This document shows, piece by piece, positions 1 to 38,594 of a DNA stretch of 38,594 bases. Below the pieces are notes generated by a model. That model saw only the letters and a program-made list of their open reading frames with translations. It ran no database searches and was not told the DNA's origin. The stretch is from contig JAGBEA010000031.1 in the NCBI GenBank assembly GCA_017937195.1, positions 1 through 38,594 of the forward strand, given 5' to 3'. Made by a program: the position numbers and the translations under genes. The DNA comes from Oscillospiraceae bacterium. GTDB lineage: Bacteria > Bacillota > Clostridia > Oscillospirales > Oscillospiraceae. Positions within the stretch are counted from its first letter, which is position 1; each line of letters starts with the position of its first letter.

Positions 1-109
<109 letters not shown>

Positions 110-110
110 A

Positions 111-138
111 AAGAACCATCCGAAAGGATGGTTCTTTT
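111..138 (+). terminator. Rho-independent terminator of the rRNA operon
   Basis: An 11-bp perfect stem (AAGAACCATCC / GGATGGTTCTT) with a GAAA tetraloop is followed by a short T run, directly after the 5S gene. Confidence 0.88.
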
Positions 139-187
139 GCTATATATGTAAATCTTGAGCAAGCGATTGCGTGTACGGAGGGTTGTT

Positions 188-811
188 ATGGCAAGAGAGA
201 TTCACCCTGAAGAAACAAGCCGTGCTGCGGCATATCAGCTTTGGATGAAAGCGCCTAATCCAATGGTGACAATATTCAAAACGCTGGATGTGACGAATAT
301 TCGCAGAGTCAGCAAGCGGAGAAATATGAAATTCAATATGCTGTTGGATTACTGTATTGGGAAAGCAGCTGTGCCTATAAAGGAATTTTATGTCTTGCCG
401 GTGGGCGACAAACTGATGGAATACGACGGTATTGCCGTAAACACCATTGTTAAGAATAAATCCGGAGAAGTGAGTTCCTGCGATATTCCATATACCGATG
501 ATTTGCAGGCGTTTCATCGTGATTATTTGAAATATACGACGGCTGTTGCTGAAAGCTGTCGGGACAGAGATCTGTCCGATGTATGTATGGTGATCGGAAC
601 ATCAGCGATCACCGAGACGGAAATCGACGGTGTGGTCGGTATGAATAGCGGCATCTTCAATAACCCCTTTATGATCTGGGGCAGATACAGAAAGCGCTGG
701 TGCAGATACTACCTGCCCGTATCCTTTCAATTTCACCACACGCAGATGGACGGCGCTCATGCAGGCAGATTTTTGGAGAATTTGCAAAAGGAAATCGAAA
801 AATTACATTAA
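188..811 (+). CDS. Chloramphenicol acetyltransferase-like protein (CAT family)
   Basis: The product is about 207 residues, close to the 210-220 of type A CATs. Near the C-terminus (about residues 183-189) it has HHTQMDG, matching the CAT catalytic HHxxxDG, in the context QFHHTQMDGAHAGRF. The N-terminal part fits the CAT fold, but the residues before the catalytic motif (NNPFMIWGRY) diverge from the usual SxPW segment, so acetylation of chloramphenicol itself is not assured. Many chromosomal CAT-like proteins of gut Clostridia have unknown acceptors. I chose the ATG at 188 because GGAGG at 177-182 lies just upstream; the frame is open from 155 but has no ribosome site there. The gene stands alone between the rRNA terminator and a convergent operon, and I see no clear promoter of its own. 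Confidence 0.8.
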   Translation: MAREIHPEETSRAAAYQLWMKAPNPMVTIFKTLDVTNIRRVSKRRNMKFNMLLDYCIGKAAVPIKEFYVLPVGDKLMEYDGIAVNTIVKNKSGEVSSCDIPYTDDLQAFHRDYLKYTTAVAESCRDRDLSDVCMVIGTSAITETEIDGVVGMNSGIFNNPFMIWGRYRKRWCRYYLPVSFQFHHTQMDGAHAGRFLENLQKEIEKLH

Positions 812-814
812 TAG

Positions 815-848
815 AAAAGTCCTCCGCACATTCGTGCGGAGGACTTTC
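815..848. terminator. Bidirectional terminator between the CAT-like gene and oadA
   Basis: AAAGTCCTCCGCAC / GTGCGGAGGACTTT form a long stem with a 4-nt loop, with A-rich and T-rich flanks on opposite sides. It lies between two convergent genes and probably serves both. Confidence 0.85.
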
Positions 849-854
849 ATTCTT

Positions 855-2339
855 TTACAGATTGTTCAGCACGTCAGCGCCGACCTGAACGGTCACATCG
901 CGGACAGCGTTGGGATCTGCAGCCTTTGCGGGAGCAGCAGGAGCGGCAGCAGCAGGTGCAGCGGCCTCTTCATACTTCTCAGGATGATCACGGCGATCCA
1001 GGAACTTGGGAGCCACCTGGGGGAACAGAGCCAGGCTCAGCACGTCCTCGTCGCTCTTGGCGATGTCCTTGAACTCCTCGCGGTACTTGTCCAGCTCGGG
1101 CTCCAGCAGGTCTGCGGGACGGCAGGTGATCACATCCTCGGGAGCGATACCGGCCTTAGCACGTACCTCGGGATTGACGGTGCCGGGCAGAGAACCGTAC
1201 TCGCCCTTCAGCATAGCCTTGGACTCCTTGGGGAAGACCTTGTAACGCTCGCCCATGATGACGTTCATCACGGCCTGCGTACCAACGATCTGGCTGGAAG
1301 GAGTGACCAGAGGAGGATAACCGAAGTCCTCGCGGACGCGGGGGATCTCGGCCAGCACGTCGTAGTACTTGTCTTCCTTACCGGCTTGCTTCAGCTGGGA
1401 GATCAGGTTGGACAGCATACCGCCGGGCACCTGATACAGCAGCGTGTTGGTGTCAACACTCAGCACCTTGGGATCCAGAGAACCGGCTTCTTTCAGGCGC
1501 TGTGCGATCTTACGGAAGTGGACAGCGGCATCGGACATCTTGTTCAGGTCCAGACCGGTGTCACGCACGGTGCCGCCCAGAGTGGCTACCAGAGACTCGG
1601 TAGCGGGCTGTGCGGTGCCGTTTGCCAGAGGGGACAGAGCGGTATCCACGATATCCACGCCGGCGTAAGCGGCCATCAGATAGGTCATATCGCCGGTACC
1701 GGTGGTGTTGTGAGTGTGCAGGTGGATGGGGACGGAAACGGATTCCTTCAGCGCCTTGATCAGGGAGTAGGCATCCATAGGCAGCAGCAGGTTTGCCATA
1801 TCCTTGACGCAGATGGTGTCAGCGCCCATCTGCTCCAGCTCCTTGGCCAGCTTAACGAAGTAGGCCTCGTTGTGGATGGGAGAGATGGTGTAAGACAGAG
1901 TGGCTTCCACCTGACCGCCGTACTTCTTGGTAGCATTGATGGCGGCTTCCAGATTACGCACATCGTTCAGTGCGTCGAAAATACGAATGATATCAATACC
2001 GTTTTCGATGGACTTGCGGCAGAAAGCATCCACCACGTCATCTGCATAGTGCTTGTAGCCCAGAATGTTCTGGCCACGGAACAGCATCTGCAGCTTGGTC
2101 TTGGGCAGACCTGCCTTCAGCTTGCGCAGACGCTCCCACGGATCTTCGTTGAGGAAACGCATGCAGGAGTCGAAAGTAGCGCCGCCCCAGCACTCCAGAG
2201 AATAGTAACCGATGGAGTCCAGAATCTCCAGTGCAGGCATCATATCCTCGATGGTCATACGGGTAGCCGCCTGAGACTGGTGGGCGTCACGCAGAATGGT
2301 ATCGGTGATCAGCAGGGGTTTATTAGACAGAAATTCCAT
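855..2339 (-). CDS. oadA: Oxaloacetate decarboxylase alpha subunit / carboxyltransferase (OadA, 5S-type)
   Basis: A 494-residue carboxyltransferase that moves CO2 from a 2-oxoacid, probably oxaloacetate, to carrier-bound biotin. The N-terminal HMGL-like TIM barrel has TDTILRDAHQS (residues 12-22), the metal-binding LHTHNTTGTG, and CVKDMANLL with the lysine carbamylated in this family. A post-catalytic helical domain follows. The C-terminus is an Ala/Pro linker that normally leads to a biotinyl domain, but here ends after about 20 residues (DPNAVRDVTVQVG...) without a biotin lysine. Biotin is supplied by the separate carrier at 3635-3994. It is the last gene of the operon, 21 nt after oadB. 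The pyruvate-carboxylase-like barrel argues for oxaloacetate rather than glutaconyl- or methylmalonyl-CoA as substrate. Confidence 0.9.
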   Translation of the reverse strand: MEFLSNKPLLITDTILRDAHQSQAATRMTIEDMMPALEILDSIGYYSLECWGGATFDSCMRFLNEDPWERLRKLKAGLPKTKLQMLFRGQNILGYKHYADDVVDAFCRKSIENGIDIIRIFDALNDVRNLEAAINATKKYGGQVEATLSYTISPIHNEAYFVKLAKELEQMGADTICVKDMANLLLPMDAYSLIKALKESVSVPIHLHTHNTTGTGDMTYLMAAYAGVDIVDTALSPLANGTAQPATESLVATLGGTVRDTGLDLNKMSDAAVHFRKIAQRLKEAGSLDPKVLSVDTNTLLYQVPGGMLSNLISQLKQAGKEDKYYDVLAEIPRVREDFGYPPLVTPSSQIVGTQAVMNVIMGERYKVFPKESKAMLKGEYGSLPGTVNPEVRAKAGIAPEDVITCRPADLLEPELDKYREEFKDIAKSDEDVLSLALFPQVAPKFLDRRDHPEKYEEAAAPAAAAPAAPAKAADPNAVRDVTVQVGADVLNNL

Positions 2340-2360
2340 AATTGATATACCTCGCTTCCA

Positions 2361-3620
2361 TTAACCGAACAGAGAGATCAGCACGCCTGCAGCAATTGCA
2401 GAGCCGATGACACCGGCCACGTTGGGACCCATGGCGTGCATCAGCAGGAAGTTGCTGGGATTGGCTTTCTGACCAACCATCTGGCTGACGCGTGCAGCCA
2501 TAGGCACAGCGGAAACACCGGCAGAGCCAATCAGCGGGTTGATCTTTTCCTTCAGGAACAGGTTCATAAACTTAGCCAGCAGCACGCCGCCTGCAGTACC
2601 GCAAGCGAAAGCGGTGATGCCCATAGCCATAATCTTCAAAGTGTCCAAGGAGAGGAAGGTAGTACCGGTAGCGGTAGCACCGACGGACACACCCAGGAAC
2701 ACGGTGACGATGTTCATCAGCTCGTTCTGGACAGCCTTGCTCAGACGCTCGGTCACGCCGCACTCCTTGAACAAGTTACCCAGCATCAGGCAGGCGATCA
2801 GAGGCGCAGCGGAGGGAACCAGCAGAGCCACAAAGATGGTAACCACGATGGGGAACACGATCTTTTCGGTCTTGGAAACCTCGCGCAGAGGCTTCATCAC
2901 GATCTGGCGCTCCTTCTCGGTGGTCAGCAGCTTCATGATAGGGGGCTGAATCACCGGCACCAGAGCCATGTAGGAGTAAGCGGAAACGGCGATGGGGCCC
3001 AGCAGAGCAGGCGCCAGCATTGCAGTGACGAAGATGGCGGTAGGACCGTCAGCGCCGCCGATGATGCCGATAGAAGAAGCCTGCAGCGGATCAAAGCCCA
3101 ACCAACGGGCGCCCAAATAGGCCATAAAGATACCCAGCTGTGCAGCAGCACCCAGCAGCAGGCTCTTGGGATTGGCGATCAGAGGACCGAAGTCGGTCAT
3201 GGCACCCACGCCCATAAAGATCAGGCAGGGATAGATACCCAGCTTAACGCCCAGATACAGCACATCCACCAAGCCAGCAGAAATAGTGTCACCAACAGCG
3301 ACAGAGGCCAAAACATCGGGGGCCACACCGGCAGCTGCCAGTTCCGTCAGAAACTCGGCGGTGATGGGGGCACCGCCAAACAGATCCCAGTGGATGTGAC
3401 CGCCGGCGAACAGAATCTCGTGAAACATATTAGCGCCGGGCAGATTGGTGATGAGCATACCGAAGGCGATAGGAACCAGCAGCAGCGGCTCAAACTTCTT
3501 TACGATGCCAAGGAACAGCAGCACGCAGGCGATGGCAATCATAAGCAGACACTTCCAGTTTGTACCCTCAAAAAAGAGGGCAAAACCGGTGTCATTAACA
3601 AATCTCAGAATAGCGTCCAT
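2361..3620 (-). CDS. oadB: Na+-translocating decarboxylase beta subunit (OadB/GcdB family)
   Basis: A 419-residue polytopic membrane protein with about nine to eleven hydrophobic segments. It decarboxylates carboxybiotin and couples this to Na+ export. The conserved [12 protein letters not shown] segment, containing the Asp essential for Na+ coupling in characterised OadB proteins, is present, as is [11 protein letters not shown] near the C-terminus. GGAGG lies a few bases upstream of the ATG. It sits 14 nt after the biotin carrier gene. Beta subunits of oxaloacetate, methylmalonyl-CoA and glutaconyl-CoA decarboxylases are interchangeable by sequence, so the substrate comes from the alpha subunit. 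Confidence 0.93.
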
Positions 3621-3634
3621 TCAGTGGCCCTCCA

Positions 3635-3994
3635 TTACTGGATGACGCACAGCAGCGCACCGGACTCAACGGCAGAACCCTTGCTGGTATTGACAGAAGC
3701 GATCACGCCGTCGCAGGGGCTCATGATCTCGTTCTCCATCTTCATGGCCTCCAGGATCATCAGCACCTGACCGCGCTTAACGGTATCACCGGCAGCAACA
3801 TTGACGGACAGAATGTTGCCGGGCATAGGAGCGGTGACCTTCTCACCACCGGCAGGAGCAGCAGCCACAGGAGCGGGAGCGGCAGCAGGTGCAGCGGCAG
3901 GAGCAGCAGCAACGGGAGCGGCAGCAGCGCCGGTCATCTCCTCCAGCTCGACCTCATAAACGGTGCCGTTTACATTAACTCTATACTTTTTCAT
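3635..3994 (-). CDS. Biotin carrier protein of the decarboxylase
   Basis: A 119-residue protein: a short N-terminal segment (1-20), an Ala/Pro-rich flexible linker (about 21-50), and a biotinyl/lipoyl domain with EAMKMEN at 82-88. Lys85 is the expected biotinylation site. The swinging domain shuttles CO2 between the alpha subunit and the membrane beta subunit. AGGAGG precedes the ATG. It is the second gene of the operon. Confidence 0.94.
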   Translation of the reverse strand: MKKYRVNVNGTVYEVELEEMTGAAAAPVAAAPAAAPAAAPAPVAAAPAGGEKVTAPMPGNILSVNVAAGDTVKRGQVLMILEAMKMENEIMSPCDGVIASVNTSKGSAVESGALLCVIQ

Positions 3995-4014
3995 TTTCTC
4001 TAATCCTCCTGTGA

Positions 4015-4293
4015 TTACACTTTTTTAATAGAAACGATGCGGATTGCGGAAACATCGGCGCCCATATCTTCAGCGACAGCGGCGGCGATAGCGGCGATCA
4101 GCTCAGGCTTCTTGCCGGAGTTGATCTGAGGCTGGACGGGGGCAGCAGCAACCGGAGCGGGAGCAGCGGTGGTGTTGCCTTTCAGCTTGCGGACGATAGC
4201 GCTCATGATCGTAACGATGAACACGATGCACACAAGACCTACAAAGACCGTTCCCATGCCCATCAGACATACGAACAGGTTGGAATACTCCAT
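4015..4293 (-). CDS. oadG: Decarboxylase gamma subunit (OadG family)
   Basis: A 92-residue protein with one N-terminal membrane helix (about residues 5-33), a Pro/Ala linker, and a soluble tail. This is the size and layout of OadG, which anchors and assembles the alpha and beta subunits. GGGAGGG lies about 8 nt upstream of the ATG. First gene of the operon, followed after 20 nt by the biotin carrier. Confidence 0.85.
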   Translation of the reverse strand: MEYSNLFVCLMGMGTVFVGLVCIVFIVTIMSAIVRKLKGNTTAAPAPVAAAPVQPQINSGKKPELIAAIAAAVAEDMGADVSAIRIVSIKKV

Positions 4294-4325
4294 GGATCAA
4301 ATCCCTCCCATTATGATATGGTTAT

Positions 4326-4354
4326 ATTGTACCAAACATTTGGTAAGTTTTCAA
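4326..4354 (-). promoter_or_regulatory. Sigma-A promoter of the oad operon with embedded palindrome
   Basis: Read on the minus strand: -35 TTGAAA (4349-4354), 17-bp spacer, -10 TACAAT (4326-4331). The palindrome ACCAAACATTTGGT (4331-4344) starts at the -10 box and fills most of the spacer, a good position for a repressor site. Confidence 0.78.
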
Positions 4355-4504
4355 TTGTTTTTTCAAAACTGTCAGTTTGACGAAGATTTAACAATCCGGT
4401 AAAGAAATTTTGACATTCCCACAAGAAAAACGGAAAATGCCTTTCAAAATCGGGCGGTTTGTGATAAATTATCGTGTAGAAACACGAAAAGGCAGGTGAG
4501 GATC

Positions 4505-5179
4505 GTGCGGTATGGTGAGATCCGCCGCGGTATATTTATATCGCGTCCCAACCGATTTATTGCATATATTAAAATAGACGGTGAAGAAGTTGTTTGCCAC
4601 GTGAAGAACACGGGGCGCTGTCGGGAACTGTTAGTGCCGGGCGCTGAGGTGTGGCTGGAGCGCGGGGAAAACCCCAATCGAAAAACTGCCTATGACCTGA
4701 TCGCGGTGCAAAAGGGCGGGAAGCTGATCAATATGGATGCGCAGGCACCCAATAAGGTGTTTGCCGAGTGGGCAGCACAGTTTGAGCCGAAGCTGCAGGC
4801 GCTGCGCAGCGAGTATACATATGGACAGTCACGGCTGGACTTCTGCCTGCAGACCGAAGCTGGGCTGCATTTTGTGGAGGTGAAAGGCGTAACGCTGGAG
4901 GAGAACGGACATACCCGTTTTCCGGACGCACCCACGGAGCGGGGCATCAAGCACCTGCACGAGCTGATCCGCGCGGTGGAAGAGGGGCATCGGGCCAGCG
5001 CTGTTTTTGTGATCCAGATGGAGGATGTGGTGGACTTTGCCCCCAATGATGTGACCCATCCCGCCTTTGGTGAGGCGCTGCGGCAGGCGGCAGCAGCCGG
5101 TGTGCGAGTCGTGGCGGTCAACTGCCGCGTCGCACCGGATCGGCTGGAGATCTTGGGCGAGATCCCGGTCATCTTATAA
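4505..5179 (+). CDS. sfsA: SfsA family DNA/RNA nuclease (sugar fermentation stimulation protein)
   Basis: About 224 residues, the usual SfsA size. The N-terminal OB-like part has GIFISRPNRFIAYIKIDG and HVKNTGRC. The nuclease-like core has SRLDFCL and HFVEVKGVTLEENG, which carry the D/E-x-K residues of the family. E. coli SfsA was first described as a maltose-metabolism regulator and later as a nuclease; the cellular role is uncertain. I prefer GTG at 4505 because AGGTGAG (4494-4500) sits just before it and the resulting MRYGEIRRG matches other SfsA starts; an in-frame GTG at 4496 is the alternative. Transcribed divergently from the oad operon. Confidence 0.9.
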   Translation: MRYGEIRRGIFISRPNRFIAYIKIDGEEVVCHVKNTGRCRELLVPGAEVWLERGENPNRKTAYDLIAVQKGGKLINMDAQAPNKVFAEWAAQFEPKLQALRSEYTYGQSRLDFCLQTEAGLHFVEVKGVTLEENGHTRFPDAPTERGIKHLHELIRAVEEGHRASAVFVIQMEDVVDFAPNDVTHPAFGEALRQAAAAGVRVVAVNCRVAPDRLEILGEIPVIL

Positions 5180-5210
5180 TGCAGCGATAGTTTGCCCAGA
5201 TTCATAAGAA

Positions 5211-5246
5211 AAACACCGGTCGGGCGCAGTTGCCTGACCGGTGTTT
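5211..5246. terminator. Bidirectional terminator between sfsA and the Nudix gene
   Basis: AAACACCGGTCGGGC pairs with GCCTGACCGGTGTTT around a GCAGTT loop. It lies between convergent genes with A/T flanks on both sides. Confidence 0.83.
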
Positions 5247-5251
5247 GTGCG

Positions 5252-5866
5252 TCAATCCTTCATATTTTGAATCAGCCAATGGGTGATGCGGGCGGTAAGA
5301 CCCCAAAGAGGGTAGGGCAGACCGGTGTAGACCGGCACCTCCATCCGTCCGGCTGTCCATTGATAGGCGGGCGGCGCCTGCACCAGTTCGTAGGGGAAAT
5401 CCTCCGCCACCATCGGCTTGAGGTCGTATTGATAGACCTGCGGCGGATTGTCCTGCAGGTAGGTGAGCGGTACAAGGAAGGTGTCCGCCACTTCTGCCTC
5501 ATTGCGCTTGATCTGTTCCAACGCGGCAGCATCGATCCGCGCCAATACGGGGTGCATCAAGCTCTCCGAGCGCAGATACAGAAAATCAAGCCGTCCGATT
5601 ATCTCAATGAGGGATTGGTCGATGGACAGCTCCTCGCAGGTCTCGCGCAGCGCGCACTGTTCCGGCGTTTCACCAGACTCCATCCGCCCACCGGGGAAAC
5701 AGACCTCGGCGGCGTGGTGGCGCAGCTGGGAGGAGCGCACCTCATAGAGAAGATGCAGCCCATCCGGCAATTCTACCAAAGGCACTAATACGGCGAATTC
5801 ATTGCGAATTCCCTGCAAGGTGGGGGTGTGATGGGCAAATTTTTCGCGAAAAGCATGGATATCCAC
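5252..5866 (-). CDS. Nudix hydrolase, CoA pyrophosphatase-like
   Basis: 204 residues. A complete Nudix box starts at Gly60: G-x5-E66-x7-R74-E75-x2-E78-E79, with FPGGRMESGET at its start. Just before it LLYEVRSSQLRHHAAEVCF matches the CoA-diphosphatase (NUDT7/NudL) signature that precedes the box. These enzymes cleave CoA and acyl-CoAs to phosphopantetheine and 3',5'-ADP. The family is clear; CoA specificity is inferred from the upstream motif. Single gene, convergent with sfsA. Confidence 0.86.
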   Translation of the reverse strand: MDIHAFREKFAHHTPTLQGIRNEFAVLVPLVELPDGLHLLYEVRSSQLRHHAAEVCFPGGRMESGETPEQCALRETCEELSIDQSLIEIIGRLDFLYLRSESLMHPVLARIDAAALEQIKRNEAEVADTFLVPLTYLQDNPPQVYQYDLKPMVAEDFPYELVQAPPAYQWTAGRMEVPVYTGLPYPLWGLTARITHWLIQNMKD

Positions 5867-5897
5867 AGCAGTGCCTCCTTACCTTAAAATGAGAAAA

Positions 5898-5921
5898 GTC
5901 CCCCATCTTTCGATGGGGGAC
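5898..5921 (-). terminator. Terminator of the small Cys-rich gene
   Basis: GTCCCCCATC / GATGGGGGAC with a TTTC loop; on the minus strand it is followed by TTTTCTCATTTT. It lies 15 nt after the stop of the 5937-6077 gene. Confidence 0.83.
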
Positions 5922-5936
5922 GGTCAGTCACAGACT

Positions 5937-6077
5937 TCAGCAGCCGCAGCCGCAGCTGTTGTTCTGCATCGTGTTGCCGCAGCCGCAGCCGGAGCCGTTG
6001 CCACAGAACAGAAACAGAATGATGATGGCGATGATGATCCAGCAGCAGTTGCCGCCGCCCCAGGAATTATTACACAT
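5937..6077 (-). CDS. Small Cys/Gly-rich membrane peptide (46 aa)
   Basis: A 46-codon frame with its own AGGAGG (6085-6090) seven bases upstream of the ATG and a dedicated terminator. The peptide begins MCNNSWGGGNCC, has a hydrophobic stretch WIIIAIIILFLF (about residues 13-24), and ends in alternating Cys and Gly (GCGCG ... CGCGC). Such short Cys-rich, single-helix peptides occur across Clostridia and are sometimes annotated as chorion-class high-cysteine or YjcZ-like proteins. The function is unknown; metal binding or a spore or envelope role is conjecture. The ribosome site and terminator make it a convincing gene despite its length. Confidence 0.8.
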   Translation of the reverse strand: MCNNSWGGGNCCWIIIAIIILFLFCGNGSGCGCGNTMQNNSCGCGC

Positions 6078-6152
6078 AGCGCAACCTCCTATGAAATGTG
6101 GACCTTTTGTCAGGTCTCATTCCATAGTATGCCTGCGCGCCGGATTGGTGCG

Positions 6153-6782
6153 TCAGCTTCTGGAAATGCGATAGCTGAGCGTCAGCAGCGTGTCAACAAA
6201 GTGGATATTTTCAAAGAAAACGCCGGGGACTTGGGTGGACAGCTCCACATTGGTGAAGTTCCAGAAACCGCGGATGCCCATATCAATCAGCTGGTCAGCC
6301 AAAGACTGCGCCACATTCTGCGGCACGGTCAGCACCGCCACATCGGGGTGATACTGCTCCACATAGGAGGGCAGCTCATCGATGGAGCGGATGGTGACGT
6401 CGTGGATCGTGGTGCCGATCAGCTCGGGCGAGCGATCAAAGGCGGAATCGATCTGGAAACCGACCTTGCCGAAATCGAAGTTCTGCAGCAGGGCGTGACC
6501 CAGATGACCTGCGCCCACCACAATGATGCGGTGACCGTTGTCGATGCCCAGAATATGCCCGATCTCTGCGCGCAGCTCGGCCACGTTGTAGCCGTAGCCC
6601 TGCTGACCAAACTCACCAAAGCAGCTCAGATCCTGCCGGATCTGGGAGGCGGTGATGGACATACGAAGACCCAAAGAATTGGAGGAGATGCGCTCTACAC
6701 CCTTGTTGTAGAGGTCATCCAGATAGCGATAGTAGCGGGGGAGGCGGTGGATCACCGCATCGGAAATTTTCTGTCGTTTCAT
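6153..6782 (-). CDS. rex: Redox-sensing transcriptional repressor Rex
   Basis: 209 residues, the standard Rex length. The N-terminal winged helix (about 1-80) includes SSNSLGLRMSITASQIRQDL and FGEFGQQGYGYN. The C-terminal Rossmann domain has GAGHLG at 90-95 for NAD(H) binding and the domain-swap helix near the end. Rex senses the NADH/NAD+ ratio and represses fermentation genes when NADH is low. An operator-like sequence overlaps its own -35 box (see 6863-6903), so autoregulation is likely. Confidence 0.95.
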   Translation of the reverse strand: MKRQKISDAVIHRLPRYYRYLDDLYNKGVERISSNSLGLRMSITASQIRQDLSCFGEFGQQGYGYNVAELRAEIGHILGIDNGHRIIVVGAGHLGHALLQNFDFGKVGFQIDSAFDRSPELIGTTIHDVTIRSIDELPSYVEQYHPDVAVLTVPQNVAQSLADQLIDMGIRGFWNFTNVELSTQVPGVFFENIHFVDTLLTLSYRISRS

Positions 6783-6862
6783 AATATAGCATCGTCCTTT
6801 TCGTGAACTGCGTGAAGAAAGACCAGCGAAAGCACATCGCTGATCTGTTTTAGATTGTATTC

Positions 6863-6903
6863 ATTGTACTCCTATTATGCAGACTTGTCAACTTTTTTAA
6901 CAA
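6863..6903 (-). promoter_or_regulatory. rex promoter with Rex-like operator
   Basis: On the minus strand: -35 TTGACA (6886-6891), 17-bp spacer, -10 TACAAT (6863-6868). The sequence TTGTCAACTTTTTTAACAA (6885-6903, top strand) resembles the Rex consensus TTGTtAA-N4-TTAACAA but has a 5-nt rather than 4-nt centre. The promoter is clear; operator function is inferred. Confidence 0.75.
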
Positions 6904-6984
6904 TCTTTGCGGCGAAATTTTTCTTTACAATGGGAGGGGGAGTTGATATAATACCTTGGTACGGATTTGAAAACTGTATCATAT

Positions 6985-7061
6985 GTGCCCGTAGCTCAGT
7001 TGGATAGAGCGTCAGACTCCGACTCTGAAGGCCGCTGGTTCGAATCCAGTCGGGCATACCA
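6985..7061 (+). tRNA. tRNA-Arg (anticodon CCG)
   Basis: A complete 77-nt cloverleaf: acceptor GTGCCCG with CGGGCAT (one G-U pair at the end), D arm GCTCAGTTGGATAGAGC, anticodon stem TCAGA/TCTGA around loop CTCCGAC giving anticodon CCG, T arm with GGTTCGAATCC, discriminator A and an encoded CCA. Confidence 0.95.
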
Positions 7062-7258
7062 AAAAGCTGACCCCAAAAGGGTTGGCTTTTTTGTTTTGGA
7101 GAATTGGCAAACCGGCGGCCTTCAGGTGCGAAGCACGTCAAATCCGCCGGAGGCTGCCCAGTGCACAGCACCGTCGGCAGGCCGCTGGTTCGAATCCAGT
7201 CGGGCATACCAAAAAGCTGACCCTCTGAAAGGGTTGGTTTTTTTGTTTTGGAGAATTG
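7029..7258 (+). repeat. Partial tandem duplication of the tRNA-Arg 3' half plus terminator
   Basis: The unit at 7029-7106 (from the variable loop through the T arm, CCA, terminator and GAGAATTG) recurs at 7179-7258, offset by 150 bp. The first 45 bases are identical and the terminator differs slightly. The DNA between (7107-7178) holds a CCGGCGG...CCGCCGG inverted repeat and an 11-nt reverse-complement copy of tRNA bases 7025-7035 at 7115-7125. The second copy lacks acceptor 5', D and anticodon arms, so it is not a functional tRNA. Confidence 0.88.
7064..7092 (+). terminator. Terminator of tRNA-Arg
   Basis: AAGCTGACCC / GGGTTGGCTT (two G-U pairs) with a short A-rich loop, ending in a T run. 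Confidence 0.8.
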
Positions 7259-7284
7259 ATGTGTGTGATAAATGGTGCTATACT
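7256..7284 (+). promoter_or_regulatory. Promoter of the PNPOx-like gene
   Basis: TTGATG (7256-7261), 17-bp spacer, TATACT (7279-7284), 35 nt before the ATG at 7319. Its -35 box overlaps the end of the duplicated tRNA-terminator unit. Confidence 0.68.
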
Positions 7285-7318
7285 TGATTATAGGTTAATT
7301 TGGGGGAGAAGAATAGAT

Positions 7319-7687
7319 ATGAGCGAGGCATATGAATTTCTGAAAGAGTGCGAGGCGTTCTTTGTTTTGACCATCAACGGCGATTATCCTGCCGGCAGAC
7401 CTTTTGGGGCGGTAATGGAGGTGGGGGATGATCTGTACATCTCCACCAATGATATGAATCAGGCGCATCAGCAGCTGCGAAAGCACGATAAGATTCAGAT
7501 CGTGGCCAAGAAGCCGGCATCGCGGGAATGGATCCGCATCACCGGCCTCGCCGAGGAGTGTACGGATGAGAATCTGCGGCAAAAGATGGTGGCGGAGCGG
7601 CCCTTCCTGCAGCAGCGCTTTGGTGCCATCGGAATGGAGCATTTCATTCTGTTTAAGGTGAAAGTGGAGAATGTAGAGATCAAGTAA
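7319..7687 (+). CDS. Pyridoxamine 5'-phosphate oxidase family (FMN-binding split barrel) protein
   Basis: 122 residues from the ATG at 7319, chosen because GGGGGAGA lies about 10 bases upstream; the frame is open further left but runs into the tRNA repeat. The sequence has split-barrel features: FFVLTINGDYPAGRPFGAVMEV (shown here only as a landmark, near residues 13-34), DDLYISTND, and ASREWIRITGLAEE. Small proteins of this type bind FMN or F420-like cofactors or haem and include nitroreductase-like and general stress proteins; the substrate here is unknown. It is monocistronic, between its own promoter and terminator. Confidence 0.8.
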   Translation: MSEAYEFLKECEAFFVLTINGDYPAGRPFGAVMEVGDDLYISTNDMNQAHQQLRKHDKIQIVAKKPASREWIRITGLAEECTDENLRQKMVAERPFLQQRFGAIGMEHFILFKVKVENVEIK

Positions 7688-7691
7688 AGAG

Positions 7692-7726
7692 ACACCGGAG
7701 AAGCAAATGATTCTCCGGTGTTTTTT
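7692..7726 (+). terminator. Terminator of the PNPOx-like gene
   Basis: ACACCGGAGAA / TTCTCCGGTGT with a short loop, then TTTTTT. Confidence 0.9.
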
Positions 7727-7816
7727 GATGCGGGAACCAATTATCGTCAATTCCTACAAAAACTGACACCGGCTTTGGACAATCGACCAAATATGAAAAA
7801 TTTGCCAAGGAAAGGA

Positions 7817-7852
7817 TTGACAAACCTCGGCTATTTGATATTATATCAAATA
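7817..7852 (+). promoter_or_regulatory. Promoter and 21-bp operator of the GntR regulator
   Basis: -35 TTGACA (7817-7822) and -10 TATTAT (7839-7844, 16-bp spacer). A 21-bp perfect dyad covers 7832-7852 (core TTTGATA-TTA-TATCAAA) and overlaps the -10 box. The same dyad occurs at 8558-8578, so it is very likely the site of the regulator encoded next. Confidence 0.8.
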
Positions 7853-7873
7853 TAAAGAGTTAGGAGCAGAAAA

Positions 7874-8536
7874 ATGCCAAGAAAGACACAACAGTATTTT
7901 ACAAAAAATGATATGCTGTATAGCTCTTTGAAGGAAAAAATTCTTTCGGGAGCATATCGCGCTGGCGAACGGCTGATCGTGGCAGACATTGCTTCTGAGT
8001 TTTCGGTGAGTCCTATGCCGGTTCGCGAGGCACTGCAGCGTTTGCAGCAGGACGGCTGGGTGGAGATCACTCCGCATGTGGGCGCCCGCGTGGCAATTTA
8101 TGACAAGAAAAAGTATCTGGAGACCATCGAGGTCCGCCGTGAGCTGGAGTCGATGGCTGTGCGGCTGTCTGCAGGGCGCATCAGCCAGCAGAGTGTGGAG
8201 CAGCTGTTTGAGATTCTCAACGAGATGGAAGAGTGCTGCAAGACGGGGGATACCAGCAGCTATACGATGTTGAATCGCCAGTTCCACGACACGATCTATA
8301 ATTGCTGCGGCAATGAAACGCTGGTTTCCATCATCAATGACCTGATTGCCAAGACCGGTCAATCCCAAAGCATTTTCTTCCGTTCGCCGGAGAGAATGGT
8401 GAAGTCCACCAGACAGCATCGAGCAATTGCTGAAGCGATCCGTGATAAGCGCTCTGAAGAAGCCGGAGAACTGATGTACAATCACAAGCGGGAAGGCTTC
8501 GATATTACAATTCAGCTTCTTGAAGAAAACAACTGA
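7874..8536 (+). CDS. GntR family transcriptional regulator (FCD subfamily)
   Basis: 220 residues. The N-terminal winged helix (about 12-75) has LKEKILSGAYRAGERL and SVSPMPVREALQRLQQDG, the GntR recognition region. The all-helical FCD effector domain (about 80-212) has RRELESMAVRL, NRQFHDTIY and QHRAIAEAI, which supply the family's metal-binding and effector residues. FCD regulators usually sense small organic acids. The promoter carries the same palindrome as the downstream operon, so it most likely represses itself and the six genes that follow until a substrate or pathway intermediate binds. Confidence 0.92.
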   Translation: MPRKTQQYFTKNDMLYSSLKEKILSGAYRAGERLIVADIASEFSVSPMPVREALQRLQQDGWVEITPHVGARVAIYDKKKYLETIEVRRELESMAVRLSAGRISQQSVEQLFEILNEMEECCKTGDTSSYTMLNRQFHDTIYNCCGNETLVSIINDLIAKTGQSQSIFFRSPERMVKSTRQHRAIAEAIRDKRSEEAGELMYNHKREGFDITIQLLEENN

Positions 8537-8557
8537 TGTTGTTTTCTTTTTGATAAG

Positions 8558-8603
8558 GATTTGATAAAATATCAAATCAAATATCGAAATTGATTTATCA
8601 AAT
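8558..8603 (+). promoter_or_regulatory. GntR operator cluster in front of the TRAP catabolic operon
   Basis: A perfect 21-bp dyad at 8558-8578 (core TTTGATA-AAA-TATCAAA) equals the one in the regulator promoter except at the 3-bp centre and the outermost pair. A weaker dyad TTGAT-TT-ATCAA follows at 8590-8601. The region must also hold the operon promoter; a weak TTGTTT (8539-8544) / TGATAA (8562-8567) pair is possible, which would put the dyad on the -10. Confidence 0.75.
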
Positions 8604-8627
8604 CGCGGAGAAACGGGGGATATAGCT

Positions 8628-9824
8628 ATGATTTCAAAAATCAAAACCAACTTTTGTGGAATCGAATTCAAAAATCCGGTCGTGATCGCTTCGACTGATA
8701 TAGGACGCAGCGTGGAAAATTTTGAGAAATTCGCTAAGGCCGGTGTGGGCGGTATCATTACCAAATCCGTTACCGATGCGGCGCCGCTGCAGAGTAAGGG
8801 CATCACAATGTTCGATATCCGCACGATCGATGGTGTGCCGGTTGATGATTGCGATACGGTTCCGGATAACTACTATTTCTTCTCCCGCGGCGGATCGATG
8901 ATCGCGATGGAAAAGTTTGAAGAGACGGCAAAAGAGATCCTGCAGATTGCAAAGCAGTATGATGTGGTCCCTATTGCCAGCATCTGTGCCAGTAAGATCG
9001 AAAACTGGGTGGCGTATGCCAAGCGGTTCGAAGAGATGGGCTATCCTATGTTGGAGCTGAATCTGGGAAATCCCCACGGCGAAGCATCCAAGGATAAGCT
9101 GGGCTTCAAAATCAGTCAGGAAACGGATCTGTGTGTTGAAGTGGCTTCCAGCGTAGTCAATGCGGTTAATATTCCCGTGGTGGCCAAGCTTACGCCCCAC
9201 GTAGCTGATCTGACGGTTCTGACAAAAGCGCTGGAGCAGGCGGGAGTCAAGGCCGTGACCGTGATGCACCGTTATCAGGGTCTTGTGATCGATCATGAAA
9301 CGCTGGAGCCGGTGATCGGCGGCTATGCGGCGATCGGCGGACCTTGGATGAAACCGCTGTCTTTGGCCAATGTGGCTAAGGTGCGCAATGCGACCTCTCT
9401 GGAGATTATGGGCAGCAACGGTGCTGACTCGGCGCAGGACGTGCTGGATTTCATTTATGCAGGTGCCGGCTTGGTGCAGATCGGCTCGTCTATGATGCTC
9501 AAGGGCGTGGAGTACTCCCGAAACTTGGTGGCAGAACTGGAAGCTTTCTTTGATGCAAGCGAAAAAACGGTGAGTCAGCTTTGCGGCGAGGTAGCAAGAA
9601 AAATCATTTCTTACAAGGAATTGAACAAGATCTCTGCCCGAAAAGCGGTGATCGATACTGAGAAGTGTCTGCAGTGTGCAGACAAGCCCTGCCTGGAGAG
9701 ATGTTACTATCAGGCGCTGACTCCCACCGGCGGAACGCTGGTCCATGATGACGATTCTTGCAGCGGATGCGGAATGTGCAAGGCCGTATGTACGTATAAC
9801 GCTGTCAGAATAGAAAAAATTTAA
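8628..9824 (+). CDS. PreA/dihydroorotate-dehydrogenase-like flavoprotein with two 4Fe-4S clusters
   Basis: 398 residues. Residues 1 to about 310 form a DHOD-like TIM barrel (FKNPVVIAST, ELNLGNPHGEA, VVAKLTPHVADL, EIMGSNGADSAQDVLDFI, VQIGSSMM) expected to bind FMN. The C-terminus is a dicluster ferredoxin domain: C347-x2-C350-x4-C355-x3-C359 and C378-x2-C381-x2-C384-x3-C388. This is the layout of the PreA half of NAD-dependent dihydropyrimidine dehydrogenase, which reduces uracil or thymine. No PreT partner is next to it and the neighbours are not those of uracil catabolism, so the ring or enoyl substrate is open. First gene of a six-gene operon, 13 nt before the TAXI gene. Confidence 0.82.
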   Translation: MISKIKTNFCGIEFKNPVVIASTDIGRSVENFEKFAKAGVGGIITKSVTDAAPLQSKGITMFDIRTIDGVPVDDCDTVPDNYYFFSRGGSMIAMEKFEETAKEILQIAKQYDVVPIASICASKIENWVAYAKRFEEMGYPMLELNLGNPHGEASKDKLGFKISQETDLCVEVASSVVNAVNIPVVAKLTPHVADLTVLTKALEQAGVKAVTVMHRYQGLVIDHETLEPVIGGYAAIGGPWMKPLSLANVAKVRNATSLEIMGSNGADSAQDVLDFIYAGAGLVQIGSSMMLKGVEYSRNLVAELEAFFDASEKTVSQLCGEVARKIISYKELNKISARKAVIDTEKCLQCADKPCLERCYYQALTPTGGTLVHDDDSCSGCGMCKAVCTYNAVRIEKI

Positions 9825-9837
9825 AAGGAGAAGGATC

Positions 9838-10812
9838 ATGAAAAAGACTATGAAGGCAATCTTTGCACTGACTCTTGCTTTGGCTATGGTGTTCTGCACG
9901 GCCTGCGGCAGCAGCGGTGGCGGCGACAAGAAGGTGGATTCGATCACCATCGCATCCGCAAACTCCGGCGGCGCATGGTATACCATCGCCGGCGCACTGG
10001 CAGATCTGTTCCAGAACAATCTGGAAGGCGTGACCTCCACTGCTACCAGCGGTGCAGGTATCTCCAACATTTTCAGTGTTGGCGCCAATGAGGCTCAGCT
10101 GGGCTTCGGTTTCCCCGATGACGTGCTGGATGCACATAACGGTGTTGGCGATTTCTCCGGTCAGAAGCTGGAGAATGTTGTGGGCGTTACCGCTCTGTAT
10201 CCCGGCGTGCTGCATATCGCTGTGGCTGCTGACTCCAACATCAACAAGGTGGAAGATCTGGTGGGCAAGGTTGTTTGCACCCAGTCCAAGGGCAACGCTG
10301 CCTATAAGATGACCTGGAAGGTTCTGGATGCTTATGGCATCACCGAGAAGGATGTTACCATGAACTATGTCGGCTTCTCTGATGCTGCTGACCTGATCAA
10401 AGACGGCCACGCCGATGCTCTGTGCTATATGTCCACCTATCCTTACTCTGCCCTGCAGGATCTGGCGCAGGCCAGAGGTGTGAAGCTGCTGGAGATCGAT
10501 GAGGCTCATATGCAGCAGATCCTGAAGGCCGCTCCCGCATACGCTGCTGTTACGGTTCCCGGCGGCACCTATAACGGCACCAACGAGGATGTGAATTGCC
10601 TGGGCTGCACCACCATTCTGTTCACCAACAGTGAGATGCCCGAGAGCGTGGTTTATGAGATGACCAAGGTTATGTTTGAAAACTACGATGATCTGTGCAT
10701 CGTCAACAAGTCCCTGAAGAATATGACCCCTGAGTTCGTTGTGAAGAACATCGGTATTCCTCTGCACCCCGGTGCTGAGAAGTACTTCAAGGAAGTCGGC
10801 GCTATCAAGTAA
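9838..10812 (+). CDS. TAXI family TRAP transporter solute-binding lipoprotein
   Basis: 324 residues with a lipoprotein signal peptide (charged MKKTMK, hydrophobic core, CTAC-G with lipidated Cys23). The mature part has the TAXI hallmark SGGAWYTIAGALADLFQ and later GVTALYPGVLHIAV and GHADALCY. TAXI proteins capture small organic acids for TRAP transporters; ligands are mostly unknown. AAAGGAG lies just upstream of the ATG. The fused permease follows after a stable hairpin, consistent with the binding protein being made in excess. Confidence 0.92.
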   Translation: MKKTMKAIFALTLALAMVFCTACGSSGGGDKKVDSITIASANSGGAWYTIAGALADLFQNNLEGVTSTATSGAGISNIFSVGANEAQLGFGFPDDVLDAHNGVGDFSGQKLENVVGVTALYPGVLHIAVAADSNINKVEDLVGKVVCTQSKGNAAYKMTWKVLDAYGITEKDVTMNYVGFSDAADLIKDGHADALCYMSTYPYSALQDLAQARGVKLLEIDEAHMQQILKAAPAYAAVTVPGGTYNGTNEDVNCLGCTTILFTNSEMPESVVYEMTKVMFENYDDLCIVNKSLKNMTPEFVVKNIGIPLHPGAEKYFKEVGAIK

Positions 10813-10846
10813 TCCGGCAAAGCGAGTCGACTTAGCGAGCAAACAA

Positions 10847-10876
10847 GATATGCCGGGATGAAAATCCCGGCATATC
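10847..10876 (+). other. Intercistronic mRNA hairpin
   Basis: A 13-bp perfect stem (GATATGCCGGGAT / ATCCCGGCATATC) with a GAAA tetraloop lies in the 83-nt gap between binding-protein and permease genes. No T run follows, so it is not a typical terminator. It probably protects the upstream mRNA 3' end. Confidence 0.75.
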
Positions 10877-10895
10877 CCTCAAGAGAGGAGAAATT

Positions 10896-12770
10896 ATGAG
10901 CGAACGGACAAGTAAGATTTTTGCGACGGTTTTCAGATGGATTGCCATTTTGATGGCGATCTATCATCTGATTACCTGCGTTGTGGGTATTCAGGCGTCC
11001 CAGCAGCATCGTGCGCTGCATCTGCTGCTTGCCTGCGTGCTGACTTTCGGCTGTTTTAATTTTAGAGGAAAGAAGAGCGGAGGAAAGACCAATATTCTGG
11101 ATTGGGTATTGATCGCTGCGACGATCTTCTCTATGGGTTACCTTGTTGTATTCAACAAGGTGATTGAAAACCGTATTGCTTTTGTTACGCCTTTTACGGT
11201 GGTTCAGTACATAGCGATCATTCTGATCGTTGTGCTGGTATTGGAGGCGACGCGCAGACTGACCGGTCTGACACTGCCCATCGCCTGTCTGATCTTTTTG
11301 GCCTATGCGCTGTGGGGCGATAAACTGCCCGGCGTTCTGGGACATTCCCACTTCTCTGTAAAGCGCATTCTGGAGCAGATCACGATTACCACAGAAGGTA
11401 TCTTTGGATCGTCTTTGGGCATCAGTGCTACATATGTGGTGATTTTTATCATTTTGGCAGGCTTTCTGGAGACGACCGGTGCCGGACAGTTCTTCATTGA
11501 TCTGGCATCCAGCGTAACCGGAACGAAGCGCGGCGGCCCCGCCAAGATCGCGGTATTGGGCAGCTGCTTGTTTGGCTCCATTTCCGGCAGCTCGGTTGCC
11601 AATGTGGTGTCCACCGGTACCTTTACCATTCCTCTGTCCAAGAGTGTTGGTTATCCCAGCTATTTTGCCGGTGCGGTAGAAGCGGTTGCCTCTACCGGCG
11701 GTCAGCTGATGCCGCCCGTTATGGCAGCGGTGGCTTTTATTATGGCTGACAATCTGGGCGTGCCCTATATCAGCATCTGCGGTGCAGCGTTGATCCCTGC
11801 GCTGCTGTACTACATCAGTTTGTTCTTTATGGTGGATGCCAAGGCGGTCAAGCTGGGCATTGCCGGCTTGAAGAAGGAAAATTTGCCCAAGGGCAAAGAG
11901 GTTTTGAAAAACGGCTGGTTCCTGGCACTGCCTTTTGTGGTGCTGGTGGCGCTGTTGATGATGAACTTTACCCCCATGATGGCGGGCTTTTATGCCATCA
12001 TTTCACTGTTGGTGATCCTTTTGATCTTCAACCGCGAGAAACTGAACTGGAAGACGATCACCGATGCGCTGGAAAGCGGCGCGAAAGGTGTTATCAGCGT
12101 TTCTGTTACCTCCGCCTGCGCCGGCATCATCGTGGGTGTTATTATGATCACCGGTCTGGGTCTGAAGTTCACCTCCATTATTACCACTGTTTCCAACGGC
12201 AACCTGCTGATCGCGCTGATTCTTTCTGCCATTGTGGCGATCATTCTCGGTATGGGGCTGCCCACGGTTCCTGCTTACATCGTAATGTCCTCGCTGGTGG
12301 CGCCTGCGCTGATCAAGATGGGCGTTGCGCCGATGGCGGCGCATATGTTTGTGCTGTATTTCGCGGTGCTTTCCTGCATCACGCCGCCTGTTGCCATTGC
12401 TTCTTACGCAGCAGCAGCGATTGCCGATGCAAATGCAGTTAAGGTCGGATTTGAATCAGTGCGACTTGCAATCGTTGCCTATGTCATTCCGTTCCTGTTT
12501 GTCTATAATCCCGTTCTGCTCTTTGAGGGCGGTGCGGTAGATATTGCAATCTGCTTCATCACTGCAACGATGGGATGTATGGCGTTGACTTGGGCAATTG
12601 AAGGCGTAATCGAAGGAAAAATCCCGTGGTGGCTGCGAATCGTCTCGTTGCTTTGCGCAGCCTGCCTGGTTTGGCCTGAACACATTACCGATGTGGTCGG
12701 CGCTGTGATCTTTGTGGTGATCTACTACTTCTACAGATACAAAGTGAAAAAGGCAGCACAGACCGTATAA
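10896..12770 (+). CDS. TRAP transporter fused permease (DctQ-DctM fusion, TAXI-associated)
   Basis: 624 residues, the length of TRAP 4TM/12TM fusion permeases. The N-terminal four helices (about 1-150) are DctQ-like. The rest is DctM-like, with SGSSVANVVSTGTFTIPL, ASTGGQLMPPVMAAVAFIMA, GMGLPTVPAYIVMSSLVAPA and a repeated inverted membrane topology. It imports an organic anion with Na+ using the upstream TAXI protein. GAGAGGAG precedes the ATG. Fusions of this type are the rule for TAXI systems. Confidence 0.94.
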   Translation: MSERTSKIFATVFRWIAILMAIYHLITCVVGIQASQQHRALHLLLACVLTFGCFNFRGKKSGGKTNILDWVLIAATIFSMGYLVVFNKVIENRIAFVTPFTVVQYIAIILIVVLVLEATRRLTGLTLPIACLIFLAYALWGDKLPGVLGHSHFSVKRILEQITITTEGIFGSSLGISATYVVIFIILAGFLETTGAGQFFIDLASSVTGTKRGGPAKIAVLGSCLFGSISGSSVANVVSTGTFTIPLSKSVGYPSYFAGAVEAVASTGGQLMPPVMAAVAFIMADNLGVPYISICGAALIPALLYYISLFFMVDAKAVKLGIAGLKKENLPKGKEVLKNGWFLALPFVVLVALLMMNFTPMMAGFYAIISLLVILLIFNREKLNWKTITDALESGAKGVISVSVTSACAGIIVGVIMITGLGLKFTSIITTVSNGNLLIALILSAIVAIILGMGLPTVPAYIVMSSLVAPALIKMGVAPMAAHMFVLYFAVLSCITPPVAIASYAAAAIADANAVKVGFESVRLAIVAYVIPFLFVYNPVLLFEGGAVDIAICFITATMGCMALTWAIEGVIEGKIPWWLRIVSLLCAACLVWPEHITDVVGAVIFVVIYYFYRYKVKKAAQTV

Positions 12771-12795
12771 GAGTTTGACAACTGGAGGAACGATT

Positions 12796-13671
12796 ATGGG
12801 ACTCATCGATTTACATGTACATGCCGGTCCGTCCGTAATGCCGCGCGAGCTTGACGGCGTAGATATGTACCACGAAGCGGTTGCGGCGGGTTATTCGGCA
12901 TATATTATCAAGGATCACTATTTCCCGTCCATTATGAGTGCTTTGAATATTTCCAAGCATTTGGATGACGGTAAATGCAAGGTGTTTGGCGGTCTGGCAC
13001 TGAACAATTCTGTTGGCGGTCTGAATCTGAAGGCAGTGGATGCTGCGTGTGCTTTGGGCGCAAAGATCATCTGGATGCCCACTGTTTCGGCACTGCGCCA
13101 TAAAATTATGCATAGCGGCCACGGTCTGGCTTTCCCCGGCAGCAAGGGTATGAGCGTGGAAGAAATGACCATTATGTATCTGGATGAAAATGGCGAGCTG
13201 GTGCAGGAGGTAAAGGATATTCTTGCCTATCTTGCCGGGAAGCCGGAGGTCATTCTGGCCACCGGTCACGGCAGCCGTGATGAGATCGACAAGCTGATCC
13301 ACGAGGCGGTCAATACCTACGGGATCAAGCGTATCCTGGTGAATCATCCCCACTATATGATCGGTGCAAGTATCGATGATATGGCGGAGTGGGCGCGGCT
13401 GGGCTGCTTTATGGAGCTCAATGCAGTTGCCTTTGTGGATGACTCCAGATTTAAGTCCAACGACATTTCGGAGGCAAAAGAGATCATCGACCGCTGCGGT
13501 CTCGACCGGATCGTACTCGATTCCGACTACGGTCAGAACAATAACGGCAGCCCCGTGGAAGGTGTTGCCAAGTTTATTCGGCTGCTGAAAGAGCAGTGCG
13601 GACTTACCGATGCAGATATCCGTCAGATCGGCGAGACAAATCCGGCATACCTCTTGAACATTGAGGTTTGA
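12796..13671 (+). CDS. Metal-dependent amidohydrolase-like protein
   Basis: 291 residues from the ATG at 12796 (GGAGG at 12784-12788). The pattern of an amidohydrolase/PHP TIM barrel is visible: DLHVHAGPS (His7, His9), IIKDHYFP, LATGHGS, VNHPHY and VLDSDYGQ, giving the strand-end His/Asp metal ligands in order. I think it belongs near the DUF6282 group, from memory only. Likely reaction: hydrolysis of a C-N or C-O bond (amide, lactam, lactone) in the imported compound or in the product of the PreA-like reductase. Fourth gene of the operon. Confidence 0.75.
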   Translation: MGLIDLHVHAGPSVMPRELDGVDMYHEAVAAGYSAYIIKDHYFPSIMSALNISKHLDDGKCKVFGGLALNNSVGGLNLKAVDAACALGAKIIWMPTVSALRHKIMHSGHGLAFPGSKGMSVEEMTIMYLDENGELVQEVKDILAYLAGKPEVILATGHGSRDEIDKLIHEAVNTYGIKRILVNHPHYMIGASIDDMAEWARLGCFMELNAVAFVDDSRFKSNDISEAKEIIDRCGLDRIVLDSDYGQNNNGSPVEGVAKFIRLLKEQCGLTDADIRQIGETNPAYLLNIEV

Positions 13672-13698
13672 TCTTGACACAAGCAAAGGAGAATCACT

Positions 13699-14028
13699 AT
13701 GCACAATTTTGCAAATTGGGAAACGCTTCCCTGGACTGAGGTTCGTCCCGGTGTCCGCCGCAAGGCTTTCACCGGCGAGGGTATGACCATTGCGCTGAAT
13801 GAACTGCTGCCCCATCACGAGGCAAGACCTCATCAGCATCCCCACGAGCAGCTTGCGTATATCACGCAGGGTGTGTGCGACTATCATATTGAAGATCAGG
13901 TGTACCGTATGGTTCCCGGCAGTATGCTGGTGGTGCCGCCCAATGCCGTGCACTTTGCCGAAGTGGTCGGAGACGAAGTGTTGATCAATATCGATATTTT
14001 CACTCCGAAGCGCGAGGAATACGTGTGA
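13699..14028 (+). CDS. Single-domain cupin
   Basis: 109 residues. Cupin motif 1 is RPHQHPHEQLAYITQG (HxH...E-Q...G) and motif 2 is PGSMLVVPPNAVHFAE (PxG...P...H), so the metal ligands are His, His, Glu/Gln and His. Small cupins in catabolic operons act as isomerases, dioxygenases or sugar-acid lyases. The reaction here is unknown. Its TGA overlaps the ATG of the aldolase gene (ATGA), so the two are translationally coupled. Confidence 0.85.
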   Translation: MHNFANWETLPWTEVRPGVRRKAFTGEGMTIALNELLPHHEARPHQHPHEQLAYITQGVCDYHIEDQVYRMVPGSMLVVPPNAVHFAEVVGDEVLINIDIFTPKREEYV

Positions 14029-14780
14029 TGATCTGCGAAACATTGAAAGAAAAGCTTCGCGGTGAAAAAGCGCTGAAGGGAACTTTCGTCAAGATGAACT
14101 GCCCCACTGCTGTGGAAGCATTGGGTTTGGCAGGGCTGGACTTTGTCATTATTGACGGAGAACACGCCCCTCTGGACGAAATGAATCTGGAAGCAATGAT
14201 CCGTGCGGCAGATTGCGTTGGTCTGCCTACCATCGTCCGCATTCCGGTGGCAGACGAGTATCATATCCTCAAGGTTCTGGATATGGGCGCCTCCGGCGTA
14301 CAGATCCCCGGTGTGCAGTCCGCTGATGAGATCCGCAAATGTCTGGATGCATCGCTGTATGCACCGCTGGGTCACCGCGGTTTGTCGTTTGCTCAGCGCT
14401 CTGCAAGATATGGCACGCTGGATAAATTCGAGTATATGGAACATTCCAACGCGAATGTGGTCAAGGTGTTCCATATCGAAAACCGCGAAATGGCGGAGCA
14501 GGTGGAAACACTCTGCCAGATCGAAGGGATCGATGTTCTGTTCATCGGACCTATGGATCTGAGCCAATCCTTCGGGCATCCGGGCGATCCGTCCAATCCC
14601 GAGGAGCAGGAAGCGATCCGCAATATCATTCAGACGGCAGCGAAATATGATGTGCCTACCGGTATTTTCGTTGGTACAAAGGAAGCTGCACAGAAATATG
14701 AGGATATGGGCGTTCGCTACATTGCAATTGGCTCCGACATCGCCTTTATGATGTCGGGCGCAAAAAATATGATCAAGTAA
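14028..14780 (+). CDS. HpcH/HpaI family aldolase
   Basis: 250 residues. The (beta/alpha)8 class II aldolase has DFVIIDGEHAP (general-base His in EHxP), PTIVRIP, GASGVQIPGVQSADE and LFIGPMDLSQSFG, with metal ligands in the usual places. Relatives (HpaI, GarL) split 2-keto-3-deoxy or 4-hydroxy-2-oxo acids to pyruvate and an aldehyde. As last gene of the operon it probably makes pyruvate from the ring-opened substrate. I chose the ATG at 14028 within the ATGA overlap; a GTG one codon earlier is possible. Confidence 0.9.
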   Translation: MICETLKEKLRGEKALKGTFVKMNCPTAVEALGLAGLDFVIIDGEHAPLDEMNLEAMIRAADCVGLPTIVRIPVADEYHILKVLDMGASGVQIPGVQSADEIRKCLDASLYAPLGHRGLSFAQRSARYGTLDKFEYMEHSNANVVKVFHIENREMAEQVETLCQIEGIDVLFIGPMDLSQSFGHPGDPSNPEEQEAIRNIIQTAAKYDVPTGIFVGTKEAAQKYEDMGVRYIAIGSDIAFMMSGAKNMIK

Positions 14781-14811
14781 CATAGAATACTTCTCACTCT
14801 CCCCCTCAAGC

Positions 14812-14844
14812 AAAAAAGAGGCAGTTTCAAACTGCCTCTTTTTT
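14812..14844 (+). terminator. Terminator of the TRAP catabolic operon
   Basis: AAAAAAGAGGCAGTTT pairs with AAACTGCCTCTTTTTT, followed by more T. Symmetric enough to act in both directions. Confidence 0.9.
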
Positions 14845-14906
14845 GTTTGGCTTGAAACGCCTATTCTACAATAATGTCTGCCACAGCCGCGCTTGAAAGC
14901 TTTTCG

Positions 14907-14935
14907 TTGATTTTGTGCTTCGCCAGCCTTATAAT
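14907..14935 (+). promoter_or_regulatory. Promoter of the CARF-nuclease-like gene
   Basis: TTGATT (14907-14912), 17-bp spacer, perfect TATAAT (14930-14935), 27 nt before the ATG. Confidence 0.78.
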
Positions 14936-14962
14936 AAATACAATATAGAAAGGCGGGAGTCT

Positions 14963-16141
14963 ATGGAAACTTTAATTGAACTGTACGATGAGCGCGCAAT
15001 AGAAAATATTCTGGCGCCAGAGATGTTCCGTCCCAAGCGCGTGGTTTATCTCTGCCCCGGTGAAATTGCCCAGAACCGAAAGCGGCAGGATGCGTTGAGA
15101 GCCTTCTTTCAGAATCGAGGTTGGGATCCGGAGCTGATTTTTATGGAGACCAGTCTTTTCAAGTCCGACCGGATCCTCCGTCAGCTGGTTTCCGTCAGCG
15201 AAAAATACCCTGACTGCGCCGTAGATGTTACCGGCGGCAGTGATGCTGCGCTTTTTGCTGCGGGAATGTTTTCTGCGCAGACGGGTGCGCCTGCCTTTAC
15301 CTACTCCAGAAAGAAGAATTGCTTTTATGATATCAGCGGCGCTGCATTTGCAGACAATGTGAATTGCACACTGTCCTATTCTGTAGACGACTTTTTCCGT
15401 ATGGCGGGCGGAACGCTGCTGCCCGGCCGCGTGGATAATGAGGTGCTGGCCTCGTATTTTGCTGACTTTGACCCATTTTTCGCCTGCTTCCTGCGTTTCC
15501 GCCGCAAGTGGACGGATATCATCTCCTATATTCAAAAGGTGTCGCCGTCCGAAGAAGGGCAGATCCCTCCGTTAGCCATTCAGGGGAAATACACGGTGAA
15601 GGGCGACTTCGGCTCGAGAAAGTCCGCCAATAAGGCGGCGCTGGAAGCGCTTGCTGACATTGATTTCCTCCGCGAGCTGAAGATCGTGCCCGGCGAGTCG
15701 GTGGCTTTTCGCTTCCGTGACGCTAACATCCGCTTCTGGCTGCGGGATGTGGGCAGCGTATTGGAACTGTACGTCTATAAAGCCTGCGTCGATACCGGTA
15801 TTTTTAATGACGTGATCAGCAGTGCTGTCGTTCGCTGGGATGATACCGTGGGACACGGCAGCGTCTCCAATGAGATCGATGTGATGGCATCGCGCGGTGT
15901 TGTTCCGCTGTTTATCAGCTGCAAAGCCACGGATATCAAGACCGAGTCACTCAATGAGCTGGCGATCCTGCGTGACCGTTTCGGCGGGAAAGGCGCGAAG
16001 GCCGCCATTGTTACCACCGAGTTCTGCAGCGCCGCAGCGCGTCACCGTGCCGCCCAGCTGGAGATCGCAGTGATCGATCTGGAAGAATTGCGGGATCACA
16101 AGCTGGTGGAGCGGCTGAAAACCATTATGAAGGCACCGTAA
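14963..16141 (+). CDS. DUF1887 / Card1-like CARF-nuclease family protein, not linked to CRISPR here
   Basis: 392 residues. The N-terminal Rossmann-like part (about 1-145) has VDVTGGSDAALFAAG at 88-102, the D-x-TGG loop of CARF domains that bind cyclic oligoadenylates. A middle winged-helix-like region follows. The C-terminal PD-(D/E)xK-like domain has SVLELYVY (265-272), NEIDVMAS with Asp306, and LFISCKA with Lys321. From memory, Card1 has D-x13-E-x-K; here Ser319 takes the place of the Glu, so cleavage may be weak or lost. Known relatives (VC1899, Card1) are type III CRISPR accessory nucleases, but this window has no array and no cas gene. Monocistronic with its own promoter. AGGCGGGAG precedes the ATG. 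Confidence 0.82.
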   Translation: METLIELYDERAIENILAPEMFRPKRVVYLCPGEIAQNRKRQDALRAFFQNRGWDPELIFMETSLFKSDRILRQLVSVSEKYPDCAVDVTGGSDAALFAAGMFSAQTGAPAFTYSRKKNCFYDISGAAFADNVNCTLSYSVDDFFRMAGGTLLPGRVDNEVLASYFADFDPFFACFLRFRRKWTDIISYIQKVSPSEEGQIPPLAIQGKYTVKGDFGSRKSANKAALEALADIDFLRELKIVPGESVAFRFRDANIRFWLRDVGSVLELYVYKACVDTGIFNDVISSAVVRWDDTVGHGSVSNEIDVMASRGVVPLFISCKATDIKTESLNELAILRDRFGGKGAKAAIVTTEFCSAAARHRAAQLEIAVIDLEELRDHKLVERLKTIMKAP

Positions 16142-16159
16142 CCTATGTTATGAATGCAA

Positions 16160-16192
16160 AATGCCGGAGATCCGCTGGGGATCTCCGGCATT
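16160..16192 (+). other. Strong hairpin after the CARF-nuclease gene
   Basis: AATGCCGGAGATCC / GGATCTCCGGCATT with a 5-nt loop, 19 nt after the stop codon. The T run expected of a terminator is missing on the plus strand, so it is a possible inefficient terminator or RNA-protecting stem. Confidence 0.6.
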
Positions 16193-16257
16193 CCTATTAC
16201 CATTAGCTGCAAGGGAAAGGAAGGTGTTTTCCGCAAGAAGAATTGGCGGCTGTCCGC

Positions 16258-16286
16258 TTGACAATTCCACCTTGCAATGGCATCAT
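16258..16286 (+). promoter_or_regulatory. Possible galK promoter
   Basis: Perfect -35 TTGACA (16258-16263), 17-bp spacer, weak -10 CATCAT (16281-16286), 38 nt before the ATG. The poor -10 suggests a weak or activator-dependent promoter. Confidence 0.45.
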
Positions 16287-16323
16287 TTGAGTAAGAAGAA
16301 AAAAGCGGCAGGGAGGACATCTT

Positions 16324-17466
16324 ATGACGCAGGAAACGAAAATCTACCGTTTTTCCGCCCCGGGACGGACGGAGCTGGGCGGCAACCATACCGATCATCA
16401 GCGCGGCTGCGTGCTGGCGGCTGCGGTGGATCTGGAAACGGTGGCGGAGGTCACGCTGAATGGCAGCGAGGTGATCCGCATCTGTTCCGACGGGTATCCC
16501 GAGGTGGAGGTGGAACTGTCCAATCTGCAGGTACGCGAGAGCGAAAAAAATACCACAGCAGCACTGGTGCGCGGTGTGGCGGCAAGCTTTGCGCAGCGCG
16601 GCGCGAAGCTGCAGGGCTTTGACGCGGCGGTGCATTCTACGGTGCTGCCCGGCAGCGGCTTGAGCTCCTCGGCGGCTTTTGAGGTGCTGATGGGTACGAT
16701 CCTCAATCAATTGTTCTTTGATAGTTCTATGACGCCGGCGGAGATCGCGCAGATCGGTCAGTACGCGGAGAATGTATATTTCGGTAAGCCCTGCGGCCTG
16801 ATGGATCAGATGGCCTCTTCCGTGGGCGGTATGGTGTTCATCGACTTTGCGCAGCCTTCTTGTCCCGTTGTGGAGCGGATCGACTTCGACTTTGCCGCCG
16901 CAGGTCACGCGCTGTGCATCATCGATACCGGTGCTGACCACGCGGAACTGACCGGCGAATATGCCGCCATCACGCAGGAGCTACGTGCCGTGTCCGCCTT
17001 CTTTGGTAAAGAGGTGCTGCGGCAGATCCCCTATGAGGAGTTTCTTGCATCTCTCCCCAAGCTGCACAATGCAGTGCCGGATCGTGCCATTTTGCGTGCT
17101 ATGCATTTCTATCAGGAGAATCAGCGCGTGCAAAAGCAAGCCGAGGCGCTGCGTGCAGGCGATTTTGATGCGTTTTTGCACTTGGTGAAGGAGTCCGGCC
17201 GCAGCTCGTGGATGTATCTGCAGAACATCACACCCACCGGCGCGGTGGAACAGCAGGCGGTGGCGTTGACCTTGGCGCTGTGCGATACACTGCTGGCAGG
17301 TCGCGGTGCTTACCGTGTCCACGGCGGCGGCTTTGCCGGAACGGTGCAGGCCTATGTGCCGCAGGAGCTGCTGGCGCAGTTCCGCACCGGCATCGAAGCG
17401 GTGCTGGGGCAGGGCAGCTGCCACGTGCTGACCGTCCGCAAGCAGGGCGGTACGATAGTGGAATAA
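16324..17466 (+). CDS. galK: Galactokinase (GHMP kinase family)
   Basis: 380 residues, the galactokinase length. The N-terminal signature reads PGRTELGGNHTDHQRG, the variant common in Clostridia (E. coli type has GRVNLIGEHTDY). The ATP loop is PGSGLSSSAAFE, and CGLMDQMASSVGG carries the catalytic Asp. The C-terminal GHMP motif is RVHGGGFAGTVQ. It phosphorylates galactose at C1 for the Leloir pathway. galT and galE are not adjacent. GGGAGG precedes the ATG. The altered sugar-binding loop leaves some room for another sugar. Confidence 0.88.
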   Translation: MTQETKIYRFSAPGRTELGGNHTDHQRGCVLAAAVDLETVAEVTLNGSEVIRICSDGYPEVEVELSNLQVRESEKNTTAALVRGVAASFAQRGAKLQGFDAAVHSTVLPGSGLSSSAAFEVLMGTILNQLFFDSSMTPAEIAQIGQYAENVYFGKPCGLMDQMASSVGGMVFIDFAQPSCPVVERIDFDFAAAGHALCIIDTGADHAELTGEYAAITQELRAVSAFFGKEVLRQIPYEEFLASLPKLHNAVPDRAILRAMHFYQENQRVQKQAEALRAGDFDAFLHLVKESGRSSWMYLQNITPTGAVEQQAVALTLALCDTLLAGRGAYRVHGGGFAGTVQAYVPQELLAQFRTGIEAVLGQGSCHVLTVRKQGGTIVE

Positions 17467-17469
17467 AGT

Positions 17470-17501
17470 AAGAGCGTGCATCACACGATGCACGCTCTTT
17501 T
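17470..17501. terminator. Bidirectional terminator between galK and the thioesterase gene
   Basis: AAGAGCGTGCATC / GATGCACGCTCTT around ACAC, then TTT; convergent genes on both sides. Confidence 0.86.
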
Positions 17502-17507
17502 GCTGTG

Positions 17508-17945
17508 TTACAGAGGCATCCAGCTGCCGCTGGCGGTGGCCAGCAGTTTGCCGGTGGCGGCGTCTGTCAGCTCCGCACGCTGACGGATCAGGCTGCGGCC
17601 TGCCTTGACGATGTACACCGTCAGCTCCAGCTCCATCCCCATCTCCACACCGCGCAGGAAGGACACGGTCATATCGGTGGTAGTGGCTTCGTTTTCGCCG
17701 GCGGTAAAGTTGGCCACCACGCCGAATGCGGTGTCAAACATACCGGCAATGGCACCGCCGTGAATACCGCCCTTTTCGTTGATCTGCCACTTCTGGGTCT
17801 TGAAGCCATAGGTAACGGATTTTTCCTCATAGCTGCAGCGTACCAGATGCACCTGCATCATCTCGTCAAAGCCGCCGTCACCGAGGTTGAGGTAGTGGTG
17901 GGATTTTTCCTCCACCAGCTTGATCCAAGCTTGCTTTTTATCCAT
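17508..17945 (-). CDS. PaaI-type hotdog-fold thioesterase
   Basis: 145 residues from the ATG at 17945 (TTGGAGAA just upstream on the minus strand; the frame runs further but has no ribosome site). A 4HBT/PaaI hotdog fold is indicated by GGIHGGAIAGMFDTAFG, where the HGG loop and a downstream Asp sit at the active site, and by TTDMTVSFLRGVEMG. It hydrolyses an acyl-CoA of unknown identity. Single gene, convergent with galK and followed upstream by the guaB terminator. Confidence 0.86.
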   Translation of the reverse strand: MDKKQAWIKLVEEKSHHYLNLGDGGFDEMMQVHLVRCSYEEKSVTYGFKTQKWQINEKGGIHGGAIAGMFDTAFGVVANFTAGENEATTTDMTVSFLRGVEMGMELELTVYIVKAGRSLIRQRAELTDAATGKLLATASGSWMPL

Positions 17946-18011
17946 AACAATTCTCCAATCTGTTATTCTTAACGATAGAATACCATAGGAACTGTGGAAT
18001 AGCAATCCAAT

Positions 18012-18047
18012 AAAAAATCCCTGCACCGCTGTTGCGATGCAGGGATT
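18012..18047 (-). terminator. Terminator of the IMP dehydrogenase gene
   Basis: On the minus strand AATCCCTGCA / TGCAGGGATT is followed by TTTTTT (AAAAAA at 18012-18017 on the top strand). Confidence 0.82.
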
Positions 18048-18058
18048 GGTTGCTTTTC

Positions 18059-19561
18059 TTACACTTCCTTGGTAGAGGCACGCAGCACCACGTCGTGTGC
18101 GCCGCCTTCCACGATGGACACGGAGGACACCAGCGTCAGACGAGCCTTCTGCTGCAGCTCGGGGATGGTCAGTGCGCCGCAGTTGCACATGGTGGAGCGG
18201 ACCTTTGCCAGCGTAGTGGCAACACCGTCAGCCAGGTGACCGGCGTAGGGCACGAAGGAGTCCACGCCCTCTTCAAAGGACAGCTTCTTGGCACCGCCCA
18301 TATCGTAGCGCTGCCAGTTGCGTGCGCGGCTGGAGCCCTCGCCCCAATATTCCTTCATAATGTTGCCGCCCACATTCACCTTGGCGGTGGGGCTCTCCTC
18401 GAAACGGGCAAAGTAGCGGCCCAGCATCACGAAGTCAGCGCCCATAGCCAGCGCCAGCGTGATGTGGTGGTCGTGGACAATGCCGCCGTCGGAACAGACG
18501 GGAACATAGATGCCGGTCTCCTCGAAATACTCATCACGAGCCTTGCACACCTCGATCAGCGCAGTTGCCTGACCACGGCCGATGCCCTTGGTCTCACGGG
18601 TGATGCAGATAGAGCCGCCGCCGATACCCACCTTGATGAAGTCAGCGCCGCAGTCAGCCAGGAAACGGAAGCCCTCGCGGTCCACCACGTTGCCTGCACC
18701 CACCTTGACGGACTCGCCGTAATGCTCGCGGATCCACTCGATGGTCAGCTTCTGCCACTCGGAGAAGCCCTCAGAGGAGTCGATGCACAGTACATCGGCA
18801 CCGGCTTCCACCAGTGCGGGAACGCGCTCGGCGTAGTCGCGGGTATTGATACCGGCGCCCACCACATAGCGCTTCTGGCTGTCCAGCAGCTCCAGAGGAT
18901 TGCTCTTATGGGACTCATAGTCCTTGCGGAATACGAAGTTGCACAGCTTGCCGTCCTTGTCCACGATAGGCAGAGCGTTAAGCTTGTGATTCCAGATAAT
19001 ATCATTGGCTTCCTTCAGCGTAGTGCCTTCGGGAGCGGTAATCAGCTTTTCAAGAGGGGTCATAAAAGAGGAAACCTTCTCATCGGGGGACATACGGCTG
19101 ACGCGGTAGTCACGGCCGGTGACGATGCCCAGCAGCTTGCCGTGGGCGGTGCCGTCGTCGGTGACAGCCACAGTGGAGTGACCGGTCTGCTCCTTCAGAG
19201 CCAGAATATCGCCCAGCGTCTTATCAGGGGTGATGTTGGAGTTGCTGGCAACAAAGCCGGCCTTATAGCCCTTGACAGCGGCGACCATAGCGGCCTCGCT
19301 CTCAACGGTCTGAGAGCCGTAGATGAAGGATACACCGCCTTCGCGGGCCAGTGCGATGGCCAGCTTTTCGCCGGAGACGGACTGCATAATGGCGGAGATC
19401 ATAGGAATCTTCAGGGACAGAGCAGGAGTCTCACCCTTACGATAGCGAACCAGAGGCGTTTCCAGAGAAACGGCGGCCGGCACACACTCACTGGAGGAGT
19501 AACCCGGGACCAGCAGGTACTCGTTAAAGGTATGAGAAGGTTCAGAGAAGAAATAAGCCAT
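18059..19561 (-). CDS. guaB: IMP dehydrogenase (divergent subfamily) with CBS pair
   Basis: 500 residues from the ATG at 19561 (AGAGGTG upstream). The catalytic barrel is interrupted by a Bateman (CBS) module at about 95-215 ([33 protein letters not shown]). The active-site loop is [17 protein letters not shown] with the nucleophilic Cys; the usual GIGPGSICTTR has Pro and Thr where this has Gly and Ile. The flap region reads [16 protein letters not shown], unlike the common YRGMGS form, yet still contains Arg-Tyr. It oxidises IMP to XMP with NAD+, the committed step to GTP. Closely related GMP reductase is less likely because the CBS pair and Arg-Tyr flap are present. Confidence 0.88.
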
Positions 19562-20148
19562 TGTACAACACCTCTTTTGTAAATTTTGAAAAGACATTCC
19601 ACATTCATCAAAGAACTTGAAATGACTAAATGTACAATAATTGCATTTAACACAGTATACCACGGACGGAGCGGTTAGCCAACACCAAAATGCAGAAAAT
19701 CTCAACAAACTTCTGCTTTTTTTCGAGGTAATATTTGGGCGGTCAAGGCCAAAAGCGGAAAATAAAGGGAGGAAGCGGCACAGAATTGCGGCAGCTGACA
19801 CATATGAAACGGTTCAACAATCTAAAAAACGATGTGTGGATATGAATCATGCTATAGACGGTTTGGGGACCGTATGCAGATGCGCTTTGACCGGCGATGA
19901 TGCCAAGGCTGTGTGAAACGTCTGCAGCGGAAGAACTCGGCGTGAGTGAGACCGGTAAAATCGGGGACTCTTTTACAAAAAAGAAGTGCGACCGATTGAG
20001 GCGTTCTCCTTTTGCGCCTTTAGCAGAATTTTTTTGTGATCCGGCGGGAAAAGTGATTGGAAATGCTGGAGTTTAGCCCGCGGCTGTGGTATATTGAAAG
20101 CAAAAGTACTTGGTCAATTGTGGCAAATTGCAGTCTGCGAGGTATGCT
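19562..20148. other. 587-nt stretch without a recognised gene
   Basis: I see short open frames only: one of 91 codons from 19641 on the plus strand and one of about 57 codons at roughly 19897-20073. Neither has a ribosome site or a recognisable motif. An imperfect dyad AAATG-(TA)-CAAT-A-ATTG-CATTT at 19628-19648 lies about 70 nt upstream of guaB and could be an operator. A TGG-TATATT extended -10 near 20088-20096 may serve the next gene. The middle may be a gene relic. Confidence 0.5.
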
Positions 20149-23100
20149 ATGAGCAATAAGAAGCCCCAAAATGAAATACTGCGCCGTGTATTGCGGCAGG
20201 ATCCGGTGCCGTCTGCAGCGCGCCTGCTGTGCGATGGGCAGAAAATGGATGTATTGGATGGACTCTGCGGTCACGACAGCGCACTGTGCAGCAAGGTGCT
20301 GGCGATCATCGCCCCCGTTATGGAGCAAGTGCCTGCCGACCAGCATCTGTGGCTGGATCAGCTGCGTCAGCGCTTGGTGGACAATCTGTTCCCCGATGCT
20401 GAGCATTGCCGCAAAGAGCTGTCGCGGGATGAAACGGTCTTTCTGCGCGTGCTGGATGCTGCCTTGCAGTGGAATCTTGAGAAGGCGGATCCGCTGCGCG
20501 ATCTGCTGCAGCTAGATGCTGATGCGATGACGGACAGCCGTGTGGAGCATCAGTACCACCGGTTCCAAAGAGCAACGGCAGAGGCACATATTATGCCGCT
20601 GCTGCGCCTCAGCCGGGAGTTGACTCCCTTCGATCTGGAGGGGCATACCATCGGCGTGCATAATGTGGCGCTGCATACGGCGATGATGGCTGTGAAGGCC
20701 GGCTTGCAGGTGGATCTGCCGCTGGTCAGCGCTGCTGCATTCGGTCACGATATCGGTAAATTCGGCTGCCGCGGTGACGATCAGCGCCGTGTACCGTATC
20801 TGCATTATTATTTCACTTGGCAGTGGTTTATCGATCAAGGGATGGAGGAGATCGGCTATATCTCCGCCAACCACTCCACTTGGGATCTGGAATTTGAGAA
20901 TCTGCCGGTGGAGTCGCTGCTGCTGATCTATGCCGACTTCCGTGTCCGCGGCAGCCGCGGCGCAGACGGCAGGGAGGAGATCGGAATCTGCTCGTTGGAC
21001 GAGGCGTATGAGTGCATTTTGTCCAAGCTGGCGGACGTTACCCCCGAGAAGAAGCAGCGCTACCAGACCGTTTATTATAAGCTGCGAGACTTCGAGCGTC
21101 TGCTGCGCAGCCTCGGTGTGCCGCTGGAACTGCAGGAAAATGAGCTGCATAGCGCAGATGCGCGCGATTACTCTCTGCTTTCGGCGGAGGAGGCGCTGCA
21201 GGCGCTGCGCCATATGGCTCTGCGCGGCTCGATGAAGCTGATGCGCACCATCAGCACTGCCCAATCTTTTGAGCTGCTGCTGGAGCAGGCAAAGGGCGAA
21301 AAGAATCTGCAGAGGATCCGCACCTACCTCCAGCTGTTCGAGGAATACAGCACCTATATGACGGTGTCCAACAAGAAAAAGACGCTGCGTCTGCTGTATG
21401 AGCTGTTGATGCACACCGATGGCGATGTGCGCCGCATTGCCGGACAGATTATGGGCCGCATTCTGGCCAACAGCGGGCTGAAGAACCGCAAGGAGCGTCC
21501 CTTGGGCGCACGCCGTGATGTGATGATCCCCACGGTGGCAGCGATGCTGGACGAATCTGTGGAGCTGTGGGAATACTATATGGATCAGTGCCTGCATCCC
21601 GACCATAAGATCTCCTACCGCCATGCACAGCGCATTTCCAACAGCCTGAAAACGGTGTGCGGCGCGCTGTTTGCCCATTGCGAGGCGAAGGAGGCCAAGC
21701 GCTTTGTGCTGCCGCTGCTGCGCCGTCTGTACGATGCCAAGGATGGAGACCGCTTTGTACTGGTGGATGCGCTGACCGCGCTGCCGTATGAGTATATTCC
21801 CTCCGAAGAAATCGACAAAGTGGTAGACGCGTTGGGCGCAATGCTGCCCGACGGCGATACGCCGCTGCGCCTGCGCGTGCTGCGCTGCTTTGAAAAAATG
21901 CATGCCAACAGCGCTTTCGTATGTAAAGTGGAAGAGGTTGCCAACGCTTTCAACACAGTTGATTGCGAGGACAGCGCGCTGGTAGACTATATGCGCCGTC
22001 GTGCAATGGGTGAGCGCAATGACGTGCTGGATGAAAACGGCGCATCCAATATCTATCTGAGCAATCTGAAGTCCGCCGTTCACTGGACGGTGAAGCTGGC
22101 GCATATCGATATGCTCTGCGATCAGGTGCGCGCCCATCCGGAAACGGCGCTGCATACGGCGATGCACCTCTCCAATGTGCTGTCCGTCAGTGAGCATTAT
22201 CCCGTCCGTCAGTCGGCAGGTGAGCACCTGCTGGAGATCGTGCTGCTGTTGCCTGCGCACCACATCAATGAGATTGCCGTGGATCTGATGCGTGAGCTGG
22301 AGGGCGGTCAGGATCAGATCTCCCATATGCTGGCGCCCTTCCTGGGACGGCTGCTTTGTATGCTGCCGGAGAAGGAACTGCTGGAGTCCATCGCATTTCT
22401 TGAGGGCTTGATCCGCAGCTCTGCGGTGCGCCCTGCCCGCGTGGCGCTGAAATCTATGGGCGAGATCCTCAACATCCTGCCCGAAGATAATCACGAGATG
22501 ATCGACTACGCGCTGGGACTGCTGATGAGCGGCATCAGCCACTATGAGCCGACCATCCATCAAAGCGCACTGGCAGTTTTGTGCCGCGATGTGCTGGGCA
22601 GCGAGCGGATCTCGCTGGAGCATCGCGCGCAGCTGTTCTGCCGGCTGCATAAGAAGCTGCTGACGGTGCTGTCTGAGCCCCGTGAGGGTCAGCTGACCTT
22701 CTTTAACAGCGCAGCTATGCTGAACCATCTGTACCGCTTTATCGTGCAATACGAGGTGCAGTGCGGCGCGTTCGCGTTCCCGGCACCCAAGCCTGCCGCC
22801 TTTTTCCCCGGCACCTTTGACCCCTTCTCCGTCGGTCATAAGCAGATCGTGGAGGAGATCCGCAAGCTGGGCTATGAGGTGTATCTGGCCATCGATGAGT
22901 TCTCCTGGTCGAAGATGCCCCTGCCCAAGCTACTGCGCCGCCAGATCGTGGAGATCTCGGTGGCAGATCAGTGGGATACCTATCTGTTCCCCGACGATAT
23001 CCCCATCAACATCGCAATGCCGGAGGATCTGGCAACGCTGCGCGGCTATCTCAGCGACCGTCCGCTGTATCTGGTGGCAGGCAGCGATGTGATCGAACAC

Positions 23101-24831
23101 GCCTCCGCCTATCACAGCGATGCCCCCGGCAGCGCAGCGGAGTATAACCATATCATCTTCTGCCGCAACACGGAGGGGCAGGCAGATCCCACGGCACTTC
23201 GTAAGAAAATCCGCGGTGATTTGAAGCTGCTGTCCCTGCCGCCTTTCTTTGAGTCGGTCAGCTCCACCCGTATCCGTGAGTTCATTGACCTGAAGCTGGA
23301 TATTTCTATGCTGGTCGATCCGGTGGTGCAGGCGCTGATCTACCGCTACGGTCTGTATGTCCGCGCACCGGAACTGAAAAATATGCTGACGCTGCAGGAT
23401 GTGTATTTCCGTCTGATCCGCGAGCGGCATCCGGATCTGCCCTCTGAACTGAATGATACCATCGCCTCTGCGGCAAAGCCCTGGGCGGTGGCGCTGTGCG
23501 CCCGACCCGATTCTATTCTCGGCTGGGCGGTGGGTCACACGCTGCAGGCTTCGGAGCTGTACGATGTGCTGCACTCTATTGAAGCTGCCAAATATGTGCG
23601 CCGCTACGCCTCGGGTCATATTCTGATGATCCGCTCGGTGGAGCTGGGCGGTGAGCGCACGGCGGAGAACTGCCGTATGCTGCTCAACGAGCTGCTGGCA
23701 CGGAGCCTGAATAACGACCACACCTATGCGCTGTGCCGCTGCGCGCCGGAGGATACGGCGCTGCGTGATGCGCTGCAGCAGCTGGGCTTTGTGGGCGTCG
23801 CCAGCTGCGAGGATATCTTCTATGTGGATATGCGTGCGCCGGTGATGCTGCTGCAGGACGTGCTGCTGCGGCTGAAGCAGCCCCACCAGAGCAACGAAAC
23901 AGTAAAACGCGCCGTGATGGCGAGCCGCCCCAGATTGCGCGGCGCATTGAACCGGATGTTCCCCGGTCAGTTGGTGTTGTGCTTCGACTCCGAGATGCTG
24001 AATCAGGCGCTGATGGAGCGTGTGCAGCGCATCAACGGCGTGGAGGATGTGCCGGCAGGCGTGCGCCGTCTGGGTCCGTATATGTGCGTGCCCTACGGCA
24101 AGATCCTTTCCAACGAGGTGGTGCCCAATACGGTCACCAAGACGCTGCGCGCCGAAAAGCGGTTCAGCGTGGATGCCGACAGCTTTGAGGTGGTGGAGTA
24201 TCCCGGCTATTCGCCCTTGAAAAATCAGGTGCGCACGCTGAAATCCTTCCGCCGCCCCGTGATCCTTGTGGATGACCTGCTGCATAAGGGCTACCGCATT
24301 GAGAAACTGGATCGCGTGCTGCGCGACGAAGGTCTCACTACCGGTCGTATCGTGGTGGCGGTGATGTCCGGCTACGGGCAGGATTTGATGCGCGTGCAGG
24401 GGCGTCAGGCGGAATGTGAGTATTTCATTCCCAACCTGCGTTACTGGTTCACCGAGAGCCTGCTGTATCCCTTCATCGGCGGTGACAGCATCGGTGAGCG
24501 CGGTATGACCGAGCATATGCTGCCGTCTGTCAATCTGGTGCTGCCGTACTATTATCCCCATTTTATCTCCGATGTGGCAGATACGGATATCCGCCAGTTC
24601 AGTCGCGTAGCATTGGAGAATGCGCTGGAGATCATGCACACGCTGGAGCGCCAGCATCAGCAGATTTTCAACACCACGCTGACCATCCGCCGTCTGGGCG
24701 AGGCGCTGCAGCAGCCGCGCCTGCCGGATAAGGGCGAGTGTATGAAATACGATATGAACCTGCCTGCCTCCGCGTATCTGGAGGAGGATCTGCGCCGGAT
24801 CCAGCGGATCTGCCGCAGTGAGAAGGAGTAA
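20149..24831 (+). CDS. Giant fusion: HD domain, helical repeats, NadD-like nucleotidyltransferase, GNAT-like and PRTase-like domains (1560 aa)
   Basis: Residues 160-300 form an HD-type domain: GHTIGVHNVALHTAMM, then AAAFGHDIGKFG (His200-Asp201), as in metal-dependent phosphohydrolases. About 380-870 is Leu-rich alpha-helical, HEAT-like. About 885-1070 is a nucleotidyltransferase: PGTFDPFSVGH (GTFDP...H motif, about 888-897), LYLVAGSDVIEHASAY, and SSTRIREFI (about 1038), all hallmarks of nicotinate-mononucleotide adenylyltransferase. About 1080-1245 looks GNAT-like. VILVDDLLHKGYRI (about 1371) resembles a PRPP-binding loop. No signal or membrane segment is seen. GAGG precedes the ATG at 20149. 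It is followed after 2 nt by a dehydrogenase-like gene. The domains are read by eye; the overall function is not known to me. Confidence 0.82.
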   Translation: MSNKKPQNEILRRVLRQDPVPSAARLLCDGQKMDVLDGLCGHDSALCSKVLAIIAPVMEQVPADQHLWLDQLRQRLVDNLFPDAEHCRKELSRDETVFLRVLDAALQWNLEKADPLRDLLQLDADAMTDSRVEHQYHRFQRATAEAHIMPLLRLSRELTPFDLEGHTIGVHNVALHTAMMAVKAGLQVDLPLVSAAAFGHDIGKFGCRGDDQRRVPYLHYYFTWQWFIDQGMEEIGYISANHSTWDLEFENLPVESLLLIYADFRVRGSRGADGREEIGICSLDEAYECILSKLADVTPEKKQRYQTVYYKLRDFERLLRSLGVPLELQENELHSADARDYSLLSAEEALQALRHMALRGSMKLMRTISTAQSFELLLEQAKGEKNLQRIRTYLQLFEEYSTYMTVSNKKKTLRLLYELLMHTDGDVRRIAGQIMGRILANSGLKNRKERPLGARRDVMIPTVAAMLDESVELWEYYMDQCLHPDHKISYRHAQRISNSLKTVCGALFAHCEAKEAKRFVLPLLRRLYDAKDGDRFVLVDALTALPYEYIPSEEIDKVVDALGAMLPDGDTPLRLRVLRCFEKMHANSAFVCKVEEVANAFNTVDCEDSALVDYMRRRAMGERNDVLDENGASNIYLSNLKSAVHWTVKLAHIDMLCDQVRAHPETALHTAMHLSNVLSVSEHYPVRQSAGEHLLEIVLLLPAHHINEIAVDLMRELEGGQDQISHMLAPFLGRLLCMLPEKELLESIAFLEGLIRSSAVRPARVALKSMGEILNILPEDNHEMIDYALGLLMSGISHYEPTIHQSALAVLCRDVLGSERISLEHRAQLFCRLHKKLLTVLSEPREGQLTFFNSAAMLNHLYRFIVQYEVQCGAFAFPAPKPAAFFPGTFDPFSVGHKQIVEEIRKLGYEVYLAIDEFSWSKMPLPKLLRRQIVEISVADQWDTYLFPDDIPINIAMPEDLATLRGYLSDRPLYLVAGSDVIEHASAYHSDAPGSAAEYNHIIFCRNTEGQADPTALRKKIRGDLKLLSLPPFFESVSSTRIREFIDLKLDISMLVDPVVQALIYRYGLYVRAPELKNMLTLQDVYFRLIRERHPDLPSELNDTIASAAKPWAVALCARPDSILGWAVGHTLQASELYDVLHSIEAAKYVRRYASGHILMIRSVELGGERTAENCRMLLNELLARSLNNDHTYALCRCAPEDTALRDALQQLGFVGVASCEDIFYVDMRAPVMLLQDVLLRLKQPHQSNETVKRAVMASRPRLRGALNRMFPGQLVLCFDSEMLNQALMERVQRINGVEDVPAGVRRLGPYMCVPYGKILSNEVVPNTVTKTLRAEKRFSVDADSFEVVEYPGYSPLKNQVRTLKSFRRPVILVDDLLHKGYRIEKLDRVLRDEGLTTGRIVVAVMSGYGQDLMRVQGRQAECEYFIPNLRYWFTESLLYPFIGGDSIGERGMTEHMLPSVNLVLPYYYPHFISDVADTDIRQFSRVALENALEIMHTLERQHQQIFNTTLTIRRLGEALQQPRLPDKGECMKYDMNLPASAYLEEDLRRIQRICRSEKE

Positions 24832-24833
24832 CC

Positions 24834-26066
24834 ATGCAATTCAAACGATGGAATGATATCTGCCTTTGCGCAGAGCGTGATCTGTTTCCTGCCGATGCAG
24901 TATCGGTGGAGCAGCCCTTTGCGCCGCTGGTGTTTTTGGTGCACCGCGATGGCAAGACCTGCCGCGGACTCTATGCCGTATCCAGCTTGCAGGAGGTGGG
25001 GGAGGAGGAATCTCTCCGCTGCCTGCTGCCGGTGGCTGACAGCGATGAGGATACGGAACTGTCCCGATTTGTTGCAAAAAACGGAGCAACTGTGCTGAAT
25101 ACCGCATTTCAAAACGGCTTTTCTGTGCTGCAGCAGTACCTCACCCCCAAACGCGGCGGCTACCGCGTCACGCTGGTGGGCTTGGGCGATGTGGGCGGCA
25201 CGGTACTGACCGGCTTGAAGCTGTTGGGACACGAGATCGACGAGATCGCCATCTTCGATCCCAATACGGCGCTGTGTGACCGCTATGAGATGGAGCTGAA
25301 TCAGGTGCTGCAGGCAGAGGATGGCAAACCGCTGCCCCGCGTCACGGTCTGCAGGGAAGAGTCCCTCTTTGACTGCGATCTCTTCATCTTCACTGCCACA
25401 AGAGGCGTACCGCCTCTGGGTACGCAGGTGCGGGATGTGCGGATGGCGCAGTTTGATGCCAACCGCGCAATGCTGGAAGCCTATGCGCTGAAGGCGCGGC
25501 AGGCGCAGTTCAAAGGCCTCTTCTGTCAGGTCAGCGATCCGGTGGATCACTTGGCGCGCGCCGTGTTCCTGCGCTCCAACTGCGATGACAGCGGTGCGTT
25601 TGATGGATGCGGTCTGCTGCCGGAGCAGGTGCAAGGCTTCGGCCTTGGCGTGATGGCAGCGCGTGCCGCTTATTACGCGGGTAAAGAGGGCGTGGACTTT
25701 TCCCAAGGCCGCGCCTACGGCCCACACGGTCAGGGACTGGTCGTGGCAAATTGCCCCGATGATGGGTATGATGACGCGCTGTCCTGCCGCTTGACGGAGC
25801 TGACCGGCACCGCCAATCTCCGTGTGCGCGACTTGGGCTTCAAGCCCTACATCGCACCGGGACTTTCCTCGGCTGCTGTGTCCATTCTGCGGCTGCTGCG
25901 CGGCGAAGATCACTACGGCGCTGTGCCGCTGAACGGCGTGTATTTCGGCTGCACCAGCCGTATGACGTGGCAAGGAATTAAACTTTACAGAGAATCTATT
26001 TGCAATGAATTGCTGAAACGATTGGAGGAAACGCACCACCAGCTGCGTGCGTTTGACTACACATGA
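24834..26066 (+). CDS. Lactate/malate dehydrogenase-like protein with N-terminal extension
   Basis: 410 residues. Residues 1-108 are a domain I do not recognise. From 111 an LDH/MDH fold follows: VTLVGLGDVGGTVL (Gly116, 118, 121) for the dinucleotide, IAIFDPN (Asp142 at the end of beta-2, favouring NAD), DLFIFTATRGVPP, QVSDPVDHLARAVFLRS in place of NPVD...K, and GRAYGPHGQG with catalytic-type His298 (LDH has GEHG). Conservation at the catalytic points argues for an active 2-hydroxyacid-type dehydrogenase, but the substrate loop (ATRGVPPLGTQVRD) differs from LDH and MDH. The ribosome site AAGGAG lies inside the preceding gene's last codons, and its stop overlaps the next start. Confidence 0.8.
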   Translation: MQFKRWNDICLCAERDLFPADAVSVEQPFAPLVFLVHRDGKTCRGLYAVSSLQEVGEEESLRCLLPVADSDEDTELSRFVAKNGATVLNTAFQNGFSVLQQYLTPKRGGYRVTLVGLGDVGGTVLTGLKLLGHEIDEIAIFDPNTALCDRYEMELNQVLQAEDGKPLPRVTVCREESLFDCDLFIFTATRGVPPLGTQVRDVRMAQFDANRAMLEAYALKARQAQFKGLFCQVSDPVDHLARAVFLRSNCDDSGAFDGCGLLPEQVQGFGLGVMAARAAYYAGKEGVDFSQGRAYGPHGQGLVVANCPDDGYDDALSCRLTELTGTANLRVRDLGFKPYIAPGLSSAAVSILRLLRGEDHYGAVPLNGVYFGCTSRMTWQGIKLYRESICNELLKRLEETHHQLRAFDYT

Positions 26067-27115
26067 GGAATGAGCAGATCTATGTGGTGCGCATCGGCGG
26101 CGGTGAGCGGTTAACGCGCTTGCTGCAAACGGCGCTGGAGGGCACTGCGTCACAATCGATCTCCATTGATGCGCTGGGCCAAGGGCTGCGCGACGCCGCG
26201 ATCCTCTTTGCGGTGGGCGTGGATGCACTGGGCGTCAGCGAGGAGTTTCTGCGCCTTTTGCGGCTGCTGCGGCAGAATAACGGCTGCCTGCGGGGCAGCA
26301 TCGCCGGCATTGTGGTGGACGGGGAGAGTGAGCTGTATTCCAAGTCTGCGGCGCAAGAGCTGGCGCTGGCTGCCAATATGGCAGGCTGCACGTTCCTTGG
26401 TAAGTCGCTGGTGGAGGGCACGGGCTCTCTATATAATCAGCACATTTTGGCGCAGCGGATGAATCGCTCGTGGGAGGATACCTATTTTCTCCGCGCAAAA
26501 GAGCTGGTACAGCGCCTGCTGACCCATCAGCCCAAGAAATTCGACGCCCCGAAGCTCTTGATGCTGCACGCATCGGATCACCGGTTGTCCAATACGGTGT
26601 GGCTGGGCAGGGAACTGGTGCGCCGCCTGCCGGAAAGTTTTGCGGCGCAGGAAATCTCACTGCAAAACGGAACGATTCAGGATTGCCGCGGCTGCTCCTA
26701 TGCCGCGTGCCTCCACTATGCCGAGAACAATACCTGCTTTTATGGCGGCACGATTCCGGAGGAGGTGCTGCCGGCCATCCGCAGCTGTGATGCGCTGTTA
26801 CTGTTGTGCCCCAATTATAACGACTCCGTCAGTGCCAATATGATGGCGCTGTTCAACCGGATGACCAATCTGCTGGTGCAGCAGGAGCTGCTGGATAAAT
26901 ACCTATTCAGCGTGGTGGTGTCCGGTTATTCCGGCAGCGATCTGGTGGCGCGCCAACTGCTGGGTACGCTGTGCTTCAATAAAACGGTGACGCTGCCGGG
27001 CAATTTCTGTATGCTGGAAACAGCACACGACCCCGGCGCAGCCCAACAGCTGCAGGGGATCGGTGACCGGCTGGACGCCTTTGCCGCTCATATGGTGGAT
27101 ATACTGCAAAAATGA
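26063..27115 (+). CDS. Flavodoxin-fold NAD(P)H-dependent FMN reductase-like protein
   Basis: 350 residues in two parts. Residues 1-155 may be a degenerate Rossmann or flavodoxin-like unit. From about 163 an FMN reductase fold begins (KLLMLHASDHRLSNTVWLG), with DCRGCSYAACLHY and NNTCFY (Cys208, 211, 216, 225) and LLLLCPNYNDSVSANMMALFNRM, the FMN-contact loop. The Cys pattern is that of NADPH-dependent oxidoreductases and iron-sulfur flavoproteins, so a cluster or redox thiols are possible. ATGA overlap with the preceding gene shows tight coupling. Third and last gene of the operon; an electron-transfer partner for the LDH-like protein is a reasonable guess. Confidence 0.8.
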   Translation: MRNEQIYVVRIGGGERLTRLLQTALEGTASQSISIDALGQGLRDAAILFAVGVDALGVSEEFLRLLRLLRQNNGCLRGSIAGIVVDGESELYSKSAAQELALAANMAGCTFLGKSLVEGTGSLYNQHILAQRMNRSWEDTYFLRAKELVQRLLTHQPKKFDAPKLLMLHASDHRLSNTVWLGRELVRRLPESFAAQEISLQNGTIQDCRGCSYAACLHYAENNTCFYGGTIPEEVLPAIRSCDALLLLCPNYNDSVSANMMALFNRMTNLLVQQELLDKYLFSVVVSGYSGSDLVARQLLGTLCFNKTVTLPGNFCMLETAHDPGAAQQLQGIGDRLDAFAAHMVDILQK

Positions 27116-27150
27116 AAGTGACGCAGAGGAGTTCCTCTGCGCCGCTTTTT
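27115..27150. terminator. Bidirectional terminator between the three-gene operon and spoIIP
   Basis: AAAGTG-a-CGCAGAGG / CCTCTGCG-c-CGCTTT with an AGTT loop, then TTTTTT. It overlaps the end of the plus-strand operon and the stop of spoIIP. Confidence 0.85.
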
Positions 27151-28280
27151 TATTGCGTGATGGTGTCGGCAAAGCCCTTGGCAAAGAGCCGCGCACCCAG
27201 AATCGCCTCATCCAGCGAATTGCCTGCCGCGCCGATCTCCACCAGCATATAGCCGGTGGACAACTGCTGATTGTAGCTGTAATTGCGCACGGTCATAGGC
27301 CGCATCAGCGTAGGAGACTGGGCTTGGATCGTCTCCTGCACCGACACTGCCAGTGTCAGATTATCCTGCCACGCATCGTAGGAGGTCCCCATCACGATAC
27401 AGCACTGCGCCGCGTTGGGATCTTCACGGCTGACCAGCTTATATTGGTTGCCGTCAGCATCCTGAATGGCATCGCGGTGGATGTCGAGAATGTAGGTTAA
27501 AGTGGGGTATTTCTCCAGATAGCTGACAGCGGAGGCGTAGCTGTTGGAATAACCGTCGTTGTAGCTTGGATGATCGTGGAGCGTGCGGTCGTGCAGCACC
27601 GAGATCCCGTAGCCGGACAGCACGGATGCGATCTCATCGCCCACACGCACCACATTGTAGTTGGCGTCGGTGGTGCGGAATGTGCCGCTGGGTGTATATT
27701 CCTGCCCGGCCGGCATAGAATAGGCCTCACTGCCGTGGGTGTGGAGGATCAGCACCTGCGGCCCGTCACCGGTCAGCTGGGCGGAGAAGTTGCCGCTGCC
27801 TAAAACCGATCCGTCCAGTGAGCGTGAGGACGCGTTTTTGATATAGACGCCGTTGATGACGGTATAGCTGCCGGAACTGGAGGGGATCACCGTCTGGGAG
27901 GGAACACCGTTGGGCGCAAAGGTGAGATCGTCTGTGGATACGGGTCGGTTGGGCGGAACGGGATCGGGCTGTACAACCGGCTGTTCCTCTACATTGTCAT
28001 CATTTCCCTCGCCCGATGCCATCAGTGCCGCCACAGCGCTACGCTGGGTCAGCAGCAGCGGCGATTGCTGCAGAGCCAGAACGGTCACAGCGGACAGCTG
28101 ATCCGTGCCGAAAAAGTCGCCCAGCTCCCAGCGGAGCAGCCGCTTGGAAAGCCCGCCGCTATGCTTCAGCGCATCGATAGCGGCAGGGACGGAGGTGCTG
28201 CCGACAGTGATGGTGACCGCCCAGAGTGTCAGCCCCGCCATACAGAGTGCGGCAAGGCGGCGCAGCAGTTGCTTTTTCAT
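27150..28280 (-). CDS. spoIIP: Stage II sporulation protein P (SpoIIP)
   Basis: 376 residues. An N-terminal membrane anchor (about 8-28) is followed by a low-complexity Pro/Glu region. The catalytic domain has VLILHTHGSEAY, FRTTDANYNVVRVGDEIA, GISVLHDRTLHD, SYNDGYSNSYASA and YILDIHRDAI. These are SpoIIP landmarks, with the Zn-binding His and Glu of its amidase/endopeptidase activity. With SpoIID and SpoIIM it remodels septal peptidoglycan during forespore engulfment. The other two genes are not in view. It shows that the organism is, or recently was, a spore former. AGGAGA precedes the ATG. Confidence 0.93.
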   Translation of the reverse strand: MKKQLLRRLAALCMAGLTLWAVTITVGSTSVPAAIDALKHSGGLSKRLLRWELGDFFGTDQLSAVTVLALQQSPLLLTQRSAVAALMASGEGNDDNVEEQPVVQPDPVPPNRPVSTDDLTFAPNGVPSQTVIPSSSGSYTVINGVYIKNASSRSLDGSVLGSGNFSAQLTGDGPQVLILHTHGSEAYSMPAGQEYTPSGTFRTTDANYNVVRVGDEIASVLSGYGISVLHDRTLHDHPSYNDGYSNSYASAVSYLEKYPTLTYILDIHRDAIQDADGNQYKLVSREDPNAAQCCIVMGTSYDAWQDNLTLAVSVQETIQAQSPTLMRPMTVRNYSYNQQLSTGYMLVEIGAAGNSLDEAILGARLFAKGFADTITQ

Positions 28281-28349
28281 AGATTCTCCTTTACTGTTAA
28301 TGGGTGCGTACAGACAAGCCTATGCGGCAAAATACGGAAATATGTTTGC

Positions 28350-28378
28350 TTGCAATTGTATGAAATGTATGGTAATAT
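28350..28378 (+). promoter_or_regulatory. Promoter of the riboswitch-guanine deaminase transcript
   Basis: TTGCAA (28350-28355), 17-bp spacer ending in TGG, TAATAT (28373-28378). Confidence 0.7.
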
Positions 28379-28429
28379 ATAAACACCAAGTGAATAGCAA
28401 TGTAAGGCGGCAATTTGCTGCCGTACGAT

Positions 28430-28495
28430 GCTCATATAGCTTCGCTGTTTTGGTGCGAAGGTTTCTACGGGACCGCCTGAGGTCCGGCTATGGGT
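28430..28495 (+). ncRNA. Purine riboswitch aptamer, guanine type
   Basis: P1 CTCATA (28431-28436) pairs with TATGGG (28489-28494). P2 is CTTCGC/GCGAAG, the J2/3 core is GTTTCTAC, and P3 is GGACC/GGTCC. L2 (GG) and L3 (CC) can form the loop-loop contact. J3/1 reads GGCTATG, with C at the position that pairs with the ligand, predicting guanine (or hypoxanthine) rather than adenine. A hairpin (28406-28422) precedes the aptamer. Downstream, CTCTTT (28522-28527) can pair with the ribosome site AAAGGAG (28540-28546), so translational control is possible; no convincing intrinsic terminator was found. Confidence 0.87.
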
Positions 28496-28552
28496 GTTCT
28501 GCTGTGATGTGCGGCAGAGCGCTCTTTTTGCTTTTTGGGAAAGGAGAAGCAT

Positions 28553-29842
28553 ATGCGTGAGGTTTTGAAAGGCAACATCGTCCACGCGCCGTCGTTGGGC
28601 GTGTTGGAAACAGTAGAAAACGGCTATCTGGTGCTGGATGACGGGAAAATTGCGGGTATTTATAAGGAATTACCGGCAGATTGTGCCCATCTCCCGTGCC
28701 ACGATTACGGTGACCGCATTATTATGCAGTCCTTCGCCGATATGCATCTTCACGCGCCCCAGTACCCGATGCTGGGGATGGGGATGGATCTGCCGCTGAT
28801 GGATTGGCTGAGCACCTACACCTTCCGCACGGAAGCGCGCTTTGCCGATACGGAGTATGCCCGTCGCACCTACCGTCGCTTGGCGGAGGAGCTGATTCGC
28901 AACGGCACCACCCGCGTCTGTATGTTCTCCTCGCTGCACGTGGAGGCCACGTGGATATTGATGGAGGAATTGGAGCGGGTGGGCATCACCGGCTATGTGG
29001 GCAAGGTCAATATGGATCGTAACGCGCTGCCCGGCGTTTTGGAGGAGACCACCGAGGAGTCACTGCGGGAAACGCTGCGCTGGCTGGACGGCTGCCGCAG
29101 TGAGACGGTCAAGCCGATCCTGACGCCGCGCTTTACCCCCTCGTGCAGCGATGTGCTGATGGAGCAGCTGGGCGTATTGGCGCAGGAACGGGGACTCTAT
29201 GTCCAGTCGCACCTCTCGGAAAGCGCCGGCGAGATCGAGCTGGTGCAGCGGCTGCATCCGTCGCTAAGCTACTGGCAGACCTATGAGAAGAGCGGACTTT
29301 GGCGTGACCATACGCTGATGGCGCACTGCGTCCACAGCGACGCGCAGGAGCGCCGCGCTATGAAGGATCGGGGTGTCGTGGTGGTACACTGCGCCGACTC
29401 CAATGTCAATATTTGCTCCGGCGTCTGTCCGGTGCGGCTGATGCTGGACGAGGGGCTGTGGGTCACGCTTGGCTCCGATATTGCCGGCGGCGCGCAGCTG
29501 CCGATGTATCAGGTGATCACTGCCACCATCCGCGCGTCCAAGGCACGGCGCGTGCTGGACGGTTGGAACAGTGACTTTTTGACCGAGGCGGAGGCGTATT
29601 ATCTGGGCACAACGGCAGGTCACCGCTATTTTGGCGCGGGTAACGGCTTTGCTGTGGGCGATGCGCTGCACGCTGTGGTGCTGGATGACAGCGAATTCCC
29701 CGAGCCTGCCCGCGAACTGTCGGTGCAGGAGCGCTTTGAGCGTGCGCTCTATCTGATGCAGCGCCGCCACGTTACCGATGTCTGGTCGCAGGGAAAATGT
29801 GTGGTAAAAAATGGCGCGGTGATTGCAAACGCTGCTATTTGA
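28553..29842 (+). CDS. guaD: Guanine deaminase
   Basis: 429 residues from the ATG at 28553 (AAAGGAGAA upstream; an upstream in-frame ATG at 28535 lies inside the riboswitch leader). The amidohydrolase barrel has Zn ligands in DMHLHAPQ (HxH), QSHLSES, MAHCVHSD and LGSDIAGG (Asp). FADMHLHAPQYP and the GSDIAGG form match guanine deaminases rather than other chlorohydrolase-like enzymes. It converts guanine to xanthine and ammonia. A guanine-type riboswitch in its leader supports the assignment and suggests induction by substrate. Confidence 0.93.
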   Translation: MREVLKGNIVHAPSLGVLETVENGYLVLDDGKIAGIYKELPADCAHLPCHDYGDRIIMQSFADMHLHAPQYPMLGMGMDLPLMDWLSTYTFRTEARFADTEYARRTYRRLAEELIRNGTTRVCMFSSLHVEATWILMEELERVGITGYVGKVNMDRNALPGVLEETTEESLRETLRWLDGCRSETVKPILTPRFTPSCSDVLMEQLGVLAQERGLYVQSHLSESAGEIELVQRLHPSLSYWQTYEKSGLWRDHTLMAHCVHSDAQERRAMKDRGVVVVHCADSNVNICSGVCPVRLMLDEGLWVTLGSDIAGGAQLPMYQVITATIRASKARRVLDGWNSDFLTEAEAYYLGTTAGHRYFGAGNGFAVGDALHAVVLDDSEFPEPARELSVQERFERALYLMQRRHVTDVWSQGKCVVKNGAVIANAAI

Positions 29843-29954
29843 TGGTATAATGCAGACACAGCGAAATATTCAGAATTTGTTGATAATTTGTTCATTATTC
29901 CAAGGGCGATACGGGTTATAATGGACGCAAGAATACGAAACGGAGGGCGCACAA

Positions 29955-30161
29955 ATGGAAGAGATGGAAAAGACTGTTTATGTGACGGACGAAGAGGTCA
30001 AGGAAGGTCTCTGCGCGGTCAAGGAATGGCTGCACAACACGCTGTATGAGGCAAACCGCGTGCTGCAGGAGCATAAAAAGGCTGTGATCGCCATCGGCGC
30101 TGCCGTGGCAGGTGCGCTGGCTGTGCTGGCAGTGGTGTGCGCTGTTTTGAAGAAGAAATAA
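29955..30161 (+). CDS. Small protein with C-terminal membrane helix (68 aa)
   Basis: The first 40 residues are hydrophilic and probably helical (VTDEEVKEGLCAVKEWL...). They are followed by an Ala/Val-rich membrane span (AIGAAVAGALAVLAVVCAVL, about 46-65) and a KKK tail. GGAGGG (29942-29947) gives good initiation. A perfect TATAAT at 29917-29922 (weak TTATTC -35) precedes it and a strong terminator follows, so it is expressed alone. I do not recognise the family. A tail-anchored regulator or a small stress protein is possible, without evidence. Confidence 0.72.
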   Translation: MEEMEKTVYVTDEEVKEGLCAVKEWLHNTLYEANRVLQEHKKAVIAIGAAVAGALAVLAVVCAVLKKK

Positions 30162-30171
30162 GCATTCACGC

Positions 30172-30204
30172 AAAAGCGCCGCAGTGTTTGGCTGCGGCGC
30201 TTTT
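30172..30204 (+). terminator. Terminator of the 68-aa gene
   Basis: AAAAGCGCCGCAG / CTGCGGCGCTTTT with a 7-nt loop, then TTATTT. Confidence 0.9.
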
Positions 30205-30227
30205 TATTTCGGTGATCCGGCATCCTA

Positions 30228-30255
30228 TTGACAAAATACGGGCGGATTTTATAAT
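30228..30255 (+). promoter_or_regulatory. Promoter of the polysaccharide deacetylase gene
   Basis: Perfect -35 TTGACA (30228-30233), 16-bp spacer, perfect -10 TATAAT (30250-30255). One of the strongest-looking promoters in the window. Confidence 0.85.
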
Positions 30256-30285
30256 GGAAGTAACAGAAATCAGGGAGCTTTCCAT

Positions 30286-31725
30286 ATGAAGAACAAAAAG
30301 TGGCTGATGATCTCACTTGGCGCAGCATTGCTCATCGCGCTGGGCATTGGAATCGTGAGCCTTGTAAAGGGATATTTTATTCTTGCCCCATCGGTGCAGA
30401 TCCTGCCGCAGGGAGATGAGGTGCAGGTGGTGGCGGCGCATTCTGACTATACCGCACCAAAGGTCACCGCACGCAAGGGCAACGTGGATCTGACCCATCT
30501 GCTGACTGTCGGCGGCAGCGTGGATACTGCGGTGCTGGGCGATCATACCATTACCTATACCTTGACCTATGAGGGCAAGACCTATACCGCACAGCAGATC
30601 GTGCGGGTGCAGGATCTGGATGCTCCGGTGCTGCAGCTGACGGGCGATGCGGAGATGACCGTGTCGGCACGCTCGCTGTATCGCGAACCGGGCTATACGG
30701 CGCAGGACAACTGCGACGGCGATGTGACGGGTCAGGTGTCGGTAACCTACGCGCAAAAGGACGATGTACTTACTGTGACCTACACGGTGCTGGATGCTGC
30801 CGGCAATGCTGCGCAGCTCCACCGCGTGGTAACGCTGCGTGACATCGTACCGCCTACGGTCACATTGGCAGGGCGCGACACGGTGTATATCCGCTGCGGC
30901 AGAAGCTTCACCGATCCCGGTGCCACGGCGGCAGATGATCTGGACGGCGATGTGACGGGCAAAATCACCCATAATGGCAGCGTCAATACAGACGCTGTCG
31001 GCACATATACTGTTACCTACGAGGCAGCCGATGCGGCAGGGAACACCGGCAGCGCGAGCCGGAAGGTGATCGTCTACGAACCGTATTCCAGTGCGGTGGG
31101 CACGGTCTATCTCACCTTTGATGACGGTCCCAGTTACCTCACCGAAGAGGTACTGGATGTACTGGCGGCAAACGGTGTAAAGGCAACCTTCTTTATCCTT
31201 GATTACAGCACCGGACACCGCTGGCTGATCCAAAGAATGATCAACGAGGGACATACGGTGGGTATCCACGGCTACTCCCACGACTACGCCACCATCTACG
31301 CCAATGACGAGGCGTTTATGCAGAACATCTATCTGCTGCGGGATAAGCTGCTGGCGGACTTCGGTTATAACGCTACGGCGATCCGGTTCCCCGGCGGCAG
31401 CTCCAACGGCATCAGCCGCGCCTACAATGAGGGCATCATGACCCGCCTTGCCCAGCGTGTACAGCAGGAGGGCTTCCGCTACTTCGACTGGACACTCTCC
31501 AGCGGCGATGCCGCCGGCAGTGTTGTGCCCACGGACACCATCTACAGCAATGTGACGCAGGGTCTGCAGCACGGCACCAATATGGTGCTGATGCACGATG
31601 CCTATGGCAAGGATACCACTGCCGAGGCGCTGCAGGACATCATCGACTACGCCTACGGCAACGGTTATACATTCCGCGCCATCGACGGGTCTACGCCGGA
31701 CATTCATCACGGCATTCTGAATTGA
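30286..31725 (+). CDS. Membrane-anchored polysaccharide deacetylase with Ig-like (DUF5011-type) repeats
   Basis: 479 residues. An N-terminal membrane anchor (about 7-30) is followed by three Ig-like modules to about residue 265. The latter two carry the repeated EPGYTAQDNCDGDVTG / DPGATAADDLDGDVTG pattern of bacterial surface Ig domains. The NodB domain then has YLTFDDGPS (catalytic Asp pair), HGYSHDY (HxxxH metal site), RFPGGSS, DWTLSSGD and MVLMHDA. It should deacetylate N-acetylglucosamine in peptidoglycan or another wall polymer outside the membrane, a change linked to lysozyme resistance. The uridine-kinase-like gene follows after 23 nt and may be cotranscribed. Confidence 0.9.
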   Translation: MKNKKWLMISLGAALLIALGIGIVSLVKGYFILAPSVQILPQGDEVQVVAAHSDYTAPKVTARKGNVDLTHLLTVGGSVDTAVLGDHTITYTLTYEGKTYTAQQIVRVQDLDAPVLQLTGDAEMTVSARSLYREPGYTAQDNCDGDVTGQVSVTYAQKDDVLTVTYTVLDAAGNAAQLHRVVTLRDIVPPTVTLAGRDTVYIRCGRSFTDPGATAADDLDGDVTGKITHNGSVNTDAVGTYTVTYEAADAAGNTGSASRKVIVYEPYSSAVGTVYLTFDDGPSYLTEEVLDVLAANGVKATFFILDYSTGHRWLIQRMINEGHTVGIHGYSHDYATIYANDEAFMQNIYLLRDKLLADFGYNATAIRFPGGSSNGISRAYNEGIMTRLAQRVQQEGFRYFDWTLSSGDAAGSVVPTDTIYSNVTQGLQHGTNMVLMHDAYGKDTTAEALQDIIDYAYGNGYTFRAIDGSTPDIHHGILN

Positions 31726-31748
31726 CTTAAGTAGAAAGGAAGAGGACG

Positions 31749-32675
31749 ATGCGAGTAATCGATCTGGAAAACATCAATTACGCAATGCGCAATGAAACGC
31801 AGTTCGTTCTGCGCTGCGAGGAGGTCTTTCACGATAAGATCAGCGCGGCGGTGGGCACGATTCTGTCTGCCCGCAGCACCAAACCTTTCGTGGCGCTGAC
31901 CGGCCCCTCCGGCAGCGGCAAAACCACCACCGCGATGCGCCTGCAGGAATATCTGGAAAACTTGGGCGTGAAGGTCAATCTCATCAGTATGGATAACTTC
32001 TTCCTGCCCCTTGACCAGCGCCCGCCCGAGGCGAGTGACTGGGAATCGCCCTACTGCGTGAATGTGCCGCTGCTGGTGGATACGCTGACGCAGTTGGCGG
32101 AGGGCAAAGAGGTGGATGTACCGTGGTATGACTTCAAAACCGGTGCGACCGGCGGCTACCGCAAGATGCAGGGTTACCGCGACGGCATCATCATCGCTGA
32201 GGGCATCCATATGCTCAATCCCTTGATCTTTGACCAGATCCGCAGCTCTGCCCACGGTATCTATGTGGCGCCCCGTACCCGTATCATTACCAACGATGAC
32301 AAGATCGTGCGCCCTGAGCAGCTGCGCGTGGCGCGCCGTATGATCCGCGATTATCACAGCCGCGGACACTCGCTGCGAGATACCGTCCTGCGCGCCGAGA
32401 GCGTGGATCGCGGCGAGGTCAACTACATTATGCCCTATAAGAAGAACGCCGCCATCCATATCGACACCTTCCACGACTATGAGCCGTGCCTGCTGGCTGC
32501 ATATCTGTGCGGTATGCCCCAGTTTATGGAGGAGCTGGACGACGCCTTTTTGGAGGAGCACGGCTTGGGTGATCTGATGAAGGTAGTGCGCGGTGTGCCG
32601 CAGCTGTCCACGCCCTATGTGCCGCGCAACTCTTTGGTGCGTGAGTTTGTGGGCGGCAGCAGCTACGCCTACTGA
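31749..32675 (+). CDS. Uridine kinase-like P-loop kinase
   Basis: 308 residues, longer than Udk (about 210). Walker A is ALTGPSGSGKTT near residue 53, followed by VNLISMDNFFLPL and later YDGI-like GYRDGIIIAEGIHML. The PRK/uridine kinase fold is clear. RTRIITNDDKIVRPEQLRVARRMIRDYHSRG matches the nucleoside-kinase-like proteins of Clostridia in which an N-terminal segment precedes the kinase. The phosphate acceptor could be uridine/cytidine or another ribose-like compound. GGAAGAGG precedes the ATG. Confidence 0.83.
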   Translation: MRVIDLENINYAMRNETQFVLRCEEVFHDKISAAVGTILSARSTKPFVALTGPSGSGKTTTAMRLQEYLENLGVKVNLISMDNFFLPLDQRPPEASDWESPYCVNVPLLVDTLTQLAEGKEVDVPWYDFKTGATGGYRKMQGYRDGIIIAEGIHMLNPLIFDQIRSSAHGIYVAPRTRIITNDDKIVRPEQLRVARRMIRDYHSRGHSLRDTVLRAESVDRGEVNYIMPYKKNAAIHIDTFHDYEPCLLAAYLCGMPQFMEELDDAFLEEHGLGDLMKVVRGVPQLSTPYVPRNSLVREFVGGSSYAY

Positions 32676-32683
32676 TGGGTAGT

Positions 32684-32712
32684 TTGACAAACCGCAGGCA
32701 AAACGCTATAAT
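32684..32712 (+). promoter_or_regulatory. Promoter of the cytidylate-kinase-like gene
   Basis: Perfect TTGACA (32684-32689), 17-bp spacer, perfect TATAAT (32707-32712), 28 nt before the ATG. Confidence 0.87.
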
Positions 32713-32739
32713 AACAGCAAAAAAACGGAGGGTACCGAT

Positions 32740-33354
32740 ATGAAGATCATTACCATCAGCCGCGAATTTGGCAGCGGCGGACGCGAGCTTGGCAAGCGTC
32801 TGGCGGAGGAGCTGGGCATTCCTTGCTACGATCATGAGATCATCGAGATGATCGCTAAGGAGAACGGCTTTGACGAGCAGTATGTGGCCAATGTGTCGGA
32901 AAAGAGCATCGAGGCCGCCTATCCTATGACCATCGGTCACCGTTTTGCAATGCCGCCTATGCAGCTGATGGATCAGTCCATCCGTGTGGCAGCTGCCCAG
33001 CGCCAGATCATCGAGAACTTTGCCAAGCAGAGCGACTGCGTGATCGTGGGTCGCTGCGCCGATGTGATTTTGGAGGATATGAATCCGCTGAATCTTTTCG
33101 TCTATGCGGATATTGATTCCAAGGTGCAGCGCTGCCGTGAGCGCGCGCCGGAGGGCGAGGCGCTGACCGAGAACGAGCTGGTGCGTATGATCCGCCAGAT
33201 CGATAAGCAGCGCGCCCAGCATCATCTGATGTACAGCGACACCCGTTGGGGCGCACGCGAGGGCTATCATCTGTGCGTCAACACCTCCGGCAAGGAGATC
33301 AAGCAGCTGATTCCTGCGCTGGCGCAGTATGTCCGCGCTTGGTTTGGCGAATAA
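32740..33354 (+). CDS. Cytidylate kinase-like family protein
   Basis: 204 residues. The start ITISREFGSGGRELGKRLAE is the P-loop-like signature of the cytidylate kinase-like family, in which GSGGR replaces a classic GxxGxGKS/T. YDHEIIEMIAKE, VIVGRCADVILED and RAPEGE follow. These proteins are widespread in Firmicutes; the nucleotide substrate is not established, and a true cmk is usually elsewhere in the genome. Strong own promoter and own terminator. Confidence 0.85.
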   Translation: MKIITISREFGSGGRELGKRLAEELGIPCYDHEIIEMIAKENGFDEQYVANVSEKSIEAAYPMTIGHRFAMPPMQLMDQSIRVAAAQRQIIENFAKQSDCVIVGRCADVILEDMNPLNLFVYADIDSKVQRCRERAPEGEALTENELVRMIRQIDKQRAQHHLMYSDTRWGAREGYHLCVNTSGKEIKQLIPALAQYVRAWFGE

Positions 33355-33360
33355 AAGAGA

Positions 33361-33389
33361 AAATGCCGCTGCGCTGCAGCGGCATTTTT
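33361..33389 (+). terminator. Terminator of the cytidylate-kinase-like gene
   Basis: AAATGCCGCTGC / GCAGCGGCATTT with a 3-nt loop, then TT. Confidence 0.85.
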
Positions 33390-33416
33390 GGTAAGGCTGA
33401 AAAGGGGAGAGGTACT

Positions 33417-34217
33417 ATGAAACTGACCGTATTGTGCGATAATACCACGCGGATCGACGCCTATTATGTGGGCGAACCGGGTGTATCTTACTATCTGGAG
33501 GACGGCGATGCCCGCATTCTCTTCGATGCAGGCTACTCCGATGTGTATCTGCGCAACGCGGAGAAACTGGGGATCGATCTTGGCGATATCACCGCGGTGG
33601 CGCTCTCTCACGGACATAATGACCATACCGGCGGCTTGGTGCATTTTCCCGCCACGCAGCGTGTGCCGCTGTATGCCCATCCTGCGGTGTTCGAACCCAA
33701 GCGGTTTGAGGGTGAGGATATCGGCTCACCTATCGCCATAGAAGAGGCGGCAGAGCGTTTTGAGTTGCACCTTTCGGCAACCCCCGTCCAATTGACAGAG
33801 CATCTTACCTTCTTGGGTGAGATCCCCCGCGAGAGCAGCTATGAGTCCCGCTATGCCATCGGCGAGCGCCGGACGGAGGAGGGGTGGCAGCCGGATCATC
33901 TGCCGGATGACACGGCGCTGGTCTGGCAAGGCAAGGATGGCTTGTGGATCATCACCGGCTGCAGCCATTCCGGCATCACAAATATCACGGAGTACGCCAA
34001 AAAGGTGTGCGGTGATGAGCGAATCTGCGGCATCATCGGCGGCTTCCATCTGCTGAAGATGTCCCGCCAGACAGAGCAGACGGTGGCGTGGCTGAAGCAG
34101 CTGCAGCCCAAGCATCTGCGTCCGTGCCATTGCACCTGCTTCCACGCAAGAGCAGCGATCCATTATGCAGCCCCCGTGCAGGAGACCTGCGTGGGCGATG
34201 TGCTGGAAATCGAATAA
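33417..34217 (+). CDS. MBL-fold metallo-hydrolase
   Basis: 266 residues from the ATG at 33417 (GGGGAGAGG upstream; the open frame begins inside the previous gene). ALSHGHNDHTGG is the HxHxDH Zn motif, followed by ITGCSHSGITN and IGGFHLLK, which carry the later His ligands. This arrangement resembles the subgroup named after dihydropterin ribofuranosyl-aminobenzene phosphate synthase. That biochemical name comes from methanogens and does not fit here, so the substrate is unknown. It lies between two terminators and is transcribed alone or by read-through. Confidence 0.87.
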   Translation: MKLTVLCDNTTRIDAYYVGEPGVSYYLEDGDARILFDAGYSDVYLRNAEKLGIDLGDITAVALSHGHNDHTGGLVHFPATQRVPLYAHPAVFEPKRFEGEDIGSPIAIEEAAERFELHLSATPVQLTEHLTFLGEIPRESSYESRYAIGERRTEEGWQPDHLPDDTALVWQGKDGLWIITGCSHSGITNITEYAKKVCGDERICGIIGGFHLLKMSRQTEQTVAWLKQLQPKHLRPCHCTCFHARAAIHYAAPVQETCVGDVLEIE

Positions 34218-34219
34218 AG

Positions 34220-34247
34220 AATGGCGGCAGAGCACTCTGCCGCCATT
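34220..34247. terminator. Bidirectional terminator between the MBL and rhomboid genes
   Basis: AATGGCGGCAGAG / CTCTGCCGCCATT, convergent genes either side. Confidence 0.83.
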
Positions 34248-34262
34248 TGCTATGTAGTTGTC

Positions 34263-34832
34263 TCAGCGCTTGCGGCCGCGCAGGGAGAAGCCGTACACCA
34301 TACCGCACACACCGCCCACAATGTGGGTCAGCTGGGACACGTTGTCGCGGTTGAAAATTGCGTCTGCGATCTCGCTGCCCAGATAGAAGATCACCACAAG
34401 GATCAGCGTGACGGGGATACCGTCCTTCTTCATCTCCGTGAAGGAGGAGAGGACGATCATCATAAACACGATGCCGCTGGCGCCCATCAGTGCCGAGCCG
34501 GGGAAGAAGATGAAATGTACAAGACCGGTGACCAGTGCTGTGACGACGATGGTCATCAGCAGCGTCTTGCTGCCGTATTTCTCCTCCAATACGGGACCCA
34601 CCAGCAGCAGAAGCAGCATATTGCCCATATAATGGTCATAGCCGGCGTGACCCAACACGTGACCGAAGAAACGGATAAAGGTCAGCGGGTCGCCCAGAGA
34701 AGAGCGGTATACGCAGAAGAACTGGGAAGTGGTGCTGCCGCCGGTGAGCGCATCCAGACCCAGAACCAGCAGGCTCAAAAGCGCAAAGCCCAGAATGACG
34801 GGCGCATTAAAACGAATCACAAGTCTTTTCAA
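34263..34832 (-). CDS. Rhomboid family intramembrane serine protease
   Basis: 189 residues with six hydrophobic segments, the minimal rhomboid core. The catalytic dyad is Ser119 in LMGASGIVF (GxSG) and His170 in THIVGGVCG. DHYMGNMLLLLLVGPVLEEKYG is the TM2 His/Asn oxyanion region. I placed the start at the TTG at 34832 because AGAGGA lies 6 bases upstream; TTG at 34850 is the alternative. Rhomboids cleave membrane proteins in the bilayer; the substrate is unknown. Own promoter. Confidence 0.9.
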   Translation of the reverse strand: MKRLVIRFNAPVILGFALLSLLVLGLDALTGGSTTSQFFCVYRSSLGDPLTFIRFFGHVLGHAGYDHYMGNMLLLLLVGPVLEEKYGSKTLLMTIVVTALVTGLVHFIFFPGSALMGASGIVFMMIVLSSFTEMKKDGIPVTLILVVIFYLGSEIADAIFNRDNVSQLTHIVGGVCGMVYGFSLRGRKR

Positions 34833-34861
34833 AGCAAAATCCTCTTTCAATGTTTTTTCTT

Positions 34862-34890
34862 ATTATAGCGCGTCGGAACGAAAAAGTAAA
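34862..34890 (-). promoter_or_regulatory. Promoter of the rhomboid gene
   Basis: On the minus strand: -35 TTTACT (34885-34890), 17-bp spacer, perfect -10 TATAAT (34862-34867). Confidence 0.75.
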
Positions 34891-34976
34891 CCATAAGTAC
34901 AGTTGTTGGTTTTTGCTGATATTTCATCAAGAATAAGCGGATTTTTTCTCAAGGTGCAAAAAGATTCAAAAGGGGG

Positions 34977-35005
34977 TTGCATTTGTGGTCGAAAGATGAT
35001 AGTAT
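34977..35005 (+). promoter_or_regulatory. Promoter of the glycine riboswitch transcript
   Basis: TTGCAT (34977-34982), 17-bp spacer, TAGTAT (35000-35005), about 65 nt before the aptamer. Confidence 0.68.
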
Positions 35006-35070
35006 ATGCACATCAACTGAATATCCCGCAGATCTGCTTAGAATTCAATGAAAACTGAGTGGGGAGGGGA

Positions 35071-35148
35071 CTCTGGAGAATCCCATTCATTTGGGTGCCG
35101 AAGGTGCAAGGCTGCGTGCAGCCGAATCTCTCAGGCAAAAGGACGGAG
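35071..35148 (+). ncRNA. Glycine riboswitch (single aptamer)
   Basis: The conserved elements appear in order: CTCTGGAGA (P1 5' side), GGGTGCCGAAGGTGCAA, then GAATCTCTCAGGCAAAAGGA and CGGAG closing P1 with CTCTG. Only one aptamer is visible. The G-rich ggggagggga before it may be a ghost-aptamer or linker stem. An intrinsic terminator follows at 35193-35225 and the gene is an alanine/glycine symporter, so control by transcription attenuation in response to glycine is expected. Confidence 0.9.
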
Positions 35149-35192
35149 CGGTGCATTTTTTTGTGTGGAAGTGTGCCATACTGTGTTCTCCG

Positions 35193-35225
35193 GAGTTGCT
35201 GTTCAGTCAGCAGCTCTTTTTATTT
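35193..35225 (+). terminator. Riboswitch expression-platform terminator
   Basis: GAGTTGCTG / CAGCAGCTC (nine pairs, one G-U) with a 6-nt loop, followed by TTTTTATTTTT, immediately before the symporter ribosome site. Confidence 0.83.
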
Positions 35226-35243
35226 TTAGGAGGAAGAAAAATT

Positions 35244-36641
35244 ATGGAAGCAACATTGCTGAAAATCGTTGCAACGATCAACGCGTACCTGTCGGACTAC
35301 ATTCTGATTTTCCTGCTGGTGGGTACCGGTCTGATCTTCTCTATCAAGACCCGTTTCGTACAGATTCGCTGCTTTGGCGAAGGTATGAAGAAGGTGTTCG
35401 GTAATCTGTCCCTGCGCGGCGGCAAGCAGGAGAGCGGCATGACCTCTTTCCAGGCGCTGGCTACTGCTATCTCTGCACAGGTCGGTACCGGTAACATCGT
35501 CGGTGCCTGCGGTGCGATCCTGCTTGGCGGCCCCGGTGCTATTTTCTGGATGTGGGTCATCGCTTTCTTCGGTATGGCCACCATTTACGCCGAAGCAACG
35601 CTGGCCATTAAGACGCGTCAGGTCGATGATGACGGCACTGTTCGCGGCGGTCCCGTTTACTACATCACCACTGCGTTCAAGGGCAAGTTTGGTAAGTTCC
35701 TGGCAGGCTTCTTTGCCATCGCCTGTACGCTGGCTTTGGGCTTTATGGGCAGCATGGTGCAGTCCAACTCCATCGGTTCTGCCTTTGAAACTGCATTCGG
35801 TATCCCCAGCTGGGTCGTCGGTATCGTTCTGGTCGTGATCTGCGGTATCATCTTCCTGGGCGGCGTGCAGCGTCTGGCATCCGTCACCGAAAAGATCGTT
35901 CCCGTTATGGCAGCGATCTTCCTGCTGGGAGGTATCGTAATTCTGATTGCACGCATTCAGTATATCCCTGCAACCTTTGGTATGATCTTCAAGTATGCCT
36001 TTACCCCCAATGCCATCATCGGCGGTAGCCTTGGTGCAGCGCTCAAGGCAGCAATCAGCCAGGGTGCAAAGCGCGGTCTGTTCTCCAACGAAGCCGGTAT
36101 GGGTTCTACTCCCCACGCACACGCTCAGGCAAATGTTGAGAAGCCCCACGAACAGGGTGTTGTGGCAATGATCGGTGTGTTTATCGATACCTTCATCGTG
36201 CTGACCCTGAACGCTCTGGTGGTTATCTCCACTCTGTACACCGAGGATGGCGTTCTGGCCAACGGTTATGTGGGCAGCATTACAGAAACGCTGGATAAGA
36301 CCAATTTGGCACAGACTGCATTCGGTACTGTGATGGGTGCTGATTTCGGTGCTATGTTCGTGGCAGTCTGCCTGTTCTTCTTCGCATTCTCCACTGTGCT
36401 GAGCTGGAACCTGTTTGGTAAAATCAATACAACTTACCTGTTTGGTAAGAAGTTTGCTCCCGTGTATACGATCATCGCGCTGGTGTTCATCTTTATGGGC
36501 ACGCTGCTGAAGAATGATCTGGTTTGGGAGCTGACCGATATGTTTAATAACATTATGGTCATTCCGAACGTGATCGGTCTGGTGGCTCTGTCCGGACTGG
36601 TTGCCGCTGAGGCAAAGAACGCAAAAAAGAGCCTAAAGTAA
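35244..36641 (+). CDS. Sodium:alanine/glycine symporter (AGCS family)
   Basis: 465 residues, about eleven membrane segments. AGCS landmarks: ISAQVGTGNIVGACGAI, GGPGAIFWMWV, KRGLFSNEAGMGSTPHAHA and the C-terminal FGKINTTYLFGKK. It imports alanine or glycine with Na+. I chose the ATG at 35244 because TAGGAGGA stands just before it; the open frame extends back through the riboswitch but that cannot be coding. The glycine riboswitch argues that glycine is the physiological substrate. Its use of a Na+ gradient fits the Na+-exporting decarboxylase at 855-4293. Confidence 0.95.
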   Translation: MEATLLKIVATINAYLSDYILIFLLVGTGLIFSIKTRFVQIRCFGEGMKKVFGNLSLRGGKQESGMTSFQALATAISAQVGTGNIVGACGAILLGGPGAIFWMWVIAFFGMATIYAEATLAIKTRQVDDDGTVRGGPVYYITTAFKGKFGKFLAGFFAIACTLALGFMGSMVQSNSIGSAFETAFGIPSWVVGIVLVVICGIIFLGGVQRLASVTEKIVPVMAAIFLLGGIVILIARIQYIPATFGMIFKYAFTPNAIIGGSLGAALKAAISQGAKRGLFSNEAGMGSTPHAHAQANVEKPHEQGVVAMIGVFIDTFIVLTLNALVVISTLYTEDGVLANGYVGSITETLDKTNLAQTAFGTVMGADFGAMFVAVCLFFFAFSTVLSWNLFGKINTTYLFGKKFAPVYTIIALVFIFMGTLLKNDLVWELTDMFNNIMVIPNVIGLVALSGLVAAEAKNAKKSLK

Positions 36642-36652
36642 AGTGAAAGAAG

Positions 36653-36686
36653 GGAAGTCGGGGACAGTTCTCCGACTTCCTTTTTC
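36653..36686 (+). terminator. Terminator of the symporter gene
   Basis: GGAAGTCGG / CCGACTTCC with a 10-nt loop, then TTTTTC. Confidence 0.87.
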
Positions 36687-36723
36687 TTACACGAAAAAAT
36701 ATCAAAAAAACGCAAAATAATGC

Positions 36724-36752
36724 TTGACAATTTGGATTGCGTGCGTTATATT
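36724..36752 (+). promoter_or_regulatory. Promoter of tRNA-Ala
   Basis: Perfect TTGACA (36724-36729), 17-bp spacer, TATATT (36747-36752), 33 nt before the tRNA. Confidence 0.83.
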
Positions 36753-36785
36753 AATGGAGTCGGCAGTGAGCAGACAACTGAATAT

Positions 36786-36861
<76 letters not shown>

Positions 36862-36864
36862 AGA

Positions 36865-36908
36865 AAAACCCGTAAAGCCAGTGATATCAAGGCTTTGCGG
36901 GTTTTCTA
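36865..36908 (+). terminator. Terminator of tRNA-Ala
   Basis: AAAACCCGTAAAGCC / GGCTTTGCGGGTTTT (one G-T pair) with an 11-nt loop, then a T-rich tail. Confidence 0.88.
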
Positions 36909-36950
36909 TTTTTTGTTTTATCTTCCCTTATATCGGAAAATTTTCTTCCA

Positions 36951-36972
36951 TGACCCCCTCTGTGACCCCCTC
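36951..36972. repeat. Pair of 10-bp direct repeats next to tRNA-Ala
   Basis: TGACCCCCTC occurs at 36951-36960 and again at 36963-36972, a 12-bp period. Direct repeats beside a tRNA 3' end are where integrase arm sites or an element boundary would be expected, but no integrase gene is visible in the window. Confidence 0.5.
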
Positions 36973-36990
36973 AAAAGATAGAAATAATGA

Positions 36991-37018
36991 AAAGAGGCCC
37001 TCGGTTGAGGACCTCTTT
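36991..37018 (-). terminator. Terminator at the end of the minus-strand relic genes
   Basis: AAAGAGG-c-CCTC / GAGG-a-CCTCTTT around GGTT, with A/T tails on both sides, 35 nt after the stop of the relic at 37053. Confidence 0.75.
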
Positions 37019-37052
37019 TTTGTTGCCAAATCACATTGATATCAATTATCAG

Positions 37053-37306
37053 TTAGGCAAGGGCATCTTTCACCGCCGCGATTTTTGCCTTCAGATTGGC
37101 ATTTTCGCGTTTCAGCGCATCGGCTTCCTTTTTCACCTTCTCGATATCGTCCGTCAGTTCGCCGCCATTCGTTCCTTTTCGCTGTCCGCTTTTCCAACCA
37201 TTGGAGCGATGACTCGGAGTATTGTACTCTGTGACAAACCCCGGTCCATACAGGCCTTCAAGAACTTCTGTCGATTAGCTCGTTCTGCCGTAAACCCTTG
37301 CTTCAT
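37053..37306 (-). pseudogene. Frameshifted small HTH/coiled-coil protein, unknown family
   Basis: From the ATG at 37306 (GAGGGAG about 10 bases upstream) 50 codons read MKQGFTAERANRQKFLKAC... GLSQSTILRVIAPMVGKADSEKERMAAN and hit TGA at 37154-37156. Right there another frame takes over as ELTDDIEKVKKEADAL... and runs as a Lys/Glu/Ala coiled coil to TAA at 37053. The combined length (254 nt) is one base short of a whole number of codons, so a single-base loss near 37157 would explain it; the joined product would be about 84 residues. The first part looks like a helical DNA-binding segment. Genuine decay, a sequencing error, or two overlapping genes are all possible. Confidence 0.6.
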
Positions 37307-37619
37307 TGCGGATCATCTCCCTCTCTTGTGTCGTATCTACAAATTCCCCATAAGGGAACACTATCACTTTAGATAGCGTTGGAGCATTAAGGTCTCCATC
37401 CGTGAACATCATTTTGTCTTTTGTTTCAATGATATAACCACCATACTTTGTTCTGGCAAAGCTATTATATTTCAGCTTTTGGATTTCTGCAATAGCTTTC
37501 CAGAAACGCGCTTGGTCAGCCTCATTGATTACACCAGACTCAATTGCCCACTCAAGGTTTCTCGTATCATTATTTTTCGTTAGTGAAAGTGATATGAATC
37601 TTACAAGTGTAATCCGAAT
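37275..37619 (-). pseudogene. C-terminal fragment of an unrecognised protein, no start codon
   Basis: An open frame of 114 codons follows an in-frame TAA (37620-37622) and has no ATG, GTG or TTG start in its first part; the first ATG is deep inside. The reading is protein-like: NLEWAIESGVINEADQARFW, AEIQKLKYNSFARTKYGGYI, ETKDKMMFTDGDLNAPTLSK and VIVFPYGEFVDTT. It ends EREMIRNEARVYGRTS, overlapping the start of the next relic by 32 nt, a spacing typical of a real operon. I do not recognise the family. It is most likely the 3' remnant of a mobile-element gene whose 5' part was lost. Confidence 0.6.
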
Positions 37620-37715
37620 TTAAAACTGTGCTTACACCTCGAGAAATTGAAGATAGCATGATGAAAAGGAACTATATGTAACTTTGTAATTTTAGTATTG
37701 TTTTATATAAAGAGC

Positions 37716-37759
37716 AACAAGAGAGTTTCGCAACAGAGTGCGAAACTCTCTTGTTTTAC
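37716..37759 (+). terminator. Very stable hairpin/terminator before the XRE gene
   Basis: A 17-bp perfect stem (37716-37732 with 37739-37755; AACAAGAGAGTTTCGCA on the left) with an ACAGAG loop, ending in TTGTTTT. It isolates the following gene from upstream transcription. Confidence 0.83.
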
Positions 37760-37779
37760 GATCGGGAAAGGCGTATAAT
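37751..37779 (+). promoter_or_regulatory. Promoter of the XRE regulator
   Basis: TTGTTT (37751-37756, within the terminator tail), 17-bp spacer, perfect TATAAT (37774-37779), 31 nt before the ATG. Confidence 0.7.
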
Positions 37780-37810
37780 ATAGGAAAATTGCAGTCGGAG
37801 GTCGAGTGGC

Positions 37811-38023
37811 ATGTCGATTTCATATAATAAGCTCTGGAAACTGCTCGTGGATAAGAAAATGAGTAAAGCCGATCTGCGCAAGGCGGCTGGTATTGCTCCG
37901 AACACCATGACGCGCTTGCGCCGTGATGAAGAAGTAACGCTGAGCGTGTTACATAAGATATGTGCTACACTTGAAGTAGACATCGGGGATATTATGGAAT
38001 TTCTGCCAGAAACAGATCAGTAA
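37811..38023 (+). CDS. XRE/Cro-CI type helix-turn-helix regulator (70 aa)
   Basis: A 70-residue single HTH_3 domain: SYNKLWKLLVDKKMSKADLRKAAGIAPNT places the helix-turn-helix at about 17-40, followed by RLRRDEEVTLSVLHKICATLEVDIGDIMEFL. Proteins of this exact layout are common one-domain regulators in mobile elements and next to restriction-modification or defence genes of Firmicutes. CGGAGG precedes the ATG by about 8 bases. It lies 34 nt before the next gene and probably regulates it. Confidence 0.88.
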   Translation: MSISYNKLWKLLVDKKMSKADLRKAAGIAPNTMTRLRRDEEVTLSVLHKICATLEVDIGDIMEFLPETDQ

Positions 38024-38057
38024 AGAGACGGTTTGGCAGACGGAGGAGTGATTTTGT

Positions 38058-38594
38058 ATGGCTGCTAAGAAAACAACATCCAAAACTGTTAGACCGTCTA
38101 ATGCCAAACTAGCCAAAACAAAATTTGTGCGACTTAAGCGAGATCAACAACTGAAAGATGAGTATGGTTCTGCATTTACTGAAGTCTACTATGGACTGAA
38201 AAAATCCTGTTCTGCAGGTGGTGATATAACTGCGACAGATTTGTTCCTTGCCCTGGATCGTAGAGTAAAAAGAAAAAAATATTTCTGTGATTTTAGAAGG
38301 GGCAAGTTGGTCTAAGAAAGTAAAAGATGGTCACTATACTTTTTATGACAAGGCGCTCGAGGATAGGAGGAAGAAGGACATGGATGCAAGCAGAAAAGCT
38401 GTTGAGAAGGAGTTCTTTACATGGCTTTCGAGTTCCTTTTCCAACGCGCAGGCTGAGCAAATAAAAATGGTTTTTTCTACGGTTAGCACCATACTCGTGC
38501 AGCGAAAAGCGATAAAGGCTCCGTTGGCGGAATGCTCAAAGATAGGACAAGTAGAAAACGCGTTGCGTCAAGTGAAGCAGTTTTTTGCAAATAA
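38058..38594 (+). pseudogene. Frameshifted (A7 tract) unknown protein, cut by window end
   Basis: From the ATG at 38058 (GGAGGAG upstream) 85 codons read a Lys-rich start (MAAKKTTSKTVRPSNAKL), then DEYGSAFTEVYYGLKKS and DLFLALDRRVKRKK, stopping at 38315. At the A7 run 38273-38279 the +1 frame continues sensibly as ISVILEGASWSKKVKDGHY, TFYDKALEDRRKKDMDASRK, EKEFFTWLSSSF and on without a stop to the window end. Removing one A restores a single frame of at least 178 codons. AGGAGG at 38365-38370 stands nine bases before an in-frame ATG at 38380, so re-initiation or a separate second gene is an alternative. Family not recognised; the position after an XRE regulator suggests an accessory system. 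Confidence 0.6.

Follow-up and report, generated by a model that had tools for sequence, protein, structure and literature searches.

A three-gene operon of Clostridia that encodes a giant protein with HD and NadD-type nucleotidyltransferase domains and two redox-type partners

The window analyzed in this study, a 38,594-nt stretch of Oscillospiraceae DNA, contains three genes that form one tight operon. They encode a giant multi-domain protein, a protein with the fold of lactate and malate dehydrogenases (protein D) and a protein with the fold of FMN reductases (protein F). The three-gene unit is common to many gut and sediment Clostridia. We estimate at roughly one in three the probability that it is a synthesis-plus-hydrolysis machine, comparable with NadD-YqeK, which would act on an NAD-like dinucleotide or a nucleotidylated target and serve glutamate metabolism.

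Layout, linkage and distribution of the operon

The operon comprises the following features:

20149..24831, + strand: giant multi-domain protein, 1560 aa from the ATG (translation; 95 giants aligned)
24834..26066, + strand: LDH/MDH-fold protein D, 410 aa from the ATG (matches to Ldh_1_N and L-LDH 6j9s)
26063..27115, + strand: FMN-reductase-fold protein F, 350 aa from the ATG (FMN_red over the cut-off)
27122..27141, + strand: terminator-like hairpin and T run, 6 nt past gene 3 (consensus scan only)

The reading frame of the giant begins upstream of ATG 20149, at TTG 20110, and its stop ends at 24831. A gap of 2 nt separates this stop from the ATG of protein D, just 5′ of which there is an AAGGAG-like site, and the junction of D and F is an ATGA overlap. 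The preliminary description of this DNA had given the same coordinates, spacing and overlap. All the motifs it quoted are present in the translations, and they are beyond chance, the catalytic residues being invariant in 95 of 95 aligned giants. As 12 terminator-like sites were found in the region against 6.5 expected, the hairpin is weak evidence alone. No Rfam match was found at the operon start in the window or at four other loci (L023, L035, L043 and L063).

The three genes had been proposed to be a linked system, and their linkage is conserved. Among the 69 loci with room downstream of the giant (window included), gene 2 lies at most 700 nt downstream in 62 and gene 3 at most 3.5 kb downstream in 63. 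Four genomes have a giant standing apart, and genes 2 and 3 are still together elsewhere in them. The pairwise distances of the three proteins are correlated, with coefficients of 0.93, 0.93 and 0.89 over 51 loci. An ordinary nadD beside the linked unit, suggested earlier as the sign of a dedicated system, was present in all 48 operon genomes probed and likewise in the window's own genome.

Full-length giants were found in three of 295 genomes of the same order and in eight of 398 genomes of the phylum, a patchy spread. When species-representative genomes were scanned with a pattern, at least 553 stretches matched; the 80 examined carried Clostridia-type titles, many from gut metagenomes. The model libraries searched recognised single domains only, and a description of the whole system was not found in these libraries or in the open-access literature searched. 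Provisionally, we consider the system undescribed.

Domains of the giant protein

Five regions were distinguished in the giant:

20536..21138, + strand: HD domain, about aa 130-330 (Pfam HD in relatives; invariant residues)
21166..22758, + strand: HEAT-repeat region between the HD and nucleotidyltransferase (NT) domains, about aa 340-870 (Pfam HEAT)
22798..23373, + strand: NadD-type nucleotidyltransferase domain, about aa 884-1075 (PF01467, 5llt, hhalign)
23401..23853, + strand: GNAT-like region, weak, about aa 1085-1235 (one hhalign match)
23866..24828, + strand: PRTase-like region, about aa 1240-1560, with the loop VDDLLHKGYR (PF00156, hhalign)

The HD motif noticed earlier appears, by sequence, to belong to an intact active site. 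At E 0.1, half of the members (27 of 54) had a Pfam HD match, the best at 8e-6; the window giant alone gave E 0.07, below the cut-off. All 95 aligned giants, the window's included, follow the order H..HD..H..H..D, and the candidate ligands H166, H200, D201, H219, H242 and D263 are invariant, as are G203 and K204 of the HD motif. Four of the ligands (H166, H200, D201 and D263) make up the H..HD..D metal-ligand pattern of HD phosphohydrolases. According to PMC8177086, YqeK has two additional histidines, placed between its HD and D, that serve a second metal. A pair of the same type, characteristic of a dinuclear site, is present in 95 of 95 giants as H219 and H242, which may bind metal. The HD profile was also compared by hhalign with nadD frames, including four in which the YqeK model TIGR00488 was over the cut-off. 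The probabilities, 0.2-1.1%, were not significant, and a control LDH scored above the YqeK frames (4.8%). In the region that follows, 28 members out of 54 had a Pfam HEAT match at E 0.1, with a best value of 6e-5.

The nucleotidyltransferase domain agrees with the NadD-like assignment of the preliminary description: PF01467 was over the cut-off in the window giant and, at E 0.1, matched every one of 65 members, the NadD structure 5llt matched with E 4.7e-6, and hhalign probabilities against ordinary NadDs were 93-97%. Thirteen residues are invariant in 95 of 95 giants: P887, G888, D891, H897, D916, S919, W920, K922, G978, D980, S1038, S1039 and R1043. The NadD-type HxGH motif has lost its first His (position 894), which is Ser in 79 giants and Thr in 16; the Gly of xGH is kept in 43 and replaced by Ser in 52. 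In the SSTxIR motif, position 1040 is T or S and position 1042 is I or L in all 95. The giants therefore have the NadD catalytic motifs, [T/H/S]xGH-type and SSTxIR. However, the window giant scored 27.5 bits against TIGR00482 (NadD), whose curated cut-off is 112 bits; its relatives reached up to 60.7 bits, over positions 2-194. Going by the familiar NadD motifs, the pyridine-pocket residues of NadD seem to be replaced in the giant, which leaves room for an acceptor other than a pyridine nucleotide.

The two C-terminal regions are assigned more weakly. A GNAT-like part had been claimed; of seven GNATs from the same genome, one gave an alignment of 113 positions with E 0.002 and a probability of 13%, and the remaining six stayed at background level in hhalign, but no Pfam GNAT family matched any of 65 giant members at E 0.1. 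As for the PRTase-like part, the letters of the PRPP loop are indeed present and its two Asp are mostly kept, D1375 in 94 and D1376 in 92 of 95 giants, but the loop is divergent, with His replacing T/S in 91 of 95, and PF00156 (PRTase) matches only weakly, in 11 of the 65 members and with E 0.016 at best. Among eight PRTases of the same genome, the best aligned at the PRPP loop with E 6e-4 and a probability of 28.5% (hhalign). Purine-type enzymes ranked first, and the loop looks closest to those of type I enzymes and not to that of nicotinate PRTase.

Partner proteins

Protein D had been described as LDH/MDH-like. The fold is matched: at E 0.1, Ldh_1_N was found in 43 of the 48 members, with 6e-8 as the best value, L-LDH 6j9s matched with E 1.6e-8, and the NAD-binding Asp is kept; nevertheless, two of the usual catalytic residues are absent. 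In 58 of 58 proteins the catalytic Asp is Met and NPVD is SDPVD (Asn to Asp), whereas the active-site His and both Arg are kept. The full catalytic set of L-LDH/MDH (the His-Asp pair, two Arg and the Asn of NPVD) is thus not present, and the active site of protein D has been rewired.

Protein F is, as previously suggested, a Cys-rich relative of FMN reductases. FMN_red scored 54.5 bits in the window protein against a cut-off of 24, and all 57 members examined matched it at E 0.1. Four Cys and one His in the FMN_red half (C208, C211, C216, H218 and C225) are invariant in 66 of 66.

Association with glutamate dehydrogenase

The operon is statistically tied to glutamate dehydrogenase, the sole other low-copy gene that recurs nearby across lineages. 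It was found near eight of the 95 giants, representing seven of 32 groups, and at seven loci in six groups it lies no more than about 370 bp from the operon. The chance expectation for this adjacency is 0.24 groups, a rough figure that ignores kinship and assumes 1.35 copies per 2.6 Mb. In addition, glutamate dehydrogenase was over the cut-off (its score band of 625-706 bits was picked after viewing the score tables) in 54 of 60 operon genomes and in 113 of 396 genomes of the phylum sample; operon genomes are the best matches of one scan, clustered by lineage, with all candidates scored, whereas at most four candidates per genome were scored in the phylum sample, so that second copies in the background may be missed. 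Among the six operon genomes without a glutamate dehydrogenase over the cut-off, one has only contig-end fragments. The examined flanks of the other 87 giants, the window's included, contained no glutamate dehydrogenase, nor was it nearby at the 11 loci added later. The link is thus one seen outside the window.

The other neighbors, labelled mostly by eye, were ABC ATPases (five groups), DegV-like (five), asparagine-synthetase-like (four), pyrB-like (four) and MATE-like genes (four). We took four to five groups as near noise, and some of these families are multi-copy. The recurring neighbors included neither an exporter nor a gene for resistance or a user enzyme. An IMPDH-like neighbor was seen at eight loci, yet in three groups only. 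Several clusters, one of them in 24 groups, consisted of antisense frames lying across the operon and were disregarded by eye. A role in sporulation was rejected, as a SpoIIP-like neighbor clustered at only four loci.

Proposed function and alternative explanations

In the synthesis-plus-hydrolysis model, the three proteins would probably act jointly, perhaps in a single complex. The giant would hold its NT domain and an HD phosphohydrolase, with the YqeK-like pattern of two-metal ligands, on a HEAT scaffold. In analogy to NadD-YqeK, the NT domain would attach AMP, or a different NMP, to an acceptor that carries a phosphate, and hydrolysis of the same type of bond would fall to the HD domain, for proofreading, repair or as an on/off switch. 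The PRTase-like region might supply or sense the ribose-5-phosphate partner. Protein D, whose Rossmann NAD-type site is kept, and the flavodoxin-fold, Cys-rich protein F might carry out redox chemistry on the dinucleotide or target, or sense it, and fermenting Clostridia would use the system in their NAD-linked glutamate metabolism. The complex, the cofactors, the NAD-like substrate and the role are what we infer; the fold assignments come from Pfam, PDB-sequence and hhalign profiles, i.e. from sequence only. Tentatively, the giant and its two redox subunits may be a novel nucleotidylation machine for making, repairing or reading out an NAD-like dinucleotide, or for the nucleotidylation of a protein, which would control glutamate dehydrogenase flux in amino-acid-fermenting Clostridia. 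If dinucleotide control or repair is tied to glutamate dehydrogenase, it would be a new layer in NAD or nitrogen metabolism, and the physiology of the little-studied gut Oscillospiraceae and of amino-acid fermenters would become testable.

Unlikely, though the best placed of the alternatives, is a biosynthetic assembly line whose product would be a new cofactor or metabolite linked to a nucleotide. The PRTase would join a base to ribose-5-phosphate, the NT domain add AMP and the HD domain trim, with reduction or oxidation of the product by D and F. The domain set and order agree with it, and the absence of exporter, resistance and user genes fits an internal cofactor more than an exported product; however, the PRTase and GNAT assignments are weak and a cofactor-using enzyme never accompanies the operon.

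Next in order, and also unlikely, is a GlnD-like regulator whose NT domain would nucleotidylate a HEAT-bound protein (glutamate dehydrogenase or another nitrogen enzyme) and whose HD domain would remove the group, with D and F as sensors. NadD-type enzymes use small phosphates, the NT domain of GlnD has another fold and glutamate dehydrogenase is near so few of the giants (8/95), all of which argue against such a regulator, although so large a HEAT region would fit a protein as the target and both the adjacency and the co-occurrence of glutamate dehydrogenase would be accounted for, as would the asparagine-synthetase-like neighbors in 4/32 groups (by eye, near noise).

An RNA- or tRNA-modifying complex, with HEAT repeats binding RNA, the HD, NT and PRTase-like parts acting on ends or ribose, and redox partners, is improbable: it accounts for the operon standing alone and for the large HEAT scaffold, but no RNA-binding domain was matched and the glutamate dehydrogenase link is left unexplained. 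Phage defence or a mobile element, which the patchy distribution (3/295 and 8/398) might suggest, is very improbable, as the three window proteins had no PADLOC match at E 0.5, none of 57 pattern-matching stretches in viral contigs encodes a relative, the PRTase-like part had no phage matches, the sole match in the plasmid collection was a 2.6-Mb record, and the three proteins co-vary.

Comparison with known systems

Ter-linked PRTase systems are proposed makers of a nucleoside-like metabolite, and the operon resembles them in having a PRTase-like part within a multi-gene nucleotide context; unlike them, no Ter gene was noticed among its recurring neighbors (labels mostly by eye). Protein D shares with L-lactate and malate dehydrogenases the fold, the NAD-binding Asp and the Arg, Arg and His to which active-site roles are commonly ascribed, but differs in its SDPVD, in the Met for the catalytic Asp and in about 105 extra N-terminal aa. 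Protein F has the FMN_red domain and a compact Cys cluster, like NADPH-dependent FMN reductases and the iron-sulfur flavoprotein (Isf), but its spacing is CX2CX4CX8C and it has 150 extra N-terminal aa; no solved relative was found at E 0.1.

GlnD, the uridylyltransferase/uridylyl-removing enzyme, combines NMP-adding and HD NMP-removing domains in one chain. The giant likewise pairs an NMP-adding-type domain with an HD domain in one chain, in a context of nitrogen metabolism, but its NT fold is another one, no ACT domain was matched, and HEAT and PRTase-like parts are present.

The closest parallel is the NadD-YqeK fusion, which in mycoplasma proofreads NAD synthesis, as reported in PMC9426524. 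Such fusions were also seen among the hosts' own nadD genes, both models being over the cut-off in four of four frames tested, the window's genome included. Like these fusions, the giant has a NadD-type NT domain and an HD hydrolase with the H..HD..H..H..D pattern in one chain. In contrast to them, the match of its HD domain to the YqeK profile is not significant, the order of the two domains is reversed with HEAT repeats in between, GNAT-like and PRTase-like regions and two linked redox-type genes are added, and the giant coexists with the ordinary enzyme.

Organization and linkage of the three genes

The giant (1560 amino acids in the window) is followed by D (410 amino acids, LDH/MDH fold) and F (350 amino acids, FMN-reductase fold). 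The tight coupling claimed in the preliminary description, a 2-nt spacing between the giant and D and an ATGA overlap between D and F, was present in the window sequence, as was an AAGGAG-like site upstream of D. The features of the window, in which the three genes were read as open frames and the hairpin came from a sequence scan, are as follows.

14915-16138, +: protein whose Card1-like endonuclease domain (PF09002) scores 26.9 bits, the cut-off being 26.4
20110 (TTG) or 20149 (ATG) to 24831, +: giant
24834-26066, +: D
26063-27115, +: F
27122-27141, +: hairpin with a T run, 3′ of F
28412-28510, +: purine riboswitch aptamer, directly 5′ of an amidohydrolase gene (28535-29842)
35063-35156, +: glycine riboswitch, which overlaps the beginning of a sodium:alanine symporter frame

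A scan of genome contigs gave at least 553 stretches encoding a relative, and the best 80 loci of these were retained. Of 295 genomes of the order, 3 encoded a full-length giant, as did 8 of 398 genomes in a phylum sample; both counts include the window's own genome. Linkage was surveyed by tblastn over 83 loci, 69 of which had at least 2600 nt downstream. In 62 of these 69, D was located no more than 700 nt downstream of the giant and in the same orientation, and in 63, F was located no more than 3500 nt downstream; D was slightly farther away in L017 (883 nt) and L046 (748 nt). Thirteen genomes with D or F missing at the locus, or with a contig end there, were probed genome-wide. A proper D was present in ten, a contig-end fragment in G740 and none in two; a proper F was present in nine, a weak partial match in G740 and none in three. 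D and F adjoined each other away from the giant in the genomes of L040, L042, L058 and L079, F was elsewhere in that of L067, and the probe found neither in that of L072. The 95 giants fell into 32 groups at >60% identity, with D nearby in all 32 and F in 31. Pairwise protein distances among the giant, D and F correlated at 0.93, 0.93 and 0.89 (51 loci).

Several neighbors were labeled by eye. A PhzF-like frame lies between the giant and D in L017 (14620-15500, one genome). In the two gut genomes to which L040 and L042 belong, F and a dihydrofolate-reductase-like gene share 4 nt (L151, 11113-11116; L152, 11120-11123), and a carB-like gene precedes D by 154 nt in L152 and by about 4 kb in L151. 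L151 also has an ADP-ribosylglycohydrolase-like frame (6908-7717, +) some 0.8 kb upstream of D, a single-genome observation. The whole unit is also present in NZ_CP154629.1 (L166), a 2.6-Mb sequence from Acetoanaerobium noterae that is listed as a plasmid and is probably a chromosome.

Association with glutamate dehydrogenase

The unit is statistically tied to glutamate dehydrogenase. Among the 95 giants, this gene was near the giant in seven of the 32 groups (eight loci), and the next real families reached four to five groups. A rough Poisson estimate of chance gave 0.24 groups, or 0.06 as an immediate neighbor. All eight neighbor copies tested exceeded the cut-off of NCBIfam NF006929. The gene was divergent at 272-366 bp from the operon in L035, L039 and L053, some 80-100 bp away in the same direction in L020 and L022, a divergent tandem pair at about 260-300 bp in L009, and about 4 kb downstream in L063; in L010, which has two copies, it converged on F at about 330 bp. 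Eleven further loci, later added to the survey, had none.

Across genomes, glutamate dehydrogenase exceeded the cut-off in 54 of 60 operon genomes versus 113 of 396 in a phylum sample, neither sample being corrected for kinship; the earlier phylum sample had included eight operon genomes, and six of them fall among the 113. Copies of 625-706 bits, a band set after the scores had been seen and with scoring depth differing between the samples, occurred in 43/60 versus 10/396, and four of the ten were operon genomes (counted by hand). Two copies were compared with structures. That of L039, in this class, was nearest to 1bgv, 1k89 and 1aup (604-598 bits; 528 against an NADP-specific one), and 1aup carries the name NAD-specific. 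The high-scoring copy of L022 was nearest to an NADP-specific enzyme. NAD-type glutamate dehydrogenases serve glutamate breakdown. Tandem pairs of two score classes were seen in seven operon genomes (G071, G687, G689, G714, G724, G727 and G730).

Domains and conserved residues

In the window giant alone, only a cytidylyltransferase-like domain exceeded the Pfam cut-off, with HD at E 0.07. Alignments used 65 of 74 candidate rows for the C-terminal half of the giant, 54 of 78 for the N-terminal half, 48 of 53 for D and 57 of 62 for F; rows of loci from the genome search were left out, and further rows were dropped for size. At E 0.1, PF01467 matched all 65 C-terminal halves and PF00156 (PRTase) 11 of them (best E 0.016), while HD matched 27 (best E 8e-6) and HEAT 28 (best E 6e-5) of the 54 N-terminal halves. 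Among structures, the profile of the NadD-type nucleotidyltransferase (NT) domain retrieved those of NadD and CoaD, the best being 5llt at E 4.7e-6, and profile alignment gave 93-97% probability against nine ordinary NadDs and 95% against the own-genome CoaD. For the PRTase-like part, the best matches were to own-genome PRTases and fell at their PRPP loop (E 6e-4, 0.005 and 0.011; probability at most 28.5%); two others were at E 0.04-0.07 and three at background, and the best of 12 non-PRTase controls reached E 0.072. The GNAT label corresponded to one weak match among seven GNATs compared by profile alignment.

Identical in all 95 giants, the window's included, were H166, H200, D201, G203, K204, H219, H242, W245, D246 and D263 of the HD region, and P887, G888, D891, H897, D916, S919, W920, K922, R930, G978, D980, V981, S1038, S1039 and R1043 of the NT region; position 894 was Ser in 79 and Thr in 16. 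The PRTase-like loop was slightly less constant (D1375 in 94, D1376 in 92, H1379 in 91, G1381 in 92 and R1383 in 94). Judged by the motifs of NadD, its pyridine-pocket residues appear to be replaced in the giant.

Ldh_1_N matched 43 of 48 D members (E 0.1), and the D profile matched L-LDH structures (6j9s, E 1.6e-8). When D was aligned to the LDH-like protein L147 of a host genome, the NPxD site was matched by SDPVD, the catalytic Asp by Met274, and the two Arg and the His usual in LDH by Arg203, Arg277 and His298; the alignment was forced, and is less sure, beyond the Rossmann half. These D residues were the same in 58/58. FMN_red was found in 57/57 F members, and C208, C211, C216, H218 and C225 in 66/66, which may hold a 4Fe-4S cluster. 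Profile search at E 0.1 matched no solved structure to F.

Comparison with NadD-YqeK

The proposal of a pathway apart from housekeeping NAD synthesis called for an ordinary nadD in the same genomes. Forty-eight of the 80 retained loci were taken for this probe, and each of their genomes had one, as did the window genome (141 bits, over the cut-off). Four ordinary nadD frames were scanned, the window genome's included, and both NadD and YqeK exceeded their cut-offs in each; these four are thus NadD-YqeK fusions, and beside them the giant is another chain that combines NadD-type and HD domains, built in a different way. Its HD domain was not recognizably YqeK by profile comparison (0.2-1.1%, below one unrelated LDH control at 4.8%). 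The unit was not classed as NadD, YqeK or LDH because a defining test of each came out negative.

Taken together, the NadD-YqeK-like pairing and the tie to glutamate dehydrogenase lead us to favor, tentatively and with a probability of about one in three, a reading in which the giant and its partners would synthesize or repair a dinucleotide, or carry out nucleotidylation, as a machine in the service of glutamate metabolism. NadD with YqeK is the closest functional parallel. YqeK fused to NadD is described in PMC9426524 as having a proofreading function in NAD synthesis, and PMC8177086 reports two additional His between HD and D in YqeK, a pattern that the giant's HD domain shares. In the giant this pairing recurs in a new arrangement, together with a scaffold and a PRTase-like region, and it is accompanied by two partners of redox type.
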